Below the pieces are notes generated by a model. The model ran no database searches and was not told the DNA's origin. It saw only the letters and a program-made list of their open reading frames with translations. From contig JAJPHC010000037.1 of the NCBI GenBank assembly GCA_021325515.1, positions 124,001 through 188,000 of the forward strand: DNA of 64,000 bases, read 5' to 3'. This document shows, one piece after another, positions 1 through 64,000 of the stretch. Numbering within the stretch: the stretch's first letter is position 1; each line of letters starts with the position of its first letter. The position numbers and the translations under genes are program-made. Source of the stretch: Acidobacteriota bacterium (GTDB lineage Bacteria > Acidobacteriota > Thermoanaerobaculia > Gp7-AA8).

Positions 1-11
1 ATCCGAATGCG

Positions 12-27
12 GCGGAGGCGTCTCCGC
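12..27. repeat. Short palindrome in 134-nt intergenic stretch
   Basis: Bases 1-134 hold no gene that I can support. They contain a perfect 6-bp inverted repeat, GCGGAG at 12-17 and CTCCGC at 22-27, separated by a GCGT loop. It lies downstream of the leftward EcsC-like gene (stop at 135) and may act as its terminator, but there is no T-run. Confidence 0.4.
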
Positions 28-134
28 TCGAAGAATGCGGAGCGGACCTCCGTCATCGATTCCATCTCAAATTTCGGCATCGTCGGTTCAGGCCAGCTAA
101 CGCGGGTCCGCGAAGATGCATTCCTCGCTCGCCG

Positions 135-791
135 CTACGCGTGCTCGCGATCGCCGTCCGACCAGATTTCATCGGCATCGCTCTCGGCGACACTGCGGTC
201 GATCTGCGATTCGTAGTAACGAATTGCGGAACGTGCCACAGCGTGCACGGCCGCGTAATTCAACACGCCGCCGGAGATGGCGCCGACGAACGGGATGACC
301 TTCGCGATGCGCTCGCGCGCGAAGCGTGCGCCGATCTTTTCGGCGACGACTCCACCTTCGATGCTCGCGGACTCGAGCATCGTCGCGATGCCCTGCTTGC
401 CGAGGCCTGCACCGGAGGAGTACGCCACACAGGAGAGCGCTTCGCTGAACCGTTCGCGATTCGTCGGCTCATGACCATAGATCGCCGCGATGCCGACCAC
501 GAGACGAAACTGCTGAAAGACGAGATAGGCGAGATCGGCGCTGAGAGTGCCGATCGCCAGCAGGCCTGACGGCAGGCCGGTCATCGCACCGGCGGCAGCA
601 CAGCGGATCGCCGTGCGCCGCGCGAGGTGCCGCGCGTGTCCCGCGGCATCGAACTCGGGATGACGCTCGCGAAGACCTTCGACCTCTTTCCGGATCTTCT
701 CCGTGTCGATCTCTTCGAAGAGCGAGCGAAAGACTTCCTCCAGCACCGAGTCGGCGCGTCGCTTGATGTCTTTCGCGGTGGCCATCTTCAT
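135..791 (-). CDS. EcsC-family protein
   Basis: A 218-residue protein resembling the EcsC family, whose members are named after a Bacillus protein next to an ABC exporter; their biochemical role is not well defined. The N-terminal third is charged and helical. About residues 60-110 are small-residue and hydrophobic (around AAAGAMTGLPSGLLAIGTL) and run into a segment ending IYG, a pattern typical of the family. A second Gly/Ala-rich hydrophobic stretch lies near residues 160-185. The start ATG abuts the stop codon of the upstream FmdB-like gene with no bases between, so the two are almost certainly cotranscribed. An internal ATG two codons later is an equally possible start. The family call is from pattern recognition only. 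Confidence 0.7.
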   Translation of the reverse strand: MKMATAKDIKRRADSVLEEVFRSLFEEIDTEKIRKEVEGLRERHPEFDAAGHARHLARRTAIRCAAAGAMTGLPSGLLAIGTLSADLAYLVFQQFRLVVGIAAIYGHEPTNRERFSEALSCVAYSSGAGLGKQGIATMLESASIEGGVVAEKIGARFARERIAKVIPFVGAISGGVLNYAAVHAVARSAIRYYESQIDRSVAESDADEIWSDGDREHA

Positions 792-1049
792 TCAGTCGGA
801 TGACTTCGTGTAGGACTTGGTTTCGCTCTTCGACTCGCTCTTCGTGGAGCTCGAGCTCGCACTGGAGCTGCCGGATGCGTAGTCGGTCTTGTAGAAACCC
901 GAGCCCTTGAACTGAATCGCGGGAGCGGAGAGGAGCTTCTTCATCTCGCCTGCGCATTTCGGGCAATGACTGTACGGAGGGTCGCTCAGCTTCTGAATGA
1001 CCTCGACACGTTCTCCGCATTGCGAACACTGATACTCGTAGATCGGCAT
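792..1049 (-). CDS. FmdB-family putative regulatory zinc-ribbon protein
   Basis: An 85-residue protein beginning MPIYEYQC with two CxxC knuckles (CSQC and CPKC) spaced as in the FmdB/CxxC_CXXC_SSSS zinc-ribbon family. The ribbon is followed by the usual KLLSAPAIQFKGSGFYKTDY-like segment and a low-complexity Ser/Lys tail, also typical of the family. FmdB was first described next to formamidase/amidase genes and proposed to be regulatory; the molecular function is unproven. It lies between a TPR lipoprotein gene (15 bp upstream) and the EcsC-like gene (0 bp downstream), all leftward, so a three-gene operon is likely. Confidence 0.88.
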   Translation of the reverse strand: MPIYEYQCSQCGERVEVIQKLSDPPYSHCPKCAGEMKKLLSAPAIQFKGSGFYKTDYASGSSSASSSSTKSESKSETKSYTKSSD

Positions 1050-1064
1050 TGGCTGGTTCCTATC

Positions 1065-1673
1065 TCAATGTGCAGTGCCGGCGAGCGGAGTCAGTCGCGC
1101 CTGCGAGTCTGCTTCCGCTGCGAAAAGTTCGCCATCGTGGAAGTAGACGCCGGCGACGTGACCATCACTCGTCCGGTAGTACCACGACTCGATGGCCGAG
1201 TCGCGTCTGTCACTATGAACGATCCAGCCCGGCACAGGCTTCCCGAGAATCCTCGCGACGTCCTTCTGGGACATCCCCTTCTCGAGCGACGCGATCTTCT
1301 CGCGCGAGACGGCGAGGTGCTCGAGCGCTTCATTCAGGCCGCGCAGCGCCTCGGCGTTCTGCGGGTCGCGGCCGAGGACGGTGCGGTAGAAGTGGATCGC
1401 ATCCTGATACCGGCCGATCGCCGCGAGGTCGCGCGCAAAGTCGATCTGAATGCGCTCGTAGACCGTCTTCGCGCGGCTGTGCGTCGGATGCTTCTGCACG
1501 AACGCGGCGAGCGAATCGGCGTAGAGCTGCTTCTCCTGCGGTGTCGCATTCGGTGCGGCGGCCGCCTTCTTCGAGCTGAGCACGCGCAACCATTCCGCGT
1601 GGTCGCCCGTATCAGATGCACCGCAGCCGAGGCAGAGAACTACTCCGAACGCAACGAGAGAACGCCGAGTCAT
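1065..1673 (-). CDS. TPR lipoprotein with C-terminal SmpA/BamE-like domain
   Basis: A 202-residue lipoprotein. The start at 1673 was chosen because it directly precedes a type II signal peptide, MTRRSLVAFGVVLCLGC, with lipobox LCLGC. Further upstream in-frame codons would bury that signal. Residues of about 45-125 are helical and TPR-like (YQDAIHFYRTVLGRDPQNAEALRGLNEAL). The C-terminus contains a motif of the SmpA/BamE/OmlA kind, LEKGMSQKDVARILGKP, followed by WYYRTSDGHVAGVYF and then FHDGELFA. Such domains are known from the outer-membrane beta-barrel assembly lipoprotein BamE, but they also occur in unrelated lipoproteins, so a BAM role is not claimed. It is the first gene of the probable leftward operon with the FmdB-like and EcsC-like genes. 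Confidence 0.75.
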   Translation of the reverse strand: MTRRSLVAFGVVLCLGCGASDTGDHAEWLRVLSSKKAAAAPNATPQEKQLYADSLAAFVQKHPTHSRAKTVYERIQIDFARDLAAIGRYQDAIHFYRTVLGRDPQNAEALRGLNEALEHLAVSREKIASLEKGMSQKDVARILGKPVPGWIVHSDRRDSAIESWYYRTSDGHVAGVYFHDGELFAAEADSQARLTPLAGTAH

Positions 1674-1710
1674 TTCGGGAAAACTTAACACAGTCGGGCG
1701 CCGCGCTTCC

Positions 1711-1740
1711 TTGACAGCGCGTAAAACCGGGGTCAATAAT
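1711..1740 (+). promoter_or_regulatory. Sigma70-type promoter for the GAF protein gene
   Basis: A consensus -35 box TTGACA lies at 1711-1716 and AATAAT at 1735-1740 (18-bp spacer; CAATAA at 1734-1739 gives 17). The predicted start near 1747 leaves a leader of about 40 nt that ends with a GGAGGA ribosome site at 1780-1785, three bases before ATG 1789. Confidence 0.6.
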
Positions 1741-1788
1741 CGCTGCGCCCTGGGTGGCTTGGTTCAAGCTACGGCATCTGGAGGATTT

Positions 1789-3312
1789 ATGGCCGTGAGG
1801 GGAGAGGAAGTCGCGACTTCGATCGAGGCGCATGTCAAGGAGTCCATCGACCGGATGGTCTCCGAGATCAGGTCCTCGATTGAAGATGTACGCGAAGCCG
1901 TAGACTCACAACTGAAAGCGGCCCTCCAGAGCGTGCAGGCGGACGTCAACGCCATCACCTTTCTGCCGCACATTCAGAAGCAGATCAGCGAGCTCGAAGA
2001 GTCCATCAAACCGGAGCCTGTCGCGGCTCCTGTTGCTGCACCGGCCGTCGTCGGCGGAGGTCCGGATGCGGCGCTCGTCAAGCGGGCCGTGCAGGCCGTC
2101 GAGCGCGGAAAATCGCAGGTCGATGTTCTCAATGCCCTGCTGGAAGAGTGTCTCCATTTCGGTTCGCGCGCCGCGCTTCTCATTCTGCGCGGTGAAACGT
2201 TCAGCGGATGGAAGGGCGCCGGCTTCACGGCTGCCGGCGGCAACGACGAAAACGTGAAGCGCTTCAACGCGGCTCCGGGACTCATTCCGGAGCTCGATAC
2301 GGTTCTGCGAGACGAGCGCGTCGTCGTGTGGGATGGCGCGAATCTCTCGACGCGGCTCGGCGTCGCAGCATCGGAAAAGGCGATCCTCGTTCCGATGGTG
2401 ATCAAGGACAAAGTTGCGGCAGCGGTGTATGTCGACGTCGTCAGCGACGATGTCGCGAAGCTCGACACGTCGTCGGTCGAGTTGCTCGTCTTCACCACGG
2501 GCCTGCTGATCGACACGCTCGCGTTGCGCAAGAAGACTCCGTCGCCGAGCCTCAGTGATTCGGGCTCCGAAGCAGCCGCGCCTGCTCCCGCCGCACCGAA
2601 GCCGGTACCGGCGCCCGCACCTGCGCCTTCCCCGGCGCCGGCGCCTGTTGCGCCGAAGCCTGCACCTGTTGCGGCACCGCCACCAGCACCGCCACCCGCG
2701 CCGCCGAAACCTGCACCAGCCCCTGCGGCCGGACCGGCCACGGCTCCGCGCCCCGCGATGCCTGCACCGGTTCCTGCCGTTTCTCCGTCGGTCGGATCGC
2801 AGACGATGCGGTTCGACGCGGCACAGATCAAGGAAATGATGGGTGCGGCACCCGCCGCGCCGGCCTTCAACATCCCTTCGGCGGACGAGTTCTCGGCTCC
2901 GACGCCCGCCCCCGCACCAAAGCCGGCCGCTGTGCCGCCTGCTGCGCCCGCCGCAGGAGCGCCCACGTCAATGGGCGGCGACGAGCGTCCCACGACGCAG
3001 TACGTTCCTCCTGCCGGAGTCGGCCGCGGCGCCGCGTTCCAGCAGCCGCAGTCGGAAGATGCGAAGAAGCACGACGAGGCTCGCCGCTTCGCGCGCCTGC
3101 TCGTTTCGGAGATCAAGCTGTACAACGAGTCGAAGGTCGAGCAGGGCCGCAAGAACCGCGATCTCTACGAGCGTCTGAAGGAAGACATCGATCGCAGCCG
3201 TCAGATGTACGACGAGCGCATTGCGGATGAAGTGCGCAAGACGTCGAACTATTTTTACGACGAGCTCGTGCGCATTCTCGCCGACGGGAACTCTGAGGCG
3301 CTCGGCCTCTAA
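1789..3312 (+). CDS. GAF-like protein with Pro/Ala-rich linker and C-terminal coiled region
   Basis: A 507-residue cytoplasmic protein of unknown function. The start at 1789 is set by GGAGGA just upstream and the N-terminus MAVRGEEVATS. Residues 1-75 are a charged helical/coiled-coil segment (IDRMVSEIRSSIEDVREAVD). Residues of about 95-255 look like a GAF-type sensory domain (LNALLEECLHFGSRAALLIL, then AILVPMVIKDKVAAAVYVDV, ending LLVFTTGLLIDTLALRKK). Residues of about 265-435 are a long Ala/Pro-rich linker. The last 70 residues return to charged helix (RFARLLVSEIKLYNE, then YERLKEDIDRSRQMYDERI). The strong shift from a disordered linker to an ordered tail suggests the tail is a binding domain. 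It is followed after 3 bp by the lytic transglycosylase gene. Confidence 0.6.
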   Translation: MAVRGEEVATSIEAHVKESIDRMVSEIRSSIEDVREAVDSQLKAALQSVQADVNAITFLPHIQKQISELEESIKPEPVAAPVAAPAVVGGGPDAALVKRAVQAVERGKSQVDVLNALLEECLHFGSRAALLILRGETFSGWKGAGFTAAGGNDENVKRFNAAPGLIPELDTVLRDERVVVWDGANLSTRLGVAASEKAILVPMVIKDKVAAAVYVDVVSDDVAKLDTSSVELLVFTTGLLIDTLALRKKTPSPSLSDSGSEAAAPAPAAPKPVPAPAPAPSPAPAPVAPKPAPVAAPPPAPPPAPPKPAPAPAAGPATAPRPAMPAPVPAVSPSVGSQTMRFDAAQIKEMMGAAPAAPAFNIPSADEFSAPTPAPAPKPAAVPPAAPAAGAPTSMGGDERPTTQYVPPAGVGRGAAFQQPQSEDAKKHDEARRFARLLVSEIKLYNESKVEQGRKNRDLYERLKEDIDRSRQMYDERIADEVRKTSNYFYDELVRILADGNSEALGL

Positions 3313-3315
3313 CGT

Positions 3316-5631
3316 GTGACTGCGCCGACAAGGCAGCGTCCTCGCAAGCGACGTCGGTCGATGCGGAGACGCCGGCTCATCATTTCGATCTCGTCCGTCC
3401 TCGCGATCGCGCTCATCGCAGCGGTCGTCTGGTACTACGTTCCGAGACGCAGTCTCCACCACGAAGCGCACCTCAAGGCGAAGCCGGAAGCGCCGCCCGA
3501 TCTCGCGCGGCTGCGCGATGCCTACACGTCCGGTCTCGAAGCGCTGCAGCGCGGCGATGGAGCGGACGCCGTCAGACACTTCTCGTCGTTCCAGTTCGGG
3601 TCGCGCGCGGTGGAAGAGTACCGGCTCTACCTGCTGGCGAACGGCTACCAGTTGAAAGGTGATCGAAAGAGTGCGCGGCGCGTTCTTGCCGCGCTCTGGT
3701 ATCGCTCGCCGGCCCTCGTCTACTGGGAAGACGCCGCGTTCAATCTCGGCGGTCTCTATCGCGCGCTGGCGGACTGGGACAGGAGCGCCGACGTGTACGG
3801 CGCGATCGCGGTCCGATCGGAAGTGCCGTCGATTGCGGCGACGGCGCGCTGGAATGCAATCGAGGATCGATTCATTCGCGGCGACATCGATGCGGTGCTC
3901 TACGCGGCGCGCAATATCGGGATCAAGAGTCCGCGCGCCGCACAGGCCGCGGATGGGCTGAACATCGTCCGCTCGCTCTCCGGTCTGCCGAAGGATGCAG
4001 CGATCAGCCTCTCGCCCGCGGAGCGTCTCGAGCGCGGCGTGAGTCTTCTGCGCGATGGCGATCCGCAGAACGCCTACGACGAGCTGACAGCGCTCGAACC
4101 CGCTGCGCCGGCGGCGCTGCGTGATGCGGTCGAGCTGAATCGCGGCCTCGCGCTGTTTCAGTTGAAGCGCTTCGAAGATGCGAACCACGTCCTCGATCCG
4201 CTGAAGTCGCACACCTTCCGGATCGCAATTCCCGCGGTCTACTTCGCGGCGAAAGCCGACCGCGCGCTCGCGTCGTCGATCGATCCTTTCGTCTACAAGA
4301 CGGTTCTGCAGCGAAAGCAGGTCGGCACGATCAAGTTGCGCCGCGGCAAAGGAAAGACGGCGCACTTCGTCATGAAGCCGAAGTTCGCGAAGGTCAAGGT
4401 GCAGGTGAAGCTCGTCGATCTCGCGAAGAAAGCGAAACAGGACGAGTACGACAGGAAGTCGATCGAAGGATTCAAGGATCTCCTGACGCTTCCGCTCGCG
4501 AAGCCGGTGCGGATCGAGGCGCTCAACACGCTCATCGCACTCGCGGAGGCGAAGAAGCAGGATGACTACGAGCAGGAGTTGATCGCGCAGCTCGTGAAGC
4601 TCGACCGGCTGGCGGACCCCGGCCTGCAGCACTTCTGGGACAAGGCCTGGATTGCGTATTCGACCGGCGATCTCAACGGAGCGAAGACGTTGTTCCGCTT
4701 CATCGCCGACACGTATCAGAGCGTTGGCGCGAAGAGGCAGAGCGAGTACTGGTATGCACGGACGATCGAGCGCGCCGGTGAGAAGGAGAAGGCGCAGGAG
4801 ATCTATCGCACGCTGGCGAGCGCACCGTATGAAGACCTCTACGCAATCTTCGCGAAGGCACACGGGGCACAGAGCTCGCCGGTCACGACGAATCCGCTGA
4901 AGATGAATCGTCCCGACTGGGGCGTCATCGCCGAGAAGAACATGCCGTCCGAGCTGCGGCTGGCTTACGAGTTGACGGCGCTGTCGGACATGAAGAACGC
5001 ACGCGGCGAGATTCAGAAGAACGTCAATCGCGACAACCAGCCGTTCGCCGACGCGCTGATGGCGGATCTCTACAACGCGAACGGCAACGCGCAGTTGATG
5101 TTCCTGACGATCCGCCGTGCCTTCCCGCAACTGGCAACGGTCGAGCAGGACGCGGTGCCGCCCTACTTTCTGAAGATGTATTACCCGCGCAAGTATGAGG
5201 AGACCATCCGCAAAAATGCGGAGAAGAACGGAGTCGATCCCTATCTCATCATGGGGCTCATCCACCAGGAGAGCTACTTCAACCCGGCCGCGAAATCGGT
5301 GGTCGGCGCGACGGGGCTGATGCAGTTGATGCCGGCGACCGGCCGCGAACTAGCGAAGAAACTGCATACGTCCGATGACCTGGAGAATCCTGAAGTGAAC
5401 ATCAGGCTCGGCACCTATCACTTCCGCCATCTCATCGATCTGTTCGGCGGCGATCCCCAACTCGCCGTTGCATCCTACAACGCGGGCCAGGGCAACGTGC
5501 TGAACTGGCGGCGCGCCGCCCCGCGAAAACCGCCCGACGAATTCTTCGAGTCGATCCCGTTCGCGGAAACGCGAACGTATGTGAAACGCGTGACGCTGTT
5601 AGCCGCGGCCTACCGCAGATTGAGCGGGTAA
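3316..5631 (+). CDS. Membrane-anchored TPR lytic transglycosylase (Slt70-like)
   Basis: A 771-residue predicted peptidoglycan lytic transglycosylase. A basic N-terminus leads into one membrane anchor (about residues 20-38, LIISISSVLAIALIAAVVWY), so the rest is periplasmic. Residues of about 60-600 form a long helical, TPR-like solenoid as in Slt70. The C-terminal SLT domain is clear: DPYLIMGLIHQESYFNP carries the catalytic Glu at residue 652, followed by GATGLMQLMPATG and, near the end, ASYNAGQGNVLNW. These enzymes cleave the MurNAc-GlcNAc bond forming 1,6-anhydro products. The GTG at 3316 is 3 bp after the preceding stop; an in-frame ATG at 3361 is an alternative start. The gene ends at a large inverted tandem repeat shared with the convergent VWA gene. 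Confidence 0.88.
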   Translation: MTAPTRQRPRKRRRSMRRRRLIISISSVLAIALIAAVVWYYVPRRSLHHEAHLKAKPEAPPDLARLRDAYTSGLEALQRGDGADAVRHFSSFQFGSRAVEEYRLYLLANGYQLKGDRKSARRVLAALWYRSPALVYWEDAAFNLGGLYRALADWDRSADVYGAIAVRSEVPSIAATARWNAIEDRFIRGDIDAVLYAARNIGIKSPRAAQAADGLNIVRSLSGLPKDAAISLSPAERLERGVSLLRDGDPQNAYDELTALEPAAPAALRDAVELNRGLALFQLKRFEDANHVLDPLKSHTFRIAIPAVYFAAKADRALASSIDPFVYKTVLQRKQVGTIKLRRGKGKTAHFVMKPKFAKVKVQVKLVDLAKKAKQDEYDRKSIEGFKDLLTLPLAKPVRIEALNTLIALAEAKKQDDYEQELIAQLVKLDRLADPGLQHFWDKAWIAYSTGDLNGAKTLFRFIADTYQSVGAKRQSEYWYARTIERAGEKEKAQEIYRTLASAPYEDLYAIFAKAHGAQSSPVTTNPLKMNRPDWGVIAEKNMPSELRLAYELTALSDMKNARGEIQKNVNRDNQPFADALMADLYNANGNAQLMFLTIRRAFPQLATVEQDAVPPYFLKMYYPRKYEETIRKNAEKNGVDPYLIMGLIHQESYFNPAAKSVVGATGLMQLMPATGRELAKKLHTSDDLENPEVNIRLGTYHFRHLIDLFGGDPQLAVASYNAGQGNVLNWRRAAPRKPPDEFFESIPFAETRTYVKRVTLLAAAYRRLSG

Positions 5632-5635
5632 TTGG

Positions 5636-5742
5636 GGATGGGATGGGACTATGGGACCTATGGGACCTATAGGACCTATGGGCGGACCGTTTCTCCCTAT
5701 AGGTCCCATAGGTCCCATAGGTCCCATAGTCCCATCCCATCC
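5636..5742. repeat. Inverted arrays of a 9-nt unit (ATGGGACCT type), between convergent genes
   Basis: This fills the whole gap between the transglycosylase stop (5631) and the stop of the convergent VWA gene (5744). The left arm (5636-5682) is tandem copies of ATGGGACCT after an outer GGATGGGATGGGACT. The right arm (5695-5742) is the same array in reverse complement. The outer roughly 36 positions pair perfectly, giving a hairpin of about 47 bp with a loop of about 12 nt in either transcript. One copy per arm carries ATAGG in place of ATGGG. A bidirectional transcription end or RNA-stabilising element is the simplest reading. Confidence 0.85.
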
Positions 5743-5743
5743 A

Positions 5744-7537
5744 TCAGGGGATGTACCCCCGGATCGTCCGCACCTTCGCATTCGCGCGATCCACGCGGAC
5801 ATCGATCGTCCGATACTTGCGATCCTTCTTCGACGTCTCCGCGTTGTACGCGAGCAGATACTGCGTCCGCAGTTCTTTCTCGAGCTTCGTGTAGGTGTCT
5901 TTCAGCTCCTTCACATCCTTGATGAAGTAAGCGACGCCGCCGGTTTCCGCTGCGATGGCCTTCATCTTCGACGTGCCGCTGAAATCCGAGAGCCCGAGTC
6001 CGATCCCGATGAAGTAGATCGGCACGCGCGACGCGCGCACGTACTGGAGCATCTCGTCGTACGGGATGCGTGAGGTCGTGTCTTCGCCGTCAGTGAGGAC
6101 GATGAGGGCCTTGCGGCCCTGCACGCCGCGGAAACGATACAGTCCGGTGATGATCGCGTCGTAAAGCGACGTTCCCCCCTCGGCTTTGGGAATCGCTTCG
6201 ACCTGAGCCTGCAGCGTCTCGATGCTCGAGACGAAGGGCGCAATCTTCGTTGCATCGAACGCGAAGCCTGCGATGAAGGCGCGGTCCTGTCCCTTGATGA
6301 TGTCCCGGAAGAACTCCACCGCCGCTTCTTTCGTCGCTTTCATCCGCGGCTCCATCGAACCGGAATGATCGACGAGGACTCCGGCGGAGATCGGCAGATT
6401 CGATGCGTAGTTGAACGACGTGATCTTCTGTGGCTTCCCCTCTTCGAGGACCGTGAAGTCCTTCTCGGCAAGATTCGAGACCGGCGCGCCGTTCGCGTCC
6501 GTCACGGAGACCGGCAGCTCGACGAGATCGACGTCGAGCTCCTCCATGAAACGGTTGCCGTTCAGAAAGAGGATGTCGGTCGCTTCGTAGTTCGTCTCGT
6601 CCGTCACCGAAGCGCGGAGAAACTCGACGCCCTTCAGTTTGTCGGCGGGAAGATTCACCGCATACGGCGAGCCGCTCCACTCGAAGATCTTCTTCTGGCC
6701 TGCGAAAAGCACCGCCGACTTGATCGCCGTGTTCTTCGGATTGTGCAGCGACAGCTTGATGTGCGAGACGTTGTCGCCGGTGACGACGCGCGTCAGCTTG
6801 ACCTCGAGCGGCGTCTCCCGCTCGTTGACGACGAACGCATCGGCGTCCACGTAGTGGCCTTCTGCGTCATAGCCGATCGCCTTCACTTCCATCCGCTTCG
6901 GCAGGTTCCCGAGGTCGAGCTCGGCGTGATACGGCGGCGCGTTGCGCGTCAGAAGTTTCTTTCCTTCGACCCAGAACTCCACCTTCTTCACCGGCGGCGT
7001 GACTTCGACATCGACGATGAAGAGATTCGGCGCGATGTCGCGGCGCGGCGGAAGGATCTTCACACTGCCGGTCTGCTCCGGGATCACTCCCTCGGCCACG
7101 ACCGCCTCGGCTCCTTCGCTGATGTTTGCGGCGTAGGGCTTGTTCGTCTTCTCGATCAGGAACGATTTCGAGGTCTTGCCGACGATCACCGGCGCCTGCT
7201 CTTCGAGCGGTACCATGAGCCGCGCCTCGATCTCGACACTGCCCGGCGGCAGCGTGACGATCGCAGTCACTTGCTCGCGTTGCGCTTCCGTGAGCGCGTA
7301 GCGGAAGTTCCGGACGACCTGTCCCCCCTGCGAGATGGAGCCGTTGATGACGAGTGGAACCTGCGGCGGAACGTCGGAAGGAATGCTGAAGCGGTAGGTC
7401 GTCCGCGCGACGACGCCCGCAGCCGTGTCGCCGAGAGTCTCGAGGCCGATCGTCAGTGCGGCGCGGTTCGCGTCTTCTGCGGCGAACGAGGCACAAGCGA
7501 ACAGAAGCGAGAGGAGCGCTGCGAGCGACGTTCTCAT
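5744..7537 (-). CDS. Secreted VWFA-related-domain protein
   Basis: A 597-residue exported protein. The start at 7537 gives a good signal peptide, MRTSLAALLSLLFACASFAA. The first 370 residues are beta-rich, with repeated ligand-binding or Ig-like segments. A von Willebrand A domain follows (about residues 390-590): GVLVDHSGSMEPRM supplies the MIDAS DxSxS motif, and GRKALIVLTDGEDTTSRIPYD is the second conserved block. This resembles the acidobacterial VWFA-related family (TIGR03436). Function is unknown; VWA domains bind partner proteins through a divalent metal. It converges on the lytic transglycosylase gene across the repeat hairpin. The reading frame continues open far upstream of 7537, but that extension has no signal peptide and overlaps the phosphatase gene. 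Confidence 0.85.
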   Translation of the reverse strand: MRTSLAALLSLLFACASFAAEDANRAALTIGLETLGDTAAGVVARTTYRFSIPSDVPPQVPLVINGSISQGGQVVRNFRYALTEAQREQVTAIVTLPPGSVEIEARLMVPLEEQAPVIVGKTSKSFLIEKTNKPYAANISEGAEAVVAEGVIPEQTGSVKILPPRRDIAPNLFIVDVEVTPPVKKVEFWVEGKKLLTRNAPPYHAELDLGNLPKRMEVKAIGYDAEGHYVDADAFVVNERETPLEVKLTRVVTGDNVSHIKLSLHNPKNTAIKSAVLFAGQKKIFEWSGSPYAVNLPADKLKGVEFLRASVTDETNYEATDILFLNGNRFMEELDVDLVELPVSVTDANGAPVSNLAEKDFTVLEEGKPQKITSFNYASNLPISAGVLVDHSGSMEPRMKATKEAAVEFFRDIIKGQDRAFIAGFAFDATKIAPFVSSIETLQAQVEAIPKAEGGTSLYDAIITGLYRFRGVQGRKALIVLTDGEDTTSRIPYDEMLQYVRASRVPIYFIGIGLGLSDFSGTSKMKAIAAETGGVAYFIKDVKELKDTYTKLEKELRTQYLLAYNAETSKKDRKYRTIDVRVDRANAKVRTIRGYIP

Positions 7538-7593
7538 GCCGCATCGTAACGTGACGCCCGCCTGCCGGAAATTCTCGCGGCGTGACAATTCGG

Positions 7594-7599
7594 TAGAAT
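7594..7599 (+). promoter_or_regulatory. -10 element close to the phosphatase start
   Basis: TAGAAT lies 10 nt before ATG 7610, so the transcript would have a leader of only a few bases. No convincing -35 box or Shine-Dalgarno is present between it and the start. Confidence 0.4.
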
Positions 7600-7609
7600 C
7601 CGCAGCCCC

Positions 7610-8278
7610 ATGCCCCAGACGCTTCGGTATCGTGCGGTTCTGTTCGACCTGGACGGGACGCTCGTCGATTCTTACGCGGCACTCGCTGACGCCGTGAACT
7701 TCGCACGCCGCCAGCACGGACTCGAGGAACTGAGCGCGGCCCGCATTCGTGAGTTCGTCGGCGGAGGCATCGAGCCTCTGCTGCAGCGCGCGTTCAACAC
7801 GACGGCGGTTCCCCGCAGCGTGCAGGATGCATTCGAGAACCGTTACGACGAGATCTGCTGCGAGGAGTCGAAGGTACTGGCAAATGTCGAAGCCACACTC
7901 GAAACGCTGCAGGCGCTCGGCGTGTTGATGGCGGTCTGCACGAACAAGCCGACGACGTTCTCGAAAAAGATCCTGTCGTTCCTCGAGCTCGCACAGTACT
8001 TCGAGGCGATCGTCGGTCCTGATGTCGCAGGCGCGCGGAAGCCGGATCCGCAGCATGTCCTGCGGACGCTGGAAGCCACGCGCTGCGCACCTTCTGAAGC
8101 GCTGTTCGTTGGCGACATGCCGATCGACGTGCATGCGGCGCGCGCGAGCGGGATGGATGTCGCGGTCGTGACGACGGGCTCGTCCTCGGAGGAGCAGTTG
8201 CGCGCGTCGCGTCCCGATCACTACCTCGAGCACTTCTCGGATCTGGTGAATATCGTGGGAGCGGCGAACGAGCAATGA
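7610..8278 (+). CDS. HAD-IA phosphatase, phosphoglycolate-phosphatase-like
   Basis: A 222-residue HAD-superfamily hydrolase. Motif I is LFDLDGTLVDS (nucleophile Asp and acid/base Asp), motif II is CTNKP, motif III is the Lys in ARKPDPQHV, and motif IV is FVGDMPIDVHAARASG. A helical cap between motifs I and II is of the C1 type, as in phosphoglycolate phosphatase (Gph). Substrate cannot be set by eye; Gph, pyrophosphatase PpaX and related sugar-phosphate phosphatases share this layout. Its stop overlaps the start of the serB-like gene by ATGA (8275-8278), so it heads the serine-biosynthesis operon. Confidence 0.85.
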   Translation: MPQTLRYRAVLFDLDGTLVDSYAALADAVNFARRQHGLEELSAARIREFVGGGIEPLLQRAFNTTAVPRSVQDAFENRYDEICCEESKVLANVEATLETLQALGVLMAVCTNKPTTFSKKILSFLELAQYFEAIVGPDVAGARKPDPQHVLRTLEATRCAPSEALFVGDMPIDVHAARASGMDVAVVTTGSSSEEQLRASRPDHYLEHFSDLVNIVGAANEQ

Positions 8279-8907
8279 AATACCGCTTCGTATTCTTCGA
8301 CGTCGACTCGACGCTCGTTTCGATCGAAGGGATCGATGTGCTGGCCGGCGGCAATCCCGAGGTCGCGAAGCTGACGGACGCGGCGATGAACGGCGAGATT
8401 CCGCTCGACGAAGTGTATGGACGGCGCCTGGAGATGATTCGTCCGGAGGCGGAAGCCGTCCGCGCGCTCGGTCAGACGTATCTGCAATCGATCGTCGACG
8501 GAGCGGAAGAGACGATCCGCGCGTTGCGTGAGGCCGCCGTTCAGGTTCACCTCGTGACTGCCGGCATCGCGCAGGCGATCGCTCCCCTCGCGGAGCATTT
8601 CGGAATTCCGCCGCGCGCGGTGCACGCGGTCGCGCTGCAATTCGACCGGGAAGGACGCTATGTCGATTTCGACCGGCGCTCGTTTCTGACGCGGCCCGGC
8701 GGCAAGGAGCTCGTCGTTCGCGACGTTCGCGCGCGCACGCACGGCAAGGCCGCGTTCGTCGGCGACGGGGTCAGCGATCTCGAGACCAGACCCTCCGTCG
8801 ATCTCTTCATCGGGTTCGGAGGCGTTTGCAGGAGAGAGCGCGTGAGGGAGAATGCAGAGGTCTACGTAACGTCGATGCGCGAGCTGCTCGCGTATCTGGT
8901 GGATTGA
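8275..8907 (+). CDS. serB: HAD-IB phosphatase, phosphoserine phosphatase-like
   Basis: A 210-residue HAD hydrolase with motif I VFFDVDSTLVSIEGID, in which DxDST matches phosphoserine phosphatase SerB, motif II HLVTAGIAQAI, a Lys at GGKEL, and motif IV FVGDGVSDLE. The cap region (residues of about 20-75, including EIPLDEVYGRRLEMIRP) is the short helical cap of the SerB group. SerB removes phosphate from O-phosphoserine to give L-serine. The assignment is strengthened by position: it is followed directly by a class V aminotransferase (1-nt gap) and serA, which supply the other two steps. It overlaps the preceding phosphatase by 4 bp. Confidence 0.82.
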   Translation: MKYRFVFFDVDSTLVSIEGIDVLAGGNPEVAKLTDAAMNGEIPLDEVYGRRLEMIRPEAEAVRALGQTYLQSIVDGAEETIRALREAAVQVHLVTAGIAQAIAPLAEHFGIPPRAVHAVALQFDREGRYVDFDRRSFLTRPGGKELVVRDVRARTHGKAAFVGDGVSDLETRPSVDLFIGFGGVCRRERVRENAEVYVTSMRELLAYLVD

Positions 8908-8908
8908 G

Positions 8909-9979
8909 ATGACCTGCAAATTCTTCGTTCCCGGCCCGACCTGGATTCGTCCCGAGCTGCTTGCGGAGCTCGCGCGTCCTGTGATCGGACATCGCAGTGC
9001 GGAGTTCCGCGATCTCTACGCGGGCATCCTCGCGAATCTGAAGCCGCTGTTCGGCACGGCCGCCAGCACGTTCGTCGTGACATCCTCGGGAACGGGCGTG
9101 ATGCAGGCGGCGCTGGAGAATTGCGTTGCCCGCCGGGTGCTCGTCACGACGTGCGGGGCGTTCTCCGAGCGCTGGTTCTCGATCGCCGAGTCGCTGGGCC
9201 TCGAAGCCGACCGGCTCGACGCAGGCTGGGGCAACGCGATCGATCCGGAAGCGCTCGCCGATCATCTCGCGTCGCGCCGTGCTCACTACGACGCGGTCAC
9301 GATCACGCACAACGAAACATCGACGGGCGTGACGAACGATGTTGCTGCGCTCGCCGCGATCGTTCGCGAGGAATCGCCCGGCACGATGGTGCTCGTCGAC
9401 GCCGTCTCTTCGCTCGGCGGCATGCCGGTGCGATTCGACGAGTGGGGGCTCGACGTCTGTCTGGCTTCCGTGCAGAAAGGCCTCGCACTGCCGCCCGGCA
9501 TCACCGTCGCGGCGATGTCGAATGCGGCGATCGAGCGGGCGAAGAAGCATCCGTATCGCGGCACGTACTTCGATCTCGTGCAGTACAAGGAAAAGGCGGA
9601 TGAGGTGAGCGTCCCGTCGACGCCGTCGATCCCGCACTTCTACGCGCTCGCCGCGCAGCTCGGTCGCATCATCAACAGCGAGGGGCTCGACGCACGCTAT
9701 GAGAGGCATCGGCAGATGCGCGACATCACCCTGCAGCGCACCGCGAAATTTGCGAAGCATCCGGGCGACGCGGCGCACGCGTCCTGCACGGTGACGGCGT
9801 TGCAGCCGGTGAAGTCTCCGGACGCGATCCGCACCGAGATGAAGAAGCGCGGCTACACCCTCGGCGGCGGCTACGGCGAGTGGAAGGAGACGACGTTTCG
9901 CATCGGGCACATGGGTGACATCACCGTCGAAGATCTCAATGCCATGCTCGACGTTCTCGAGGAGGTTGCGCTTGGCTGA
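8909..9979 (+). CDS. Class V PLP aminotransferase (serine pathway)
   Basis: A 356-residue fold-type I aminotransferase of the alanine/serine-glyoxylate aminotransferase group. Landmarks: MTCKFFVPGPTWIRPE at the N-terminus, the GHRSAEF signature, a TSSGTGVMQAA cofactor-phosphate loop, VLVDAVSSLGGMPV with the pyridine-nitrogen Asp, and the Schiff-base lysine K190 in ASVQKGLALPPG. In context it most likely converts 3-phosphohydroxypyruvate to O-phosphoserine, replacing canonical SerC, which belongs to the same fold class but has different signatures. This substitution is known in some lineages; here it is inferred from its place between serB-like and serA genes. It overlaps serA by 8 bp. Confidence 0.85.
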   Translation: MTCKFFVPGPTWIRPELLAELARPVIGHRSAEFRDLYAGILANLKPLFGTAASTFVVTSSGTGVMQAALENCVARRVLVTTCGAFSERWFSIAESLGLEADRLDAGWGNAIDPEALADHLASRRAHYDAVTITHNETSTGVTNDVAALAAIVREESPGTMVLVDAVSSLGGMPVRFDEWGLDVCLASVQKGLALPPGITVAAMSNAAIERAKKHPYRGTYFDLVQYKEKADEVSVPSTPSIPHFYALAAQLGRIINSEGLDARYERHRQMRDITLQRTAKFAKHPGDAAHASCTVTALQPVKSPDAIRTEMKKRGYTLGGGYGEWKETTFRIGHMGDITVEDLNAMLDVLEEVALG

Positions 9980-11552
9980 GCGGCTCAGGGTTCTCGTCAC
10001 CGATACCATCGCCGATTCGGGACTCGACATTCTTCGCAGTGCGGGCGATGTCGATCTCGACTACCGGCCCGGATTGAAGGACGAGGCTCTGCTGCAGGCG
10101 GTTGCGCAATCCGATGCGCTCATCACGCGCAGCGGAACGGCGGTGACGCCGGAGCTGGTGAACGCCGGCTCGCGCCTTCGCATCATCGGCCGCGCCGGTG
10201 TGGGACTCGACAATGTGGATGTCGACGCATGTACGGCGCGCGGCATCCTCGTGATCAATGCGCCGACGGCGAACATCATGTCGGCGACCGAGCATACGAT
10301 GGCGATGCTGCTCGCTCTCTGCCGCAACATCCCCGAGGCCCATGCGAGCGTGAAGCGCGGGGAGTGGACGCGCTCGAAATTCATGGGGACGGAGCTGGAG
10401 AAGAAGACGCTCGGCATCATCGGCTTCGGGCGGATCGGCACGCGGTTGTCGCGGCGCGCGCGCGGCTTCGACATGCATGTCATCGCCTACGATCCGTATG
10501 TCGCCGATGGTGTGTTTCAGCAGCATTCCGTCGAGCGCGTGCAGCTCGACGAGCTGCTTGCGCGCGCGGATGTCATCACCGTGCACACGCCGCTCACGGA
10601 CGAGACCCGGGGGATGCTGGGGCCCGCTGAGATCGCGAAGATGAAGCAGGGTGTGATCACTCTGAACATCGCGCGGGGCGGCATCTATGACGAGCAGGCG
10701 CTGGCGGATGGGTTGAACAGCGGAAAGATTGCGGGTGCCGCGGTCGACGTGTATACCGACGAGCCGCCGGGAGCGGAGCATCCGCTGCTGAAGGCGAAGA
10801 ACATCGTTCTCTCGCCGCACATCGGCGCCAATACGATCGAGGCGCAGGATCGCGTGGCAGTCGAGACGTCGCGCATGGTGATCGATGCGCTGCGGGGATC
10901 GATTTTCGTATCCGCCGTGAATCTGCCGTTCGAAGGAGATGCCGAGGCCGCACCCTTCATCAGTCTCGCGGAGCGCCTCGGATCGTTCGCCGCGCAGGTG
11001 ATCAACGGTCCGGTGAGCCGCGCGGAGATCGAGTTGTACGGCGTCGAGGAGAGGTTGCAGAAGATTCTCTCGATCGCGGCACTCAAGGGCCTGCTCTCGT
11101 CGCACGTCGGCAACGTGAACTTCGTGAATGCGGAGCAGATCGCGCAGCAGCGCGGCATCGGCATCGCGTCGAGCTCCAATCCGAATCCGCGCGATTACGC
11201 GAACCTCATCACGTTTCGCGCCTCATCGCAGCGCGATGAAGTGTGTGTCTCCGGCACGCTGTTCAGCGAGCGCAGCCAGCGCGTGGTGTCGGTCAACAGC
11301 TTTCGCGTGGAGTTCAAGCCGGAAGGCCATCTGCTGTACATCATCAACAAGGACGTGCCGGGCGTGGTCGGCAAAGTCGGCACGCTGCTGGGCGACTTCG
11401 AGATCAACATCGCGGAGTACAACCTCGCGCGCACGGCGACCGGCGGCAAGGCGATGGGCATCGTGACGATCGACTCGGCGATGCGTCCCGACGCGGTCGC
11501 GGCGCTGCGGCTGCATCCCGCCGTTGAGGAAGTGAAGCTCGTTCACCTGTGA
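9972..11552 (+). CDS. serA: D-3-phosphoglycerate dehydrogenase
   Basis: A 526-residue enzyme of the long SerA type, which oxidises 3-phosphoglycerate to 3-phosphohydroxypyruvate with NAD. The TTG start at 9972 is chosen from GGAGG at 9961-9965 and the N-terminus AERLRVLVTDTIADSG. Domains: substrate-binding halves (about 1-100 and 285-320), Rossmann domain with GIIGFGRIGTRLSRRA (GxGxxG), catalytic stretches NIARGGIYDE and LSPHIGANTIEAQDR, an intervening ASB domain (about 320-450), and a C-terminal ACT domain starting GHLLYIINKDVPGVVGKVG, the usual serine feedback site. It completes the phosphorylated serine pathway in one operon. Confidence 0.95.
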   Translation: MAERLRVLVTDTIADSGLDILRSAGDVDLDYRPGLKDEALLQAVAQSDALITRSGTAVTPELVNAGSRLRIIGRAGVGLDNVDVDACTARGILVINAPTANIMSATEHTMAMLLALCRNIPEAHASVKRGEWTRSKFMGTELEKKTLGIIGFGRIGTRLSRRARGFDMHVIAYDPYVADGVFQQHSVERVQLDELLARADVITVHTPLTDETRGMLGPAEIAKMKQGVITLNIARGGIYDEQALADGLNSGKIAGAAVDVYTDEPPGAEHPLLKAKNIVLSPHIGANTIEAQDRVAVETSRMVIDALRGSIFVSAVNLPFEGDAEAAPFISLAERLGSFAAQVINGPVSRAEIELYGVEERLQKILSIAALKGLLSSHVGNVNFVNAEQIAQQRGIGIASSSNPNPRDYANLITFRASSQRDEVCVSGTLFSERSQRVVSVNSFRVEFKPEGHLLYIINKDVPGVVGKVGTLLGDFEINIAEYNLARTATGGKAMGIVTIDSAMRPDAVAALRLHPAVEEVKLVHL

Positions 11553-11559
11553 GCGCGGC

Positions 11560-11565
11560 TACAAT
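11560..11565 (+). promoter_or_regulatory. -10 element next to the aldo/keto reductase start
   Basis: TACAAT lies 8 nt before ATG 11574, in the 21-nt gap after serA. A transcript from it would begin at or near the start codon. No clear -35 box was found 16-18 bp upstream. Confidence 0.4.
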
Positions 11566-11573
11566 TCAGACGG

Positions 11574-12560
11574 ATGGAGTATCGCGAGCTCGGGAAGACA
11601 GGCATCAGGGTCAGTGAGATCGGCTTCGGCGCGTGGGCCATCGGTGGTCCCACCGAAGCCTCCGGCGTTCCGATCGGATGGGGGCGTACGTCGGATGACG
11701 AATCGCTGGCGGCGATCCGGCGCGCGCGCGATCTCGGCGTGAACTTCTTCGACACCGCTGACAGCTATGGCTTCGGCCGCAGCGAGTCGCTCCTCGGCAT
11801 CGTGTTGTCGCGCAAGCGGCAGGATGTCGTCATCGCGACCAAGGTCGGCAACGCGCGCAGCGCGACCGGTGTGTTGCGCAAGGATTTCTCGAAGGAGCAC
11901 ATCTTCGTCGCCGTCGACGGATCGCTGCGCCGCCTGCGCACCGACTACATCGATCTCTATCAACTGCACAATCCGACGCTGCAGGATCTCCGGCGCGAAG
12001 AAATCCAGGAGGCGATGGAGCGGCTGCAGGAAGTGGGCAAGATCCGCTTCTGGGGCATCTCCATCTCCACTCCCGAAGAAGGGGTGGAGATCGTGACGCA
12101 TGGCTGGGGCTATACGCTGCAGGTGCTCTACAACATGCTGAATCAGGCGCCGGCAACGTCGCTCTTTCCGATCGCGAAAGAGAAGGGTTACGGCATCATC
12201 GCGCGCGTTCCGCTGGCGTCAGGGCTGCTGACAGGAAGGCTCCGGCCGGACACCGTCTTTGCGAAAGATGATGTGCGGCAGAACTTCCTCACGCCGCGAC
12301 GGCTGGCGGAAGCGTCCGACCGCGTCGACGAAGCGAAGTCGATCATCGGCGGCACGGCGCGCAATCTCGCGGAAGGTGCGCTGCGGTTCGTGCTGGCGAA
12401 TGATGCGGTGGCGACGGCGATCCCCGGTGCGCGCAACGTCCATCAGGTGGAGATGAACGTCGCTGCGTCGGAAGGACGTCTGCCTGAGGATGTCCTCGAG
12501 AAGTTGCGCACGCGCCTCGCCGACTACAACTTCTACCAGCGGCACTCGATCAGGATTTGA
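11574..12560 (+). CDS. Aldo/keto reductase
   Basis: A 328-residue TIM-barrel oxidoreductase beginning MEYRELGKTGIRVSEIGFG, the standard AKR opening. Catalytic Asp and Tyr are in FFDTADSYGFGRSE, the catalytic Lys in DVVIATKVGN, and the His in YIDLYQLHNP. The NADP-binding end carries IPGARNVHQVEMNV. The sequence most resembles the YajO/PdxI-like AKR groups that act on small aldehydes or sugars; the substrate is not predictable here. It is 21 bp after serA but has its own -10 box. Its 3' end overlaps the convergent response regulator by 11 bp. Confidence 0.9.
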   Translation: MEYRELGKTGIRVSEIGFGAWAIGGPTEASGVPIGWGRTSDDESLAAIRRARDLGVNFFDTADSYGFGRSESLLGIVLSRKRQDVVIATKVGNARSATGVLRKDFSKEHIFVAVDGSLRRLRTDYIDLYQLHNPTLQDLRREEIQEAMERLQEVGKIRFWGISISTPEEGVEIVTHGWGYTLQVLYNMLNQAPATSLFPIAKEKGYGIIARVPLASGLLTGRLRPDTVFAKDDVRQNFLTPRRLAEASDRVDEAKSIIGGTARNLAEGALRFVLANDAVATAIPGARNVHQVEMNVAASEGRLPEDVLEKLRTRLADYNFYQRHSIRI

Positions 12561-13206
12561 CGCTTTCTCCCATCTTTTTCCGGAGGGCGTAGCCGACAGC
12601 TTCCGCGCGCGTGTGCAGGCGCAGCTTGTCGAGGATGTTGCGCACGTGGAACTTCACGGTGTTCTCGCTGAGACCGAGGCGATGCGCGAGCTTGCGATTC
12701 GAGGTGACGCCTTCGACCATCAGCTCTAGGACGTCGCGCTCGCGCTCGGTGAGCTCGTCTGCTCCCTGCTCTGCGGCCGCGCGTACCGGTGCCGGCTTGG
12801 CGAATTCCTGAAGAAGCTTGCGCGCGAGCGATGGAGTGAGCGCAGGCTCCCCCTGACTCGCGCGATCGAGGAGAGAGAAGAACTCGTCGGCCTCGAGGTT
12901 TTTCAGTAGATAGCCCTGTGCGCCGGCTTTGATCGCATCGAACAGCGTCTCGTTGTCCTCGGACGCAGTCAGCACCACCACCTTCACATCGGACTGCCTT
13001 GCCGTCAGCTCGCGCGTCGCTTCGAGGCCGTTCATCTCCGGCATCGAGACATCCATCAGCACGAGATCGGGGTGAAGTTGCGCGACGAGGTCGATCGCCT
13101 GCAGGCCGTTCTTCGCCTCACCGACGACTTCATGGCCGCGCGACTGCAGGAGGCTGCGAAGGCCGTCGCGGAACAACGCGTGATCGTCGACGATGAGGAT
13201 GCGCAC
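12550..13206 (-). CDS. NarL/FixJ-family response regulator
   Basis: A 218-residue two-component regulator. The receiver domain (about 1-120) has the acidic pair in IVDDHALFRDG, the phosphoacceptor Asp in DLVLMDVSMPEMNG, Thr in VVLTASEDN and Lys in GYLLKN. A linker leads to a LuxR-type helix-turn-helix (about 150-213): LTERERDVLELMVEG, then NRKLAHRLGLSENTVKFHVRNIL. It is transcribed leftwards 29 bp after the histidine kinase gene, which is its probable partner. Regulated genes are unknown. Confidence 0.93.
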   Translation of the reverse strand: MRILIVDDHALFRDGLRSLLQSRGHEVVGEAKNGLQAIDLVAQLHPDLVLMDVSMPEMNGLEATRELTARQSDVKVVVLTASEDNETLFDAIKAGAQGYLLKNLEADEFFSLLDRASQGEPALTPSLARKLLQEFAKPAPVRAAAEQGADELTERERDVLELMVEGVTSNRKLAHRLGLSENTVKFHVRNILDKLRLHTRAEAVGYALRKKMGESVKS

Positions 13207-13235
13207 CGGGAGAGTATAGCGACTGAGACCAGGTC

Positions 13236-14591
13236 TCAGTTCGTGCGGATCGGAATCTCGACGCGAACGGAGGTTCCGCGGCCCGGCTGGCTGTCGATGG
13301 TGAACGTGCCGCCGATCGACTCCGCCCGCTCGCGCATCGTCGTCACGCCGAAGCGGGGAAACACCGCCGGCGTCTTCGACGCATGCTCCACTCCGACTCC
13401 ATCGTCGATCACGGTTAGCACGACGTGGCCGTTGCGGGAGCGCAGATCGATGCTCGCCGTCGTCGCGCGCGCATGCTTGCGGACGTTCGCGAGCGACTCC
13501 TGAATGATGCGGATGAGCTGCAACTCCGTCGCGGTCGGCAGAGACAGCGTCGCATCGATATAGAGCCGTGTGCTCACGTCGGTCTGCTCCATCCAGCGAT
13601 CGACGTACTCTTTCAGGACTTCGTGGAACGGGCGCGAGGCCTCCGGCAGCGTGCGCAGATCGACGATCGCTTCGCGAACATCTCCGTACGCTTCACGCGC
13701 CGCGTTGCCCAGCTCGCGCAACTGCGTGAGACCTTCCTCGGTCTTTCCCTGGCGGATGTATTCGGTCGCCGCCTGCACCTTCGTGTTTACGTAACCGAGA
13801 ACCTGCGCGATGCCGTCGTGCATCTCATGCGCGATGTGCAGCCGCTCGCGCGCGACTGCGAGATCGGCGACCTGTCGATGCAGATGCGCGTTGTCGATTG
13901 CGATGGCCGCCTGCACTGCAAACCGCTCCAGCGTTTCTTCATCACTCGAACTGAACGGCGCGCCGTTGGGCTTCTCGCTCAGGTAGAGGTTGGCCTTGAA
14001 CGGCCCCTTGCATACGACCGGCACCGCGAGCAGAGAACGCATCACCGGATGATTCGGCGGGAAACCATGCGAGCGCGGGTCTTTCCCGATATCGGGCAAC
14101 CGCAGCCGCTCGCCTTCGCGCAGCACGACTCCGAGGAGGCCGTGGCCTACGGGCGGAGGTCCGATCCGCGCGCGAACTTCCGGCGAGACGCCCCACGTGA
14201 TGAAATTCTGAATCGACCCGTCGTCGCGCTGCACGGATAGCGCGCCGTAGCGCGCGCCCACGAGACCGCACGCCTGCTCGACGACCTTGTTGAGAACGGA
14301 ATCGAGCGAGAGCTCCGCGGTCACTCCGAGCCCTGCCATGTGCAGCGCGAGCAGTTCGTTGTTGTGGCGCTCGAGACGATCCTGCATCCGGCCGATCGCG
14401 CGGACCATCAGCACGCTGACGACGATGAGAATCGAAGCGGCGACGCTGTCCAGCAGGATGCGGCTGGAGGCCGACGTCACGCCGATCGTCGAGAAACGAA
14501 CGAGCTCCAGCAGCGCGATCAGCACGATCGGCGCAATCACCGCCAGCCAGCGAAGATGTTTGACGAGCACCAGTAACTCTTGTTCCGGCAA
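13236..14591 (-). CDS. NarL-type sensor histidine kinase with GAF domain
   Basis: A sensor kinase of about 451 residues from a TTG start at 14591. Two hydrophobic membrane segments come first (WLAVIAPIVLIALLEL and SVAASILIVVSVLMVRAI). A GAF domain follows (about 95-240), and then a HisKA_3 dimerisation/phosphoacceptor region with the His in RLHIAHEMHDGIAQVLG, and an HATPase_c domain with VIDDGVGV and GRGTSVRVEIPI. HisKA_3 kinases pair with NarL-type regulators, and such a gene follows 29 bp downstream. The start is uncertain: ATG 14741 would add 50 low-complexity residues. An 11-bp perfect palindrome (14580-14605) overlaps the chosen start. Confidence 0.8.
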   Translation of the reverse strand: MPEQELLVLVKHLRWLAVIAPIVLIALLELVRFSTIGVTSASSRILLDSVAASILIVVSVLMVRAIGRMQDRLERHNNELLALHMAGLGVTAELSLDSVLNKVVEQACGLVGARYGALSVQRDDGSIQNFITWGVSPEVRARIGPPPVGHGLLGVVLREGERLRLPDIGKDPRSHGFPPNHPVMRSLLAVPVVCKGPFKANLYLSEKPNGAPFSSSDEETLERFAVQAAIAIDNAHLHRQVADLAVARERLHIAHEMHDGIAQVLGYVNTKVQAATEYIRQGKTEEGLTQLRELGNAAREAYGDVREAIVDLRTLPEASRPFHEVLKEYVDRWMEQTDVSTRLYIDATLSLPTATELQLIRIIQESLANVRKHARATTASIDLRSRNGHVVLTVIDDGVGVEHASKTPAVFPRFGVTTMRERAESIGGTFTIDSQPGRGTSVRVEIPIRTN

Positions 14592-14605
14592 GTATGCCGG
14601 AACAA
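14580..14605. repeat. 11-bp perfect inverted repeat at the kinase start
   Basis: TTGTTCCGGCA at 14580-14590 is repeated as its exact complement at 14595-14605 around the loop AGTA. It overlaps the predicted kinase start codon, so it could be an operator or an RNA hairpin that hides the start. A second, 7-bp inverted repeat (GGGCGGG at 14731-14737, CCCGCCC at 14742-14748) lies further upstream. The rest of the 350-nt divergent region 14592-14941 shows no gene that I can support. Confidence 0.6.
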
Positions 14606-14941
14606 CGTCCGCTTCGCGTGCAGCGAAGCGTGCAGCGGGTGTTGCTGAATCGAGTGAAATGATGAACGCATTGTCGGGCGATGCACAGAGGCAGTCGATC
14701 TCCCGTCGGGCGGTTCGGTTGCACGCATCAGGGCGGGTCATCCCGCCCCGCGGGGTGGGAAAGAAGAGAGGGATGTCGCCCTGATTCAGAGGAAATGTCT
14801 GAAACAACCGGTCTCGCATCGCACACGAGGTTGTGCGCGCCATCACCCGTTCATGTGTCGAATGCCACCCGGGTGGGTGGCGCGCAATCGCAAGGGGAAG
14901 CGCATCTTGAGCATCGTCAGAAACAAGAAGGAGCGTGCCCC

Positions 14942-15655
14942 ATGCCTTCGCCTTACAACATCGAGATCCAGGAACACTGCACGACCTGCACACTGCGCAA
15001 GGGAACGTTCTGCGCGCTCTCCGAGGGTGCACTCGCGACACTCGATCACATCAAGTACACGAGTGTTTATCCGAAGGGTTCCGTCCTCTTCGTCGAAGGG
15101 GAGCAGCCGCGCGGCGTGTTCGTGCTCTGCAGCGGACGGGCGAAGCTGACGATGTCGTCATCGGAAGGGAAGCGCCTGATCACGAAGATCGCCGAGGCGG
15201 GAGAGATCCTCGGTGTTGCGGCATCGATGCTCGGAAAGCCGTACGAAGTGACTGCAGAAACGGTCGAGCCGTCGCAGGTGAACTTCGTGCGCCGCGAAGA
15301 TTTTCTCCGGATGCTGGCATCGCACTCCGAGGCCTGCATGAACGCCGCACAGCAGTTGAGCGTCGAGCATCAGGCGGCGCAGCGCGGCATTCGTTCGCTG
15401 GGGCTGACGCAGTCGACGACCGAGAAGCTCGCCAGACTGATCCTCGAATGGACCGAGGCCGGCGAAGAGACGGCGAAAGGTGTGCGGGTGAAGGTTCTGC
15501 TGACCCATGAAGAAATCGGCCAGATGATCGGCAGCACTCGCGAAACCGTGACGCGCCTGCTGAGCGATTTCCGCCGCCGCAAGTACATCGACATCAAGGG
15601 ATCGAGTGTGTTCGTAACGAACCCGCGCGCGCTGGAGGCAGCAGTCTCGATCTGA
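14942..15655 (+). CDS. Crp/Fnr-family regulator with FNR-like cysteines
   Basis: A 237-residue transcription factor. The start at 14942 is preceded by AAGAAGGAG with 8-nt spacing. The N-terminus has a cysteine cluster, EHCTTCTLRKGTFC (C-x2-C-x7-C), similar in placement to the [4Fe-4S] ligands of FNR, and a further Cys falls in the beta-barrel (FVLCSGRAK). The cyclic-nucleotide-type barrel spans about 30-145, then the long dimer helix, then a winged helix with recognition segment THEEIGQMIGSTRETVTRLLSDF, whose E-xx-R matches the CRP/FNR contact pattern. It is probably an oxygen or redox sensor, which is inference from the cysteines. It is divergent from the kinase gene; two tRNA genes follow on the other strand. 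Confidence 0.88.
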   Translation: MPSPYNIEIQEHCTTCTLRKGTFCALSEGALATLDHIKYTSVYPKGSVLFVEGEQPRGVFVLCSGRAKLTMSSSEGKRLITKIAEAGEILGVAASMLGKPYEVTAETVEPSQVNFVRREDFLRMLASHSEACMNAAQQLSVEHQAAQRGIRSLGLTQSTTEKLARLILEWTEAGEETAKGVRVKVLLTHEEIGQMIGSTRETVTRLLSDFRRRKYIDIKGSSVFVTNPRALEAAVSI

Positions 15656-15666
15656 GCACGTTGGAT

Positions 15667-15743
15667 TGGCGTCCCCGGCAGGACTCGAACCTGCGACCCA
15701 CAGCTTAGAAGGCTGTTGCTCTATCCAACTGAGCTACGGGGAC
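15667..15743 (-). tRNA. tRNA-Arg (anticodon TCT)
   Basis: Read leftwards, this forms a full cloverleaf: 7-bp acceptor GTCCCCG/CGGGGAC, D-arm TAGCTCAGTTGGATAGAGCA, anticodon loop CTTCTAA with anticodon TCT, T-arm containing GGTTCGAGTCC, discriminator G and an encoded CCA at 15667-15669. Confidence 0.95.
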
Positions 15744-15759
15744 AGGAGGGGCGGCAAGT

Positions 15760-15836
<77 letters not shown>

Positions 15837-15877
15837 ACGCGGTGCAGGAAACAGGAGCGGCGGGACGCCGATTCCTG

Positions 15878-16312
15878 CTAGACCGCTTTCGCGGCTGCCT
15901 CGTTCGCCCGCCGCTGCGGCAGAGCCGCCATCCACTTCGCGCAATCCTGCGGCGCCAGGATGAACTCGAACGTCGTTCCGTGCGAGCGAAGCCGCAGCGC
16001 GCGGCAGCCATGATCGACAGGCCGTCCGGTCGCCAGTTCGTCGTCGTACTCGACCTCGTCGATCATGTTGAGGTCGAACAACGCGTTCAAGTCGGGGTTT
16101 TCGTAATAGAACTTGTCTTCCGTAAGGGCGAGCGCAACAGGCATCCGCTCCAATCCCTCGATGTATTCGGCACGGCTGACGAGCTTCGATGAAGGGCGAC
16201 GCTTCGTCATGATTTCCTCGAGCAGATCGCTCGTCCGCGTGCGGACGAAAAGGACGATAAGGCCGGCGAGCACCACGAGACCTACAACGGTGATGGTACC
16301 AACCATGGTCAT
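15878..16312 (-). CDS. Unknown small single-pass membrane protein
   Basis: A 144-residue protein that I do not recognise. The start at 16312 has AGGGAGG seven bases upstream; a second ATG two codons later is also possible. Residues of about 5-25 ([18 protein letters not shown]) form one membrane helix, so the remaining 115 residues form a single soluble domain. That domain is acidic in the middle ([13 protein letters not shown]) and ends Ala/Arg-rich. A run with the feel of a compact alpha/beta fold ([17 protein letters not shown]) lies near residues 110-128. It lies between the tRNA pair and the divergent Nudix gene. Confidence 0.6.
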
Positions 16313-16382
16313 GGGGAATCCTCCCTCTATCTGTTCGTCGCTGTTATCGCAATGTACCCCTTTTCATGCAAAATCACTAGCC

Positions 16383-16823
16383 ATGGGCGAGGGGAAGCGG
16401 AAAGTGCGCAACGAGCACTCATCAGGAGGAGCCGTACTCACCCTTCTCGACGGTCGACCGCACGTCGCACTCATCGCCACACGCGGCCGCACACGCTGGG
16501 GTTTGCCCAAGGGAGCGGTCGATGAAGGGGAAACCTCGGAGCAGGCGGCACTGCGCGAAGTACGGGAAGAGACAGGACTCGTGGGCGAGATCGTCCGGCC
16601 GCTCGACACGATCGAATACTTCTTTCGCGTCGGCGACACGCTGATCAAAAAGCGCGTCGATTTCTATCTGATGGCGTTGAAAGGCGGAACGCTGACGCCG
16701 CAGCTCACCGAGGTTGACGACGTCGAGTGGGTCGAGCTTTCGGAGGCGATTGCGCGCGCGAGCTTCGACTCCGAGAAGAAGCTGCTCGAGGCGATCGCCG
16801 CGGAGATTTCGTCGCAGCTTTAG
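16383..16823 (+). CDS. Nudix hydrolase
   Basis: A 146-residue protein with a complete Nudix box, GAVDEGETSEQAALREVREE followed by TGL (Gx5Ex7REUxEExGU), which binds the metal that activates water for cleavage of X-linked nucleoside diphosphates. Strands before the box (GAVLTLLDGRPHVALIATRG and TRWGLPKG) fit the fold. The substrate is unknown; the short length and lack of extra domains resemble diadenosine-polyphosphate or 8-oxo-dGTP-type members. The start at 16383 excludes an upstream extension that runs antisense through the neighbouring gene. A -10-like CAAAAT ends 8 nt before the ATG. Its last 119 bp overlap the convergent LigD-type gene. Confidence 0.88.
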   Translation: MGEGKRKVRNEHSSGGAVLTLLDGRPHVALIATRGRTRWGLPKGAVDEGETSEQAALREVREETGLVGEIVRPLDTIEYFFRVGDTLIKKRVDFYLMALKGGTLTPQLTEVDDVEWVELSEAIARASFDSEKKLLEAIAAEISSQL

Positions 16824-17484
16824 CTTCCTTCTCGAGCTTCGCCGCGACCGTCGGCGTTCCCTTCCCGCCCGCCTTCCGATTGCTCTGCCACACCTTCTTC
16901 GGCGACACCTCGTCCACGAGCTTGTTCGACACCACGGATCGCGGCGCGACTTCCGTAACGTCGATCTTCTCGTTCGCGAATTCGTCGCGATGCTTCAGCA
17001 GCAGCCACTCGTTTCCCTTGTCCCCCTTCTTCCCGCGGCCGCTGATCCGCACGAGCGCCCACTCTCCGAACATCTTCTTCCCCTCCATTCGGAATGTGAG
17101 CTTGCCGGATCGCAGCGCCTTGACCGCATCATCACCCGGCTCGATGAACTCCCACGTGCCCTGATCCCAGATGATCACGTTTCCCGCGCCGTAGTTTCCT
17201 TCCGGGATCACGCCTTCGAATGATGCGTAATCGTACGGATGGTCCTCGGTCATCATCGCCAGCCGCTTCACCGAGGGGTCGTACGACGGCCCCTTCGGCA
17301 CGGCCCACGACTTCAGGACTCCTTCCATCTCGAGCCTGAAGTCGTAGTGGAGATGCGAAGCGTGATGCTTCTGAATGACGAAGATCGGCTTCTTCCCTTT
17401 GACGGGCTTGATCTTTCCTGCGGGCTCCGGCGTATCGCCGAAGTCGCGCATCGTCTGGTACTTCTTCAGAAGATTGCCGGCCAT
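16705..17484 (-). CDS. Stand-alone LigD-type 3'-phosphoesterase
   Basis: A 259-residue protein equivalent to the N-terminal phosphoesterase (PE) domain of bacterial LigD, which trims 3'-phosphates and ribonucleotides at DNA ends during NHEJ. The histidine/acidic core is intact: KHHASHLHYDFRLE, then SWAVPKGPSYDP, then MMTEDHPYDYASFEGVIPEG, and GEWALVRISG. Neither the ligase nor the polymerase domain of full LigD is present. The gene starts 3 bp after Ku on the same strand, which supports an NHEJ role. From about residue 221 on, the tail is a Ser/Arg/Pro-rich stretch that is entirely antisense to the Nudix gene, so it may be a recent extension by stop-codon loss. Confidence 0.88.
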   Translation of the reverse strand: MAGNLLKKYQTMRDFGDTPEPAGKIKPVKGKKPIFVIQKHHASHLHYDFRLEMEGVLKSWAVPKGPSYDPSVKRLAMMTEDHPYDYASFEGVIPEGNYGAGNVIIWDQGTWEFIEPGDDAVKALRSGKLTFRMEGKKMFGEWALVRISGRGKKGDKGNEWLLLKHRDEFANEKIDVTEVAPRSVVSNKLVDEVSPKKVWQSNRKAGGKGTPTVAAKLEKEAKAATKSPRRSPRAASSRSRSSRAQSPPKARPTRRRQPR

Positions 17485-17487
17485 GGG

Positions 17488-18357
17488 TTACGAGGCCTTT
17501 CGCTTCTTCGAGGTTCTTCGCGCGCGTGAATGGGCCGCGCGTTTTGCCGTCCGTGCCGGCGCGCGCCGTGCGGCCTTTGCCGGCTTGCCGCTTCCAAGGC
17601 TGCGGCGGAGAGCCTCCATGATGTCGATGACTTCGCCGCCTTTTTCCTCCTCGCGCTCCTCGGCGACGATCGCCTTGCCGCGCGACTTCGCGCGGATGCG
17701 CTCGAGCAGACGCTCGCGATACTCATCCTTGAACTGCAGCGGATTGAACTTCTTCTCCGTCAGTTCGGCGATCAGCATCTCGGCGAGCTTCATCTCCTTC
17801 TCGCGCACCGGCGCTTCCTCCCCTTCGATGGCGGAGAAGTCGCGCACCTCATCAGCGTAGTACATCGTATGGAGCACGAGTCCATCCTCATACGGCCGGA
17901 TGATGACGAGATGCTCGCGTCCCGCGGCGACCCATTGCGCGAGCGCGACCTTTCCCTCCTTTTTCATCGCGGTCGCGAGCAGGCGATAGGTCTTGCCGCC
18001 GCCCGGCGCCGGTCCGAGGAAGTAGGCCTTCTCGAAAAAGACGGGGTCGATCTGATCGAGCGTCAGAAACTCGACGATGTCGAGAGCGCGGTTGTCGTCC
18101 GTCTCCAGCGTCTCGATCTCTTCATCGGTGAACGTCACATACTTGTTCTTGCTGATCGCGTATCCGCGGATCAGCTCATCGGAGTCGACGATCTTCTCGT
18201 GATGCGGGCACCACCATTTGCGATTGACGCGCGTGCCGCAGCTTTCATGCAGCAGATTGAAATGGACGTCTTCGGACTTCGTCGCGGTGTAGAAACGTAC
18301 AGGAATCGAGACGAGTCCGAAAGTGATTGTGGCGTTGCGTAGTGGCCTGAGTGCCAT
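17488..18357 (-). CDS. ku: Ku DNA-end-binding protein
   Basis: A 289-residue bacterial Ku homologue. The start at 18357 gives the canonical opening MALRPLRNATITFGLVSIPV. Other signatures are the CGTRVNRKWWCPHH region, YVTFTDEEIETL, the bridging segment FFEKAYFLGPAPGGGKTYRLL, and HTMYYADEVRDF. The C-terminus is a Lys/Arg/Ala-rich basic tail (about 250-289), common in bacterial Ku and able to contact DNA. Homodimeric Ku threads onto broken DNA ends and recruits LigD. Here it is paired with a LigD phosphoesterase domain only; the ligase may be encoded elsewhere. Confidence 0.95.
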   Translation of the reverse strand: MALRPLRNATITFGLVSIPVRFYTATKSEDVHFNLLHESCGTRVNRKWWCPHHEKIVDSDELIRGYAISKNKYVTFTDEEIETLETDDNRALDIVEFLTLDQIDPVFFEKAYFLGPAPGGGKTYRLLATAMKKEGKVALAQWVAAGREHLVIIRPYEDGLVLHTMYYADEVRDFSAIEGEEAPVREKEMKLAEMLIAELTEKKFNPLQFKDEYRERLLERIRAKSRGKAIVAEEREEEKGGEVIDIMEALRRSLGSGKPAKAARRAPARTAKRAAHSRARRTSKKRKAS

Positions 18358-18449
18358 GGCGCCTCCCTCTTCTCTTTTTTGCAGCCGGCGCGCCACGTAT
18401 GGGCCGCGGCGTCGATCTTGCATCCCACGCATCAGCCGGTCACAAGGGT

Positions 18450-20762
18450 ATGACCTCATCCATTCATCGGATGCTCTGGAGTGCATTTGCAGCGTTGACC
18501 GCTCTGGTCATCGCCGGGCTTTGCCTCACGCTGCTCGTTCTGCAGACGGAGAGGCGCGAAGAAGCGCAGATCGTGCTCGGCTCCGAGCCGCTCATCGACG
18601 CGGTGCACGAGATGGACAGCGACATCACGACGATGGTGTCCGCGGCGCGCGCCTTCGTCCTGACGGGACAGACGCAATTCACGCAGCAATACGACGACGC
18701 GACGCGGAGCTTCGAGCGCAGTTACGCAACGGCCCGGCAACTCGCCACATCGCCCGAAGACATGGGCCTGATCTCGAATTTCAAGAAGCACTTCGACGAC
18801 GTGCGGGCGAAGACCGATCAGGAGATTGCGATCTCGCACGACAACGTCGAGGCCGCGAAGGAGTCGGTTCTCGAAGTCGCGCGCCTGCGGCGGGGCGCCG
18901 CCGATTTTTCCGAGACGCTGACCGAAACGCATCGCCTGCGCCAGGCGAAGAGCATCGACGCGATGGCGCTGCAGAGGCAGTGGGTGATGCTGCTGATGGT
19001 GCTGATCAGCGTGGCGATCAGCGCGACGGCGGCGGTCGCAATCGTCCGCGTGGAGCGCTCCATTGTCAGCTCGATCGAGGGCCAGGTGAAGCGCACCGAG
19101 GCGATGATCGCCGGAATGGCGGACGGCGTGATGCTCGTCGATGCCGAAGGCCGCACCGTCTACATCAATCCTGCCGGCGAGAGGCTCCTCGGCCGCGCGG
19201 TTCTCGGCGTCCCGATTTTCAAGCAGCCCGATGTCTACAAGCTCCGCACGGATTCCGGCGGGAAGCTGAATCCCGATGACCTCCCTGCGGCAGAAGCGCT
19301 TGCCACCGGCCGTGCGATTCAGGATCTGACGATGCGCATCGAGCGCGAGGACCGCACGATCGCGATCTCGATGTCCGCGACTCCGCTCCACGAGGATCGC
19401 CGGATCACCGGCGCCATCGTCACGTTTCGCGACATCACCGAGCGGCGCCGCCTCGAAGAGGAGATGCAGTTGCAGGCGGAGCGCGCGCAGACGCTCGCCG
19501 ACGCCGGCGCGTTCTTCTCGTCGAACATCGATCCGGCGTGGGTCACGCAGGCGATCGCGGAGCGCGTCGCCGAAGTGCTCGGCGACTGGGCCGCCGTGAT
19601 TCTCAAGTCGGGCGACTCCAACGAGCTGCGCGTCGCATCGATCTACCACCGCGACATGGCTTCGCTCGGCCTCGCCTGGTCGTACATCTATCGCCAGCCG
19701 CTGATGACCGGCGAGGGAATCATCGGCCAGGTGATCGCCACCGGCTTTCCTTCGCTGACCACGAACATCCCGACGCTCGGCGAGGAGACCGGCTATCGCG
19801 TCGGAACTTCGCAGCATGCGAATCCGATGAAGCTCGCATCGCTGCTGATCCTCCCGCTCCGCACGCGCCGCGAGATGCTGGGCGCTCTGGTCATCGCCGC
19901 GAACGATCCGGCGCGCGCGATGTCGGACACCAAGCTGCCGCTGGCCGAGGTGCTCGCGGAACGCGCGGCCCTGGCGATCGAAAACGCGAAGCTCTACACC
20001 GAACAGGTCGAGGCGCGCCGCAAGGTCGAGGATCTCTCGCGGCTCAAGGACGAATTCCTCTCGATCGCATCGCACGAGCTGCGAACGCCGGTCACTTCCA
20101 TCAAGGGTTACACGCAACTGGCGAAGACGCTCATCCGCGAGAACGATCTCGCGACATCCGAGGAGTATCTCGACGTCGCTCTCGATCAGATCGACCGGAT
20201 GTCGCGACTGATCCTCGAGCTCCTCGACGTCTCACGAATCGAGACGGGACGCCTGCAGATTCGCCGCGAGCCGATCACCTGGCCTGTGTTCGTGCGTGAT
20301 GTCGTGCATCGCCATCACACCGCGTTCAGCGACCGCCATTTCGACGTGAAGATCTCCGGCGACAGTGGGCGCATCGTGAATGGCGATCGCGACCGTCTCG
20401 AACAGGTCCTCGGGAATCTGCTCGATAACGCGGTGAAGTATTCGCCGGATGGAAGCGATATCGCAGTGGAAGTCGATGATCGCGGCGACAACGTCATCAC
20501 GGCGGTGTGCGACCGGGGCATGGGCATCCCTGCGGACGAGATCAACCAGGTGTTCGAGCGATTTCATCGCGGCCGGCATGTCTCGTCGACCAACTACGGC
20601 GGCCTCGGTCTCGGGCTCTACATCACCAAGCAGATCGTGGAGCGCCATGGCGGACAGATCTGGGTCGAGAGCCGTGAGGGCCAGGGGACGTCGTTCTACT
20701 TTACGCTTCCAGCGGCAGTGGTCGCCGCCTCTACCCAAGCAATTGCCGGCGCAGCTTCGTAA
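18450..20762 (+). CDS. CHASE3-PAS-GAF sensor histidine kinase
   Basis: A 770-residue membrane sensor kinase. The start at 18450 precedes the first membrane helix (AFAALTALVIAGLCLTLLVL). The extracytoplasmic segment (about 35-185) is helical, with EMDSDITTMVSAARAFVLTG, a CHASE3-like feature. The second helix is MLLMVLISVAISATAAVAIV. Then come a PAS domain (IAGMADGVMLVDAEGRTVYI, about 230-345), a GAF domain (about 370-530), HisKA with the phospho-His in LSIASHELRTPVTSIKGY, and HATPase_c (NLLDNAVKYSPDG, DRGMGIPADE, GGLGLGLYI). No regulator gene is adjacent, so it is an orphan kinase or an output-sharing one. It is divergent from ku. Confidence 0.92.
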   Translation: MTSSIHRMLWSAFAALTALVIAGLCLTLLVLQTERREEAQIVLGSEPLIDAVHEMDSDITTMVSAARAFVLTGQTQFTQQYDDATRSFERSYATARQLATSPEDMGLISNFKKHFDDVRAKTDQEIAISHDNVEAAKESVLEVARLRRGAADFSETLTETHRLRQAKSIDAMALQRQWVMLLMVLISVAISATAAVAIVRVERSIVSSIEGQVKRTEAMIAGMADGVMLVDAEGRTVYINPAGERLLGRAVLGVPIFKQPDVYKLRTDSGGKLNPDDLPAAEALATGRAIQDLTMRIEREDRTIAISMSATPLHEDRRITGAIVTFRDITERRRLEEEMQLQAERAQTLADAGAFFSSNIDPAWVTQAIAERVAEVLGDWAAVILKSGDSNELRVASIYHRDMASLGLAWSYIYRQPLMTGEGIIGQVIATGFPSLTTNIPTLGEETGYRVGTSQHANPMKLASLLILPLRTRREMLGALVIAANDPARAMSDTKLPLAEVLAERAALAIENAKLYTEQVEARRKVEDLSRLKDEFLSIASHELRTPVTSIKGYTQLAKTLIRENDLATSEEYLDVALDQIDRMSRLILELLDVSRIETGRLQIRREPITWPVFVRDVVHRHHTAFSDRHFDVKISGDSGRIVNGDRDRLEQVLGNLLDNAVKYSPDGSDIAVEVDDRGDNVITAVCDRGMGIPADEINQVFERFHRGRHVSSTNYGGLGLGLYITKQIVERHGGQIWVESREGQGTSFYFTLPAAVVAASTQAIAGAAS

Positions 20763-20773
20763 ACTCTAGTTGA

Positions 20774-23767
20774 ATGCTCACTCTCCTCGCCGCGGCCACT
20801 CTCTTCGCCGCATCCTCCGAACTGCGCCTCGATCGTGTTCAGGAGTCTCTCACCGGGCTCCATTTCCACTATCAGCAATATGTCGATGGCGTTCCTCTGC
20901 TCGATGGTGACAACACGAATGTGCCGGTGCCGCACGGCGCGATGCATGTGCGCGGCACACTCCGCTTCGTGCAGAAGTCGATCGTGCAGGAACGGCCGCT
21001 GGAGCGGTTTGCGGAGTTTCGCGACGAGAAGAGCGGAGAGCTGCTGCGCCGCGTTCCTCTGTTCTGGACCGCGAAGGGGCGCGTCTTCATCAGCAATCCC
21101 GTCACGCGCCTGAACGATCCGGCGCTGCAGGATCAGAACGACAGCGCGGCCGCGGTGCCGCTGCAGGCCTACAGCGAAGTGGATGTCGATCCGGCGCTCG
21201 GCGGACCGAACGTCGTGATCTCTGATCTCGAGCCGCCGGTGAATCCGGTGATCGATCCCGCGCAGCCGCTGCTGTTCGATCGCAGCCAGCCGCAGTTCGA
21301 GATGGTGAACGCCTGGTACCACATCGATCGCGCGCAGAAATATCTTCAGTCGCTCGGCTACACCGGTCCGCGCCGGCTCGTCGACTACGCGCTCCCCGTG
21401 GATCCGCACGGCGCGAATCAGGCTGACAACTCGTACTACATCGCAGGCGCAACGCCGGGACGCGGCGCGCTCTACTTCGGCGACGGCGGCACCGACGACG
21501 CGGAAGATCCCGACATCATGCTGCACGAGTTCATGCACGCCGTGCAGGACTGGATCGCGCCGGGCGCCTTCGGCGGCGAGTCGCGCGATCAGGCCCGCGC
21601 CCTCGGCGAAGGCTATGCGGATTACTGGTCCTTCTCGTCGACTTACGCAGACGCCGTGAGCAGCGGGCGCGATCCGTTCTGCATCGGCGACTGGGATGCG
21701 CGCTGCTGGCTCGACGACTCGTCCCAGAATTGCGGCTACGCGCCCGGGTCGGATTGTCTTCGCCGCGTCGACAGCACGAAGACCATGTCCGACTACCTCG
21801 ATGCCAATCAGAGCGGCATCGAGCACAAGAACGGCGAGATCTGGTCCTCCGCCTTGCGCGAGATCTTCCTGCGGCTGGGAACGAGATACGGAACCGATGC
21901 AGGCAAGCGGATGATGGACACGCTCGTGATCGAGTCGTACTTCGACACTCCGCCGTCGCCGACGTTTCGCGTGATGGCCGGGAAGCTGATCGACGCGGAC
22001 CGGCTGCTCTACGGCGGCTCGAATGCGACGGCGATCTGTTCCGCGATGACGCTGCGCTCGATTCTCACCGCTGCGGATTGCGATCGCGCACCTCGCGGAG
22101 AAGTGACGTACTTCCAGAGCGCGGATCAGAATCGCCCGCTTCCGGACAACGATCCGCAGGGCGTGCTCTCGACGCTGACGATCACGGACACACGCTCGAT
22201 CAACCGTTTGTTCGTGCACGTTCGCGCGTCGCATCCCGCGCGTGGCAATCTCCGCATCACGCTCGTCGCGCCCGACGGTACGACGGTGCTGCTCAAGCAG
22301 GAGTCGTTCGATATCACGCCTGATCTCGACGTCACGTACGGCCTCGACGCGCAGCCCGCACAGCCGCTCGATGTGCTTCAGGGACATCCGGCCGCAGGCA
22401 CCTGGCAGTTGCGCGTTGCCGATGTCCTCCCGACGGAGCGGGGGACATTTCTGTCGTGGTCTCTCGGATTCGAATTCGTCGGCGATGTGCCGGCGGCGTC
22501 GCGTCCAGTGACGGCGGGTGGCAAGCGGACGATCGCCGTCGCCGGCCATCTGAACGGCGCGAACGGCACGCGCTTCGTCAGCGACGTGAAGATCTTCAAC
22601 CGCGGCAGCACGCCGGCGAACGTGATGCTGATCTACACGCCGAGCGGCGCCAACGGCAACGACACGTTTGCCGCTGTGCGCGCGGTGATCGATGCGGGGC
22701 AGGTCGTCTCCTTCGATGACATCGTTGCGAATGAGATGCAGAGCGTCGGTTCCGGACAGCTCGAGATCGACGGAGATGTCGCGCAACTTGCGATCACGAG
22801 CCGCACCTACACGAGGTCTCCGGCGGGAACCTACGGCCAGACGATTCCAGCGCTGCCGGCCGGCGCAGCGGCATCACCGGCGGTGATCAACTTCGCGGAA
22901 GTGGACGATGACTTCCGGACGAACTTCGGATTTGCGGATGCAGGCGGAGCCGGCGGAAGTATGCACGTCGCGATCACGCGTCTGGGGAGCGATGCCGTCG
23001 TCTATGCATCCGACTTCACGATTCTTCCGTTCTCGCATCAGCAGATTTCGTTGACGGGAGTGCGCGGTGATTTCGTCATCACCATGACGCCATCCAACGG
23101 CGCGAAGATCCTCGGATACGCAAGCGTCGTCGACAATCGCACCGGCGATCCGATCTACGTACCCGCTCAGCCGATTGAGACCTCTGCGCACGACGCGATC
23201 GCGCCGGCAGTGAATGCACCGGGCGCGAATGGCACGCTCTGGAGGACGGATGTCCGAACGACGACAGCCCGGACCATTCTTCGTTTTCGTGACAGCGAGC
23301 GGGAAGCGGGAACGTACGTTGTGCGCGACGTGCTCGGGAGTCTGTTCCAGGCGGTGAATACGAGCGGCGCTCTGCTCGCGAAAATCCCGGCGGGAGAGAT
23401 CGTGACGACGCGGACCTGGACGGACTCCGCGAATGGTTCGTTCGGCCAGTACATCCCTTTCTTCGATGTTGAGAGCGGAACGCGAAGCGCCGATGTTCTG
23501 CAGGTCGAAGTCTCGCCGGCGTTCCGCACGAACATCGGGGTGATGGCGCCGCTGGGCTCGACCGCACATCTCACCGAGACCAACGCCGCGGGCGCGGTGC
23601 TCGCCAGCTACGACGTCGCGATCGCGCCGATGCAGCTCGTGCAGATCCCGATGACGGCGCCCGTGATCAACGGCCGCGTCCACATCGAGGCGACCGCCCC
23701 GGTGATTGCGTATGGGTCGCTGGTGGACAACAGAACGGGAGATCCGGCGTTTGTGGCAGGGGAGTGA
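20774..23767 (+). CDS. Secreted zinc metalloprotease with P-domain and tandem beta modules
   Basis: A 997-residue exported protein with a short signal sequence (MLTLLAAATLFAASS). A propeptide-like region (about 20-130) precedes a gluzincin-type catalytic domain: HEFMH with zinc ligands H251 and H255 and catalytic E252, and a probable third ligand E279 in LGEGYADYWS. This resembles M36 fungalysin-like enzymes. About residues 455-575 form a proprotein-convertase P-domain (LTITDTRSINRLFVHVRASH to GTWQLRVADVLP). The last 410 residues are two copies of a beta-sandwich module (about 585-800 and 810-997), each containing a YxSxVDNRTGDP motif near its end. It probably degrades external protein. The stop codon is fused to a tandem-repeat hairpin. 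Confidence 0.85.
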   Translation: MLTLLAAATLFAASSELRLDRVQESLTGLHFHYQQYVDGVPLLDGDNTNVPVPHGAMHVRGTLRFVQKSIVQERPLERFAEFRDEKSGELLRRVPLFWTAKGRVFISNPVTRLNDPALQDQNDSAAAVPLQAYSEVDVDPALGGPNVVISDLEPPVNPVIDPAQPLLFDRSQPQFEMVNAWYHIDRAQKYLQSLGYTGPRRLVDYALPVDPHGANQADNSYYIAGATPGRGALYFGDGGTDDAEDPDIMLHEFMHAVQDWIAPGAFGGESRDQARALGEGYADYWSFSSTYADAVSSGRDPFCIGDWDARCWLDDSSQNCGYAPGSDCLRRVDSTKTMSDYLDANQSGIEHKNGEIWSSALREIFLRLGTRYGTDAGKRMMDTLVIESYFDTPPSPTFRVMAGKLIDADRLLYGGSNATAICSAMTLRSILTAADCDRAPRGEVTYFQSADQNRPLPDNDPQGVLSTLTITDTRSINRLFVHVRASHPARGNLRITLVAPDGTTVLLKQESFDITPDLDVTYGLDAQPAQPLDVLQGHPAAGTWQLRVADVLPTERGTFLSWSLGFEFVGDVPAASRPVTAGGKRTIAVAGHLNGANGTRFVSDVKIFNRGSTPANVMLIYTPSGANGNDTFAAVRAVIDAGQVVSFDDIVANEMQSVGSGQLEIDGDVAQLAITSRTYTRSPAGTYGQTIPALPAGAAASPAVINFAEVDDDFRTNFGFADAGGAGGSMHVAITRLGSDAVVYASDFTILPFSHQQISLTGVRGDFVITMTPSNGAKILGYASVVDNRTGDPIYVPAQPIETSAHDAIAPAVNAPGANGTLWRTDVRTTTARTILRFRDSEREAGTYVVRDVLGSLFQAVNTSGALLAKIPAGEIVTTRTWTDSANGSFGQYIPFFDVESGTRSADVLQVEVSPAFRTNIGVMAPLGSTAHLTETNAAGAVLASYDVAIAPMQLVQIPMTAPVINGRVHIEATAPVIAYGSLVDNRTGDPAFVAGE

Positions 23768-23872
23768 TGGGACGATGGGACGGATGGGACGGATAGGACG
23801 GATGGGACACAGAGGTCACCGTGTTCTTCCCCATCCGTCCTATCCGTCCCATCCGTCCCATACGTCCCATCC
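23766..23872. repeat. Inverted arrays of a 9-nt unit (ATGGGACGG type)
   Basis: The first unit starts on the A of the protease stop codon (TGATGGGACG). The left arm (23766-23807) and right arm (23831-23872) are near-perfect reverse complements of about 42 bp, with a loop of about 23 nt. A variant unit ATAGGACGG is present at the same position in both arms, so pairing is kept. Downstream (23881-23902) is a separate 7-bp inverted repeat ATTTGCG/CGCAAAT, just before the next gene. Confidence 0.85.
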
Positions 23873-23920
23873 TCTACTCAATTTGCGCAAACCTCCGCAA
23901 ATCCTTATCCTTCGCCGGCC

Positions 23921-24535
23921 ATGTCCGCCCCCGTACTCCCGGAGCCGCAGTCGCTGGCGCAGGTTCCGCAGAAGGTTCTCGAGGAGATCATTCGCCAGCT
24001 CCGCGCGACGCGGAACGACATCATTCGCTACGGCGTCTGGAACATCCGCAACCTCACGGATGACGAATTCAATCGCACCGACGATCGCAAGCTCCTCGGC
24101 TACTTCCGCCAGGATCTGCTGGAGACGCGCTTTCTCTCCAAAGGCCGCCGCATCGACATCATTCAGCTCTGGTCATGGTTCGACAACGAGATGTCGGGCA
24201 CAGAGCCGCTGCTGATCGATGGCGAGGAAGTTCTCCTCAACATTCAGGACAAGGATCTGGAGAAAGTGCGCAAGCGCATTCAGGAGATCCATTCATTCAT
24301 CCCGACGCTGCGCAGCGACGATCTCGAGGCATTCAAGCGGATCAAGTACAAGCTGCGCCGCACGGTGATGCGGCTGACGTACGACCTGCATCATCTGTTC
24401 AAGCGTCTCGAGAAGTACCGCAAGAACTTCTTCATCCAGAGCGGCGTGCTTCGCCCCGAGCGCGTCGCGCTCGAGGCGGTTGCCGATATTCCGGAGCCGC
24501 CTCCGATCGATGACCACGAGCACGAGGACGAGTGA
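23921..24535 (+). CDS. Unknown helical charged protein
   Basis: A 204-residue protein that I do not recognise. It is nearly all alpha-helix by composition, very charged (Arg/Lys/Asp/Glu) and rich in aromatic residues (IIQLWSWFDNEM). There is no signal peptide or membrane segment. A basic coiled stretch, KLRRTVMRLTYDLHHLFKRL, covers about residues 143-165, and the tail is acidic and Pro-rich (PPPIDDHEHEDE). It lies between the metalloprotease hairpin and the convergent giant repeat protein (12 bp apart). Nothing in the context fixes a role. Confidence 0.6.
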   Translation: MSAPVLPEPQSLAQVPQKVLEEIIRQLRATRNDIIRYGVWNIRNLTDDEFNRTDDRKLLGYFRQDLLETRFLSKGRRIDIIQLWSWFDNEMSGTEPLLIDGEEVLLNIQDKDLEKVRKRIQEIHSFIPTLRSDDLEAFKRIKYKLRRTVMRLTYDLHHLFKRLEKYRKNFFIQSGVLRPERVALEAVADIPEPPPIDDHEHEDE

Positions 24536-24547
24536 GGCGGCGCAGCT

Positions 24548-27500
24548 TCACAGTTTGATCGTCGTCGTCTGACCCTCGCTCACCGTCACCGTCGTCGACT
24601 TCACGACCGATCCTTTGCCATCGAGCAGTTGCAGCGTGTACTGGCCGGGCGCGATGTTCTGCAGCGTCGTCTGCAGAGGATCCGCGACGACAGGGAACGA
24701 CGTCCCACCCATGCGCATGCCGCCGCGCGGATAGGCAGTGCCCGTCGCATCGAGCAGGCGTCCCATCGTCAATTCCGCGCTCGATGAGGAGAAGAGAATC
24801 GTGCCGCCCGGAGTCAGCCCGATCTGTCTCGTCGCCGGCGCGGTGATCGTGAACGACTGCGCGGCGTAGCCTTCCGCTCCGAGCGTCACTTTGTACGAGC
24901 CTGCGGCGAGAGGGATGTTGACCGGCTCTGGATTCGAAACCATGAAGCGAAGGAAATCATCGTAGACGGTTCCATTCGCAGAGACCGCACGATACCAGGC
25001 GTTGATCGGCCGGTTGTCGCGCGCGTCCGTGACGAGGATCGTGAGCCCTTCCGACGGAGAGAGCTTCAACTCGATCGGATCGGCGCCGTTGTCTCCGACA
25101 TTCACGTCGACGGACTCCGCGCCGAAGTTCTTCATCTCGCCCGTCGCGCGGAACGTACCGGACGGTACGGAGTCGAAGGAGAAGTTGCCGCTTGCGTCGA
25201 CGGCCGCCAGCGCCATCGGGAAGTTCCCCTGGCCGTCGGTGCGCCGCAGCGAGACGGTCGCCTTCGACAACGGTTCGCCCGTCGACGCGTTCGTCACGCG
25301 GCCGCGCACGGTGATGCCGCGGATGTCGATGTTGAACGTGCTCGATCCGCTGACGGTGTACGTCGTCATGTAGGGCCCGCGATTCGGATCGAAGACGCGC
25401 ACGTTGTAGTCGCCGCTGTCGAGTCCCGCCATCTCGTAGTGGCCGTTGTTGTCGGTGGAGACGCTGCCGCCGCGCATCGACGGATTGCGGCCGTTGAAGT
25501 TCACCATCACGCCGGCGAGCGGCGATCCATCGCGCGTGACGCGGCCGCTGACCGTGGTGTCGCCGGTGAAATCGAAGTCGACGGTGACCGAGGAGCCTGC
25601 GTCGACTTGAATGTACCTGGCGGGCGCGGTGCGGCTCGATGTGAGGAGTTGTCCGGCGCGCGCCGTCACGCGGACGGTGCCGAGCGGCGCGCCGTCGATG
25701 CGATAGTTCCCGTTCGAATCAACCGGCGCGGAGGCATCGCCATTCGTCGATGCCGCGGTGACCGTCGCATATTGCAATTCCGCGCTGGCAAGCCCGTTCA
25801 CATGGCCGGAGATCGTTCCGCCGCTGTGCAGCGTGAGCCGCACAGGAGCACCGCTGCTGATGTCGACGTCGCGCACGATCGCATCGGCGAATCCGTTCTT
25901 CGATGCCTGCAGTTCGTAGTGACCGGGCGCGAGCCCGTCGAAGGAGAATGCGCCGCCTGCATCCGTCCGCGCGGTTCTGCCGAATCCTGCGTCGGCGGCG
26001 GAGGATGCTCGCACGGATGCGTCGGCGACGGGCGAGCCGCTGTCGTTCACCACGACGCCGGTCATGCGCACTCCGGATGTGAGCTGCGCGTCGACCTGCG
26101 CGTGATCGCCGGAGAGGGTCACGTTCTTCGTCGTCGAGATGAGGCCGGTGTGGCTGAAGACGATCGTCTTCTCGCCCGGCTCGACATTCTCGAGCGTGTA
26201 TTCGCCGCTCGGATCGGTCGAGGTGTAGGGGTCGTTGATCCCGCCGCCGCGCATCATGCGGCCGCCCGCCATCGGATCGATGCGAACCACCGCGCTGCCG
26301 AGCGGTGCGCCGTCAGGGCCGGTCACATGACCTGTGATGCGCACGCCCGTCTCCATCGGCACTTCGATGTTGTCGGCGCTCCTGCCGTTCTCGATCGTAA
26401 TGTTCGGCACGCGCGACTGCACGTAGCCGGGCGCATTCACCGTGAGCGTCTGCGATCCGGCGGGAACGTTCTCCAGCACGAACGTGCCGTCGTCGCTGGT
26501 GAAGCTCCGCATGCTGGGCGGCATCACCATGACCATGCCTCCGCCGCCGCGAGTTCCGGAGATGCCGGCCTCGAATGACTTGATCGGCTCATGCGTCGAC
26601 TTGTCGACGACGCGGCCGCTGACGCGCCCGCCCGGCGGCAGGTCGATGTTCACGTCGTTGGCCGGCGCCGTGACCGCGCGATTCAGTTGGATGAAATCTT
26701 CGCGCTTGCTGAAGGCGATCATCAGTTCGCCCGGCGTTTGATCGGTAAGGCGGAAGGTTCCGTCGGGTCCGCTCTGCACCGGCAGCATCGAGTCGCCGCC
26801 GATCGGGATGACGTTCACCCCCTCGACCGGAGATCCGCCGCGGGTGATGCGTCCGCTGACTTCCACTCCCGGCTCGAGCGTGACCTCGACCGGCTTCGCG
26901 TTCGCGCCGATCTGCTGCGCGCGGAGAGTCTTCCCCGCGTAGCCCTCGCGTTTGAACGAGAGATCGTAAGAGCCCTCCTTCACGCGAAGCGAGAACGTGC
27001 CGTCGCTGGCGGTGCGGACGACGTCATCGTCCGGGCCGCGGAGAATCGAGTTGATGATCATGCGGCGCATGCCGCCCGGGCCGCCGCCGGACGCTCGCGA
27101 TTCGGCGGCCGCGACCGCGACGCCGGAGAGCGGCTTCCCTTTCGAATCGCTGACCCGCCCCGTGACGGCGACGCCGCGCGGAATCGTGATCGTGACGCCG
27201 CTCTTCCGCTCGCCTGCCGCAACTTTCATCGCACTGGAGCGCGCGTTCGGCAGACCCTTCTTCACCGCTTCCAGCTCGAGCTCGTTCTCGTGGTCGATGC
27301 GGATGAGAAAGCGTCCATCGGGTGCGGTAATCGTCGTCTGGCCGCGGTCGAAGCGCATGCGCGGCCCCGGCATCATCGAGTCGTTGCCGGCGCTGCGGGC
27401 CTCGATGTGCGCGCCGGCGATTCCTTTGTGATCTTCATCGATGACGCTTCCCGCGATCCTTCCCTCGGCCGTGGCATAGAGCATTTTCTGCACGCTCTGG

Positions 27501-28537
27501 CCCGGAGCGAGGTGCAGCGAAACGTTAGCCAGCGTGTAGTTGGGGCGGCTGGCCGCGATCTCGTAGTCGCCGCCGGCGATCCCGCTGATCGCGTAATTTC
27601 CCTTCGCATCCGAGATGGCAGACACAGCTCCCGTCTGAACGAATCGTCCGGGAGAGATGAGCCGGATTTCCGCGCCCGCGATCGGGAGCTGTGTTTTTGC
27701 GTCGCGAATCGTCCCGTTCAGCGACGCTGCGCGTGCCATGCGCAAGGTGATCGGTGTCTTGAGGTCCTTCGCGAACACTCGCGAAGCGATGCGGTTTCCC
27801 GCGTGAGCGTCGATGTGCTCCCACTTCTTCGCGAGGTGTGGAATCGTAAACGTGCCGTCGGCAGCGGTGGTCGCAACGGGATAGTCGTCGACGAGCACGG
27901 CTGCATCGGGCACCGGCGTCTGGCCGTCTTCCGCGACGACGCGCCCCGGCATCGAGCTTCCCGGCTCTAGCGCGATGTCCGCCTTGCCGAGGCCGCTGAC
28001 GCGGCCGATGAGTTGCGAGGCGACGGCGTAGTCGGGATGGCGAACGATGATGCGCGAATTCACGCGCGCCGGATCGGGCAATGCGTAGTGCCCTTTCTCG
28101 TCCGTCGTCGAAATGATCTCGCCGTAGTCCCCTGCCACGATCACGGTTGCACCGGCGAGAGGCTTGCCGCCGGCGGAGATCGTTCCCTGCTTCATCTGCG
28201 ATGCAATGAGCTGGATGACCCCGGCGTCATCGTCGGCGGCCGCGCGCTCGATCTGCGGCGCGAATCCCTGCGCATCGATCCGCAGATCGACGACGCTCCC
28301 CTTCGCCGCATCGATCGTGAAGTTCCCCTTCGCGTCGCATTGCGCAGTCGCGAGAGGCTTGCGGGCCGGATCGGCGGAGAGCACCCGCGTGCGGCGCGCT
28401 TCGAATGATTCGAGCGCGAATGCAGTGATCCGCGCGGCGACCGGCTTGCCTTCCGAGTCGACGACGGTTCCCATGATCGCAGCGATCGCGGGAAAGGAAC
28501 AGAAGATGAGGACGGCAGAGAGAAGGCGTGCGCGCAT
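24548..28537 (-). CDS. Giant exported protein of carboxypeptidase-regulatory-like repeats
   Basis: A 1329-residue secreted protein. It starts MRARLLSAVLIFCSFPAIAA, a signal peptide. The rest is a chain of about a dozen beta-sandwich repeats of the CarboxypepD_reg/SdrD-B kind, each built on the theme of G-x-V-x-D ... G-x-P-L ... A-x-V ... D-x-x-G-x-F-x-x-x-x-x-P-G ... Y-x-L. Examples are ISGTRGGGGMVMVM, GRVTRDGSPLAGVMVNFNG and GQYTLQLLDGKGSVVKST. Such repeats stiffen cell-surface proteins and bind ligands or carbohydrate; no catalytic domain is visible. Large proteins of this type are frequent in Acidobacteriota. It converges on the small unknown gene and is divergent from the TIGR02757-like gene. 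Confidence 0.82.
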   Translation of the reverse strand: MRARLLSAVLIFCSFPAIAAIMGTVVDSEGKPVAARITAFALESFEARRTRVLSADPARKPLATAQCDAKGNFTIDAAKGSVVDLRIDAQGFAPQIERAAADDDAGVIQLIASQMKQGTISAGGKPLAGATVIVAGDYGEIISTTDEKGHYALPDPARVNSRIIVRHPDYAVASQLIGRVSGLGKADIALEPGSSMPGRVVAEDGQTPVPDAAVLVDDYPVATTAADGTFTIPHLAKKWEHIDAHAGNRIASRVFAKDLKTPITLRMARAASLNGTIRDAKTQLPIAGAEIRLISPGRFVQTGAVSAISDAKGNYAISGIAGGDYEIAASRPNYTLANVSLHLAPGQSVQKMLYATAEGRIAGSVIDEDHKGIAGAHIEARSAGNDSMMPGPRMRFDRGQTTITAPDGRFLIRIDHENELELEAVKKGLPNARSSAMKVAAGERKSGVTITIPRGVAVTGRVSDSKGKPLSGVAVAAAESRASGGGPGGMRRMIINSILRGPDDDVVRTASDGTFSLRVKEGSYDLSFKREGYAGKTLRAQQIGANAKPVEVTLEPGVEVSGRITRGGSPVEGVNVIPIGGDSMLPVQSGPDGTFRLTDQTPGELMIAFSKREDFIQLNRAVTAPANDVNIDLPPGGRVSGRVVDKSTHEPIKSFEAGISGTRGGGGMVMVMPPSMRSFTSDDGTFVLENVPAGSQTLTVNAPGYVQSRVPNITIENGRSADNIEVPMETGVRITGHVTGPDGAPLGSAVVRIDPMAGGRMMRGGGINDPYTSTDPSGEYTLENVEPGEKTIVFSHTGLISTTKNVTLSGDHAQVDAQLTSGVRMTGVVVNDSGSPVADASVRASSAADAGFGRTARTDAGGAFSFDGLAPGHYELQASKNGFADAIVRDVDISSGAPVRLTLHSGGTISGHVNGLASAELQYATVTAASTNGDASAPVDSNGNYRIDGAPLGTVRVTARAGQLLTSSRTAPARYIQVDAGSSVTVDFDFTGDTTVSGRVTRDGSPLAGVMVNFNGRNPSMRGGSVSTDNNGHYEMAGLDSGDYNVRVFDPNRGPYMTTYTVSGSSTFNIDIRGITVRGRVTNASTGEPLSKATVSLRRTDGQGNFPMALAAVDASGNFSFDSVPSGTFRATGEMKNFGAESVDVNVGDNGADPIELKLSPSEGLTILVTDARDNRPINAWYRAVSANGTVYDDFLRFMVSNPEPVNIPLAAGSYKVTLGAEGYAAQSFTITAPATRQIGLTPGGTILFSSSSAELTMGRLLDATGTAYPRGGMRMGGTSFPVVADPLQTTLQNIAPGQYTLQLLDGKGSVVKSTTVTVSEGQTTTIKL

Positions 28538-28600
28538 ACGTTGTTCCTACGAACGACTACGAGATTTGCTGAGTTGGACGTTGAAACCGCGGAAGAGTTT

Positions 28601-28619
28601 GCAACGCGTTTGGCGTTGC
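28601..28619. promoter_or_regulatory. Hairpin just upstream of a GTG start
   Basis: GCAACGC at 28601-28607 and its complement GCGTTGC at 28613-28619 flank the loop GTTTG, ending 7 bases before GTG 28627. No Shine-Dalgarno is visible, so the hairpin may be an operator in this 89-bp divergent region or may affect initiation. Confidence 0.35.
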
Positions 28620-28626
28620 GGCAAAC

Positions 28627-29466
28627 GTGCGGCTCTCCAGACCAGTGCGCGATGAAGTTCTTCGCGACCGCCTCGATCGCCTGGTCGAGACGTTCGATGT
28701 CTCCACGATCACTCCCGATCCGCTGGAGTTGGTGCTTCGCTATCGCGATCCGCTGGACCAGGAAGTCGCCGGACTTCTCGCGGCCGCGTTCGCCTATGGC
28801 CGCGCCGACATCGTGGTCGCCAATGTGGGGCGCGTGCTCGATGCGATGGGGCCGTCGCCGTTTCTCTACGTGAAGGCGTTCGAGCGAAGTGAGGGTGAGA
28901 AGCGCTTCGCGAATTTCGCGCATCGCTTTCAGAAGACGCCGGAGCTCGTGACGCTGCTCGCATGTATGGCGGAAGCGATTCAGGAGCATGGCTCGCTCGG
29001 CGCGCTGTTCCGCGCGTGCTACCGCGGTGAGGATCCCGACATCGGTCCATCGCTCGCGCGATTCGTCGAGACGATGCGCACGCGATCGATCAACTATCTG
29101 CTGACGTCGCCCAACGACGGCTCCGCCTGCAAGCGGATGAATCTCTATCTCCGCTGGATGGTGCGCCGCACGCCGCCCGACCTCGGGCTATGGACGTTCG
29201 TCGATCCGGCGAAGCTCGTGATCCCGCTCGACACTCACATCCACCGCATCGCGACGTTCCTCGGCCTCGGCAGACGCAAGCCGCCGGATTGGAAAGCAGC
29301 GCGAGCCATCACCGATCGCCTGGCGAAATTCGATCCCGCAGATCCCGTGCGCTACGACTTCGCCCTCTGCCGCCTCGGCATCCTGGACCTCTGCAGCAGA
29401 AAACGGCGCAAGGAGAACTGCGAGGTGTGCCTGCTGCGAGAGGCCTGCAGATTTCCCGTGAAGTGA
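28627..29466 (+). CDS. TIGR02757 (DUF2400) family protein
   Basis: A 279-residue protein matching the TIGR02757/DUF2400 family, relatives of helix-hairpin-helix-GPD DNA glycosylases; activity is uncharacterised. Signals: DPLELVLRYRDPLDQEVAGL near the start, LLTSPNDGSACKRMNLYLRW, and the catalytic-region-like LVIPLDTHIHRIATFLGL. The C-terminus ends with four cysteines spaced C-x8-C-x2-C-x5-C (CSRKRRKENCEVCLLREAC), close to the [4Fe-4S] loop of endonuclease III (C-x6-C-x2-C-x5-C). The GTG start lacks a ribosome site. The stop codon is followed immediately by an inverted tandem repeat. Confidence 0.85.
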   Translation: MRLSRPVRDEVLRDRLDRLVETFDVSTITPDPLELVLRYRDPLDQEVAGLLAAAFAYGRADIVVANVGRVLDAMGPSPFLYVKAFERSEGEKRFANFAHRFQKTPELVTLLACMAEAIQEHGSLGALFRACYRGEDPDIGPSLARFVETMRTRSINYLLTSPNDGSACKRMNLYLRWMVRRTPPDLGLWTFVDPAKLVIPLDTHIHRIATFLGLGRRKPPDWKAARAITDRLAKFDPADPVRYDFALCRLGILDLCSRKRRKENCEVCLLREACRFPVK

Positions 29467-29592
29467 GGATGGGGGATGGGAGTATGGGACTATGGGACCT
29501 ATGGGACCTATGGGACCTATGGGTGGAGGCCGTTCTCCCCATAGGTCCCATAGGTCCTATAGGTCCCATCCGTCCCATCCTCCCCTCCATCC
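29467..29592. repeat. Inverted arrays of a 9-nt unit with adjacent T-run
   Basis: This begins on the base after the TGA of the TIGR02757-like gene. The left arm (29467-29528) holds ATGGGACCT copies, and the right arm (29535-29592) the reverse complement with one ATGGGACGG-type unit and one ATAGG variant. Against the left arm these give mostly G-U pairs. A T-run (29593-29598) follows, so a rightward transcript would show hairpin plus U-tract. About 135 nt of AT-richer leader then precede the kinase gene at 29735. Confidence 0.83.
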
Positions 29593-29699
29593 ATTTTTTC
29601 GCTCCCTTTATCCAACAAAATGTACTCTGCTCTCTGTTCAAGGAACTGAACTCCACTCTTCAATCGTTTGGATTCATACGTTTAGGGCGGTTTTCCTCA

Positions 29700-29715
29700 C
29701 GGCACCTCCGTTGAA
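29700..29715 (+). promoter_or_regulatory. Sigma54-like -24/-12 element before the kinase/NtrC operon
   Basis: CGGCACCTCCGTTGAA shows GGCAC, then TTG with a GG-N10-GA spacing, close to the sigma54 consensus TGGCACG-N4-TTGCA but lacking the final GC. It ends about 20 nt before ATG 29735. An NtrC-type sigma54 activator is encoded in the same operon, so autoregulation would be plausible. Confidence 0.35.
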
Positions 29716-29734
29716 TAGGCCCGAGTGACTCTTC

Positions 29735-32512
29735 ATGCGCCGGTCGATCCTGTCGAATGTGGTGATCGGGTTGCTCACGATGGCGATCGTCATCGGCGCG
29801 TTTGCCTCGTTTCAACGGAAGCGGTCGTCGTTCGAGCGGATCGACTTCACGTTCCGCCGCAACAACGGCGTGATCGTCGTGAAGACGGTCGATCCCGGCA
29901 GCCGCGCGGCGGCGGCGGGCCTCCGTCCCGGCGATGCGATCATCGTCATCGGCGACACGCCCACTACCGAGATCGAAGGACTGCAGAAGACCTTGCGCCG
30001 GATCGGACAACCGGTGCCGATGGTCGTGCAGCGCGGCGGGCGCCCTCTGACGCTGATCTATCGCGCGCCGGAGCTGAAGATCGATTACCCGTACCTGATC
30101 CTCAGCTTCATCGGATTCCTCTATCTCGCGATCGGCCTCTTCACGCTCTTCCGCACCTCGACGCTGGAGTCGACACTCTTCTATTTCGTCACGCTGCTGT
30201 CGTTCACCGTCTACGTCTATACGCCCGCGGGTGACATCGATTTTCTCTACAAGATGCTGCAGGTGGTCGAGGAGATCGCGATCATCCTGCTGCCTCCGCT
30301 GACGCTGAACTTCTTTCTGCTCTTCCCCCGTCCGATCGTCAGGCAGCAGCGCCTGCTCGCGTTGCTCTATGTGCTCCCGCTGCTGCTGGCGGCGTGGGAC
30401 ACGGATCTGCTGATCTTCAACAACATCGTGCCGGTTGCGGCGCCGGCGCGCGCGTTCGAGATCATCGCGCGCTGGGAGTACGTCCACTTCGCGATCTACT
30501 TCACGCTGGCGGTCGTCGCGCTGACGTACACGTATCGGAAGGCAGCGCCGGTCGGCAAGAAGCAGATCAAGTGGATCTACCTCGGGATGATCCTCGGTTT
30601 TCTGCCGTTCCTGGGGATCTACATCATCCCTTACCTCGTGTCGGGATCGGTGCAGCCGGTCTATTCGACGCTGTCGATTCTTCCGCTGGCGCTGATCCCG
30701 CTCGCCTTCGCGGTGTCGATCCTGAAGTACAAGCTGTGGGACGTCGAGGTGGTGATCAAGGAGATCCTCGCCTACTCGGTGGTCTTCATCTTCGGCATGA
30801 TCGCCTTCTCGACGGTGAACCTGATTCTGTCGCACGCGATCGAAGAGCGCTCGGCGATGGAGCGCAATTTCCTTGCGTTCACGTCGGGGCTGCTGATCGC
30901 CGGCGTGCTCATTCCGGTGAAGTCGCGGATCGAGTCGGTGATCGAGATGATTCTCTACCGCGACAGCTATCGCCACCGGAAGGCGATCGCCGATTTCGCG
31001 CAGGAGCTGGCGACGTTTCACGACGTGCACGAGCTGATCTCGATGATGCGCGAGCGGCTGCGCGCGGCGCTCGACATCGATCGGATGAATCTCTTCCTGC
31101 GCGAAGGCTCGACGTATCTGATCTACGAGACGGAGCCGTCGCTGCCGCGCCGCACCGCGATGGAAGACTTCGGCGCGATTCCCTCGGAAGGTCCGATGAT
31201 TCTCACCGAGCCGCGCCTGCCCGATGCGTCGCAGGTCCCGTGGCAGCTGCTCAAGTCTGGTTATCGCTATCTGTTTCCGCTGCGCAATCGCGGCGAGATG
31301 CAGGGCCTCCTCATCCTCGGCACGAAGCGCGGCGAGGAGCCGTTCTCGCGCGACGACCTGCATCTGCTCGAGTCGCTCACGGCGCCGGTCGCGCTGGCCA
31401 TCGAGAACTCACGGCTCTACGGACGGCTGCGCCGCCAGCTCGAAGAGATTCGCGCCCTGAAGGAGTACAACGAGAACATCATCGAGTCGTCGTCGTCGGC
31501 GATCGCCGTCGTCGCCAGCGATGGAACCGTGCTCACCGCGAACCGCGCGTTCTGGGAGCTCGTGGCCGCGGATGCCGAAGACGAGCCGATGTCGCAGCTT
31601 TTCCCTCCCTTTGAGGAAGTGCGCCGCGGAGCCGCGCGCACGATCGCGACGAACTTCGTGAACCGGCAGGGCGTCGAAAAGGAAGTGACCGTCACCTCCA
31701 GCCCGCTGAATGCCGAAGACATCGATGGCGCGCGCGTCGTCGTGATCGGCGACATCACCGATCGTGTGCGTCTCGAGCGTGAGCTCGAGGACAAGGAGCG
31801 GCTCGCCGCGCTCGGCCTGCTGGCGGCGGGCGTCGCGCACGAAGTGAACACGCCGCTCACCGGCATCTCGTCGTACGCGCAGTTGCTGCTCAACGAGATC
31901 CCGCCCGACGATCCGAAATATCGCGTGCTGAAGAAAATGGAGCAGCAGACGTTCCGCGCTTCGAAGCTGGTGAACAACCTGCTCGACCTCATCGCGAACC
32001 GGCCGCGCACGCGCGAGCTCGTCTCGATCCCGGAGCTGATCGACGCCACGATCGCGCTCCACGAAGATGCGCTGGCGCCGAAGAAGATCTCCGTCCATCG
32101 CGGCGAGATGCCGCCGCTGCAGATCCATGGGAACTTTAACGACCTGCAGCAGGTTCTCACCAACATCCTCCTCAACGCGAAAGACGCAGTGGCCGAACAT
32201 GGCAACGTCTGGATCGATGCGTGCGAAGAAGAGGATCGGGTCGTGATTCGCGTGAAAGACGACGGAAAAGGAATTGCGCCGGAGCTGATCGACCGCATCT
32301 TCGATCCGCTGGTCACGACGCGGCGCGGGCAGGGCGGTACAGGTCTCGGCCTCGCGATCTCGCGGCGGATCCTTCATGCATGCGACGGTGAAGTTTCGGT
32401 GAAGAGTGCACCGGGACAAGGTGCCGAGTTTTCGATTTCTTTGCCGCGCGCGGGTGCGATCGGCAGAGATGATGTCGCACGGATGGCGACGAATGCGCAT
32501 TCTCATCGTTGA
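29735..32512 (+). CDS. PDZ-containing polytopic sensor histidine kinase (NtrB-like)
   Basis: A 925-residue kinase with an unusual order. An N-terminal membrane helix (VVIGLLTMAIVIGAFASF) is followed by an extracytoplasmic PDZ-like domain (about 40-110: VKTVDPGSRAAAAGLRPGDAI), and then a block of about seven or eight membrane helices (115-400, for example EIAIILLPPLTLNFFLLFP). Cytoplasmic GAF (about 425-575) and PAS (about 590-690) domains lead to HisKA with the phospho-His in LLAAGVAHEVNTPLTGISSY, and HATPase_c (NILLNAKDAV, DDGKGIAPEL, GGTGLGLAIS). The NtrB-style H-box suits the NtrC-type partner, whose gene overlaps this one by 20 bp. It may sense envelope protein state through the PDZ domain; this is inference. 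Confidence 0.88.
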   Translation: MRRSILSNVVIGLLTMAIVIGAFASFQRKRSSFERIDFTFRRNNGVIVVKTVDPGSRAAAAGLRPGDAIIVIGDTPTTEIEGLQKTLRRIGQPVPMVVQRGGRPLTLIYRAPELKIDYPYLILSFIGFLYLAIGLFTLFRTSTLESTLFYFVTLLSFTVYVYTPAGDIDFLYKMLQVVEEIAIILLPPLTLNFFLLFPRPIVRQQRLLALLYVLPLLLAAWDTDLLIFNNIVPVAAPARAFEIIARWEYVHFAIYFTLAVVALTYTYRKAAPVGKKQIKWIYLGMILGFLPFLGIYIIPYLVSGSVQPVYSTLSILPLALIPLAFAVSILKYKLWDVEVVIKEILAYSVVFIFGMIAFSTVNLILSHAIEERSAMERNFLAFTSGLLIAGVLIPVKSRIESVIEMILYRDSYRHRKAIADFAQELATFHDVHELISMMRERLRAALDIDRMNLFLREGSTYLIYETEPSLPRRTAMEDFGAIPSEGPMILTEPRLPDASQVPWQLLKSGYRYLFPLRNRGEMQGLLILGTKRGEEPFSRDDLHLLESLTAPVALAIENSRLYGRLRRQLEEIRALKEYNENIIESSSSAIAVVASDGTVLTANRAFWELVAADAEDEPMSQLFPPFEEVRRGAARTIATNFVNRQGVEKEVTVTSSPLNAEDIDGARVVVIGDITDRVRLERELEDKERLAALGLLAAGVAHEVNTPLTGISSYAQLLLNEIPPDDPKYRVLKKMEQQTFRASKLVNNLLDLIANRPRTRELVSIPELIDATIALHEDALAPKKISVHRGEMPPLQIHGNFNDLQQVLTNILLNAKDAVAEHGNVWIDACEEEDRVVIRVKDDGKGIAPELIDRIFDPLVTTRRGQGGTGLGLAISRRILHACDGEVSVKSAPGQGAEFSISLPRAGAIGRDDVARMATNAHSHR

Positions 32513-33896
32513 TGACGAAGAAGTTCTCCGCGACGTGCTGGAGACGGTCCTTCGCCGCGAAGGATTCGATGTCCTTCTCGCCGCGAGCGGCGAAGAGGCG
32601 CTGAACACGCTCGACAGCGAGGATGTCGATCTCGTGATCCTCGACATCATGCTGCCGGGGATCAGCGGCATCGATACGCTGCGGTCGATTCGCGTTTCGA
32701 GTCCGGCGCTGCCGGTCATCATCATCACCGCCTACTCCTCGATCGATGGCGCGATCGAAGCGATGAAGCATGGCGCGTTTCACTACATCCCGAAGCCGTT
32801 CAAGAACGAAGAGGTCGTGCTCACCGTCAACAAGGCGCTCGAGCAGCGGCGGCTGTCGAAAGAAAACGAGCGGCTGAAGGAAGAGCTCTCCGAGAAGTAC
32901 GCCTACTCCAACATCATCGGAAAGAGCGAGGCGATGCGGAAGGTGTTCGATCTCATCCGCCTCGCCGCACCATCGCGCTCCAACATCCTCATCGCCGGCG
33001 AGTCAGGCACGGGCAAGGAGCTCGTCGCCAAGGCGATTCACCACGCCTCTCCGCGCGCGCGCAACGCGTTCGTCACCGTGAACTCCGGATCGCTTCCGCC
33101 GGAGCTCCTCGAGTCCTCCCTGTTCGGACATATGAAGGGAGCGTTCACCGGCGCGATCGCGACGAAGCGCGGTCTCTTCGAAGTCGCCGACGGCGGCTCG
33201 ATCTTCCTCGACGAGATCGGCAACATCAATCTCGAAACGCAGGCCAAGCTCCTCCGCGTCATCCAGGAAAAAGAGTTCATGCGCCTCGGCTCCGTCGAGA
33301 CCGTGAAAGTCGATTGCCGCATCATCGCGGCGACGAACGCCGATCTGCAGAAGCTGATGGCGGAGCAGCGCTTCCGCGAGGATCTCTACTACCGCCTCAA
33401 CGTGATCACGATTCAGCTTCCGCCGCTGCGCCGGCGCCGCGAAGACATCCCTCTGCTCGTCTCGCATTTCCTGCAGAAGTACGCCGATGAGAACAAGCGC
33501 AAGGTGCGCGAGGTGACGCCGGAAGCGATGCGCATCCTGATGGATCACTCGTGGCCGGGCAATGTGCGCGAGCTCGAGAACACGATCGAGCGCGCCGTCG
33601 TGCTCTGTACGACCGATCGCATCGGGCCGGATCTCATGCCGGACTACCTCCGCTATCCCGTCAACACCGATCAGCCGGCGATGACCGTGCCGGTGGAAGG
33701 CCTCTCGTTGAAAGATGCGGTGTCGCGATATGAACGGGCGATGATCCTGCAGTCGCTCGAGCTCGCGAACGGCGTGCAGAAGAAGGCGGCGGAGCTGCTG
33801 CAACTGAAGCCCTCCACGCTCAACGAAATGATGAAGCGCCTCGGCATCCACACGAAATCCACCGCCGCCATCGAAGACGAAGTCACCGTCGAGTAA
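32493..33896 (+). CDS. Sigma54-dependent NtrC-family response regulator
   Basis: A 467-residue activator. The receiver (1-120) opens MRILIVDDEEVLRD, with the phospho-Asp in DLVILDIMLPGISG and Lys in YIPKPFKNEE. The AAA+ domain (about 140-375) has Walker A GESGTGKE at 169-176, the sigma54-contact motif GAFTGA, Walker B GGSIFLDEIGN and the arginine-finger region YYRLNVITIQLPPLRRR. The C-terminal Fis-type helix-turn-helix (about 415-460) reads NGVQKKAAELLQLKPSTLNEMMKRLGI in pieces. The start at 32493 lies inside the kinase gene (20-bp overlap), so translation is coupled. It activates sigma54 promoters when phosphorylated by the kinase. Confidence 0.95.
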   Translation: MRILIVDDEEVLRDVLETVLRREGFDVLLAASGEEALNTLDSEDVDLVILDIMLPGISGIDTLRSIRVSSPALPVIIITAYSSIDGAIEAMKHGAFHYIPKPFKNEEVVLTVNKALEQRRLSKENERLKEELSEKYAYSNIIGKSEAMRKVFDLIRLAAPSRSNILIAGESGTGKELVAKAIHHASPRARNAFVTVNSGSLPPELLESSLFGHMKGAFTGAIATKRGLFEVADGGSIFLDEIGNINLETQAKLLRVIQEKEFMRLGSVETVKVDCRIIAATNADLQKLMAEQRFREDLYYRLNVITIQLPPLRRRREDIPLLVSHFLQKYADENKRKVREVTPEAMRILMDHSWPGNVRELENTIERAVVLCTTDRIGPDLMPDYLRYPVNTDQPAMTVPVEGLSLKDAVSRYERAMILQSLELANGVQKKAAELLQLKPSTLNEMMKRLGIHTKSTAAIEDEVTVE

Positions 33897-33904
33897 TAAG
33901 TGGA

Positions 33905-33925
33905 GCGCGGACGTCTCGTCCGCGC
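33905..33925. repeat. 8-bp palindrome after the NtrC-type gene
   Basis: GCGCGGAC (33905-33912) and GTCCGCGC (33918-33925) flank the loop GTCTC, nine bases after the stop codon. It has no T-run. It resembles the other short palindromes found just after stop codons at 51922, 55610 and 63306. Confidence 0.6.
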
Positions 33926-33937
33926 ACCGCATCCCAT

Positions 33938-33943
33938 TACAAT
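33938..33943 (+). promoter_or_regulatory. -10 element for the M14 peptidase gene
   Basis: TACAAT lies 20 nt before ATG 33964. GAGG at 33952-33955 is a fitting ribosome site. A -35 box is not evident because the upstream palindrome occupies that position. Confidence 0.4.
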
Positions 33944-33963
33944 CACGGACCGAGGTGCCGCCC

Positions 33964-36498
33964 ATGATCCGACGGCTGCTGGCCGTTTCGTTGTTCGTCT
34001 TCATCACTGCAAACGCGTTCGCCCAGAATCCTCCGGCTCCTGATGAATTTCTCGGATATCAGGCAGGCGAACGGTTCACGTCGTGGGATCACATCCTCGA
34101 CTACTTCGGCGAGCTCGCGAAGAAGTCGAATCTGATCACGATCCAGAAATTCGGTGAGACGTACGAGAGACGGCCGCTCGTCCTCGCGGTGCTCGCCTCG
34201 CCTGCCAATCGCGCGCGGCTCGATGAGATCCGGAGGGATCTCCTCTCGATCGCGAACGGAGAAGCGACGGCGGAGCGCGCCGCGGCCATCGCGAAGAATG
34301 ATCCGGCGATCGTGTGGCTCGCGTTCGGAGTGCACGGCAACGAGTCATCTTCTGCGGAGGCGGCGATGCAGATCGCCTCGACGATCGTGCGTGAGCCGGC
34401 GCTGCTCGACCATCTCATCGTCGTCATCGATCCGCTGCAGAACCCCGATGGCCGCGAACGCTACATTCAATGGTTCACGCGCACGCGCGGCGAAGCGGTG
34501 GATCCGAATCCGGATGCGTTCGAGCATCAGGAGCCGTGGCCCGGCGGCCGCTACAACCATTACCTCATCGACATGAACCGCGATTGGGCGTGGCTGTCAC
34601 AGCGCGAAACACAGGCGCGTACGGAGCAGTTTCGCCAGTGGAACCCGCAGGTGTTCGTCGACTTCCACGAGATGGGCTACGAGTCGACCTACTTCTTCCC
34701 GCCTGATTCCAAACCGATCAACGCGAATCTGCCGAAGGATGTCGAGAAGTGGCTCGATGTGTTCGGCCGCGCGAATGCCGAGGCGTTCTCCGCGAAGGGA
34801 TGGGCGTTCTTTGTCGGCGAGCGCTTCGATCTGTTCTATCCGGGATATGGCGATTCATGGCCGGCGCTGCATGGCGCAATCGGCATGACGTACGAGGTCG
34901 CGGGCCACTCGCATGCCGGTACTGCGGTGCGGCGCGAAGATCAGACCATCCTCACGCTCGCCGATCGCATCGCGCGGCATTACACGACGGGCATGGCGAC
35001 GCTGCGCACCGCGGCCGCGCATCATGAAGATCTGATCCGCTACACGAGTGAAGCCGTGCAGTCGCAGTTGAATGCTGGAAAGCAGACGTATCTCGTCGCG
35101 CCCGGCGCGCCGAATTTCCAGCCGATGATCGACCTGCTGCAGGCGCAGGGCATTCGCGTCGGAATGCTGACGGCGACAACGTCGGTAAAGGCTTCGCGCA
35201 TCGACAGCGATGTGCCGGAGACGAAGATGTTTCCCGCCGGGACAGCGGTGATCAACACGCGGCAGCCGCTCGGCGGGCTGGCGCAGACGCTGCTCGAGAA
35301 GTCGCCGGTGTTCACGCGGGGCTTCGTCGAAGAGCAGCGCTCGAAGACCCAGGCCGACGAGCCGGACGATTTCTATGATCTGACCACGTGGTCGCTTCCG
35401 CTCGCGATGAACGTCGACACGTACACGGTTGCGGGTCCTCTGACCGCGGACACCAAACCGTACGTGAAGTCCGCGCCGGCTCCATTTCGCAGCGCCGCGT
35501 ATGGCTATCTCATCGACGGACTCGACGCGAATGTCTATCGCCTGGCGGGTGCGCTGCTTCGTGCCGGCGTGAACTTCAGCGTGAGCGAAGACGAGGTCGA
35601 TTTCGGCGGCGCGAAGCCGTCCGCGCGCGGTTCGCTCATCGTGTTGAAGGGCAACAACAAGCCCGGCGTCGATGCGATCCTCGAGCGTGCGGCTCGCGAC
35701 ACCGGCGCCGCGATCGTTCCTCTCGAGAGCGGGTGGGCTGGCGGGACCGCATTCGGCTCGGAGAAGTTTCACTACGTCCGCGATCCGAAGATCGCGCTCG
35801 TCGGCGGCAACGGAACGATGTCGACGTCGTATGGAATGCTCTGGCACACGCTCGACATCGATACGCCGATTCCCCATAGCAATCTGTCGTTCGAGTCGCT
35901 GCGGAAGATCGACTTCAGCCACTACCGCGTCATCGTCTTTCCCGATGGCGACTACAAGCGTCTCGACAAGAACACCGTTGCGCGGCTGCAGTCGTGGGTT
36001 AGAGGCGGCGGCGCACTCGTCGGTGTGAAAGGCGCGGGCGCATTCTTCCGCGACAAGGATGTCGAGTTGTCGAAGTTGAAGGAGTGGGAGCCGCCGAAGA
36101 AGAAAGACGACGAAAAGCCTGCGACGGATGAGCGGTACAACCAGTACCGCGTGCCCGGCGCGGCATTTCGCACCGAGATGAATGCGCGGTCGTACCTGAC
36201 GTTCGGTCTGCCGCGTGCGCCGATGGTCCTGATCGAAGGGACGTCGGCCTACGTGCCGGTATCGCACAAGGTAGACAACATCCTGACGATCGATTCGAAG
36301 GCGCCGCTCGTGTCGGGTGTGGCGTGGCCGGAATCGATCGATCGCCTGAAGGGCTCGCCGTATCTCGTCGCCGAGCCGTACGGCGACGGCCAGGTCATCA
36401 CCTTCGCCGACGATCCGAACTACCGCCTGTTCTGGCGGGGAACGCTGCCGCTGTTCCTCAATGCAGTGCTCTACTCGCCGAGCTTCACGAGGGAATAG
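33964..36498 (+). CDS. Secreted M14-family zinc carboxypeptidase-like protein
   Basis: An 844-residue exported protein. ATG 33964 is preferred over GTG 33955, because the latter overlaps the GAGG ribosome site and the former starts the signal peptide MIRRLLAVSLFVFITANAFA. The M14 domain (about 25-330) has the HxxE zinc motif in FGVHGNESSSAEAAMQ, a substrate-binding NPDGRERYIQW segment, YLIDMNRDWAW, and the third ligand in VFVDFHEMGYES. After a variable middle, the C-terminal third looks like a class I glutamine-amidotransferase/ThuA-type flavodoxin fold (YRVIVFPDGDYKRLD and LQSWVRGGGALVGVKGAGAF). It is likely a periplasmic or external peptidase. The following 255 nt hold a structured RNA candidate. 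Confidence 0.88.
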   Translation: MIRRLLAVSLFVFITANAFAQNPPAPDEFLGYQAGERFTSWDHILDYFGELAKKSNLITIQKFGETYERRPLVLAVLASPANRARLDEIRRDLLSIANGEATAERAAAIAKNDPAIVWLAFGVHGNESSSAEAAMQIASTIVREPALLDHLIVVIDPLQNPDGRERYIQWFTRTRGEAVDPNPDAFEHQEPWPGGRYNHYLIDMNRDWAWLSQRETQARTEQFRQWNPQVFVDFHEMGYESTYFFPPDSKPINANLPKDVEKWLDVFGRANAEAFSAKGWAFFVGERFDLFYPGYGDSWPALHGAIGMTYEVAGHSHAGTAVRREDQTILTLADRIARHYTTGMATLRTAAAHHEDLIRYTSEAVQSQLNAGKQTYLVAPGAPNFQPMIDLLQAQGIRVGMLTATTSVKASRIDSDVPETKMFPAGTAVINTRQPLGGLAQTLLEKSPVFTRGFVEEQRSKTQADEPDDFYDLTTWSLPLAMNVDTYTVAGPLTADTKPYVKSAPAPFRSAAYGYLIDGLDANVYRLAGALLRAGVNFSVSEDEVDFGGAKPSARGSLIVLKGNNKPGVDAILERAARDTGAAIVPLESGWAGGTAFGSEKFHYVRDPKIALVGGNGTMSTSYGMLWHTLDIDTPIPHSNLSFESLRKIDFSHYRVIVFPDGDYKRLDKNTVARLQSWVRGGGALVGVKGAGAFFRDKDVELSKLKEWEPPKKKDDEKPATDERYNQYRVPGAAFRTEMNARSYLTFGLPRAPMVLIEGTSAYVPVSHKVDNILTIDSKAPLVSGVAWPESIDRLKGSPYLVAEPYGDGQVITFADDPNYRLFWRGTLPLFLNAVLYSPSFTRE

Positions 36499-36506
36499 CG
36501 ACAGGT

Positions 36507-36675
36507 GTGCCGTCCGATCCGGCACGCGATTTGTACCTCAACGGCTTGCGGTGGACGTGGAGGCGAGTATCCCCTCGGCAGCGAGGCAGGAACAGACCCT
36601 CCGATCCGGTTTTTGGTACCAGCGGGGTTTGGTTTTTGCCCTGACGCATCGAAGCGATCTTCGAGCGATCCACCG
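36507..36675 (+). ncRNA. Candidate structured RNA, multibranch
   Basis: The 255-nt gap between the M14 and MEMO-like genes has no ORF I can support but is full of stems. H0 is GTGCCG/CGGCAC (36507-36525). A closing stem pairs CGGTGGA (36549-36555) with TCCACCG (36669-36675). Inside it are CCTCG/CGAGG (36573-36586, loop GCAG), a long stem 36587-36599 with 36625-36638 (12 pairs, including G-U), and a perfect TCGAAG/CTTCGA hairpin (36649-36664). A terminator follows. A 6S-like RNA or a new class is possible; the strand is inferred from the terminator's T-run. Confidence 0.5.
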
Positions 36676-36678
36676 AGG

Positions 36679-36710
36679 AAATGCCGCGGCAGCGTGTGTC
36701 GCGGCATTTT
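36679..36710 (+). terminator. Rho-independent terminator after the RNA candidate
   Basis: AAATGCCGCG (36679-36688) pairs with CGCGGCATTT (36700-36709) around an 11-nt loop and runs into TTTT. This is the clearest intrinsic terminator in the window. It ends transcription 30 bp before the -10 box of the next gene. Confidence 0.85.
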
Positions 36711-36741
36711 CGTTTGCCGATGTTCCCGACTTCGCCGGGCA

Positions 36742-36747
36742 TAAACT
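36742..36747 (+). promoter_or_regulatory. -10 element next to the MEMO-like gene start
   Basis: TAAACT lies 6 nt before ATG 36754, which predicts a leaderless transcript. The same ATAAACT word with the same 6-nt gap precedes the TPR gene that starts at 60110. Confidence 0.45.
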
Positions 36748-36753
36748 GAAACC

Positions 36754-37566
36754 ATGTACGTCCGACCTCCTGCCGTCGACGGCCGGTTCTACGAAGGGTC
36801 GCCTGAACGCCTTCGCCAGGAGGTGCTCGCATGTCTGCCGACGACGCAGTCGTCGAAAGAGCCGTTCATCGGAGCCGTCGTGCCGCATGCCGCGCTCATG
36901 TACAGCGGCCATGTGGCCGGCGAGTTCTATCAGGACGCTGTCATCCCGCGGCGGCTCATCATTCTTTGTCCGAATCACACCGGCCTCGGCCATCACGCTG
37001 CGATCAATCGCGAAGGAGCGTGGCGCACTCCGCTCGGCAATGCCGAGATCGATTCGCCGCTTGCCGATGCGCTGATGAGGAAGACGCGTCTCTTGAAGGA
37101 GGACGCCGCCGCGCACGCGCGCGAGCACTCGCTGGAAGTTCAGCTCCCCTTTCTTCAACAGCTCCTCGGCGCCGGTTTCACCTTCGTGCCGATCTGTCTC
37201 GGCGCCGCGCGCTACGACTATTGCGAGGAAGTCGGTGAGGCGATCGCGCAGGTGGTGAAGGAAGCCGGCGAACCGGTCGGAATCATCGCCAGCTCCGATC
37301 TCAATCATTACGAGGACCAGCCGACGACGCTGCAGAAGGATCAGCTCGCGATCGATCAGGTTCTCGCGCTGAACCCGCAGGAGCTATGGCGCGTGATCTT
37401 CGACGAGGACGTCTCGATGTGTGGTTTCATCCCGGCCACGACGATGTTGATTGCCGCCAAGGAGCTCGGCGCGACGAAGGCGAGACTGCTGAAGCATGCG
37501 ACGAGCGGGGATATCAACGGCGACTATCGTCAGGTCGTCGGGTACGCGTCGATCATCGTTCAATAA
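36754..37566 (+). CDS. MEMO1-family protein (AmmeMemoRadiSam system protein B type)
   Basis: A 270-residue protein of the MEMO family, related in fold to extradiol dioxygenases. Signatures: MYVRPPAVDGRFYEGSPE, then GAVVPHAALMYSGHVAGE (metal-type His), LCPNHTGLGH, AREHSLEVQLPFLQ, and ASSDLNHYEDQPTT. In many prokaryotes MEMO is encoded with an AMMECR1 protein and a radical SAM enzyme; neither is present here. The reaction is unknown. It is the first gene after the terminator and is followed 6 bp later by glycogen synthase. Confidence 0.9.
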   Translation: MYVRPPAVDGRFYEGSPERLRQEVLACLPTTQSSKEPFIGAVVPHAALMYSGHVAGEFYQDAVIPRRLIILCPNHTGLGHHAAINREGAWRTPLGNAEIDSPLADALMRKTRLLKEDAAAHAREHSLEVQLPFLQQLLGAGFTFVPICLGAARYDYCEEVGEAIAQVVKEAGEPVGIIASSDLNHYEDQPTTLQKDQLAIDQVLALNPQELWRVIFDEDVSMCGFIPATTMLIAAKELGATKARLLKHATSGDINGDYRQVVGYASIIVQ

Positions 37567-37572
37567 CGGCCA

Positions 37573-39033
37573 ATGAATATTCTTTTTGCTACGGCCGAGG
37601 TTTCGCCGGTCGCGAAGACCGGCGGTCTGGGAGATGTGTGCGGGGCGCTGCCCAAGGCGCTGCGCGCACTCGGTCACGACATCATCGTCGTGATGCCGTA
37701 TCACCGGCAGGCGAAGGAGTGGTTTCAACGGAACGGTGTTGAGCTCGAGCGCGTCGCTCATGTGCCGATGGTGTGGGATCACTGGAGCGCAGACCTCACC
37801 GTGTTGCGCACGGTGCTGCCGGGGACGGACATTCCGCTGATCTGCGCGGCGAATGACGCGCTCTTCGACCGCGATGGAATCTATGCGGCGCGCGCCGGCG
37901 GCCCCGACGATTCGATCGAGCGGTTCGCGTGGTTCAACCGCGCGGTGATTCGCAGTTGCGAGATCATCGGCTTCTCGGCCGAGATCATTCACGCGCACGA
38001 TTGGCACACGGCGCTCCTCCCCGCGTATCTCGATTCCGGATTGCGCCGCAGTGAGTCGTTCCGCTTTGCGCGAGCGGTCTACACGATCCACAACATGAAC
38101 TATCAGGGCGTTGCGGCGGCGAGCAAGTTCGATTTCTTCGGTCTGCACAGCCGCTACTGGGCGCCTGATGCGCTCGAGCACTTCGGCGATGTGAATCTGA
38201 TGAAGGGCGGCATCCTGCTCGCCGATCAGGTGACGACCGTTTCGCCGAATTACGCGAGGGAAGTCCGGACGCCGGAACATGGCGCCGGCCTCGATGGAGT
38301 CGTTCGCCACATCGGCGATCGCTTCTCCGGCATCCTGAACGGCATCGACACCGGGGAATGGAATCCGGCAACGGATGAGCATCTGCCGGCGAACTTCGAG
38401 CCGGGGAAGATGCACGGCAAGACGATCTGCAAGCGGATGCTGGCGAAGGAGCTCGGCCTCAAGTACAAGGCGAAGACGCCGCTCATTGGAATCGTGTCGC
38501 GCCTCGTCGAGCAGAAGGGATTTCAGCTCGTCCTGCCGGTGCTGTCCGACATCCTCCGCGCCGGTGCGCAGATGATCGTTCTTGGTCACGGCGATGCGTA
38601 TTACGAAGAGAAGCTGGAAGAGCTCGCGGCCGTGCATGGCGATGCGCTTCGCGTGATGATCGGGTTCGACAACGCGCTCGCACACCGCATCTACGCCGGC
38701 TGCGATCTGCTGCTGATGCCTTCGATGTACGAACCATGCGGGCTGAATCAGATGTACGCGCTGCACTACGGAACCGTGCCCGTCGTGCGCATGACGGGAG
38801 GCCTGGTCGACACCGTCGTTCCGTTCGACGGGACGAATCGCGAAACGGCGACCGGCTTCGGCTTCGCGAACGCAGCTTCCGGCGATCTCTACACGGCGAC
38901 GTGGATCGCGATGCTGAACTTCAAGGATTCGCGGCTCTGGAAAACGCTGCAGGCGAACGGCATGGCGCTCGACTTTTCGTGGGATCGTTCGGCCAGGCGC
39001 TATGAGGAGGTGTACCGTCGCGCGCATGAGTGA
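37573..39033 (+). CDS. glgA: Glycogen synthase (ADP-glucose type)
   Basis: A 486-residue GT5 enzyme that extends alpha-1,4-glucan from ADP-glucose. The N-terminal MNILFATAEVSPVAKTGGLGDV includes the KxGG nucleotide-sugar motif. Other blocks are IHAHDWHTALLP, VYTIHNMNYQGVA, TTVSPNYAREV, GILNGIDTGEWNP, IGIVSRLVEQKG and the C-terminal SMYEPCGLNQMYALHYGTVPVVRMTGGL with the catalytic Glu. Length matches typical GlgA (about 480). It ends in an 8-bp overlap with the methionine-sulfoxide reductase gene. A GH15 enzyme at the right edge is the other glucan-related gene in the window. Confidence 0.96.
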   Translation: MNILFATAEVSPVAKTGGLGDVCGALPKALRALGHDIIVVMPYHRQAKEWFQRNGVELERVAHVPMVWDHWSADLTVLRTVLPGTDIPLICAANDALFDRDGIYAARAGGPDDSIERFAWFNRAVIRSCEIIGFSAEIIHAHDWHTALLPAYLDSGLRRSESFRFARAVYTIHNMNYQGVAAASKFDFFGLHSRYWAPDALEHFGDVNLMKGGILLADQVTTVSPNYAREVRTPEHGAGLDGVVRHIGDRFSGILNGIDTGEWNPATDEHLPANFEPGKMHGKTICKRMLAKELGLKYKAKTPLIGIVSRLVEQKGFQLVLPVLSDILRAGAQMIVLGHGDAYYEEKLEELAAVHGDALRVMIGFDNALAHRIYAGCDLLLMPSMYEPCGLNQMYALHYGTVPVVRMTGGLVDTVVPFDGTNRETATGFGFANAASGDLYTATWIAMLNFKDSRLWKTLQANGMALDFSWDRSARRYEEVYRRAHE

Positions 39034-39493
39034 GAAAGCGGCTGCCTATCAGGAGTGCTACGACGCCATCCACGCGATCTGGAGCGAGGAGGGTGGCGCG
39101 ACGCTCGACGAGATCGCGCTGATGGCGACGGTCAATTCCGTGCTCGCGAACCGCTTCGAGGCATTCTTCTGGACAGGCTTCTATCGCGTCTGCGGCGAGC
39201 GGCTGGTCGTCGGTCCTTACATCGGCACGGTGGGCTGTCTGCAGATCCAGATGGGCCGCGGCGTCTGCGGCACTGCGGCGGCGCGGCGCGAGACCGTCAT
39301 CGTGCCGGATGTGGAGAAGTTTCCGGGGCACATCGCCTGCGACGCGAATTCGAAGTCGGAGATCGTGGTGCCGGTGTTCGGACGCGAAGGGGAGCTGATC
39401 GCGGTGCTCGATGTCGATTCGGACCGTCTGGCCGCGTTCGATGAAGAGGATCAGGCGGGGCTGGAGAGAATCGTTCGTCTGTTCGCGGTGTGA
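39026..39493 (+). CDS. msrC: Free methionine-(R)-sulfoxide reductase (GAF type)
   Basis: A 155-residue GAF-domain enzyme reducing free Met-R-sulfoxide. The three conserved cysteines appear in the family context: VGCLQIQMGRGVCGTAA and DVEKFPGHIACDANS, then EIVVPVFG. The N-terminal NRFEAFFWTGFY forms the ligand pocket. The ATG at 39026 is used because it starts the conserved region; AGGAGG lies at 39005-39010, rather far upstream, and the gene overlaps glgA by 8 bp, so coupling is likely. It converges on the MerR-like gene with a 9-bp gap. Confidence 0.92.
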   Translation: MSEKAAAYQECYDAIHAIWSEEGGATLDEIALMATVNSVLANRFEAFFWTGFYRVCGERLVVGPYIGTVGCLQIQMGRGVCGTAAARRETVIVPDVEKFPGHIACDANSKSEIVVPVFGREGELIAVLDVDSDRLAAFDEEDQAGLERIVRLFAV

Positions 39494-39502
39494 CGCCGCC
39501 GC

Positions 39503-39841
39503 TTACGACAACAGCTCGAGGATCGCGCGCAGCTCGTTCTTCACCGCTGTCAGATCGTGCCGCGACGCGGGTGCAGCGGCTGGTTGGGGAACAGGCGGCG
39601 CGGCCATCTCCATCTCCAGCTTCTTCTTCGCCCCCGCGATCGTGAACCCCTCCGAATAGAGCAGTTGCTTGATCCTGAGAATGATGTCGATCTCGCGGCG
39701 CGTGTACAGCCGTTGTCCGCCGCCGCTCTTGTTGGGCGCCAGCGGCGGAAACTCCGTCTCCCAGTAGCGCAGCACGTAAGGCTGCACATCCGCCAGGCGG
39801 CAGACTTCACCGATCTTGTAGAGCTCCTTCTCCGAAGGCAC
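39503..39841 (-). CDS. MerR-family transcriptional regulator
   Basis: A 112-residue regulator with an N-terminal winged helix of MerR type: [20 protein letters not shown], then WETEF and [19 protein letters not shown], and [14 protein letters not shown]. The C-terminal Ala/Pro linker and a short helix ([15 protein letters not shown]) would form the dimer contact. There is no metal-binding or drug-binding domain. Short MerR proteins of this style are widespread next to housekeeping genes, often upstream of ihf-type or tRNA genes. The target is not visible here. Confidence 0.88.
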
Positions 39842-39858
39842 GAAGTGATTATAGGGCG

Positions 39859-40440
39859 TTAGAAAATTGCATTCGGTGTCGGAGGAATGGTTGCCGGCCT
39901 TTCTCCCTGATGAATCCGCTCGATCACCATGTCCGGATGATCATGGCGGAAGGACTCGACGATGTAGCAGCGGCGGCAGACGGGCTGTGCGAGCGAGAGG
40001 AAGTTCGGCACATCTTCCGGTACGATATCGCTCCAGGCGACCACGTCCCCTTCCCGTGTGAGCAGCGCCGCTGCCTCATCGATCGTCTGGTGGCAGTAAT
40101 GGCAGCGCTTGCCGCTGAACCACAGCTGGACGATCGCATGCAGCGCCGTTCTTTCCGGCGATTCCTCGATCTGGCAGACGCACTCCTGCGCGCATCCCTG
40201 CTTCTCCGGCCAGCGCGAGCAGGTCTTCAGCCGGACATCGGCTTCGCCGCTGAGGGCCGCCCATTTCGCCGCGCGAAGTGCGTCGACCTTCACCGCCGCA
40301 GGCTGGTAGTTCTCCGGGCAGACGATGAGCCGGACGCCGCGGAACCGAAACCACGTCCGCAGGAACTCACCGAAGAAGACGTACGCGACGATCGCCAGCA
40401 GCGAGAACCCGAGTGTCGACCAGATCAGCGGGATGGGCAT
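39859..40440 (-). CDS. Unknown membrane-anchored protein with Cys pairs
   Basis: A 193-residue protein. The start at 40440 has GGAGGTG five bases upstream; an upstream in-frame ATG at 40458 is less likely. The N-terminal membrane helix ([17 protein letters not shown]) is followed by a basic, partly conserved-looking segment ([21 protein letters not shown]) that resembles a domain found with cytochrome or heavy-metal proteins. Cys-rich parts follow: [16 protein letters not shown], then CHYCHQ, and later CRRCY. CxxC pairs spaced 55 residues apart suggest zinc or another metal. Function is unknown. It is divergent from the GspG-like gene. Confidence 0.65.
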
Positions 40441-40468
40441 GACACACCTCCACCACACATGGTCGGCT

Positions 40469-40512
40469 CACAGTCGGACATGACGCCGTGAAGGTCCGCA
40501 CATGCGACTGTG
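40469..40512. promoter_or_regulatory. Dyad in the divergent promoter region
   Basis: CACAGTCG at 40469-40476 and CGACTGTG at 40505-40512 are perfect 8-bp inverted repeats 28 nt apart, with a smaller CGGAC/GTCCG pair nested inside (40475-40479, 40494-40498). The dyad sits between the divergent Cys-pair gene and the GspG-like gene, where a shared operator would be expected. TAAAAT at 40559-40564 may be the -10 box of the latter. Confidence 0.4.
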
Positions 40513-40582
40513 TGCCCGCATCACAAGGACGAGTGCGAAGCGCGGCCGGTTAACGGACTAAAATGTGGGTATCCGTACAGCC

Positions 40583-41227
40583 ATGAAGAAGTTTCTGCGG
40601 CTCGCCGCTGCCTTGTTTTTGCGCTTCCTGATCGTCGTCGCGCTTGCGACGGTGGCCACGAATGTATTGAGCGAAGCAGGTACGGCCGGCGAACAGCAGG
40701 CGCGCATCGTGGCCGCGGCGGTCCTGATCGTCAGTGCGGCGATGTACTACGCATCAGTGAAAGTTGCGGGACGCCCCTTCCGCGCGGTACGCGATTCCGT
40801 GATTGTCCTGCTGATCCTCGCGCTGTCCTGGGTTTTCGTTGCGAACATGTTCGCCGTGACGTCGCGCAGCCGCGCAAGACGAACGATGGCCGACATCCTC
40901 TCGCTGAGCAATGCGGTGGAGGCGTATGCGACCGACAACAACACTTATCCGCAGGCGAAGTCACTCGACGAGCTGGCGAAACTGCTCGAGCCAACGTACG
41001 TGAAACAGATGCCGCGCCAGGATGCCTGGCGTTTCCCGCTCCGTTATGAAGTCATCGGAACGGGCAAGCAATCGCAGTACTACATCGGCAGCAGCGCTTC
41101 GGGCGGCGAGTGGGAGAAGCCTCATCTCTCGGACTACCAGAAGCGCGTGAACAAATCGAGCACCGAGGACATCATTCTTCACAACGGAACGTTCGTGGCC
41201 TCACCGATGGGGCAATCGGCTCCGTAG
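40583..41227 (+). CDS. Three-helix membrane protein with GspG-like domain
   Basis: A 214-residue protein (alternative GTG start at 40565). Three hydrophobic segments fill the first 95 residues (FLIVVALATVATNVL, AAAVLIVSAAMYYA, SVIVLLILALSWVFVANMFA). The remainder resembles the mature domain of type II secretion pseudopilin GspG: RRTMADILSLSNAVEAYATD, then NNTYPQAKSLDELAKLLEP and WRFPLRYEV. A prepilin peptidase site (GFTLIE type) is absent, so this is not a regular pseudopilin. No other type II secretion genes are nearby. It lies upstream of hypF, with a CRP/FNR-like dyad between them. Confidence 0.7.
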   Translation: MKKFLRLAAALFLRFLIVVALATVATNVLSEAGTAGEQQARIVAAAVLIVSAAMYYASVKVAGRPFRAVRDSVIVLLILALSWVFVANMFAVTSRSRARRTMADILSLSNAVEAYATDNNTYPQAKSLDELAKLLEPTYVKQMPRQDAWRFPLRYEVIGTGKQSQYYIGSSASGGEWEKPHLSDYQKRVNKSSTEDIILHNGTFVASPMGQSAP

Positions 41228-41238
41228 CGAAGCCTTCG

Positions 41239-41254
41239 AGTGATCACGATCACA
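41239..41254. promoter_or_regulatory. CRP/FNR-type dyad upstream of hypF
   Basis: AGTGATCACGATCACA fits the CRP pattern TGTGA-N6-TCACA with one mismatch. Its core GTGAT-N4-ATCAC is also one base per half away from the FNR pattern TTGAT-N4-ATCAA. It is centred about 76 bp before ATG 41323, a suitable distance for control of the hyp genes. An FNR-like regulator is encoded at 14942. Confidence 0.5.
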
Positions 41255-41322
41255 ACGACGCGTATCATCCGGCATCCCGCCTAAGCCCCCGACCGCCTAC
41301 CTTTGCGTCACGAGGTCATGTG

Positions 41323-43626
41323 ATGGCACTCGAGGGGCGTCGGATTCATGTTCGAGGAGTCGTTCAGGGCGTAGGGTTTCGCCCGTTCGTCTACCAGCGC
41401 GCCCGTCTCGATGGCATCACGGGCCGGGTTCGTAACGATTCGACGGGTGTCGTCATCGAGGCCTTCGGTGAAGCAGGCACGCTCTCCTCATTCATCGATG
41501 AGCTCCAGCACGATGCCCCGCCCGCTGCACGCCTGCGCGAAATCGAATGGGTGAACATTCCCTACGAGCGCGCTGAAGAATTCGCGATTGCGGAAAGCAG
41601 CGAGGCAGAGGTTCGCAGCGTTTCGATCCCGGCCGACCTCGCGACGTGCGATCTCTGTCTCCGCGAGATCTTCGATCCGCTCGACCGGCGTTATCGCTAT
41701 GCATTCACCAACTGCACGAACTGCGGGCCGCGCTACACGATCGCGAAGGACATTCCATACGACCGCCAGCAGACGACGATGGCGAAGTTCGCGATGTGCC
41801 CCGAATGCCGGCGGGAGTACGAGGATCCATCGAGCCGGAGATTCCACGCACAGCCGAACGCCTGTCCGAATTGCGGCCCGAAGCTCTCCGCGGTAACGCC
41901 AAGCGGACGTGTCATCGACACGAGTGATGCGGTCGCATTCGCCGCGCGCACGCTGCGCGCTCAGTTCATCGTCGCGGTCAAGGGCCTCGGCGGATTCCAC
42001 CTCGCGTGTGATGCAACTTCAGAAATCGCGGTGCAGCGTTTGCGAGAGCGCAAGCGCCGCGAGGCAAAACCGCTCGCGGTGATGGTGCGAGACATCGCCG
42101 AAGCCGAGCGGCTCTCCCTCCTCGGCGAGCGCGAGCGCCGGCTCCTTACCTCCGTTGAACGCCCCATCGTTCTCGTTCAAAAAAGGGCCGGTGCTCCGCT
42201 TGCTGATTCCGTTGCGGAAGAGAATCCGCTCGTCGGAATCTTTCTCCCTTACACACCGCTGCACCATCTGCTCCTCGCGGAAGCGGGCAAGCCGCTGGTG
42301 ATGACGTCAGGCAACCTGGCCGACGAGCCGATGGCGACGACGAACAGCGGCGCGCTCGCCTCGCTGGGAGAGATCGCCGATCTCTTCCTGATGCACGATC
42401 GCGAGATCGAGATCCGCGTCGATGATTCCGTCGTGCGCGTCATCGACGATCGCCCCGTCGTCCTTCGCCGCGCACGCGGCTACGTGCCGCGCGGCATTCA
42501 TCTCCGGGATGCGGTCAGCGAGCCGGTGCTTGCCGTCGGTGCGCATCTCAAGAACGCGATCTGTCTCGCGGCGGGACGCACGGCGTTTCTCGGACATCAC
42601 ATCGGCGATCTCGAAACGGTCGGGACGCTGGAGGCATTCGAGCAATCGATCGAGAAGCTGAAGAGCTTCGCCGGCATCGAGCCGAGGATCGTCGCGCACG
42701 ATCTCCAGCCGGACTACTTCTCGACTCGTTACGCGCAGACGATTCCCGATGTCACGCTGGTCGGAGTTCAGCACCATCACGCGCACATCGCCGCGGTGAT
42801 GGCGGAGCACTCGCTCGACTCGCCTGTGATCGGCGTCGCGTACGATGGGACCGGCTTCGGCCCGGATGGCACGTCGTGGGGCGGCGAGATCATGGTCGCC
42901 GGCTACACGAAATTCCGCCGCGTCGCGTCATTCCGTCCGATTCCACTCGCCGGCGGCGATCAGGCGATCCGGCAGGTATGGCGAATCGCGCTGGCGCTGC
43001 TCGATGACGCATTCGACGGCGAGCCGCCGCTCGATCTCATCCCGCTGTTTCATGGAACTCCGCATCACGTCGAGTCGGTGCGCCGGATGATCGCGCATGG
43101 CGTGAATGCGCCGCTGGCGCGCGGCGTCGGACGCTACTTCGACGGGCTCGGTGCTCTCGTGCTCGACGCGCCCGAAGCTAGGTTTGAAGGAGAGGTGGCG
43201 ATGAAATGGAGCCTCGCCGCCGATACGAATGAAGATGGCTGCTATCCGGCGGTGATTCGCGAAGGGCGCGAGCCGTGGGAGATCGACATGCGGCCGTTGG
43301 TGAAGGCTGCGGTCGAAGATCTCATCGCCGGCCGCAGCGCAGCGACGATCTCCGCGCGCTTCCACAACACGATCGCCGCCACCACGATCGAGTTGATTCA
43401 GGCGGCCGATGCCGACATGCCCGTCGTGCTCAGCGGCGGCTGCTTCCAGAACGCACGTCTCAGCGAGACGATCATTCACGCGCTCCGCGATCAGCAGCGC
43501 GTGTTCATGGGACGCGATGTGCCTCCCGGCGGCGGTGGGATCGCTCTTGGCCAGGCTGTGATTGCCAATGCAGTTGCCCGGACCACGGAGGAGCTCTCAT
43601 GTGTCTCGATGTCCCAGGCAAGGTAG
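41323..43626 (+). CDS. hypF: Carbamoyltransferase HypF
   Basis: A 767-residue enzyme, full length for HypF, that converts carbamoyl phosphate and ATP into the thiocarbamate precursor of the CN ligands of NiFe hydrogenases. Domains: acylphosphatase (1-90, VRGVVQGVGFRPFVYQRA), two Cys4 zinc fingers (CDLC...CTNC and CPEC...CPNC), YrdC-like domain (about 200-380, VKGLGGFHLACDATSE) and Kae1-like domain (about 400-760) with QHHHAHIAAVMAEH and GVAYDGTGFGPDGT. The start at 41323 removes an upstream extension through the previous gene. Its 3' end overlaps a hypC-like start codon. Hydrogenase structural genes are not in the window. Confidence 0.95.
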   Translation: MALEGRRIHVRGVVQGVGFRPFVYQRARLDGITGRVRNDSTGVVIEAFGEAGTLSSFIDELQHDAPPAARLREIEWVNIPYERAEEFAIAESSEAEVRSVSIPADLATCDLCLREIFDPLDRRYRYAFTNCTNCGPRYTIAKDIPYDRQQTTMAKFAMCPECRREYEDPSSRRFHAQPNACPNCGPKLSAVTPSGRVIDTSDAVAFAARTLRAQFIVAVKGLGGFHLACDATSEIAVQRLRERKRREAKPLAVMVRDIAEAERLSLLGERERRLLTSVERPIVLVQKRAGAPLADSVAEENPLVGIFLPYTPLHHLLLAEAGKPLVMTSGNLADEPMATTNSGALASLGEIADLFLMHDREIEIRVDDSVVRVIDDRPVVLRRARGYVPRGIHLRDAVSEPVLAVGAHLKNAICLAAGRTAFLGHHIGDLETVGTLEAFEQSIEKLKSFAGIEPRIVAHDLQPDYFSTRYAQTIPDVTLVGVQHHHAHIAAVMAEHSLDSPVIGVAYDGTGFGPDGTSWGGEIMVAGYTKFRRVASFRPIPLAGGDQAIRQVWRIALALLDDAFDGEPPLDLIPLFHGTPHHVESVRRMIAHGVNAPLARGVGRYFDGLGALVLDAPEARFEGEVAMKWSLAADTNEDGCYPAVIREGREPWEIDMRPLVKAAVEDLIAGRSAATISARFHNTIAATTIELIQAADADMPVVLSGGCFQNARLSETIIHALRDQQRVFMGRDVPPGGGGIALGQAVIANAVARTTEELSCVSMSQAR

Positions 43627-43682
43627 CCGGCGACAGGAATTCCCGTACCGGATTCGGAAGGAGACGGCCCGGCTCGGCCTGA
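43599..43682 (+). pseudogene. hypC-like stub (27 codons)
   Basis: A 27-codon frame beginning MCLDVPGKV, exactly the conserved N-terminus of HypC, whose Cys2 carries the Fe(CN)2CO unit. It has a good ribosome site (GGAGGAG just upstream inside hypF), so expression looks intended. After nine residues the similarity stops: the next 18 residues are Arg-rich and end at a stop, where HypC normally continues for 65-80 more. No shifted frame restores the family before the next gene at 43704. It is probably a deleted or frameshifted hypC. Confidence 0.65.
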
Positions 43683-43703
43683 CGGCGAGCCCCTGCCGCG
43701 AAC

Positions 43704-44387
43704 ATGTTGAACGAATTCTCCACCACGCGCGTTGCCATCCTCTGCTCGAAACGTGCTCCCGGTCTGGACCAGCTCCTGCGTCATCCGCAGCGGGACAAGC
43801 TGTTCGAGATCGCGTGTGTGATCTCGACCGAGCGGCGGTTCGACGATCACGATCGCATCGAGTTCGCCGGTGTTCCCGTGCTGCTTCATCCGATCGAGAG
43901 CTGGAAGTCGATGGATGTGCGCGCGGAGTACGACGCGATCACCGCCGAGATGCTCAAGGCGCTCAACGTCGATGTCGTGCTCCTGCTCGGATACGGTTAC
44001 GTTCTCACCGGCTCGATGCTGTCCGCATTTCCTGATCGCATTTTCGGTATTCACGACAGCGATCTGACGCTGCGCGATGTCGAGGGAAAGCGCCGTTACG
44101 TCGGTTTACACGCCACGCGCGACGCGATTGTCCAGGGCGAACGGGAAACGCGCAGCAGCCTCCACGTCGTGACGCCGGACGTCGCCTGCGGGCCGGTGTT
44201 GTTCCTCAGCGATCCCTATCCGGTGTCGCAGCTCGCCGGAGATGCCTGCCGCTGGGGCGCGGGCAACATCATCCGCGCCTACGCGTATGCACATCGTGAG
44301 TGGATGGTGTACGACTGCTGGGGCGATCTCGCGGCCCGCGTTCTCGAATACATCGCCGCCGGATATCGAATCGAGGCGAATGCATGA
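43704..44387 (+). CDS. Formyltransferase-like protein in a hyp cluster
   Basis: A 227-residue protein with the fold signature of formyltetrahydrofolate-dependent formyltransferases (PurN/Fmt/HypX N-domain): VVLLLGYGYVLTGSMLSAFP, then FGIHDSDL, YVGLHATRDAIVQGE and TPDVACGPVLFLSDPYPV. By eye, the catalytic His is kept but the Asn of the N-x-H triad is Gly (GIHDS) and the Asp of the LDGGP-type loop is Ala. The Fmt encoded at 61342 keeps both. HypX, which supplies the CO ligand aerobically, has such a domain plus a second domain that is missing here. Role unknown; its stop overlaps hypB by ATGA. Confidence 0.75.
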   Translation: MLNEFSTTRVAILCSKRAPGLDQLLRHPQRDKLFEIACVISTERRFDDHDRIEFAGVPVLLHPIESWKSMDVRAEYDAITAEMLKALNVDVVLLLGYGYVLTGSMLSAFPDRIFGIHDSDLTLRDVEGKRRYVGLHATRDAIVQGERETRSSLHVVTPDVACGPVLFLSDPYPVSQLAGDACRWGAGNIIRAYAYAHREWMVYDCWGDLAARVLEYIAAGYRIEANA

Positions 44388-45061
44388 GCCGTTACGATTG
44401 CGGATGGGATGCGGGAGTCGTCCCCATCAACGTTCGCCTCGCCGGGCACAATCGCGAGCACTTCCTCGACGACGGCCTGCTCGCCGTCAATCTGATGGGA
44501 TCACCCTGCGCCGGCAAGACGTCGATTCTGGAGGCGGTGGCGCGCGCGGCGAAAAATCCGCGCAGGATCGTAGCGATGACCGCGGAGCCCGCAAAGGAGA
44601 ACGATGCGAATCGGTTGATGGCTGCGGGCATTCGATCGAAGGCGATCGAGATGCGGCGGGCGGCTCCTCTCGATGCCGAGCTCGTGCAACGCACGCTGCA
44701 TCATCTCGACGCCGGCGACGCCGAGTATCTCTTCATCGAGAGCTGCGGCAATCTCCTCGGCCCCGTCTGCGACTTCGGTCAATCGCTCAACGTCGTCGCG
44801 TTGTCGATCACCGAGGGTGAGGAGAAAGCGCTGCATTTTCCGGAGATGTTCGAGAAGGCCGATCTCGTGCTGCTGACCAAGGCGGATCTGCTGCCGCATC
44901 TTCCGTTCATCAACGTGAAGGCGATCATGGATGCGCTGGCGCAGGCGATGCCTTCGCCGCGCGTGATTTCGATGTCGTGCCGCACGGGGCTCGGTGTCGA
45001 GGCGTTTCTTCGCTGGCTCGAGGCGGCGCGTGCGGCAGCGCTGGAGAAGTTGTTGGTTTGA
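44384..45061 (+). CDS. hypB: Hydrogenase nickel-incorporation GTPase HypB-like
   Basis: A 225-residue SIMIBI GTPase. The P-loop is NLMGSPCAGKTSILEA; other G-motifs and family blocks are TAEPAKENDANRL, FIESCGNLLGPV, LSITEGEEKALHFPEMF and VLLTKADLLPHL. HypB normally inserts nickel with HypA. There is no His-rich N-terminus. The G-domain Cys usually in the NLVCP motif is not in that place here (NLLGPVCD, with Cys three positions later), so metal binding may differ. The start at 44384 overlaps the upstream gene by ATGA. The stop codon A is also the first base of a 9-nt repeat array. Confidence 0.9.
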   Translation: MSRYDCGWDAGVVPINVRLAGHNREHFLDDGLLAVNLMGSPCAGKTSILEAVARAAKNPRRIVAMTAEPAKENDANRLMAAGIRSKAIEMRRAAPLDAELVQRTLHHLDAGDAEYLFIESCGNLLGPVCDFGQSLNVVALSITEGEEKALHFPEMFEKADLVLLTKADLLPHLPFINVKAIMDALAQAMPSPRVISMSCRTGLGVEAFLRWLEAARAAALEKLLV

Positions 45062-45112
45062 TGGGACGGATGGGACGGATGGGACCGATGGGACCGATGG
45101 GTGGAAACGGTC
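45061..45112. repeat. Single-arm array of the 9-nt unit
   Basis: The array begins on the A of the hypB stop (TGATGGGACGG) and runs to about 45103 as two ATGGGACGG-type and two ATGGGACCG-type units. No matching inverted arm follows; only a 6-bp stem GGACCG/CGGTCC can form before the convergent waaF stop at 45113. It looks like a half or decayed copy of the elements at 5636, 23766 and 29467. Confidence 0.8.
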
Positions 45113-46147
45113 CTACTGCTTTCTGATGCGGACCAGTTCCTGCGCGCCTTCTACCTCGGCGTAGAGGCCCACGGCGGCGTCGTACACCTCGTTTACGCTG
45201 ATGTCGCGCATGCACTGGTGATGTCCCAGAGGGCATTCGCGTGCGTAGCAGGGTGCGCAGGCGAGCGGCTTGCGCAGCACGCGTGTAGCGCCCGGTATGA
45301 CGGTGCGGCCTGGATCGGTGGGGCCGAAGATCGAGACGGACGGCACGGCGAGTGCGGCCGCGAGATGCAGCGGGCCGCTATCGTTCGTGATGACGACCGA
45401 GCAGTGCGCGATCGCCGCCGCCAGATCGAGCACATCGCCTTCGCCGCCGATCACCGGAATGTGGCTGCATGACGCGGAGATCGTCTCCGCCTGCACGCGC
45501 TCGCCGGGACTGGTCAGCAGCACGACATTGCATCCGTCGTTGCGTAGACGTTCCGCGACTTCACAAAAACGGTCATCACCCCAGTGCTTCGCCCGTCCAT
45601 ACAGTCCTCCGGCGTGAATGCCGAAGAGAGGACAATCGAGCTTGACGCCGAGCTGGCGCAGGCGGCGGCGTGCCTTCTCCCGCGTTGCCGCGGGCAGTGT
45701 CATCGAGGGCAGCTCGTCGACGACACGCGGAGCATTCAGTGCGGCGAGCAGCGCCGCATAGTCCTCGAGCTGATGACCGCGGGTACCGCGCGGGACGCGA
45801 TGCGTGAGCAGCAGCGAGCGGCAGTCGGTCGAGTAACCCCAGCGCTCGCGGATTCCTGCGGCGAGCGTGACGACCGCCGCGCGGAACGAGTTCGGGAGAA
45901 TCACCGCGCGCTGGAACTTCCCTCCGCGCCGCAGCGACTCGATGCGTGACCGCGTCGAGCCGTTCCACGGAATCACTTTGCGGAAGATTCCGGAGGACGC
46001 CAGCAGCGGCGCCACGTTCTCCGGCGCTGCGACTGCGATCCCGCCTTCGCCGCGAAAGCGATGCTGCAGCGCGCGAAACGTCGGCAGCGCCAGGATGTTG
46101 TCTCCGACCCAATTGAGACCGATGACTACCGTTTCCGTGCTGGTCAT
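45113..46147 (-). CDS. waaF: ADP-heptose:LPS heptosyltransferase (WaaF-like)
   Basis: A 344-residue GT9 glycosyltransferase that adds heptose to the LPS inner core at the cytoplasmic face. The start at 46147 has GAGGGGA four bases upstream. Blocks: VIGLNWVGDNILALPTFRAL at the N-terminus, FGIHAGGLYGRAKHW, and ITNDSGPLHLAAALAVPSVSIFGPTDP near the C-terminus, which binds the ADP-sugar. A late cysteine-rich segment (CAPCYARECPLGHHQCM) is typical of heptosyltransferase II-type proteins. Its start overlaps the lpxL stop by ATGA. It is the last gene of a four-gene lipid A/core operon. Confidence 0.92.
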   Translation of the reverse strand: MTSTETVVIGLNWVGDNILALPTFRALQHRFRGEGGIAVAAPENVAPLLASSGIFRKVIPWNGSTRSRIESLRRGGKFQRAVILPNSFRAAVVTLAAGIRERWGYSTDCRSLLLTHRVPRGTRGHQLEDYAALLAALNAPRVVDELPSMTLPAATREKARRRLRQLGVKLDCPLFGIHAGGLYGRAKHWGDDRFCEVAERLRNDGCNVVLLTSPGERVQAETISASCSHIPVIGGEGDVLDLAAAIAHCSVVITNDSGPLHLAAALAVPSVSIFGPTDPGRTVIPGATRVLRKPLACAPCYARECPLGHHQCMRDISVNEVYDAAVGLYAEVEGAQELVRIRKQ

Positions 46148-47046
46148 GCCGTCCCCTCGCCTGTCCCTTTCCAGCGATCGTGCATCCACAACCAAAGCTC
46201 CGGGCAGGCGGCGATGCGGCGAGAGATGACGTCGTTGATGCGTGTTGTCAGCGCCACCGGCTCTCTCTCGTCCTCACTCAGTTGGTCGACACGAATCGGC
46301 TCTTCAAACTCGAGACGATGTCTCGCACCATCCGGAATGCAAAAAGCGAACACAATTGTAGAGCCGTGCTTCGCGGCCATCTTCGCCGGGGCGTCCGTCG
46401 TCCATGCCGGACGGCCGAGGAAGGGCACTTTGATGCCTTCGCGAGGGAGAACGGCCTGGTCGGGGAGAAGCACCACGACGGCATTCTCCGAGAGACTTTT
46501 CAGGAGAAACCGCGCTGCTTTGCGCCGGTCGACCACCTGCGCGCCGGTCTTCGCGCGAAAGGCCGCGAGATCTTCTTCGAGCAGGCTGTTGTCGAGACGG
46601 CGCGCGACGGTGCGGACGTTGTCGACGTGCGCCATCAGCGCGAGCCCGCCGATCTCCCATCCTCCGAAATGGCCGCTCATCAGAAGGGTTCCCTTCCCAT
46701 GCGCACGCGCATCGTGCAGGAGCTGCTCGTTGACGAACGGGCAGCGGGCGGCGATCTCCTCGAGCGGCATCGATTGCACTTTCAGATAGAGCAGAACCTC
46801 GCGGCCGAAATGCCTCCAGCAGCGATCGAGGATTTGACGCAGCTCCTCTTCGCGGCGTTCGGGGAAGGCCGCGCGGAGGTTGCGCATGCCCAGCCGGTCA
46901 CGGCCGCGCAGGACCCTGGAGGCGAGTGCGCCGATCCGCGTTCCCCAGCGCAACACGGCTTCATCCGGCATCGCACCGACCGCGCGGAGAAGAATGCGGT
47001 AGAGGCGGTACTCGATCCGCGTCTGCAGTCGGGATTTCTTGCTCAT
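46144..47046 (-). CDS. lpxL: Lipid A late acyltransferase (LpxL/HtrB family)
   Basis: A 300-residue acyltransferase that adds a secondary acyl chain to Kdo-lipid A. The catalytic HX4(D/E) motif is in LLMSGHFGGWEIGGLALM, and further family blocks are RRLDNSLLEEDLAAFR, LLPDQAVLPREGIKVPFLG and PELWLWMHDRWKG. There is no strong N-terminal membrane helix, only a moderately hydrophobic start (YRLYRILLRAVGAMP), so membrane binding is probably peripheral. The gene lies between lpxK (24-bp gap) and waaF (ATGA overlap). Confidence 0.92.
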   Translation of the reverse strand: MSKKSRLQTRIEYRLYRILLRAVGAMPDEAVLRWGTRIGALASRVLRGRDRLGMRNLRAAFPERREEELRQILDRCWRHFGREVLLYLKVQSMPLEEIAARCPFVNEQLLHDARAHGKGTLLMSGHFGGWEIGGLALMAHVDNVRTVARRLDNSLLEEDLAAFRAKTGAQVVDRRKAARFLLKSLSENAVVVLLPDQAVLPREGIKVPFLGRPAWTTDAPAKMAAKHGSTIVFAFCIPDGARHRLEFEEPIRVDQLSEDEREPVALTTRINDVISRRIAACPELWLWMHDRWKGTGEGTA

Positions 47047-47070
47047 GCGCTCCGTCTGTACGACAAGCTC

Positions 47071-47904
47071 TCAGCGCGGCCGGACTGGGAGCATCTCCAG
47101 GATCTTCGCGATCACTTCTTCGCCGATCTCCATCTCGATTTGCAGCGCCATGATGTCATCGGCGGGACCGATCTTCACCGCGTCTTTTTCCGTCGTGACG
47201 ATGAGGTCCGCGCCGCGTGCGGCGTTGCGGATCGTGCGCAGGTCCGCGAGCGTGTAGAGATGGTGATCCGGGAATCCGGCCGTTCCCACGATCTCCGCCC
47301 CCGTGCTCCGCAGCGTTTCGAAGAACTGCTGATTGTTGGCAAGTGCGGCGAATGCGTAGACGCGCTTGCCGGAGAAGAGGGCGCCGTTGACGACGCGGAT
47401 CTTCCGCTCCAGCACGATGTCCGCATCGCTCAGCGACGACTTCCCCTCGCGGTAGAAGCGGGCGGGCGCTTCGATGACGATGTTGCAGTCGCGATGGAGC
47501 TGAAGATGCTGGAAGCCATCGTCGAGCAAAAATACATCGGCCTGATACCGCAATCCATTTTCGTACCGATTCGATCCGACAATAACGTCGATATTTTTCG
47601 ACTTGATTAAAACCGGCTCGTCGCCGAAGCGCTCGCAGTCGAGCGTGGTGACAGGACCGTTCTCCTGCCCCTTCCGGCCGTAGCCCCGCGTGAGCACGGC
47701 GACGCGCAGCCCGTGTGACTGCAGCGCGTGCGCGATGGCGATCGTCGCAGGCGTCTTGCCGGCGCCGCCGATCGCGCGGTTGCCGATCGAGACCACCGGC
47801 ACCGGCAGCCGTTTCGCCTTCAGCACGCCGATCCGATAGAGCGCACGCCGCAGGCGGTTGATCCCGCGATACAGCAGCTCCGCAGCGTTCCAGAGAGGAT
47901 TCAC
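47071..47904 (-). CDS. lpxK: Tetraacyldisaccharide 4'-kinase
   Basis: A 277-residue LpxK that phosphorylates the 4' position of the lipid A disaccharide at the inner membrane. The Walker A-type loop reads VSIGNRAIGGAGKTPATIAI, the conserved RGYGRK block follows (LTRGYGRKGQE), and LLDDGFQHLQLHRD is the family's DDGFQH motif with catalytic acidic residues. It is a little shorter than Escherichia coli LpxK (328). Its start overlaps the waaA stop by ATGA (47901-47904). Confidence 0.94.
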   Translation of the reverse strand: MNPLWNAAELLYRGINRLRRALYRIGVLKAKRLPVPVVSIGNRAIGGAGKTPATIAIAHALQSHGLRVAVLTRGYGRKGQENGPVTTLDCERFGDEPVLIKSKNIDVIVGSNRYENGLRYQADVFLLDDGFQHLQLHRDCNIVIEAPARFYREGKSSLSDADIVLERKIRVVNGALFSGKRVYAFAALANNQQFFETLRSTGAEIVGTAGFPDHHLYTLADLRTIRNAARGADLIVTTEKDAVKIGPADDIMALQIEMEIGEEVIAKILEMLPVRPR

Positions 47905-49151
47905 GCGAGCAACTCGACGATCCGCCTCGCCGTGCGTTCCGACGCTCCCCGGTTCTGCATCACCGCAAGCCGCGCGCGCTCACCCCATTCCGCCCGCATC
48001 GTCTCCTCGGTGAACATCTGCCGCGCAAACGCGAAGACGTCCGCCGCCGACTCCACCTGCTTCGCGGCTCCATGATCGAGAAAGACCTGCGCGATCTCGC
48101 GGAAGTTCGTCATCGAAGGGCCGAAGCAGACAGGCACGCCTGCTGCCGCGGGCTCGATCGGGTTGTGGCCGCCCACCGGCACGAGCGATCCGCCGACGAA
48201 CGCGACGGCGGCGAATCGATAGATCTTCGCCAGCTCGCCGAACGAGTCGAGGAGCAGCACATCCGCCTCGCTGGCGGAGTCGATCTCGCTGCGCCGGATC
48301 TGGCGCAGCGACGTCGTCGCGAGAAGACTCGCCACCGCCTCGAACCGTTCCGGTTTGCGCGGCGCGATGACCGCGAAGCCGTTCATCTCTTTGATGAAGC
48401 GCTCCAGCTCCGGAACGAGCATCTCGTCTTCGCCCTCGATCGTCGAGCCGAGCACGATGACGAGGCGTTCCTTGATGAGGGACATGAGCTGCGCCGCGAC
48501 TTCCAGCGGCGCGACGTCAGGCTCATAGTCGAACTTCACGTTGCCCGAAGTCTCGACGATCGCTGCCGGTGCGCCGATCGCGATGAATCGCTGGCGATCG
48601 GTCTCCTCGCGCGCGAGCACCCGGTCATAGCGGCCGAGGATGTGTGACAGCAGAGGACGGAGCAGGCGGTAGCGCGGGAAGGAGCGATCGGAGATTCTCC
48701 CGTTCGCGAGCACGAGGCGCAGGCCGCGCTGGCGGGCGAGGCGTGTGACGTTGGGCCAGATCTCCGTCTCCATCGTCGCGAACGCGCGCGGCTGGTGATG
48801 ATCGAGAAAACGCCGCACGGCGAAGCTGAAATCGAACGGAAAGTAGGTGACCGTCGCGTGCGGATAGAGGCGCTTCGCCTGTGCCTGGCCGGTAATGGTG
48901 GTCGTCGTGAACGCGATCGTCGTCGCCGGCCGCTGTTTCAGAATCTCCACGACGACGGGCCGCGCCGCGATCGTCTCGCCGACCGACACCGCATGAATCC
49001 AGAGGTCGTGCGCCGACGGCTTCGAACGATAGAAGCCCATCCGCTCCCGCAGGTTCGACAGATACTTCCCGCGAACGAAGCCGAGCAGAAGAAAAAATGG
49101 AGCGGTGATGAGGAACACGAGGTACAGAAGGACCTCGTAGACGACGAACAT
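47901..49151 (-). CDS. waaA: 3-deoxy-D-manno-octulosonic acid transferase
   Basis: A 416-residue Kdo transferase (KdtA). An N-terminal membrane anchor (EVLLYLVFLITAPFFLLLGF) is followed by the GT30 domain: WIHAVSVGETIAARPVVVEI, TTTTITGQAQAKRLYP, a METEIWPNV motif bearing catalytic acidic residues, and later GSLVPVGGHNPIEPAAAGVPV, which contacts CMP-Kdo. It is the promoter-proximal gene of waaA-lpxK-lpxL-waaF and is divergent from hflX. Together the four genes show that the cell makes Kdo-heptose lipid A. Confidence 0.95.
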   Translation of the reverse strand: MFVVYEVLLYLVFLITAPFFLLLGFVRGKYLSNLRERMGFYRSKPSAHDLWIHAVSVGETIAARPVVVEILKQRPATTIAFTTTTITGQAQAKRLYPHATVTYFPFDFSFAVRRFLDHHQPRAFATMETEIWPNVTRLARQRGLRLVLANGRISDRSFPRYRLLRPLLSHILGRYDRVLAREETDRQRFIAIGAPAAIVETSGNVKFDYEPDVAPLEVAAQLMSLIKERLVIVLGSTIEGEDEMLVPELERFIKEMNGFAVIAPRKPERFEAVASLLATTSLRQIRRSEIDSASEADVLLLDSFGELAKIYRFAAVAFVGGSLVPVGGHNPIEPAAAGVPVCFGPSMTNFREIAQVFLDHGAAKQVESAADVFAFARQMFTEETMRAEWGERARLAVMQNRGASERTARRIVELLA

Positions 49152-49211
49152 GGTTGCGGATCATATCGGGTCGCGCGTGCTTGCGCGCTCGCGGTGCCGC
49201 GCCGCCCGACC

Positions 49212-49239
49212 TTGCACTCGGGCATAACATCTGTATAGT
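49212..49239 (+). promoter_or_regulatory. Sigma70-type promoter for hflX
   Basis: TTGCAC (49212-49217), a 16-bp spacer and TATAGT (49234-49239). Transcription would begin near 49246, about 10 nt before the GTG start at 49256, leaving no room for a normal ribosome site. Confidence 0.6.
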
Positions 49240-49255
49240 TGAACGGCAGACACAC

Positions 49256-50518
49256 GTGGCAGAAAAAGTCATCGCAGCCGGACTGGTCCTTCCTGATCTG
49301 GCGCGAAGCGTCGCTGAAGAACATCTCGAAGAGCTCTCGAAACTGATCGAGACCGCCGGCGGCGAAGTCGTTGCGCGCAGTCTGACGAAACGGCCCGCAC
49401 CCGATCCTGCCACCTTCATCGGCAGCGGCAAGGCGGAGGAGCTGAAGAGCCTCGCCGAGCAGCACCGCGCGACCCTCATCGTGTTCGACGACGACCTCTC
49501 GCCGGCGCAGGTGCGCAACCTCGAGAAAGTCACCGGCGTGAAGGTGATCGATCGCAGCGCGCTGATTCTCGACATCTTCGCGGGCCGCGCGCGGAGCCGC
49601 GAGGCGCGCACGCAGGTCGAGCTGGCGCAGCTCGAGTACATGCTTCCGCGGCTGACGCGGCAGTGGTCGCATCTCGAGCGCCAGGCGGGCGGGATCGGCA
49701 CGCGCGGCGTCGGTGAGACACAGCTCGAGCTCGACCGCCGCATCATTCGCACGCGCATCGCGCGCCTCAAAGACGAGCTGGAGCACATCGAGCGCACCCG
49801 CGTGACACAGCGCAAAGCGCGCTCCGCAGCGTTCACGGTTGCGCTCGTCGGCTATACGAATGCCGGCAAGTCGACGCTCTTCAACCGCCTCACCAGCGGA
49901 AGCGCGGAAGCGATCGACAAGCTCTTTGCGACGCTCGATTCGAAGTCGCAGCGCATTGCATCCGAGATGCCGCGCGAAACGGTGATCGTCGACACCGTCG
50001 GCTTCATCCGCAAACTCCCGCACCATCTCGTCGCCTCGTTCCGCTCCACGATGGAAGAAGCCGTGGCCGCAGATCTCGTGCTGCATGTGATCGATGGCTC
50101 GCATCCTCAATTCGAGGAGCAGCAGGCGATCGGCGAAGAGGTTCTCGCCGAGCTCGGTGTCGATCCGGCGCGGATCATCGAGGTCTACAACAAGTTCGAT
50201 CTCGCCGGGTCTGAGCATCACTGGTTTCCCGACCCGCGGCGCAGTAACGCCGTCGCAGCCTCGGCGCTCACCGGCCGCGGCATCGACCGGCTGCTCGAAA
50301 TGATCCGCGACCGCGAGCTGAAGGGCGGCGCCGTCATGCAGCTCGAGATCCCGCACGATCAGGCGCGGCTCGCCGCACGACTGCACGAAGTCGCGGAGAT
50401 CTTCGAGCAGACGCAGACGGATGAAGGGACGATCTTCTCCGCATGGGTGCCGAACGAGTTCGTGCATCTGTTCGAAGGTTTCTCCGTGGCTGCCGAGCGC
50501 GTGCGGCGCGCCATGTGA
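49256..50518 (+). CDS. hflX: HflX-family ribosome-associated GTPase
   Basis: A 420-residue GTPase that splits or rescues stalled ribosomes under stress. Domain order: N-terminal HflX domain (1-180) with GGEVVARSLTKRP, DPATFIGSGKAEEL, VIDRSALILDIFAGRARSRE and the linker RQAGGIGTRGVGETQLELDR; G-domain with VGYTNAGKSTLFNRL (G1), TVGFIRKLPHHLVASF (G3) and YNKFDL (G4); then a short C-terminal domain. GTG 49256 is chosen because the promoter just upstream excludes earlier starts and the conserved sequence begins there. An acetyltransferase and the haem operon follow. Confidence 0.94.
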   Translation: MAEKVIAAGLVLPDLARSVAEEHLEELSKLIETAGGEVVARSLTKRPAPDPATFIGSGKAEELKSLAEQHRATLIVFDDDLSPAQVRNLEKVTGVKVIDRSALILDIFAGRARSREARTQVELAQLEYMLPRLTRQWSHLERQAGGIGTRGVGETQLELDRRIIRTRIARLKDELEHIERTRVTQRKARSAAFTVALVGYTNAGKSTLFNRLTSGSAEAIDKLFATLDSKSQRIASEMPRETVIVDTVGFIRKLPHHLVASFRSTMEEAVAADLVLHVIDGSHPQFEEQQAIGEEVLAELGVDPARIIEVYNKFDLAGSEHHWFPDPRRSNAVAASALTGRGIDRLLEMIRDRELKGGAVMQLEIPHDQARLAARLHEVAEIFEQTQTDEGTIFSAWVPNEFVHLFEGFSVAAERVRRAM

Positions 50519-50585
50519 CGCCCGACACATGACGGCGTGATTCCGCCGACTTATCCCGTTGCATCCCCGACGCTAATCTCCCTGC

Positions 50586-51131
50586 GTGACTCGCCGGCAA
50601 CTCGTTCCACCAGAGGAAGCTTATGATGCGGCGGACCCCATGAAAATCCGCCCCATCCATTCGCGGGATCGCAATCGGATTCACGAGATTCTGAGGGCCG
50701 TCGGCATTTTCACCGAAGAGGAAGTGAAGAGCGCGATGGAGCTCGTCGATCTCGGCCTCGAGCATCCCGAGCGGGGCGAGTACCTCCTGGCTGTTCTCGA
50801 ATCGCCCGACAGCGGCCCCAGCCGGATGGTGCAGGGATACGTCTGCTACGGCCCGACTCCTCTGACGGACGGCGTATTCGACCTCTATTGGATTGCGGTC
50901 GATCCGGCGAGACAGGGAGAGGGAATCGGCCAACTGCTGCTGCGCTTTGTGGAGAATGAAGTGCGCCGGCAGCGCGGACGCATGCTGCTCATCGAGACGT
51001 CGTCGAAGGAGACGTACGGCGCGACGCTTCGCTTTTACCAGCGGAGCGGCTACGAAGAGATCTCGCGCATCAAGGACTTCTACAGAATCGAAGACGATAA
51101 GCTCGTATTCTGCAAGAAGCTTACGCCATGA
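50586..51131 (+). CDS. GNAT-family N-acetyltransferase
   Basis: A 181-residue acetyltransferase from GTG 50586; an in-frame ATG at 50640 (MKIRPIHSRDRNRI) is an equally likely start and agrees better with where GNAT folds begin. The acetyl-CoA pyrophosphate loop is in VDPARQGEGIGQLLLRFVEN (R-x-x-G-x-G/A), preceded by DLYWIAV. The C-terminal ATLRFYQRSGYEEI is the usual GNAT ending. The substrate is unknown. It overlaps the ccsA/hemX-like gene by ATGA (51128-51131), so it is probably cotranscribed with the haem genes. Confidence 0.87.
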   Translation: MTRRQLVPPEEAYDAADPMKIRPIHSRDRNRIHEILRAVGIFTEEEVKSAMELVDLGLEHPERGEYLLAVLESPDSGPSRMVQGYVCYGPTPLTDGVFDLYWIAVDPARQGEGIGQLLLRFVENEVRRQRGRMLLIETSSKETYGATLRFYQRSGYEEISRIKDFYRIEDDKLVFCKKLTP

Positions 51132-51919
51132 GTCCGAACACTTCCCTCTACGTCGCCCTCGTTTTCTACGGTCTCGGAACGCTGGTGGCACTCGCGTCGC
51201 TCTTCGCGCGTGAGCGCCGGCTGCAGCACGCCGGCCTCGGTCTGATGGTGATCGGCTTTCTCAGCCACACCGTCTGGATCGGCACGATCTGCACGCTGAC
51301 CGGACATCCGCCGCTGACGAATCTTCCCGAGACGGTGTCGTTCATCGCGTGGCTCGTGTTCGTCGTCGAGCTCGTGCTCTTCGTGATCTATCGCGTTCAT
51401 GCGGCATCGTTCTTCGTCTACCCGCTCGTGCTGATCCTGCTCACGATTTCGGCAGTCGTGCGCGAACCGTTCACGCATTCGCAGACGGTGTTGTCGCGAC
51501 TCTTCACGGCGCATCTGCTGCTGACGACAACAGGCGTCGCTGCCCTCCTCATCGGCCTCGCGTTCGGACTGCTGGCGCATCTGCAGGATCGCGCGCTGAA
51601 ATCGAAGACGCGCGGCCGGCTCTGGGAGTGGATCCCGAGTCTCAACGTCTGCAAGGACGTCAGCTATCGCGCGCTGTCGATCGGGTTCAGCGTCTACACG
51701 CTCGGCCTGCTCACCGGCGTGCTCTGGTCGTACAAGACGACGGCCGGAATCGTGGCGATGCGGACGAAGGAGATCGGCGCGATCGTCGCCTGGGTTCTCT
51801 TCGCGATCGTCCTGCAGTCGTACATCAGCGGCACGTACCGAACCCGCCGCACGATGCTCACCGGCGCTGCGGCGCTGGTGGCGATCGTCGTGGCGATGCT
51901 GGGGATTCACCATGGTTAG
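51128..51919 (+). CDS. CcsA/HemX-type cytochrome c assembly membrane protein
   Basis: A 263-residue protein with about eight membrane helices and the CcsA/CcmC/HemX family character: paired aromatic-rich helices, FVVELVLFVIYRVHAASFFV, and TLGLLTGVLWSYKT near the C-terminus. Family members either assist haem export and cytochrome c maturation or (HemX) affect glutamyl-tRNA reductase abundance. Its place immediately upstream of hemA matches the hemX position known from several phyla. The tryptophan-rich WWD motif of CcmC/CcsA is not obvious, so HemX is the better guess. Confidence 0.82.
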   Translation: MSPNTSLYVALVFYGLGTLVALASLFARERRLQHAGLGLMVIGFLSHTVWIGTICTLTGHPPLTNLPETVSFIAWLVFVVELVLFVIYRVHAASFFVYPLVLILLTISAVVREPFTHSQTVLSRLFTAHLLLTTTGVAALLIGLAFGLLAHLQDRALKSKTRGRLWEWIPSLNVCKDVSYRALSIGFSVYTLGLLTGVLWSYKTTAGIVAMRTKEIGAIVAWVLFAIVLQSYISGTYRTRRTMLTGAAALVAIVVAMLGIHHG

Positions 51920-51921
51920 GA

Positions 51922-51941
51922 CAACAGGCTCCTGTCTGTTG
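51922..51941. repeat. Short palindrome before hemA
   Basis: CAACAG (51922-51927) and CTGTTG (51936-51941), with inner ACAGG and CCTGT words, lie three bases after the ccsA/hemX stop and before the hemA ribosome site (TGGAGG 51945-51950). It starts with the word TAGGACA also seen in the palindromes at 55607 and, reversed, at 63321. It may be an attenuating hairpin between the two genes. Confidence 0.45.
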
Positions 51942-51955
51942 CCTCTGGAGGCCGT

Positions 51956-53221
51956 ATGCCTCTGATGCTCGTTGGTCTCAACCATCGCACCGCGCCGGTG
52001 GACGTGCGCGAGCGGCTCTCCATCGACGAGCGGAAGATGCCGGAGATTCTGCAGTCGCTGGTCGAGCATGGCGCGCTGTACGGCGCGGCGATCGTCTCGA
52101 CGTGCAACCGCGTCGAAGTCGTGATCTCCGCGCCGAGCGAAGACGTCATCGAGCGCATCGTCGACTGGATGTCGGCGCGCGCGGACGCGGCGCGCACGGA
52201 GCTCGAGAAGCACCTCTACATCCTTCGCTACGGCGATGTCGTGAAGCATCTCTTCCGCGTCTGTTCCGGCCTCGACTCCATGATCCTCGGCGAGCCGCAG
52301 ATCGGCGGCCAGGTGCGGAAGGCGTTTCAGCTCGCGCACGACGGCAACACGCTCGACGCGCTGCTGACCCAACTCTTCGAGCAGACGATGCGCGTGGCGA
52401 AGAAAGTGCGGACCGATACAGGGATCGGCGAGCATGCCGTCTCGGTTCCGTACGCGTCCGTCGAGCTCGCGAAGAAGATCTTCGGCCAGCTCGAAGGGCT
52501 GCGCGTTCTTCTCCTCGGCGCCGGCGACATGGGCGAGCTCACGGCCGAGCATCTGCACGGGCAGCATGTAAAGCAGGTCTTCGTCGCGAATCGCTCGTAC
52601 GAGCGGGCGGTGGAGCTGGCGGCGCGGTTCGAGGGGCTCGCCGTGCAGTTCAATTCGATCGACGAACATCTCGCGTCGTGCGACATCGTCATCGCATCGA
52701 CTTCCGCGCCGCACTTCGTGATCGAGACCGAGCAGGTCGAGCGCGCGCTTGCATCGCGCAAGAACCGCAACCTCTTCCTGATCGACCTCTCGGTGCCGCG
52801 CAACATCAATCCGGAGATCTCATCGATCGACGGTGCCTATCTCTACAACGTCGACGATCTGCAGCAGGTCGCCGATGCGAACCGCGAGCTGCGGCAGAAG
52901 AAGGCACAACAGGCGGAAGAGATCATCGAGCGCGAAGTCGAGTCGTTCCGCAAGCGGCTCGTCGCGCAGGACGCAGTGCCGACGATTCTCGAGCTGCAGG
53001 GCCGGCTGGAGACGATCCGCACGGCGGAGCTCGAGAAGTGCCTGCGCCGGATGGGACCGATCACCGCCGACCAGCGCGCGGCGGTCGAGCAGTTCTCGTC
53101 GCAGATGATCAACAAGATCCTTCACTACCCGATCCTGCAGCTCAAAGACGCAGCCGAGGAGCCGCAGGAGAGAGAGTCGCTCCGGAACACGATCCGGAAG
53201 ATTTTCGGACTGAGCTCATGA
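51956..53221 (+). CDS. hemA: Glutamyl-tRNA reductase
   Basis: A 421-residue enzyme reducing glutamyl-tRNA to glutamate-1-semialdehyde, the first step of C5 tetrapyrrole synthesis. Signatures: LVGLNHRTAPVDVRERLS, the catalytic Cys in IVSTCNRVEVV, HLFRVCSGLDSMILGEPQI, the NADPH-binding VLLLGAGDMGELTAEHL and SVPRNINPEI. The C-terminal helical dimerisation domain is present. The start is supported by a TGGAGG ribosome site. The stop overlaps hemC by ATGA. Confidence 0.97.
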   Translation: MPLMLVGLNHRTAPVDVRERLSIDERKMPEILQSLVEHGALYGAAIVSTCNRVEVVISAPSEDVIERIVDWMSARADAARTELEKHLYILRYGDVVKHLFRVCSGLDSMILGEPQIGGQVRKAFQLAHDGNTLDALLTQLFEQTMRVAKKVRTDTGIGEHAVSVPYASVELAKKIFGQLEGLRVLLLGAGDMGELTAEHLHGQHVKQVFVANRSYERAVELAARFEGLAVQFNSIDEHLASCDIVIASTSAPHFVIETEQVERALASRKNRNLFLIDLSVPRNINPEISSIDGAYLYNVDDLQQVADANRELRQKKAQQAEEIIEREVESFRKRLVAQDAVPTILELQGRLETIRTAELEKCLRRMGPITADQRAAVEQFSSQMINKILHYPILQLKDAAEEPQERESLRNTIRKIFGLSS

Positions 53222-54099
53222 CGACAGTAAGAATCGGTACGCGCGGCAGCCAGCTCGCGCTCTGGCAGGCGAATCGCGTTGCGGAGCTCCTGCGCGAGAA
53301 GGGTCACGAGCCTGAGCTCGTGATCATGAAGACGACCGGCGACAAGCGGCACGACGTATCGCTGGCCACGATCGGCGGCAAGGGGCTCTTCATCAAGGAG
53401 CTGGAAGAAGCGCTGGAGCGCGGCGCCATCGACATCGCGGTGCACAGTCTGAAGGATGTGCCGTCGATCATTCCTCCGCAGTTCACGCTCGCAGGATTTC
53501 TCGAGCGCGCGGATCCGCGCGACGCGTGGGTGCATCCTTCGAATGCTCCGCTCGCGGAAATGCCGGCCGGCTCGATCATCGGCACGAGCGCACCGCGCCG
53601 CCGCGCGCAGCTCCGCTCGCTCTTTCCGCAACTGAAGATCGAGGACATTCGCGGCAACGTCGACACGCGCATCAACAAGGCGCGCGAGGGGAAGTACAGC
53701 GGCATCATCCTCGCCAGCGCCGGGCTGACACGTCTCGGCCGTGCGGGTGAGATCACCAGCTACTTCTCGACCGACGAATTGCTTCCCGCAGCGGGACAGG
53801 GCATCGTCGCCATCGAGACGCTCGCGTCGAACGCGATGGCGATCGGGATCGCGCGTTCCATCACGCACGAGCCGAGCGCGTACGCGGCCGTCACGGAGCG
53901 CGGTGTGCTGCAGAAGTTCGGCGAACAACTCGACTGCTACTCCTGCGTCGCGGTGCACGCCGCGAACGGCACGGTCCGCGCCTTTTTCTCCGACTACGAA
54001 GGAACGCGCGCGATTCGCGTCAGCGGCACGAGCGTCGAGGACGTCTATGACCGGCTGATCAAAGAAGGTGCGGCGGAATTGCTGAAGGCGGCGACATGA
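53218..54099 (+). CDS. hemC: Porphobilinogen deaminase (hydroxymethylbilane synthase)
   Basis: A 293-residue enzyme that joins four porphobilinogens. Signatures: VRIGTRGSQLALWQANRVAE, then IGGKGLFIKELEEALERG, AVHSLKDVP with the catalytic Asp region, GTSAPRRRAQL, and RGNVDTRINKAREG. The dipyrromethane cofactor attaches to a conserved Cys in the third domain; here the region reads LDCYSCVAVHA, with two candidate cysteines, instead of the more common GGCQVPIG. The gene overlaps hemA and cobA-hemD by 4 bp each. Confidence 0.96.
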   Translation: MTTVRIGTRGSQLALWQANRVAELLREKGHEPELVIMKTTGDKRHDVSLATIGGKGLFIKELEEALERGAIDIAVHSLKDVPSIIPPQFTLAGFLERADPRDAWVHPSNAPLAEMPAGSIIGTSAPRRRAQLRSLFPQLKIEDIRGNVDTRINKAREGKYSGIILASAGLTRLGRAGEITSYFSTDELLPAAGQGIVAIETLASNAMAIGIARSITHEPSAYAAVTERGVLQKFGEQLDCYSCVAVHAANGTVRAFFSDYEGTRAIRVSGTSVEDVYDRLIKEGAAELLKAAT

Positions 54100-55610
54100 A
54101 CGAAAAACAGGGCAAAGTCTTTCTGGTGGGAGCCGGTCCCGGCGATCCCGGTCTTCTCACGCGCAAGGCGGCGGAGCTCATCGCGACTGCGGATCTCGTC
54201 GCGCTCGACGCGCTGGTCTCGAAAGAGATCGGCGCGATGATTCCGAAGACGACCGAGGTGATTTACGTCGGCAAGCGTGCGAGCGCGCATGCGCTGCCGC
54301 AGGACCAGATCAACAAACTGCTCGTCGCCGAGGCGAAGAAGGGGCGGCGCGTCGTACGGTTGAAAGGCGGCGATCCCTTCGTGTTCGGCCGCGGTGGTGA
54401 AGAGGCCGAGGAGCTCGTGGAAGCCGGAGTGCCGGTGGAGATCGTGCCGGGCATCTCGTCGTCGATCGCGGGCCCGGCGTACGCAGGCATTCCTGTGACG
54501 CATCGCTCGTACGCAACGTCGCTCACGCTCGTCACCGGCCACGAGGCCGACGAGTCGACGGGCATCAAGTGGAATGCCCTTGCAGGTCTCGACGGCACCA
54601 TCGTCTTCATGATGGGCCTCGGCAACCTCTCCGCGATCGTCAACAACTTGACGAAGCACGGCGTGCCCTCCGACCGGCCCGTCGCCGTCGTGTCGAAGGC
54701 GACGACGCGCGAGCAGCGCAGCGTGACCGGAACTCTCGCGACGATCGAGCGCATCGTGCAGGAAGCGCAGATCCCGACGCCGGCGCTGATCGTCGTCGGC
54801 GAAGTCGTGAAGATGCACGATGTCATCAACTGGTTCGAAACGAAGCCGCTCTTCGCCCGCAAGGTCGTCGTGACGCGCGCGCGGGAACAGGCGTCAGAGC
54901 TCAAGCGGATGCTCGACGAATCGGGTGCGCAGGTGCTCCAGTTTCCGACGATCGAGATCGCCCCGCCGGAGACGTTCGACTCACTCGATCACGTGATCGA
55001 TTCCCGCTACGACCTCTACGTCTTCACCTCGGTGAACGGCGTGAAGAACTTCTTCGATCGCATGCTGGAGCGCTGCAGAGATGCGCGCATCTTCGCCGGT
55101 TCCAGGATCGCCGCCGTCGGCGATACGACTGCCGCGGAGCTTCGTGCACGCGGCATCGCGCCCGACATCATTCCCGAGAAGTTCCAGTCGATCTCACTCC
55201 TTCCGCTCCTGGAGCAGGATCAGAGCGGGAAGAAGACCGCGGTGATCCGCGCGGCCGAAGGGCGCGATGAGTTGATCGATGAGCTCCGGCGCCGCGGCGG
55301 CCATGTCGATCTGGGCATTGCCTACCGCACGATCGCGGCGGACTATGACCTGGACGAGCTGCGCGCGATGCTGGACTCGATCGATGCGGTGACATTCACC
55401 AGCGCGTCGACCGTCGAGCATTTCTTCGGCAAGCTGACTCCCGACGAGCGCCGCAAGCTGAATGAGAGTGCGAAATTCTTCTCGATCGGGCCGACGACGA
55501 CGGAAGCGATCCGCAAGTTCGGCTTCGCCCCCGAGGTCGAATCGAAGAACGCGACGATTGCCGCGTTGCACGACGCCGTCGTCGAAGCGCTCACAGCCGT
55601 AAAAGTGTAG
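54096..55610 (+). CDS. Fused uroporphyrinogen-III C-methyltransferase / uroporphyrinogen-III synthase
   Basis: A 504-residue bifunctional protein. Residues 1-245 are a SUMT/CobA domain: VFLVGAGPGDPGLLTRKA, VYVGKRAS-like VIYVGKR, RLKGGDPFVFGRGGEE, PGISSSIAGPAYAGIPVTHR and LVTGHE. Residues of about 250-504 are the HemD domain (VVVTRAREQASELKRML, YVFTSVNGVKNFF, VDLGIAYRTI, TFTSASTVEHF). HemD closes hydroxymethylbilane to uroporphyrinogen III; SUMT then methylates it to precorrin-2 for sirohaem or cobalamin. Such fusions are known from Firmicutes and Acidobacteriota. It ends the haem operon, followed by nested palindromes. Confidence 0.95.
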   Translation: MNEKQGKVFLVGAGPGDPGLLTRKAAELIATADLVALDALVSKEIGAMIPKTTEVIYVGKRASAHALPQDQINKLLVAEAKKGRRVVRLKGGDPFVFGRGGEEAEELVEAGVPVEIVPGISSSIAGPAYAGIPVTHRSYATSLTLVTGHEADESTGIKWNALAGLDGTIVFMMGLGNLSAIVNNLTKHGVPSDRPVAVVSKATTREQRSVTGTLATIERIVQEAQIPTPALIVVGEVVKMHDVINWFETKPLFARKVVVTRAREQASELKRMLDESGAQVLQFPTIEIAPPETFDSLDHVIDSRYDLYVFTSVNGVKNFFDRMLERCRDARIFAGSRIAAVGDTTAAELRARGIAPDIIPEKFQSISLLPLLEQDQSGKKTAVIRAAEGRDELIDELRRRGGHVDLGIAYRTIAADYDLDELRAMLDSIDAVTFTSASTVEHFFGKLTPDERRKLNESAKFFSIGPTTTEAIRKFGFAPEVESKNATIAALHDAVVEALTAVKV

Positions 55611-55677
55611 GACAGGCGCCCCCGCCTGTCCCGCGTGGCGGCCCGGATCACGACAGGCGAGGCGCCTGTCGTACACT
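55604..55677. repeat. Nested palindrome doublet (BIME-like)
   Basis: Outer arms AGTGTAGGACAGGCG (55604-55618) and CGCCTGTCGTACACT (55663-55677) are inverted repeats with one mismatch. Each arm is also part of its own hairpin: GGACAGGCG/CGCCTGTCC (55610-55631, loop CCCC) and ACGACAGGCG/CGCCTGTCGT (55650-55672, loop AGG). The doublet starts six bases before the end of cobA-hemD and spans most of the gap to the next gene. The layout recalls enterobacterial BIMEs. Confidence 0.7.
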
Positions 55678-55688
55678 GCCGCGCCGGT

Positions 55689-58600
55689 ATGACCTCGCGG
55701 ATTCTTTCGGCGCTGCTGTGGGTGGCGGCGTTCTGTTTTGCGGCGGGCGTGTTTCTCTCGCTCACGCTCTTCTTCCCTTCGTTGCCTCCGACCGAGCCGG
55801 TCGCGATCGGACTCATCACGATCCTGCGCTACGCGAAGATCAAGGACTATCTCGCGATCGCGCTCTTCTTCCTCACGGTTCCGCCGCTGACGGTGATCTT
55901 CGAACAGTACGGCCGGAGAGTGCTGCCGCGCCGGCCGGTTGCGGCCGCGCTGTTTCTCACGCCGTATCTGTTCGCTCCGTTCTTCTACCTCACGACGGGA
56001 AAAGCGGGCTGGATCCTCGTGCTGCCGATTGCGCTGTCGTATCTCGCCCCGCGCGCGCTCGCGTTCTGGCAGACGCACCTCTGGTTGCGCGAGCTCTTCG
56101 GCCGCGAGCGTTACCCGTACCACGCGCTGCTGTTCTGCGAGGCGCTTTCGTGGATTCTCTTTCGCTACCTCGTGCTGGGAAGGCGCATCGCGCACATCCC
56201 TACGCTCTTTCTGGAGGTCGTGTTCGTCGCGGCGTTCCTGGCGCTCTTCTGGATCGTGGCGCTCTTCATCACGCGCCTCGTCGAGTTGCAGTTCGGGATC
56301 CGCGCGTTCGAGCGCGTCGTCACGGCGGCGCTGCCGTTGACCCTTCTGCCGTTCGTTCCGCTCGCCTGGGTTCCGACCACGCATCCGCAACTCGTCATCA
56401 TCGGCATGATGCTGCTGGTGGTTAGCCTCCGATTGTCGCTGACGCCGCGAGCCGCGTGGCGCCTTGCGGCATTCGTGATCTTCCCTGCTCTCATCTACCT
56501 CGTGAGCTACGCGTCGACCGCGCAGCTCTCGCAGTGGGTCGACCTCTTTCACCGCGGCGAGTCGATCGGGCCGGCATCGGATTATCTCCGCGGCAAGGTG
56601 CCGTTCCGCGACACCCTGCCGCTGCACGGCATGCTCGAGGATGGCGTGCTGGATGCCTGGCTGATGCAGCTCTTCGGACGCTCGCTCGCGGTCGCAGTCA
56701 CCAGCAGTGTGATCATCGGTTCGCTGCTCTCCGTCTCGCTCTGGTTCCTCGGCCTCGCCGTCTTCGAATCGATTCCGCCCGCCATGCTTTGCGTGGCGAT
56801 GGGTGCATGGACGACGGTCGAGAATACGCGGACGTTCTTCCAGGTCGTCGCTGCCGCGCTGCTGTGGAATGCCTTGAAGCGCGGCAGCCGCGCGAGCGCG
56901 ATCCTCAGCGGAGTCTTCGCCGCCATCGCGCTCTTCTTCAGCTACGAGATCGGTCTCTACACGATCGTGGCGGCAATCGCGACGATCGTGATCTTCAAAT
57001 TCCTGCTCCCGCGCGGCTCCTGCGAAAGTGTGCCGAAAGCGGACGAGGGAGCCTTCTTCGGTGCAGGGCTGATCGCCGGTGCGGCTCCGTTTCTCATCTA
57101 CCTCACCGTGCAGGGAGCGCTGAAGGCCTTCTTCGAGACGAGCTTCCTCACGATTCCGCGCATCATCGACGCGGTCTGGTCGCTTCCCTTTCCCGATCTC
57201 GTCACCACGTTCCGCACCGACCTCAATCTCCACACGCTCTCCGACTTCGTCCTGTACGAGAAATTTCATCTGATCCTCTCGCCGCTGACGATCGGGATTG
57301 CGGCGGCGTATCTGATCGATCGATGGCGGAAGCGCCGCATCGACAGGTTCGACGCCGCGCTGCTGATGCTGACGATCTTCGCCGCGGTCACGCAGCGCAC
57401 GGCCTTCGGCCGCGCGGAGTTCCGGCATCAGTACTTCGCCGCATTTCTCGTCGGGCCGATGATCGTGATGCTGGCGATCCTCTTCGCGCGCAAGCTGCGC
57501 GATACCGCGCGCGACGGCGGCACGATCTTCGTCATCACCGTCGTGCTGATTCTCGTGCCGGTCACGGCGATTCTCTTCTGGATCCCCGATCTCGTGAACG
57601 CCCGGATCGACGACCTGCTGAACTATCAGCGGCGTGTCCTGCATGTGATCCGCGACGGGCATGCCGAAGAGACGGCGTTCCGGATCGATGCGGTGAGCCA
57701 GGAGATCCGCGCACTCACGCGCGCGAACGATCCGATCTTCGACTTTTCGAATCAGCCGGCGTTCTACTTTTTTGCAAATCGGCCGAATCCGACGCGTTTC
57801 TATCAGGTGCCGATTCTCTCGCCGGGCGCCTTTCAGGCCGAGACGCTCGCGGTGCTGGAGCGTACGAAGCCGCGCGTGATCATCCGCACGGCGCCGGATG
57901 GCTTCGATCGATTCGACGGCGTCGCGAACGATCTGCGCGCGCAGGCTGTCTCCGCATACATCGACGACTGCTATCGCTTCTACAAGTCGGTGCGGGGAGT
58001 CGAGCTCTGGACGCGGCTCGCCGTTGCGAAGCCGCGGCCCCTGCAGCAGTATCTGCGGCGCATCCACCTCCCCGCGGAGTCGGAGATCGCGGACACGGCG
58101 CGAGGCAGAGTCGTCTTCCCGTTCGTCGGCACGAGTCCGGGGATCGGCGACGCGCGCTGGGTGTCCGACCTCACGCTGCACAATCCCTTTCGCGAGCGCA
58201 TCTCGATTTCGCTGCGCTACATCGCCGGCGGCGGGAAGGCCTACGACCGGCGCGTGACGCTGGCGCCGCGCCAGACGATCCGCTGGCCGGATCTCGCGCA
58301 CACGTTGTTCGCCGTGCCCGGCGATTCGATCGGCTCGCTCTGGATCGATCACCGTGTCGGCCGGGCGCCCGTCGCCTCCGTGAGAACGTTCGATGCGGCG
58401 CACGACGCACACACGTCGATCCAGCGCCCGCTCGGAACGGCCGACGCGGCGACTGCAGGAAGCGACGTCGCGGAGCTGACGATCGTCGGCGTGCCTGAAG
58501 CGAAGACGCCGCGCCGCGTGAATGTCGGCGTCGTGAACATCGGCAACATCCCGGCGACCTTTCGCATCACCGTGCGCGGAAAATCGGTGGAGTCGGGCGT

Positions 58601-58778
58601 GCCCGAGACCGAGGTCTTCATGGTCTCCGACATCGAGCACGCGCTGGGCGTGACGCTCGACGAAAGGGAGACGATTCGCATCCGGCCGATCGCCGGCAGC
58701 GGCGTTGCGTTCGCATCGGTGATCGATGCGAGCGGCGACGCGCAGACGATCGCCGCGGTGCCGGCGCAGCAGCCATGA
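55689..58778 (+). CDS. Large polytopic membrane protein with C-terminal beta module
   Basis: A 1029-residue protein. The start at 55689 precedes a first membrane helix (ILSALLWVAAFCFAAGVFLS). There are about 13-15 hydrophobic helices up to residue 640, with an extracytoplasmic loop containing DYLRGKVPFRDTLPLHGMLE; the overall look is that of GT-C-like glycosyltransferases or sugar-lipid enzymes, but no catalytic motif is certain. Residues of about 800-1029 form a beta-sandwich module (WVSDLTLHNPFRERISISLR, then GSLWIDH and VNVGVVNIGNIPATF) that resembles the C-terminal modules of the metalloprotease at 20774. It overlaps the PPTase gene by ATGA. Confidence 0.65.
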   Translation: MTSRILSALLWVAAFCFAAGVFLSLTLFFPSLPPTEPVAIGLITILRYAKIKDYLAIALFFLTVPPLTVIFEQYGRRVLPRRPVAAALFLTPYLFAPFFYLTTGKAGWILVLPIALSYLAPRALAFWQTHLWLRELFGRERYPYHALLFCEALSWILFRYLVLGRRIAHIPTLFLEVVFVAAFLALFWIVALFITRLVELQFGIRAFERVVTAALPLTLLPFVPLAWVPTTHPQLVIIGMMLLVVSLRLSLTPRAAWRLAAFVIFPALIYLVSYASTAQLSQWVDLFHRGESIGPASDYLRGKVPFRDTLPLHGMLEDGVLDAWLMQLFGRSLAVAVTSSVIIGSLLSVSLWFLGLAVFESIPPAMLCVAMGAWTTVENTRTFFQVVAAALLWNALKRGSRASAILSGVFAAIALFFSYEIGLYTIVAAIATIVIFKFLLPRGSCESVPKADEGAFFGAGLIAGAAPFLIYLTVQGALKAFFETSFLTIPRIIDAVWSLPFPDLVTTFRTDLNLHTLSDFVLYEKFHLILSPLTIGIAAAYLIDRWRKRRIDRFDAALLMLTIFAAVTQRTAFGRAEFRHQYFAAFLVGPMIVMLAILFARKLRDTARDGGTIFVITVVLILVPVTAILFWIPDLVNARIDDLLNYQRRVLHVIRDGHAEETAFRIDAVSQEIRALTRANDPIFDFSNQPAFYFFANRPNPTRFYQVPILSPGAFQAETLAVLERTKPRVIIRTAPDGFDRFDGVANDLRAQAVSAYIDDCYRFYKSVRGVELWTRLAVAKPRPLQQYLRRIHLPAESEIADTARGRVVFPFVGTSPGIGDARWVSDLTLHNPFRERISISLRYIAGGGKAYDRRVTLAPRQTIRWPDLAHTLFAVPGDSIGSLWIDHRVGRAPVASVRTFDAAHDAHTSIQRPLGTADAATAGSDVAELTIVGVPEAKTPRRVNVGVVNIGNIPATFRITVRGKSVESGVPETEVFMVSDIEHALGVTLDERETIRIRPIAGSGVAFASVIDASGDAQTIAAVPAQQP

Positions 58779-59278
58779 ATGTGATCGAGTTGCCGGAGTC
58801 GTGGCGCGGGCGCGCGATTCTCGTCGATGGCGAGCCGCCGGAGTTCGAGACGCCTGCCTCGTTCAAGCTGGAGAAGCGCCGCCGTGAGTGGATGCTCAGC
58901 CGCGGCGCCGCGGCGCTCCTTCCCGATCTCCCCTTCGTTTCGTTCTCACACTCGGCTCCCTACGCTGCGGCGGCCAGAGACGCCGTGCCGGTCGGCATCG
59001 ACGTCCAAGTCATCCGGACCGTCAGCGAGCGGGCCGCGCATCTCTTCCTCACCGAGCGTGAAGAAGAGGCCATGCAGCGCTGCTCGATCTCTAACCGGCT
59101 GCTGCACTTCTGGTGTGCAAAGGAAGCGGAGTGGAAGCGCCGCGGCGGAACGACGGTCACGCTGAAGATGACGCCGCTCGAACTGCTCGCCGAGTACGAG
59201 CGAGGCTTGCGCTTCGATCTCGCGGAGACGGTGCAGATCGGCGACGTCATCGTCGCGCTTACTTCCCCCACTCCTTGA
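58775..59278 (+). CDS. 4'-phosphopantetheinyl transferase-like protein
   Basis: A 167-residue member of the PPTase superfamily, which loads phosphopantetheine onto carrier proteins. The two conserved blocks are present: VPVGIDVQVIR (V-G-x-D metal motif) and HFWCAKEAEWKRRGG (W-x-x-K-E-x-x-x-K). An upstream SFSHSAPYAAAA segment is the usual His-containing strand. It is short, between AcpS (about 120) and Sfp (about 225) types. No carrier-protein or synthase gene is nearby. It is coupled to the large membrane protein by a 4-bp overlap, and its 3' end overlaps the convergent TPR gene by 20 bp. Confidence 0.82.
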   Translation: MNVIELPESWRGRAILVDGEPPEFETPASFKLEKRRREWMLSRGAAALLPDLPFVSFSHSAPYAAAARDAVPVGIDVQVIRTVSERAAHLFLTEREEEAMQRCSISNRLLHFWCAKEAEWKRRGGTTVTLKMTPLELLAEYERGLRFDLAETVQIGDVIVALTSPTP

Positions 59279-60110
59279 GCAGCCTCTTCGCATCCTCCGT
59301 CGCCGCGGCCATCTCGACTTCGTACGCCGGATCGTTCGGCGCGGCGATCGCCGCCTTCAGCATCTGCGTCGCCTGCGGCTTCGTGTCGCTGTCGTTGTCG
59401 ACCATTGCCTCGGCGAGAAAAACGATCGTGATCTTGTTCTTCGGGTCGATCTTCAGCGACTCGTTGAGGTACTTCACCGCCTCCTTGTCCGAGGCCCAGC
59501 CGGTGACGAACGGCACGTGCGGCGTCTGATTGTGGAGGCGGCCGAGGACGCGAGCGGGTCCGCCGCCTTCGAGAGCGGGATTGATCAGCATGGCGATCGT
59601 CGACTCGCGCTTGATGCGATCGGCAGCTCCTTCGCGCACCGCCGCCATCTTGCCGTAGGCGAGTGCCCACTCGCCCCAGTTCACGGAATCCCAGAAGAAG
59701 ATCTCGCCGGCTCCCGGGATCGCGCGCGCTGAATCAGCGATCTGTTTCTCCGTCGCCTTGCTCACGGACGTGATGCCTTTCGCGCGCAACGCCTTGTCGA
59801 GCACCGCGAGCGCGGCATCGCCGGCCTGCTTCCCTTTCGCGTACACATCGCGCTTCTCGGCCGTGGAGGAAGCTGCGTAGGCACCTTTGAAGCGGAGTGC
59901 GCGCAGCAGTTTCCATCTCGCTTCGAGATCGTTCGGATTCGCGGCGGCGGCCTTCTCGTACGCTGCGATCGCCGCGTCGATGTGCGCGGCCTTCGCGTGG
60001 CCCGCGCTCGAGCCCTCCGCGCGAATCGACCACTGCTGATCCCCTTCCGCGATTTGTGCGCAGAGAGGCGTTGCGACGAGCAGAAGTGTTGCGGCCAGAA
60101 TTCGTTTCAT
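59259..60110 (-). CDS. Exported TPR protein
   Basis: A 283-residue protein with signal peptide MKRILAATLLLVATPLCA. TPR-like helices fill the rest: HIDAAIAAYEKAAAANPNDLE, then ALAYGKMAAVREGAADRI and EAVKYLNESLKIDPKNKITI, VEMAAATEDAKRLLKEWG. The overall shape is close to the TRAP-transporter T-component (TatT) proteins, which are periplasmic TPR rings, but no TRAP transporter genes are here. It is convergent with the PPTase gene and divergent from the chalcone-isomerase-like gene, with paired -10 boxes between. Confidence 0.7.
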   Translation of the reverse strand: MKRILAATLLLVATPLCAQIAEGDQQWSIRAEGSSAGHAKAAHIDAAIAAYEKAAAANPNDLEARWKLLRALRFKGAYAASSTAEKRDVYAKGKQAGDAALAVLDKALRAKGITSVSKATEKQIADSARAIPGAGEIFFWDSVNWGEWALAYGKMAAVREGAADRIKRESTIAMLINPALEGGGPARVLGRLHNQTPHVPFVTGWASDKEAVKYLNESLKIDPKNKITIVFLAEAMVDNDSDTKPQATQMLKAAIAAPNDPAYEVEMAAATEDAKRLLKEWGK

Positions 60111-60116
60111 GGTCGA

Positions 60117-60163
60117 AGTTTATCCGGTGTCGGCGCTGATCCCCGCTGCGCTCGGGATAAACT
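60117..60163. promoter_or_regulatory. Divergent promoter pair with identical -10 words
   Basis: GGATAAACT occurs at 60155-60163 on the + strand and at 60117-60125 on the - strand, facing away from each other. Leftwards, TAAACT is 6 nt before the TPR start (60110), implying a leaderless mRNA. Rightwards, it precedes a leader with a GAGGAGG ribosome site before 60185. Confidence 0.5.
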
Positions 60164-60184
60164 GTGAACATCAGAGGAGGTCTC

Positions 60185-60739
60185 ATGCATCGCACAGCCC
60201 GGACGTTGCTCGCATTCGCTTTCGCACTGCCGCTGATCGCCGCCACGATTGCCGACGTAAATCTCGACAACAGCGTTGCGGTCAACGGACAGAATCTCGT
60301 CTTCAACGGCGGAGGAATCCGCAAGAAGTTTTTCATCAAGGTCTACGTAGGCGCGCTCTATCTGCCGGCGAAGAACAACAACCCTGCGGCGATCATCGCC
60401 GCCGACGCGCCGCGCCGCCAGGTGATGCACTTCCTCTACAGCGTCTCGAAGGATCAGATGTGCGAGGCGTGGAGTGAAGGTCTCGAGGCGAACACGCCGA
60501 ACGCCTCCGCCGAAGTGAAGGGCTCGTTCAAGACGCTCTGCTCGCTGATGGAAGCAATCCCGAAAGGCAATCGCCTCATCCTGACCTATGTGCCGGGAAC
60601 CGGAACGACCGTCGAAGTGAACGGCAAGATGAAGGGAACTCTGCCGGGCAAAGCGACCGCCGACGCGATCCTCGCCACCTGGATCGGACCAAAGCCAGGC
60701 CCCGGAGAGGACTTCAAGGCTGCGGTACTGGGCAAGTAG
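60185..60739 (+). CDS. Chalcone isomerase-like exported protein
   Basis: A 184-residue protein with a signal peptide (MHRTARTLLAFAFALPLIAA) and a chalcone-isomerase-like fold (CHI domain): VNGQNLVFNGGGIRKKFF, then IKVYVGALYLPAKNNN, WSEGLEANTPNA and LILTYVPGTGTTVEVNGK, GTLPGKATADAILATWIG. Bacterial members are periplasmic and thought to bind lipids or fatty acids rather than isomerise flavonoids. The start at 60185 has GAGGAGG four bases upstream; an earlier in-frame ATG at 60164 overlaps the -10 region. It is followed by the 7-nt inverted repeat. Confidence 0.85.
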   Translation: MHRTARTLLAFAFALPLIAATIADVNLDNSVAVNGQNLVFNGGGIRKKFFIKVYVGALYLPAKNNNPAAIIAADAPRRQVMHFLYSVSKDQMCEAWSEGLEANTPNASAEVKGSFKTLCSLMEAIPKGNRLILTYVPGTGTTVEVNGKMKGTLPGKATADAILATWIGPKPGPGEDFKAAVLGK

Positions 60740-60766
60740 GTTCTGAACGTCGAGCGATGTGACTTC

Positions 60767-60949
60767 GGAACGATGAACGATGAACGATGAACGATGAACA
60801 GGGAACGATGAACGATGAACAGGGAACGATGAACGATGAACAAGGAACGTGGCCCTGGCCATGTTTCTCCCTCGTCCCATGTTCATCGTTCATCGTTCAT
60901 CGTTCATCGTTCATCGTTCTCCAACATCGTTCATCGTTCATCGTTCCCT
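60767..60949. repeat. Inverted arrays of a 7-nt unit (ATGAACG)
   Basis: It lies 27 nt after the chalcone-isomerase-like stop. The left arm (60767-60849) is ATGAACG units interspersed with a 14-nt double unit ending AGGGAACG. The right arm (60879-60949) is the reverse complement, with one interruption. Loop region about 30 nt. The arms could form an imperfect stem of roughly 70 bp. Since 7 nt repeats in all frames without stops, it creates false reading frames rich in FIVHRSS. Confidence 0.85.
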
Positions 60950-60977
60950 TGGCACGTCGGTTGAACTCAGCAATGGC

Positions 60978-61301
60978 GTGAAGAGGATCGCGCTGACGGC
61001 TGCTTTGCTCTCGTTGCTCTCCTGTCGAGGCGAGGCGCCGCCGCGCGATTATCAGAACAACCCACCTGCGATGACGCATCCGGTGACGAAGAAATCGGAT
61101 GCGCCGTCGCAGAACGGGATGCCCGGTCCTTCGCCTGAACCGAGCAGCGGCGCGGAAGGAACCTCAGCGCCCTACCAGCCGAAGAGTGCGACGTCGCCGA
61201 CGACGACGATGAAGGATCAGGCGCCGATCGACGATCCGCAGCACGCAACGCAGACGACCGCGACCGCATCGACCGGGACCGCTCTCGCGCAGAAGCCGTG
61301 A
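60978..61301 (+). CDS. Small Ser/Thr/Pro-rich lipoprotein
   Basis: A 107-residue protein from GTG 60978. The opening VKRIALTAALLSLLSC gives a lipoprotein signal with lipobox LLSC, so the mature protein is membrane-anchored. The remainder is low-complexity (Pro, Ser, Thr, Gln, Ala; for example QPKSATSPTTTMKDQAPID) and appears disordered. Upstream in-frame codons run into the 7-nt repeat and are not used here. No function can be assigned. Confidence 0.6.
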   Translation: MKRIALTAALLSLLSCRGEAPPRDYQNNPPAMTHPVTKKSDAPSQNGMPGPSPEPSSGAEGTSAPYQPKSATSPTTTMKDQAPIDDPQHATQTTATASTGTALAQKP

Positions 61302-61305
61302 GGGG

Positions 61306-61332
61306 TTGCAACCGCAAATCCCCACATACAAT
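61306..61332 (+). promoter_or_regulatory. Possible promoter for fmt
   Basis: TTGCAA (61306-61311), a 15-bp spacer and TACAAT (61327-61332) precede the TTG start of fmt (61342) by 9 nt, again implying a leaderless transcript. Confidence 0.4.
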
Positions 61333-61341
61333 GCACTCACT

Positions 61342-62184
61342 TTGCGCATCGTCTTTCTCGGCACGCCCGGCTTTGCAGTTCCCACGTTGGAGGCGCTCGC
61401 GCGCGAGCATGAGATCGCTCTGGTTGTCGCGCAGCCCGACAAGCCTGCCGGCCGCGGGATGAAGATGCATGCGCCGGCCGTCGCGCAAAAGGCGAAGGAG
61501 CTCGGCCTGACGCTCATTCAGCCGCCGAAGATTCGCGAAGGACTCGACGCGATTCGTGATGCGAAGCCGGACATCGGGATCGTCGTCGCCTACGGAAAAA
61601 TTCTGCCGAAGGCACTCCTCGACATTCCGCGGCAGGGCTTCCTCAACATCCACGGCTCCATCCTGCCGAAGTACCGCGGCGCCGCGCCGATCCAGCGTGC
61701 CATCGAACATGGCGAGATCGAAACCGGCGTCACGATCATGCGCGTCGATGAAGAGCTCGATCATGGCGCGATCATCGCCATCGAGAAGACGCCGATCGGT
61801 CCCGATGAACGAACGCCGTCGCTCGCCGACCGTCTCTCGGTGATCGGCGCAGAGGCGCTGCTGAAAACGTTGCGCGCTTCATGGACGGAGACGGAACAGG
61901 ACCACGCGGCTGCGACGTTCGCGCCGAAGATCGAGAAGAGCGAGTCGCAGATCTCGTGGAGCGAGCCCGCTCGCCGGATCTACGACAAGTTCCGCGCGTT
62001 CTATCCCTGGCCGGGTGTGAACGCCGGCGAGCTGAAGCTGATCGAGCTCGCGCGCGCGGAGAGCACGGAGGAAGGCGTCCTCGTGGAGTGTGGCGAAGGC
62101 GCATTGCGCGTGATCTCCGTGCAGCGGCCAGGAAAAGCGCCGGTACGCGCGGCCGATTACATCCGCGGCGGCGGCACGTTGTGA
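61342..62184 (+). CDS. fmt: Methionyl-tRNA formyltransferase
   Basis: A 280-residue enzyme that formylates initiator Met-tRNA using 10-formyl-THF. The TTG at 61342 is chosen since it directly precedes RIVFLGTPGFAVPTLEALA, the conserved start. Catalytic residues are intact: Asn and His in FLNIHGSILPKYRGAAPIQ and Asp in RVDEELDHGAI. The C-terminal OB-like domain follows (IYDKFRAFYPWPGV, then GEGALRVISVQ). It is a little shorter than the E. coli protein (315). The stop overlaps rsmB by GTGA, the common fmt-rsmB arrangement. Confidence 0.95.
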   Translation: MRIVFLGTPGFAVPTLEALAREHEIALVVAQPDKPAGRGMKMHAPAVAQKAKELGLTLIQPPKIREGLDAIRDAKPDIGIVVAYGKILPKALLDIPRQGFLNIHGSILPKYRGAAPIQRAIEHGEIETGVTIMRVDEELDHGAIIAIEKTPIGPDERTPSLADRLSVIGAEALLKTLRASWTETEQDHAAATFAPKIEKSESQISWSEPARRIYDKFRAFYPWPGVNAGELKLIELARAESTEEGVLVECGEGALRVISVQRPGKAPVRAADYIRGGGTL

Positions 62185-63290
62185 GCGAGCGTCAGCGAGC
62201 TCTTGCGATTCTCCGGAGGATCGAGCGCGAATCGTCATTCGCTGCGCCGCTTCTCGCCGGCGAGACCGGATTCATCCGCACGCTCGTCCTCGGCGTCCTT
62301 CGCTGGCGCTCGCGCCTCGACTTTTCGATCGACTCGCTGGCCAAGCGCGAGATCGAGCCGGAGATCCGCGATGTCCTTCGCACCGGCGCCTACCAGCTCG
62401 GCTACATGGATGTTGCGAAGTACGCCGCGGTGGCGGAGTCCGTCGATCTCGCGCCGAAGCGTGCCCGCGGATTCGTGAATGCGATTCTGCGCCGCATCGC
62501 CGATGGAAAGGCGCCGCAGCCGAAGGATCTCGCGACGCGAACGGCACATCCGCAATGGCTGATCGATCGCTGGACGCGAATGTACGGAGCCGAGCGGACG
62601 GCGCGCATCGCCGAGGCGAATCAGCAGCTTTCGTATCCGGACGTGTTCAGCGAAGTGGCGCCGCCGGACAGCGAGCCGTCGCCGCTCGTTCCGAACATGT
62701 GGAGACTGCGCGGCTCGAGCGCGCAGGTCGCCGGCCATGTGCTCGATGAGGGGAGCGCGCTCATTGCGTCGATCGCCGCAGCGACGAGCGATGACGTGCT
62801 CGATCTCGCAGCGGCGCCGGGCGGCAAGACGCTCGTGATGCGGGCGCGCGGCGCGCGCGTGGTCAGCAACGACCTCTCGTTCACGCGGCTCCGCATGCTG
62901 CGCGGAAACGTGGTCGTGAGTGATGGCCGCAAGCCGCCGTTCCGCCGGCGCTTCCGCACGGTTCTTCTCGATGCGCCCTGCAGCGCCACAGGAACCATCC
63001 GCAAGAATCCCGAACTGAAGTGGCGGCTTCGCGAAGAAGATCTGCCCGCGTTTGCACGGCTCCAGCGCGAGCTTCTTCAGTCGGCCATGCAGCTCGCGGC
63101 AGAGCTCGTCGTTTACTCGACATGCTCGCTCGAACCGGAAGAGAACGACGACGTCGTTCATGGCATCGAGCGATGCGACATCGCGCGATTCGCGCCCGAG
63201 GGCGCACAGCCGTGGATCGAGGGAGACGTGCTGCGGTTGACGCCCGAGTCGGGCGCGGATGGGTTCACCGCGTTCGTGCTGAAGGTGTAG
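62181..63290 (+). CDS. rsmB: 16S rRNA m5C967 methyltransferase
   Basis: A 369-residue RsmB. An N-terminal NusB-like helical domain (1-130: SERQRALAILRRIERES, RLDFSIDSLAKREIEPEIR, RTGAYQLGYMDVAKYAAVAESV) precedes the SAM domain: VLDLAAAPGGKTLVM, NDLSFTRLRML, VLLDAPCSATGTIRKNPELKW and the catalytic-Cys block VYSTCSLEPEEND. It is shorter than E. coli RsmB (429), mainly between these domains. The GTG start overlaps the fmt stop, so the two are translationally coupled. Confidence 0.93.
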   Translation: MSERQRALAILRRIERESSFAAPLLAGETGFIRTLVLGVLRWRSRLDFSIDSLAKREIEPEIRDVLRTGAYQLGYMDVAKYAAVAESVDLAPKRARGFVNAILRRIADGKAPQPKDLATRTAHPQWLIDRWTRMYGAERTARIAEANQQLSYPDVFSEVAPPDSEPSPLVPNMWRLRGSSAQVAGHVLDEGSALIASIAAATSDDVLDLAAAPGGKTLVMRARGARVVSNDLSFTRLRMLRGNVVVSDGRKPPFRRRFRTVLLDAPCSATGTIRKNPELKWRLREEDLPAFARLQRELLQSAMQLAAELVVYSTCSLEPEENDDVVHGIERCDIARFAPEGAQPWIEGDVLRLTPESGADGFTAFVLKV

Positions 63291-63305
63291 TGCCGGTTTG
63301 TCGGC

Positions 63306-63326
63306 GGACAAGCTGAGAGCTTGTCC
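63306..63326. repeat. 9-bp palindrome after rsmB, BIME-type word
   Basis: GGACAAGCT (63306-63314) and AGCTTGTCC (63318-63326) flank GAG, and TACACTA follows (63327-63333). Reading it in reverse gives TAGTGTAGGACA, the word that begins the palindrome doublet at 55604. It lies 15 nt after the rsmB stop and just before the GH15 gene. Confidence 0.6.
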
Positions 63327-63339
63327 TACACTACGCGTC

Positions 63340-64000
63340 ATGCCGCGCGACCTTGTTATCGGCAACGGCTCGCTCCTCATCGCGTTCGATGCCCACTACC
63401 GTCTGGCCGACTTCTACTTCCCTCACGTCGGCATGGAGAATCACGCCGCCGCGCGCTTTCGTTTCGGAGTTCGCGTCGACGGTGTTCACTCCTGGATCGA
63501 AGACACCGCCTGGAAAAAGACGCTCGCCTATCTCCGCGAGACGCTCGTCACCGATGTGACGTGTCAGAACGAAGAGCTGGGGATTCGTCTGCGCTGTTAC
63601 GACACGGTCGACTCCGACGCGAACGTCTATGTCCGCAAGATCGTCGTGCACAACCTCGGCGATGCGAAGCGGGAGATCAAGCTCTTCCTGCACCACGACT
63701 TCGGCATTTATGGCCACGCCGTCGGCGATACCGCGATGTATGACCCGGCGACGCGCAGCCTCATTCACTACAAGGCCAACCGCTACTTCCTGATCAACAC
63801 GGATGGTGGAATTGCCGAGTACGCCTGCGGGCGCAGCGGGCTTGCGGGATCCGAAGGCACGTGGCGCGATGCGGAGGACGGCACCTTGTCGATGACGCCG
63901 ATCGCGCAGGGAGCGGTCGACTCGACGTTCGCGATTCCGATCACGCTCGAGCCGTCCGCCAGCCACACCGTGACGTACTGGGTCTGCGCCGGCCGCAAGT
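63340..64000 (+). CDS. Glycoside hydrolase family 15 protein, N-terminal part
   Basis: The first 220 residues of a gene that continues beyond the window. ATG 63340 starts MPRDLVIGNGSLLIAFD, followed by YFPHVGMENHAAARFRF and KIVVHNLGDAKREIKLFLHH, DFGIYGHAVGDTAMYDPATR and KANRYFLINTDGGI. This is the N-terminal beta-supersandwich domain of prokaryotic GH15 enzymes (glucoamylase, glucodextranase or trehalase type). The catalytic alpha/alpha barrel would lie to the right and is not seen, so the substrate cannot be named. A role in glucan use would fit with glgA at 37573. There is no signal peptide, so the enzyme is probably cytoplasmic. Confidence 0.82.
   Translation, partial: MPRDLVIGNGSLLIAFDAHYRLADFYFPHVGMENHAAARFRFGVRVDGVHSWIEDTAWKKTLAYLRETLVTDVTCQNEELGIRLRCYDTVDSDANVYVRKIVVHNLGDAKREIKLFLHHDFGIYGHAVGDTAMYDPATRSLIHYKANRYFLINTDGGIAEYACGRSGLAGSEGTWRDAEDGTLSMTPIAQGAVDSTFAIPITLEPSASHTVTYWVCAGRK

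Follow-up and report, generated by a model that had tools for sequence, protein, structure and literature searches.

An inverted array of nine-nucleotide units between two convergent acidobacterial genes as a probable member of a dispersed family of stop-codon-associated palindromes

Introduction

In the window analysed here, a stretch of 64,000 nucleotides from an acidobacterial genome, two genes converge on a gap that appears to contain nothing but short tandem repeats facing their own reverse complement. This raises the question what kind of element occupies the gap, whether it occurs elsewhere and what it could do for, or to, the transcripts that end there. The neighbouring genes, encoding a lytic transglycosylase (SLT; 3316–5631, + strand, counted from the first ATG/GTG of the frame, so that the true start may be later) and a VWA-domain protein (5744–7537, − strand), are solid assignments.

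Results

Structure of the array at positions 5636–5742

Direct reading of the sequence identified the complete 112-nt gap between the stop codon of the transglycosylase gene (TAA, ending at 5631) and that of the VWA gene (TGA at 5744, minus strand) as a single inverted array. The left arm (5636–5682, + strand) begins 4 nt beyond the transglycosylase stop and consists of tandem ATRGGACNN units, with ATGGGAC in sense orientation for the transglycosylase transcript. Its reverse complement, the right arm (5696–5742, − strand), presents ATGGGAC in sense orientation to the VWA transcript and ends 1 nt short of the VWA stop. Both arms were delimited by sequence, fold and Tandem Repeats Finder (TRF), which reported period 9 for either arm, while sequence and fold define the apical loop region (5683–5695), the sequence of which is specific to this locus. 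The arms comprise 47 nt each, are 96% complementary and enclose a loop of 13 nt. The first-pass annotation of a 9-nt-unit inverted array common to two convergent genes was thus borne out, although the unit is better given as ATRGGACNN, with NN being mostly CT here and GG, CG, GA etc. elsewhere. The "perfect stem of 36 bp or more" that it had also proposed is indeed very long, but its uninterrupted part amounts to 35 bp and is followed by one A·C mismatch and 11 more bp including one G·U pair.

The RNA fold of the array reached −99.1 kcal/mol as compared to −45.5 ± 4.1 for shuffled sequences (z −13.2). Judged by this fold as well as by the genomic matches described below, the array is far beyond chance. 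Collagen-like coding (MGP repeats) suggested by open reading frames at 5651–6073 (+) and 5432–5740 (−) was rejected; these frames are by-products of the array, which sits between two solid genes. Rfam 15, applied to the window at gathering score, returned two tRNAs only and left the array unmatched.

Copies in the same genome

A genome-wide search for further copies, as suggested by the first-pass annotation, revealed a high-copy family: exact tandem ATGGGACNNATGGGAC matched 429 times (233 + 196) in the 5.38-Mb genome, while the reversed pattern, used as a control, did not match at all. In 855 kb surveyed for arrays, about 16% of the genome, 32 arrays of at least three units were present (37 per Mb; 25 two-armed, seven one-armed), which extrapolates to about 200 per genome. 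Unit spacing in a 464-kb subset was 9 (68 cases) or 8 (11 cases), the spacer was mostly CT, GG or CG, and ATAGGAC occurred as a recurrent variant of the ATGGGAC unit.

Three of the further copies reside in the window itself. A second two-armed ATRGGACNN array (23767–23870) includes the TGA stop of the upstream + strand gene in its first unit, a third (29484–29578) lies 17 nt past the stop of a + strand gene, and a one-armed array of four units (45061–45094, + strand), situated between convergent genes, starts at a TGA stop. In addition, the genome contains inverted arrays of other units, i.e., GATGAAC, AATTGAA, GAGTGAC and GAGTGCT; one such array occupies a co-directional gap at 60768–60946 of the window, with the heptamer GAACGAT repeated with period 7 in about ten copies per side.

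Position relative to stop codons

With gene ends taken from a simple codon-usage gene caller written for this analysis, 31 of the 33 stop-facing array edges in the sampled 855 kb were positioned at −13 to +18 nt relative to the stop, as opposed to distances of 10–408 nt for start-facing edges. For co-directional gene pairs, 15 of 17 arrays were located no more than 18 nt from the stop, while 4.9 would be expected for a uniform position within the gap (P 3.6e-9; P 8e-6 when the 60 nt ahead of the start are barred). All eight convergent copies lay within 18 nt of both stops. The arrays are therefore anchored at the stop codon itself and not at sites of convergence. Three arrays were found in gaps called divergent, one of which may be accounted for by a missed short gene; tRNAs were looked for as an explanation of the three and none fits.

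In many arrays the first unit includes the stop codon, either as TGA-TGGGAC or, with the ATAGGAC variant, as A-TAG-GAC. The unit core ATRGG overlapped the stop or lay upstream of it in only three of 32 arrays, so that arrays begin at the stop and seldom extend into the gene. Within 40 nt of 725 gene ends, sense units came as sets of three or four at 28 ends, as two units at three ends and as a single unit at two. Solo units are thus nearly absent from gene ends, which indicates that arrays arrive, or expand, as wholes and argues against a gradual in situ build-up starting from one unit.

Pairing between arms and conservation of the unit

Spacers at matching register of the two arms were complementary in 28 of 43 cases in the window's genome (12.7 expected by shuffling) and in 48 of 165 cases in other phyla (17.6 expected). 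This excess over shuffling argues that the stem is kept, or made, as a stem. In the other phyla most spacers are mismatched while the heptamer ATGGGAC is kept, implying constraint on, or copying of, the heptamer as such; this contrast is somewhat biased because arrays were located via the heptamer. The apical loops are specific to their loci: among 12 dispersed copies of an array family from a sister genome (G278), the arms aligned at 0.76 per base, whereas the loops (−0.16) aligned no better than shuffled sequences (−0.27 ± 0.19).

Sister genomes and the orthologous gene end

Exact matches to the two-armed pattern within the family were restricted to the window's genome (G000; 49), G308 (14) and G029 (10), with overlapping matches of one array counted separately, and numbered zero in the other 15 genomes. 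A hairpin scan that ignored unit sequence nevertheless detected stop-adjacent inverted tandem arrays in sister genomes, mostly with 7-nt units: AGAGATC in G246, GCAGAAG, GCAGATG, AATTGAG and AAGCAGA in G278, and GAAGGAT in G303. Samples of 100 kb each, taken from G055 and from one part of G307, contained no inverted tandem arrays. The G278 unit GGCAGAAG had no two-armed occurrence in 119 genomes of the phylum, a draw to which G278 itself did not belong, and looks lineage-restricted, unlike ATGGGAC.

The congeners G278 and G307 share a syntenic stretch of 180 kb with a median protein identity of 74%. Counting repeat-built arrays together with other palindromes, 63 adjacent gene pairs common to both featured a long hairpin only in G278 at 19 sites, only in G307 at two and in both at none. 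The median gap at the 19 sites was 117 nt in G278 vs. 10 nt in G307, and pairs that overlap by 1–4 nt in G307 are set apart in G278 by barely more than the hairpin. The hairpin-free sites in G307 include convergent gaps of 0–15 nt. These empty sites demonstrate gain or loss of whole elements and show that a hairpin is not required. The differences between congeneric genomes at each site sampled make them a natural experiment on the effect of a 3′ stem on its gene.

The comparison of the same gene end across relatives, also proposed in the first-pass annotation, revealed a palindrome that begins only a few nt from the orthologous transglycosylase stop in about eight of 17 family members, those below the scan threshold being judged by eye. 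Each belonged to a different family, i.e., the ATGGGAC array in G000, a TGATCAC array in G308, an AGAGATC array in G246 and unrelated palindromes in G298, G300, G305, G306 and G307; the remaining members had none. That different families have repeatedly settled at one gene end suggests either that palindromes land there preferentially or that a stem is beneficial at this place.

Occurrence of the ATGGGAC unit in other phyla

Within the phylum of the window, the tandem pattern was present in 22 of 297 sampled genomes (reversed control, four). Among the matches listed, named genomes with the two-armed pattern stem from Planctomycetaceae (at least four metagenome-assembled genomes (MAGs) of Schlesneria), Phycisphaeraceae, Victivallales, Verrucomicrobiota/Opitutaceae and Hydrogenedentota, and the pattern was also listed for Thermoanaerobaculia, other Acidobacteria, a Chlamydiae MAG and one Proteobacteria MAG. 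Nearly all of these genomes are MAGs and single assignments may therefore be wrong, though several genomes carry many copies. Summed over the other groups, 36 of 81 stop-facing but only three of 65 start-facing edges lay within 20 nt, with gene calling being rougher on these short loci. A viral origin or phage-borne repeat was rejected, as the two-armed pattern had no match in the viral contigs of IMG/VR.

In Planctomycetaceae bacterium D4_Bin_5, two 8-kb stretches of JAKFWA010000018.1 (L010, L060) feature nine ATGGGAC-type arrays, mostly behind consecutive co-directional genes, such that nearly every gene end at this locus has one. The Schlesneria MAGs (L048:2261–2557, L011, L068, L072) contain multiple arrays with conserved spacers, some of them away from gene ends.

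The presence of ATGGGAC in distant phyla, while close relatives use other units or none, points to a hitherto undescribed, fast-changing kind of element, a palindrome at gene ends the arms of which are minisatellites. That one and the same heptamer turns up in several phyla demands a factor, either mobile or conserved, which likewise seems undescribed.

Discussion

An RNA stem behind the stop codon

On balance, we consider it probable that the array is a dispersed, rapidly turned-over gene-end palindrome resembling repetitive extragenic palindromes (REPs), the RNA stem of which caps both converging transcripts directly behind the stop without being a canonical intrinsic terminator. The gap at 5636–5742 would accordingly represent one copy of a high-copy palindrome that lodges directly at stop codons. 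In the RNA, the arms would pair to an extremely stable stem that starts about 0–18 nt from the stop, the site of release of the last ribosome. According to work cited in PMC12306157, REPs no more than 15 nt from the stop stall ribosomes and lower translation in Escherichia coli. The stop-proximal position of the arrays is one where such stems alter translation in E. coli. Because the arrays lie within the E. coli stalling range and the genome encodes Rho as well as tmRNA, we favor a model in which the stem acts at the level of RNA. Its most likely effect, modelled on the stop-proximal E. coli REPs, would be to delimit and protect the 3′ end of the mRNA, in a convergent pair those of both transcripts, and it may also delay the ribosome at termination. 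If transcription stops there at all, this would depend on the stem together with Rho and not on a U-tract. The element would spread selfishly, survive best right behind stops and perhaps sometimes be useful to the host there. Two strong Rho-family matches were noted (G000, C51:137946–139178 and C55:85837–86934), one above and one below the curated cut-off.

Selfish spread, termination and protein binding

It appears rather unlikely that the palindrome is purely selfish and devoid of any function at gene ends, inserting anywhere and being retained only between a stop and the next promoter since it would be harmful elsewhere. The dispersed copies with sharp ends, their insertion even between genes that overlap in a congener and the complete turnover of whole elements between congeneric species are what such an element would leave behind, and the family does behave like a mobile or selfish repeat, compatible with the first-pass proposal to this effect. 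However, the arrays are nearer to stops than avoidance of the 60 nt before a start would yield (P 8e-6), their stems stay paired and many relatives have different palindrome families at one and the same gene end.

A more far-reaching possibility, which we put forward tentatively, is a new class of mobile elements, i.e., stop-codon-targeted palindromes with minisatellite arms that are made or copied by a trans-acting factor knowing the unit, the ATGGGAC version having spread across Acidobacteriota, Planctomycetota, Verrucomicrobiota/Lentisphaerota and Hydrogenedentota alongside kindred versions with 7-nt units. Inspection of Y1/RAYT genes did not identify a mobilizing enzyme: no two-armed array lay within about 3 kb of seven Y1 genes in the window's genome and nine in G029, where a single two-unit array was found near a Y1 gene. 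The RAYT/Y1 transposase was rejected as mobilizer; it is present in all 12 genomes whatever their array load and is not array-flanked in the window's genome.

The bidirectional terminator considered in the first-pass annotation is conceivable, albeit not of the canonical intrinsic kind. In its strict form, where repeat expansion lengthens a terminator stem that is conserved for termination, this explanation is improbable. It would suit the very stable, GC-rich hairpin behind the stop, the convergent gaps filled from stop to stop and the T-rich tails found in Schlesneria at eight of 17 stop-facing stem ends. In the window's genome, by contrast, such a tail occurred at only two of 52 stem ends, the other 50 lacking a U-tract directly after the stem, which renders canonical terminators unlikely. 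Moreover, convergent gaps in a congener do without a hairpin, elements are also inserted inside tight operons and one-armed arrays cannot form such a fold. An array of binding sites, in which a protein that binds DNA or RNA recognizes ATGGGAC as an uptake, segregation or chromosome-structure signal and gene ends are merely permissive, would accommodate the conserved heptamer with variable spacers across phyla as well as the one-armed arrays, but is very improbable given that sister genomes share the design with other units, solo sites at gene ends are nearly absent, the complementarity of spacers between the arms exceeds chance and most relatives lack the element.

Comparison with known repeats

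Like REP, BIME and REPIN sequences (PMC3733652; PMC12306157), the arrays are extragenic palindromes of high copy number that form lineage-specific families and often abut genes. REPs carry an invariant tetranucleotide, GTAG or CGTC, at one of their ends, and the terminus of GTAG REPs can itself provide the stop codon (PMC3733652). While REPs are palindromes of 20–40 bp, the arms here are 40–50 nt long and built from tandem 9- or 7-nt units, and the array junctions start with TGATGGGAC or ATAGGAC instead of a constant GTAG or CGTC; CGTC appears at array ends only if C happens to be the last base of the variable spacer. The element would work like stop-proximal REPs, but lacks their end tag as well as, in the window's genome, an adjoining RAYT gene.

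A stable inverted repeat behind the stop that serves both strands in convergent pairs is also common to intrinsic terminators and post-stop inverted repeats. Bacterial perfect inverted repeats peak 50–80 nt past the stop and mostly have spacers of 4–5 nt (PMC13155455), whereas the arrays described here are situated 0–18 nt from the stop and have longer loops and arms composed of repeats, mostly without a T-tract.

With miniature inverted-repeat transposable elements (MITEs) the arrays share shortness, dispersal, palindromic structure and presence or absence between relatives. They differ from them in that no transposase was identified. Inspection by eye of the 12 aligned copies of the G278 family showed no target-site duplication, although the empty sites have diverged too far for an exact comparison. 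The short tandemly repeated repetitive (STRR) sequences of cyanobacteria are similar in that short units, often of 7 nt, form tandem arrays scattered over intergenic regions; these arrays are direct, however, and are not known to have an inverted partner or to be tied to stops. Integron attC sites are palindromes with a variable loop behind a stop codon. They are an unlikely match, as ATGGGAC/GTCCCAT does not appear to fit their core boxes and the loci are not gene cassettes. Six array sequences had no match in the open-access literature searched, where by theme only REP and inverted-repeat surveys were retrieved.

The arrays show that gene ends in several little-studied phyla have repeatedly been colonized by long repeat-built hairpins within a few bases of the stop. 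Two further palindromes were observed in the window's genome. The REP-like sequence GTGTAGGACAGGCGCCCTCGCCTGTC recurs at L104:6330, L112:7336, L117:6075, L118:10159 and L122:9640 and often adjoins stop codons, too. A near-perfect inverted repeat of 95–107 nt (GTTAAGTTGGTTTTCGGGGGTCACACCTGG...) is present in almost identical form at three unlinked gene ends (L111:12993–13087, L115:13896–14002 and L130:5742–5841) and resembles a recently moved MITE-type element.

Follow-up and report, generated by a model that had tools for sequence, protein, structure and literature searches.

A tandem-armed hairpin inserted behind a protease stop codon in an Acidobacteriota genome, a probable gene-less relative of palindromic elements that carry S23/IVP genes

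The DNA analysed here (the window) is a 64,000-nt stretch of a contig from an Acidobacteriota bacterium. At window positions 23767-23872, two inverted arrays of the 9-bp unit AT(G/A)GGACNN were found between a protease-like gene and the gene that follows it. The features of this junction are as follows.

20774..23767, + strand, upstream gene: 997 aa, M36-metalloprotease-like, with weak NCBIfam matches below the cut-off
23767..23808, + strand, left arm: tandem units ATGGGACG, ATGGGACGG twice, ATAGGACGG and ATGGGAC, its first base being the A of the TGA that ends the protease ORF
23809..23829, no strand assigned, loop separating the arms
23830..23872, + strand, right arm: inverted units, with the GTCCTAT variant opposite ATAGGAC
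23921..24535, + strand, downstream gene: 204 aa, present in 16/18 genomes of the family, with no NCBIfam match

Tandem Repeats Finder reported period 9 at 23766-23808 and 23830-23872. The first unit, ATGGGACG, has 8 nt and the 9-nt register runs from 23775; as the first-pass annotation had proposed, this unit begins on the A of the protease TGA (23765-23767), the protease ORF ending at 23767. The same annotation had described a repeat at 23766-23872 with a variant matched in both arms, and this was confirmed: the segments 23775-23806 and 23830-23861, 32 nt each and separated by 23 nt, are 100% complementary, and the ATAGGACGG unit at 23793 lies opposite GTCCTAT, with A23795 paired to T23841. 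The folded RNA had a predicted energy of -97 kcal/mol (z -13.2), and none of 200 shuffled sequences was as stable. An Rfam scan of the 64-kb window returned two tRNAs and no rRNA, and a plasmid search with the region of the hairpin gave no match.

The history of the junction was read from related genomes. In 14 of the 16 family genomes that retain the downstream gene, it is paired with the protease, and in 12 of these 14 the gap between the two genes measures -1 to 71 nt (median, 31) and is free of arrays. The gap here is 153 nt; that of the relative G016 is 160 nt and contains a different repeat hairpin. Judged against the empty orthologous junctions, the hairpin at 23767-23872 is an insertion that arrived behind the protease stop codon in this lineage. 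The empty junctions are highly diverged, and a target site duplication is not readable in them. No transposase was found with the arms, nor was a target duplication or transposition intermediate seen with the elements.

The window contains further copies, listed below.

5636..5742, no strand assigned, second nonamer hairpin copy
29476..29594, no strand assigned, third nonamer hairpin copy
45060..45112, + strand, truncated nonamer copy, retaining no more than the left arm and the beginning of the loop (GGGTGGAAAC); it also begins at a TGA
60768..60946, no strand assigned, gene-less heptamer hairpin: GAACGAT units, identical to the unit of a gene-bearing element between deoA and deoB on contig C51

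Across the genome, the spaced pair ATGGGACNNATGGGAC occurred 233 + 196 times and the reversed control pattern not at all, so its abundance is far beyond chance. In 400 kb taken without selection, inverted array pairs had periods of 7 and 9 only. Some arrays of the genome were one-armed. Twenty-nine hairpins were parsed, 27 of them intergenic according to a crude gene call. Both types of NN letters were mixed inside single elements, and the contrast between ATGGGACCT and ATGGGACGG units that the first-pass annotation had pointed out does not mark a boundary between families. Gene prediction can translate intergenic hairpins of this kind into spurious repeat proteins.

The parsed hairpins allowed the two arms to be compared. 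The matched variant had been attributed in the first-pass annotation either to one arm serving as template for the other or to selection on pairing, and the statistics favour the former. The NN letters agreed within elements in 151/199 cells (0.76), compared with 3299/5741 (0.57) between elements (permutation p 0.0001), and the ATAGGAC variant occurred in both arms 7 times against 3.0 expected (Fisher p 0.012). The proposed check for co-variation was thus borne out in part, but 22 of the 29 variant cells were one-armed, the very observation that had been named as refuting it. Mismatches were counted on the transcribed strand of 15 hairpins, of which 13 separate co-directional genes, one falls within a gene call and one has a gene on its upstream side only. 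They comprised 21 G-U and 16 A-C (p 0.51), and with no G-U bias selection for RNA pairing is unsupported. At the deoA-deoB junction, the heptamer is GATGAAC in both arms in G000 (the present genome) and G007 but GATGAAG in both arms in G008; among the dispersed units listed for G008, ATAGGAC takes the place of ATGGGAC. Since the deoA-deoB arms change jointly between genera and unmatched variants also exist, a shared origin or homogenisation of the arms followed by independent drift is indicated. Given the unmatched cells and the absent G-U bias, arms that were copied and then drifted are a better reading than arms selected to pair as RNA, the copying itself being suggested by the statistics.

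A functional 3' hairpin, in which the RNA palindrome ends or protects transcripts or offers an RNase III site between genes, would account for several features of placement. Besides the intergenic position of 27/29 hairpins, the stop codon was closer than the start codon in 11/13 co-directional cases (median, 7 versus 76 nt), convergent gaps are often filled by a hairpin, and the RNA stem is very stable. The distance difference was not significant, however (Wilcoxon p 0.08), the mismatches lack the G-U bias, the protease junction of relatives has no hairpin, and a link to four-helix genes, described below, would be left unexplained. An intrinsic terminator was rejected, as the hairpin at 23767-23872 has no U-tract and the sole terminator-like site, at 23881-23902, lies outside it. 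We consider a functional 3' hairpin unlikely as the explanation.

REP elements are not known to be built of tandem units of fixed length. REPINs are, like the present hairpins, dispersed in extragenic space (PMC3116915), and both REPINs and REPs with their RAYT and the present elements may owe their movement to a single chromosomal protein acting in trans; seven Y1_Tnp genes are present in the genome. That the hairpins are REPIN- or REP-like and are mobilised by a Y1 transposase (RAYT/TnpA-REP) is nevertheless very improbable: ATGGGAC arrays were found within 1.5 kb of 0/7 Y1_Tnp loci, which had single units only, compared with arrays at 7/7 IVP loci. No RAYT lies beside the arrays, and the arms, unlike those of REPINs and REPs, repeat a fixed unit in tandem.

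The genes associated with the arrays belong to the S23/IVP family. All seven PF05635 genes of this genome lie between inverted tandem arrays, one of them (on contig C28) with ATGGGACNN arms. A first null for arm pairing had a maximum inflated by same-contig pairs and shared units, and the test was repeated with random windows; in this genome and its relatives, 28/33 S23/IVP loci then scored above the 99th percentile set by 5000 windows drawn at random (loci L110, L115 and L116, with short flanks, were left out). In another class, 25/30 loci exceeded the 95% cross-paired null and 21/30 the random-window cut-off, all 21 with period 7. For TIGR04258 loci from many phyla (with L146 left out for its frame), 9-bp GGAC units were found at 67/80, compared with 5/67 control regions (p 4e-22). 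Six-mer repeats at distance 9 were enriched 13.6-fold near TIGR04258 genes and those at distance 7 were enriched 20.8-fold near plain genes; the reverse combinations were not enriched (0.3 and 1.5). Plain TIGR02436 proteins are associated with 7-bp units and TIGR04258 "suffix" proteins with 9-bp GGAC-core units, and in a tree (without L176 and L209, which contain an internal stop) the 5' letters of the unit tracked the protein clade.

At least five array matches were found in 8/19 genomes carrying a TIGR04258 gene and in 4/377 without one. The association was incomplete in several respects. The array pattern was unmatched in 9/19 of the carriers, and arrays were present in G009, G063, G209 and G367, where a TIGR04258 match was absent. 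Two-arm pairing around TIGR04258 genes exceeded the 95% null in only 21/79 loci (L225 left out for a short flank), and many Bacteroidota TIGR04258 loci had few units or none. The deoA-deoB element occupies one site in four genera with its protein conserved, a pattern that suits a settled element better than one that hops; its unit number ranges from 3 to at least 19, and a dN/dS analysis of the genes at this junction found dS saturated.

Variation in unit number, the existence of one-armed arrays and the inverted pairs of heptamer repeats already recorded in Xanthomonas (PMC4692102) are what ordinary slippage would produce, with units expanding locally and palindromes arising by strand switching, involving neither element nor protein. 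This seems improbable, as one nonamer core recurs genome-wide and across phyla, the periods are restricted to 7 and 9, and the tie to one protein family and its subfamilies is strong. The data establish the gene-between-arms anatomy and the dispersal, and they show that the length and core of the unit go with the protein subfamily. We regard the hairpin at 23767-23872 as a likely gene-less (MITE-like) copy, about 105 bp long, of dispersed palindromic insertion elements whose full form bears an S23/IVP gene between inverted short-unit arrays.

The product of the C28 gene, the one gene in G000 that lies between ATGGGACNN arms, matched TIGR04258 at 73.8 bits (cut-off, 40) and TIGR02436 at 28.8 bits (cut-off, 24), with a modest match to PF05635 at 26.8 bits, below the cut-off. 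A PDB sequence search gave no match for this protein and 2gsc for the L082 protein. The best structural matches of a relative's TIGR04258 model were 2gsc (Z 15.8) and 2rld (Z 14.1); Foldseek returned nothing at E 0.001 or better, with 2rld fourth at E 0.75. Avd of diversity-generating retroelements (PDB 4dwl and 8ub8) has a four-helix-bundle fold, its family is homologous to this one and PF05635 resembles this reverse transcriptase partner (PMC10053308). Avd chains also came up in the structural comparison, where Z about 12 put them on a par with pectin methylesterase inhibitors, which are unrelated, and the Avd model scored far below its cut-off; on fold alone, kinship with Avd would be tentative. 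Retro-movement in trans, with a group II intron reverse transcriptase copying the hairpin RNA and an Avd-like protein as RNA-binding partner, would draw on this resemblance and on the genome's sole RVT_1 match, a group II intron reverse transcriptase/maturase; no reverse transcriptase of a diversity-generating retroelement was found in the genome. We give this course a low probability: that enzyme adjoins no element in the sequence read, Avd ranked no better than the inhibitors, and features of the retro type were not noticed in the elements.

Intergenic tandem 7-bp units are familiar from the cyanobacterial STRR repeats. The same arrangement is described for the heptameric SSRs of Xanthomonas and Nostoc, with 70-75 convergent inverted pairs in Xanthomonas (PMC4692102), and for the TAACTGA repeats of Beggiatoaceae (PMC4679880); neither "S23" nor "intervening" appears in the texts of these two papers. 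In the present elements, unit and gene are tied and a 9-bp sub-class is present. The solved IVP 2gsc comes from X. campestris, a member of a genus with heptamer SSRs. In the 23S rRNA intervening sequence of Coxiella burnetii, a stem of terminal inverted repeats encloses a small S23p ORF; three tandem heptamers (GACAGAT) precede the ORF, and the whole is called a selfish element (PMC4990558). The stem at 23767-23872 would in principle be long enough for the RNase III excision that marks such sequences. Intervening sequences lie inside 23S rRNA (helix 45 in Coxiella), whereas the present elements lie between protein genes (no rRNA at the 20 loci scanned of the 30 in the other class), have arrays in both arms and have many gene-less copies.

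As to how the insertion elements move, we infer the following course. The S23/IVP four-helix-bundle protein, of Avd-like fold, may bind the repeat stem, either as RNA or as DNA in extruded form, and it is this stem that would be copied and would enter slack sequence beside stop codons. Slippage would alter unit numbers. If one arm is recopied from its partner while the hairpin is replicated or repaired, the arms could stay alike until mutation separates them.

There is about an even chance that these elements make up a superfamily of mobile elements that spans phyla and has so far gone unrecognised, in which an S23/Avd-like four-helix protein propagates tandem-armed hairpins, its subfamily fixes both the length of the unit (7 or 9 bp) and its core, and rRNA intervening sequences are members that landed in rRNA. 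PF05635/TIGR02436 proteins occur commonly in bacteria, and no job for them outside rRNA intervening sequences was found in the open-access literature; the same literature, outside which most subscription papers and preprints fall, yielded no paper on TIGR04258 or "four helix bundle suffix". Heptamer repeats, known from several bacterial groups, have hitherto lacked an explanation. With genes between the repeats and the unit dependent on the subfamily, these two orphan observations become one testable system, which gives the repeats a candidate binding partner and suggests where intergenic hairpins may come from. If the superfamily is real, every genome would carry a repeat code of its own, defined by its protein, along with a set of copies that lack the gene.

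The element behind the protease gene consists of two inverted arrays of the 9-bp unit ATGGGACGG. The left arm contained a single ATAGGACGG unit, with its complement opposite in the right arm, bearing out the first-pass description of a variant unit paired in both arms; the first unit did indeed start on the A of the protease TGA stop. The predicted RNA fold of the hairpin had an energy of -97 kcal/mol (z -13.2). The features concerned were as follows.

20774-23767: ORF of the M36-protease-like gene (family match weak), upstream of the hairpin
23767-23872: nonamer hairpin
From 23921: start of the downstream gene (204 aa), same strand as the protease gene
60768-60946: heptamer hairpin of GAACGAT units with no gene inside, between two ORFs

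Besides this heptamer hairpin, the window held two further two-armed nonamer copies and one truncated copy. The GAACGAT unit is also that of an element carrying an IVP gene at the deoA-deoB junction (contig C51). The source genome (5.38 Mb in 63 contigs) contained the spaced pair ATGGGACNNATGGGAC 233 + 196 times and its reversed control not once.

Comparison of the protease junction within the family showed the hairpin to be an insertion. The 204-aa gene was present in 16 of 18 family genomes, and the protease tail lay directly upstream of it in 14 of these 16, the source genome included; no such tail could be located ahead of the gene in G003 or G012. Twelve of the 14 genomes had a stop-to-ATG gap without arrays (median, 31 nt; range, -1 to 71), and in the source genome the gap was 153 nt and was filled by the hairpin. 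The sequence following the hairpin (ATTTGCGC ... AAATCCTTATCCTTCGCCGGCCATG) was conserved in two relatives that lack it, G001 and G009. In G016, the gap at the same junction was 160 nt and contained a hairpin built from other units, which is an independent event. Separately, most family genomes (L317 to L330) shared a conserved stretch resembling TATYCTTCGCCGSC immediately 5' of the 204-aa gene ATG; it may be a promoter or leader element.

Repeat-rich annotated proteins hinted at a link between such arrays and PF05635 (23S rRNA IVP/S23 family, four-helix-bundle proteins). Because some array pairs in the initial lists were ∼600 bp apart, the source genome was searched with the PF05635 profile. 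All seven genes identified lay between inverted tandem arrays, with a different unit at each: GAGTGCT, GGGCGCT, an 8-mer, GAACGAT, AAAATTG, GAACGCA, and, at the locus on contig C28, the unit of the hairpin under study, ATGGGACNN. PF05635 was present in 27 of 40 relatives' genomes. With three loci dropped, 33 had sufficient flank (7 own and 26 from relatives), and 28 of these exceeded both the 95% cross-paired null and the 99th percentile of 5000 random windows; L103, L117, L118, L119, and L120 failed the array tests. Among 369 genomes of the class that includes a Thiocystis genome, 77 had PF05635; of 30 loci read there, 25 were above the 95% null and 8 above the 99% null, and 21 passed the random-window cut-off, all 21 with period 7. 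None of 20 such loci scanned with Rfam was located in rRNA. Single genomes could hold many matches: G033 had 25, and G751 had 11, of which seven shared an identical score.

As described in PMC4990558, the Coxiella 23S rRNA intervening sequence has a terminal stem of 28 bp and an S23p ORF preceded by three tandem heptamers, the same plan as the elements here but located in rRNA. The Xanthomonas heptamers, with 70 to 75 inverted pairs, are described in the accessible part of PMC4692102 without an S23/IVP gene, unlike the present elements. In the portions available, PMC10910872 names the 23S rRNA IVP solely in the legend of a figure about CRISPR adaptation modules, and PMC11637426 mentions it only as a gene annotation. 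No paper tying the repeats to an S23/IVP gene was found in searches of an open-access library.

Unit length was linked to protein subfamily. The C28 protein belongs to TIGR04258 ("four helix bundle suffix"), and the other five own proteins run were plain TIGR02436. TIGR04258 occurred in 19 of 396 phylum genomes, where recognizable arms had period 9 and mostly a GGAC core. For a wider sample, an alignment of 13 of these proteins was run against one genome per species, and the best 80 of 557 relatives were kept; they came from Verrucomicrobiota, Lentisphaerota, Bacteroidota, Chlorobiota, Ignavibacteriota, Chloroflexota, Planctomycetota, and further groups. Of these 80 loci, 67 had four or more GAC units spaced 9 apart within 250 bp of the gene, compared with 5 of 67 control regions 700 to 950 bp away, giving the unit A-A/T-A/G-G-G-A-C-N-N. 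The density of exact six-mer repeats near TIGR04258 genes, relative to 500 to 1500 bp away, was 13.6x at distance 9 and 0.3x at distance 7; near 32 plain PF05635 loci, the values were 1.5x and 20.8x, respectively. Counting against the link, arm-arm pairing exceeded the 95% null in only 21 of 79 TIGR04258 loci. The letters 5' of GAC tracked the protein tree: ATGGGAC in the small clade of the C28 protein (4 of 6 loci with arrays, one of them ATA), A/C-A-A/G-GGAC in the Verrucomicrobiota/Chlorobiota part of the tree, and T/G-rich letters in Bacteroidota, with no array by a stricter test at 9 of the 40 loci there. Phylum labels required 23 changes on this tree against a minimum of 14, which suggests, short of proof, transfer. 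At L139, L142, and L150 (L134 is less clear), in-frame nonamer repeats in inverted order lay within the TIGR04258 ORF itself, separating the four-helix part from the suffix domain. At L087 (18-1445 and 1465-2013), the frames of the neighbor gene and the TIGR04258 gene continued into the arms, with repeat tails (MGLMGRMGPMG and HRSHPSHPSH) that annotation would list as protein.

The arrays were also dispersed. The three-unit pattern GGACNNANRGGACNNANRGGAC was found in 13 of 18 TIGR04258-carrying genomes, with up to 127 + 128 matches, and a control pattern matched once in total over the 18. Among the 396 phylum genomes, 28 had the pattern, 19 the gene, and 10 both; at least five matches were seen in 8 of the 19 gene carriers versus 4 of the 377 other genomes (p 2.4e-9). 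The gene was present in each of the four genomes with >100 matches, and arrays without a TIGR04258 match were found in G009, G063, G209, and G367. Among the first matches listed for the relative G008, the dispersed units were of the ATAGGAC type, the "variant" of our hairpin being the common unit among those listed. In 400 kb of contig C51 chosen regardless of repeats, inverted array pairs had only period 7 (7 loci) or 9 (6 loci). Solo heptamer hairpins there used units common to gene-bearing elements of the source genome (AGTGCTG and AACGCAG) as well as units that are not (AAGAGTG, AATTCAG, and AGTGATG).

The matched variant had been attributed to copying of one arm from the other by template switching or to selection on pairing. 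From 36 loci plus the window, 29 hairpins were parsed, all with ATGGGAC units in the left arm; one seemingly reversed hairpin proved to be the gap between two adjacent hairpins. For arms of the same element, the last two variable letters agreed in 151 of 199 cells, versus 3299 of 5741 for arms of different elements. The arm similarity within elements was matched by ∼1 in 10,000 permutations (p 0.0001), but an element's own right arm ranked in the top three of 29 for only 8 of 29 elements. At the G/A position (ATGGGAC or ATAGGAC), 79 G-G, 11 G-A, 11 A-G, and 7 A-A pairs were counted. Co-variation was therefore partial: matched variants like that in the window are above chance (7 against 3.0 expected; Fisher p 0.012), but unmatched ones were three times as common. 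Selection on RNA pairing found no sign in its favor, since 15 hairpins (13 lying between co-directional genes, plus L018, inside a gene by a crude gene call, and L239, with an upstream gene only) gave 587 Watson-Crick, 21 G-U, 16 A-C, and 40 other pairs on the transcribed strand. Arm lengths within one element can differ greatly, as in the nonamer element L068 (source genome, C31:8672-8894), with 19 left-arm and 3 right-arm units.

Orthologous loci were compared at deoA-deoB, where an IVP gene is flanked by heptamer arms in the source genome (G000), G006, G007 (left arm partly masked), and G008, and the junction is bare in G005 and G003. In this comparison, which the first-pass annotation had called for, the arms changed jointly between genera: both carried GATGAAC in G000 and G007 and GATGAAG in G008, with G006 mixed. 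Unit number varied, with about 3 at the low end and at least 19 at the high end. The proteins were 61 to 80% identical, with dN of 0.13 to 0.36 and saturated synonymous sites, and the gene thus appears to be under purifying selection.

The predicted fold of a TIGR04258 protein (pLDDT 89) best matched the solved S23 proteins 2gsc and 2rld; next came Avd from a diversity-generating retroelement, which ranked amid unrelated bundles; a passage of PMC10053308 relates PF05635 to Avd. Retro-movement in trans is possible, with a group II intron RT present as the sole RVT_1 match of the source genome, but it had no direct support. Alongside the insertion, dispersal, gene-between-arms anatomy, and protein-unit link observed here, the four-helix protein may recognize the repeat stem, the stem would be the form that is copied, and templated copying would homogenize the two arms.

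Follow-up and report, generated by a model that had tools for sequence, protein, structure and literature searches.

STRR heptanucleotide repeats of heterocystous cyanobacteria are dispersed intergenic tandem heptamers described as direct arrays, and we know of no inverted-pair architecture among them. Intergenic heptamer arrays have so far been reported piecemeal, as one unit in one genus, and have been given unit-specific explanations such as G-quadruplexes. In Xanthomonas, arrays of the heptamer GGGAATC form 70 and 75 convergent inverted pairs in two genomes (Rehm et al. 2015, PMC4692102); for this genus, heptamer arrays paired at the ends of genes are already on record. These arrays are intergenic, most commonly contain four units with always one array per strand, lie near the upstream ORF and its stop, are underrepresented between divergent genes, and differ in length and sequence between close relatives (PMC4692102). 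Heptamer arrays of the unit TAACTGA were described in Beggiatoaceae, Cyanobacteria and Bacteroidetes (MacGregor 2015, PMC4679880). The REP/BIME elements associated with RAYT are dispersed palindromes located 3' of genes where neighboring ORFs are convergent or unidirectional, and occur in inverted pairs (Di Nocera et al. 2013, PMC3733652).

We analyzed inverted tandem arrays (ITAs), each composed of a tandem array, a center and a reverse-complement array, starting from a 64-kb window of the genome of an Acidobacteriota soil bacterium; no report of ITAs in this phylum was found in the literature searched. The first-pass annotation had described opposed tandem arrays of the unit ATGAACG at 60767-60949 following a + strand stop codon, and this arrangement is borne out. 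The upstream gene (60164-60739, + strand) encodes a chalcone isomerase-like protein (Chalcone_3; Pfam PF16036, E-value 2.1e-43) and ends with a TAG codon at 60737-60739. After a gap of 28 nt, the left arm, (GAACGAT)n with 11.7 copies, occupies 60768-60849 (+ strand; TRF and sequence). It is followed by a 31-nt hairpin center (60850-60880), which is not common to other ITAs of the GATGAAC family, and by the right arm, (GTTCATC)n with 9.6 copies, at 60881-60946 (- strand; TRF, sequence and fold). GTTCATC is the reverse complement of the left unit, and the right arm is broken by CTCCAAC. In place of the 14-nt double units proposed earlier, TRF detected a 21-nt higher-order repeat of three 7-mers (3.9 copies, 93% match), which is confined to the left arm. 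The RNA fold of the + strand has an energy of -129.6 kcal/mol (z = -12.9), and none of 200 shuffled sequences was equally stable.

Downstream of the ITA, translation reveals a probable small lipoprotein gene (60978-61301, + strand, 107 aa) with a GTG start and the signal ...LLSLLSC; a Pfam search with its longer frame gave no match. The start of this gene is located 31 nt past the right arm, so the short space between the two genes is taken up for the most part by the ITA. The gene context further includes methionyl-tRNA formyltransferase (61342-62184, + strand; PF00551/PF02911), with its start taken from a simple gene model. No Rfam family was matched by covariance models at the gathering score within 60101-61400. 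In relatives, no ITA is present at the equivalent place by the chalcone gene, the sequences there being too diverged to inform on this site.

Other ITAs in the window, detected by TRF and the ITA scan, belong to a 9-nt family and are located at 5643-5735 (ATGGGACCT / TCCCATAGG), 23766-23872 (GATGGGACG / CCCATCCGT) and 29483-29578 (TATGGGACC / CCCATAGGT). The query unit is unrelated to these 9-nt ATGGGACC arrays, in agreement with the first-pass annotation. The 9-nt family is also represented by a lone array, (GATGGGACC)n, at 45060-45101 (+ strand) immediately past the stop of the ORF 44300-45061; no partner of this array was detected, and it is a candidate half-ITA.

The genome scan for inverted arrays that had been proposed for this locus was run on stretches totaling 1.594 Mb, or 30% of the 5.38-Mb genome, using TRF for array detection and a simple codon model for gene calling. 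It revealed 104 ITAs near stop codons, classified into at least ten unrelated families with units of 7, 8 or 9 nt; some of the sampled contigs were picked for holding the heptamer, so ITA densities are approximate. The periods of intergenic arrays are 7 (143 arrays), 8 (68) and 9 nt (80), while any other length is represented by at most five arrays (TRF). The largest family is the 9-nt GATGGGACG/TATGGGACC (34 loci), followed by AGTGANG (18 loci), GATGAAC and CGCGGGCT (14 loci each), AAATTGA (9 loci), GGGCGCT (6 loci), and AGTGCTG and GGGGCGCT (3 loci each); further units were found at one locus each. Neighboring arrays form 104 inverted loci versus 17 direct pairs. Each unit family keeps one strand on the left in all 104 ITAs, and the left arm is the purine-richer one in all of them. 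Four is the commonest number of units per arm (88 of 208 arms), with the longest arms reaching 17 copies; the median copy number is 4.6 in the 9-mer, 4.7 in the GATGAAC and 4.6 in the AAATTGA family. In a typical ITA, a unit of 7-9 nt is repeated about four to five times, followed by a short center specific to the locus and by the reverse-complement array.

The ATGAACG array is not unique in its genome, whereas uniqueness is what the first-pass annotation had named as fatal to its reading: the exact 22-mer GAACGATGAACGATGAACGATG has 55 matches in the 5.38-Mb sequence (27 on the forward and 28 on the reverse strand), which fall into about 20 distinct loci, and the reversed-pattern control gave 0 matches across the whole genome. 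GATGAAC arrays are also located at draft contig ends, namely the end of C19 (59978-60006 of 60085) and the start of C44 (74-163), as is expected if such arrays break the assembly. In the AGTGANG ITAs (e.g., C61:24246, C38:68447 and C2:248134 of the query genome), the variable unit position often mispairs between arms, with left C or T opposite right T, or left A opposite right A; thus, two arm 'flavors' are joined in one ITA.

Like the paired arrays of Xanthomonas, ITAs include intergenic tandem heptamers of about four units, to which 8- and 9-mers are added, and form convergent inverted pairs near stop codons. Unlike the single, G-quadruplex-capable GGGNATC family of that genus, ITAs use at least ten unrelated 7-, 8- and 9-nt units per genome, among which GATGAAC, AAATTGA and AGTGANG lack GGG. 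The ITA units resemble STRR repeats as dispersed intergenic tandem heptamers but differ from them in forming inverted pairs. ITAs share the intergenic location of heptamers and the patchy occurrence across phyla with the TAACTGA arrays (PMC4679880), whereas the latter are mostly direct repeats just 5' of starts and ITAs are inverted pairs just past stops. Both ITAs and REP/BIME are dispersed palindromes downstream of genes; however, ITAs are characterized by tandem-unit stems and unconserved centers, and possess neither the GTAG/CGTC tag nor, in the sampled contigs, an adjoining RAYT gene. The host bacterium combines at least ten unrelated units in one inverted, gene-end, approximately four-unit format. 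This moves the question from the role of a single repeat to the process that builds or rewrites such hairpins, and the sites reported here are comparable ones on which tests can be made.

The location of ITAs at gene ends, as claimed in the first-pass annotation, is a strong tendency but not a rule: among the 99 ITAs that could be placed, 17 are flanked by divergent genes. In tandem gene pairs, the ITA is nearer to the stop than to the start in a ratio of 43:13 (p = 7e-5), with median distances of 4 and 25 nt, respectively; in convergent regions, the median distance from the nearer stop is 2 nt. Stop-side distances are negative in 25% of cases, i.e., the array overlaps the gene end. Among intergenic regions of at least 60 nt, the share with an ITA is 27% where the genes converge, 17% where they are in tandem and 11% where they diverge. 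When the ITA is subtracted, the ITA-bearing regions have a median length of 46 nt, compared with 45 nt for ordinary regions. An apparent exclusion of ordinary hairpins from the intergenic regions of ITAs was significant at first and vanished after length matching.

Folding was applied to the 97 ITAs with a length of up to 220 nt, and each of them gives a strong predicted RNA hairpin on both strands, with a median of about -60 kcal/mol. As with intrinsic terminators, an ITA provides a stable hairpin just past the stop, and its purine-rich left side is shared with the ordinary gene-end hairpins of the same genome, which are purine-left in a ratio of 98:33 near stops (53:52 for stems in coding sequence). 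Unlike intrinsic terminators, ITAs have very long, periodic stems and no T-tract past the arms, the mean being 1.9 T in 8 nt, with five or more T in 1.4% of cases.

In the 9-mer and GATGAAC families, the two arms of one locus are more alike than arms of different loci (p = 0.0002 and p = 0.005, respectively), while the AGTGANG, CGCGGGCT and GGGCGCT families show no such mirroring between the arms of a locus. The centers within a family are no more alike than shuffled sequences, or barely so, in every family. They are unrelated in the 7- and 8-mer families, the exceptions being a weak signal in the 9-mers and a value within scatter for AAATTGA, whose comparison includes two loci that represent a local duplication. 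At their outer edges, the arms show a preferred, non-random phase. Loci thus have arms in common while differing in their centers, which fits poorly with a simple copy-paste element.

The 22-mer GAACGATGAACGATGAACGATG was also found in the genomes of seven other relatives, all of the host's family, and across Acidobacteria, Planctomycetota, Bacteroidota, Chloroflexi, Betaproteobacteria, Cyanobacteria and other groups, often as an inverted pair. In 53 of 58 inverted pairs from the cross-phylum search, the GATGAAC strand is on the left. In the sampled stretches of relatives, ITA density is about 115-120 per Mb in G011 and G009 (about 115 per Mb in G011), 100 per Mb in G007, and 15-40 per Mb in G015, G008 and G004 (30 per Mb in G004). 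Three genomes outside the family, each sampled over 34-60 kb, yielded no ITAs. The unit repertoire differs between genera of the family: it includes GGATTTT, GGACCTT and CATTCAA in G011, and CTGAGTC, GGTTGCGA and AGCGCGT in G009. Among the relatives, the 9-mer is present in two only, and AAATTGA in two. A universal purine-left rule, which holds in the query genome (104/104), fails in G011, where GGATTTT and GGACCTT are not purine-rich on the left; the rule that is left is a (nearly) fixed strand order within each family. On contig C363 of G007, about 18 GATGAAC units form a perfect array at 9491-9617, with an opposed short array about 360 nt away.

We further compared orthologous gene ends at six ITA sites of G009 with those of the congeneric genome G016 (75-87% identity); automatic mapping of the orthologous intergenic regions missed several sites, which were read by eye. 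At three of the six sites, G016 carries a different unit (GATTTAT in G009 vs AGTCCTG in G016, AGTACTG vs AGCGAGT, and AGTCCTG vs GCGTGTA/AGCGAGT); at one site the same family is present in decayed form, and two sites have no array. At site 1 in G016, the TGA stop codon of the gene is supplied by the array itself. Within aligned stretches, the G016 arrays coincide with the ITA sites of G009, which for so few sites is suggestive of site persistence, not proof of it. The different units at orthologous sites go beyond what is described for the Xanthomonas arrays.

The first-pass annotation had argued for a process that makes inverted arrays at gene ends, rather than one mobile sequence family. The many units and the unit swaps between G009 and G016 agree with this view; however, each unit is dispersed and strand-fixed. 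Because the families are dispersed, fixed in strand order, and common to loci and phyla, a unit does not arise anew at every site. At the same time, at least ten families near stops, the genus-specific repertoires and the G009/G016 swaps point to a persistent architecture with replaceable sequence.

We tentatively propose, with a probability of about 0.45, that a gene-end ITA is an RNA 3'-end hairpin, with slippage and template switching renewing its arms and with arm sequences being copied between loci. The hairpin would act on either strand as a bidirectional terminator without a U-tract or as an mRNA 3' stabilizer; this putative function is suggested by its position, the hairpin strength on both strands and the polarity common to ordinary gene-end hairpins. 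Replication slippage would keep the arms young, as the copy-number variation, the one-arm 21-nt repeat and the arms of up to 17 copies suggest. Template switching or short-tract conversion, considered here as a process that copies arms without centers and is able to swap the unit at a site, would match the arms within one hairpin and spread them between loci, so that an arm word may be copied without its center and one word may displace another at the same gene end. The missing T-tract counts against termination, as do the 17 ITAs located between divergent genes, since a terminator would serve no evident purpose there. The non-mirrored arms of AGTGANG, GGGCGCT and CGCGGGCT argue against arm-to-arm copying in those families. 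The fixed strand order per family is not accounted for by slippage, template switching or conversion; it is compatible with selection for RNA hairpin polarity or with a directional writing process.

A dedicated array-writing activity, e.g., a hypothetical telomerase-like templated polymerase, might create ITAs by extending both 3' ends inward with a 7-9 nt word where gene-end hairpins or breaks occur, with a word that changes between lineages and overwrites orthologous ends. It would fit the fact that the same strand always points inward in both arms, the 7-9 nt limit, the shared arms without shared centers and the preferred outer phase, although we regard it as a long shot. A possible but unlikely explanation is that ITAs are small palindromic mobile elements of REP/MITE type with their own tandem-unit stems, which a transposase such as RAYT would disperse and which would be tolerated in the vicinity of stops. 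The dispersal of every family among many loci, its fixed strand order and outer phase, the Y1 transposase genes (PF01797) in 17 of 18 family genomes (seven in the query genome), the slightly conserved center of the 9-nt family and the ordinary, insertion-like intergenic length after subtraction of the ITA are all in line with such elements. However, the centers of 7- and 8-mer families are not conserved, unlike those of whole-element copies, and GTAG and CGTC are found at 6 and 0 of 208 ITA edges, compared with 9 and 71 of 1040 in the control. RAYT-type genes in the sampled contigs (C61:122123, C40:246911 and C11:18878) have no ITA within 1.5 kb, the nearest being about 1.6 kb away, and RAYT numbers do not follow ITA density (3 matches in G011 with about 115 ITAs per Mb, 15 matches in G004 with 30 per Mb). 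This explanation also needs at least ten element families of identical architecture, and orthologous sites change family.

Rather improbable, in our view, is a role as structural or protein-binding elements at the DNA level, such as cruciforms, four-unit binding arrays or elements of chromosome organization, with stop proximity reflecting mere tolerance. Although about four units are preferred across unrelated 7- and 9-nt units, ITAs also occur between divergent genes and both arms are fixed in inward orientation, the unit sequences are unrelated across families, so one sequence-specific protein could not read them all, and placement strongly favors stops over starts. Pure local slippage with quasi-palindrome correction, by which hairpins grow from their own local sequence with no dispersal, is disfavored as the sole cause and seems improbable, despite the signs of slippage at the query locus and although the order of variants is mirrored between the arms in the 9-mer and GATGAAC families. 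Under local growth, each locus would be expected to have its own unit and strand order would be random, whereas the observed order is 104:0 and units recur at unrelated loci, e.g., the AT-rich AAATTGA, whose arms have a near-constant 4.6 copies at 9 loci although the genome is GC-rich. An assembly artefact or chance has a negligible probability: two draft contigs end near such arrays, but the 22-mer has 55 matches against 0 for its control, the arrangement is repeated in many independently assembled genomes, and most arrays are short enough (commonest 4 units, about 30-40 nt) to lie within one read.

Several other ideas were rejected. Stop codons inside the units are not a general reason for ITAs, being absent from the 9-mers and several 7-mers. 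A G-quadruplex basis for the four-unit preference is not general, since several units unable to form a G-quadruplex, such as AAATTGA and GATGAAC, show the four-unit mode too. Spread by phages was dismissed because the 22-mer is present in only 5 of 2.9 million viral contigs.

Other dispersed palindromes were observed in these genomes. In the query genome, C40:201377 and C40:75043 are near-identical perfect palindromes with 29-31 bp stems (GGGGGTCACACCTGGAAAATCAACTTAACG...), which are not tandem and are probably parts of a mobile element. Long perfect palindromes of the form GACAGGCG..CGCCTGTC, with stems of 18-27 bp, are dispersed at C40:139993, C16:50160, C50:61072 and C16:52120. Hairpins of the form CTCTCCCCGC..GCGGGGAGAG, located at C11:122196, C61:143453, C61:82529 and C40:274963, are pyrimidine-left, and their polarity is opposite to that of ITAs. 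Finally, G016 contains two more dispersed families of about 75-80 nt with dozens of copies, recognized as matches to L277:17533-17611 and L280:17115-17188; the former is palindromic, as it matches both strands of G016.
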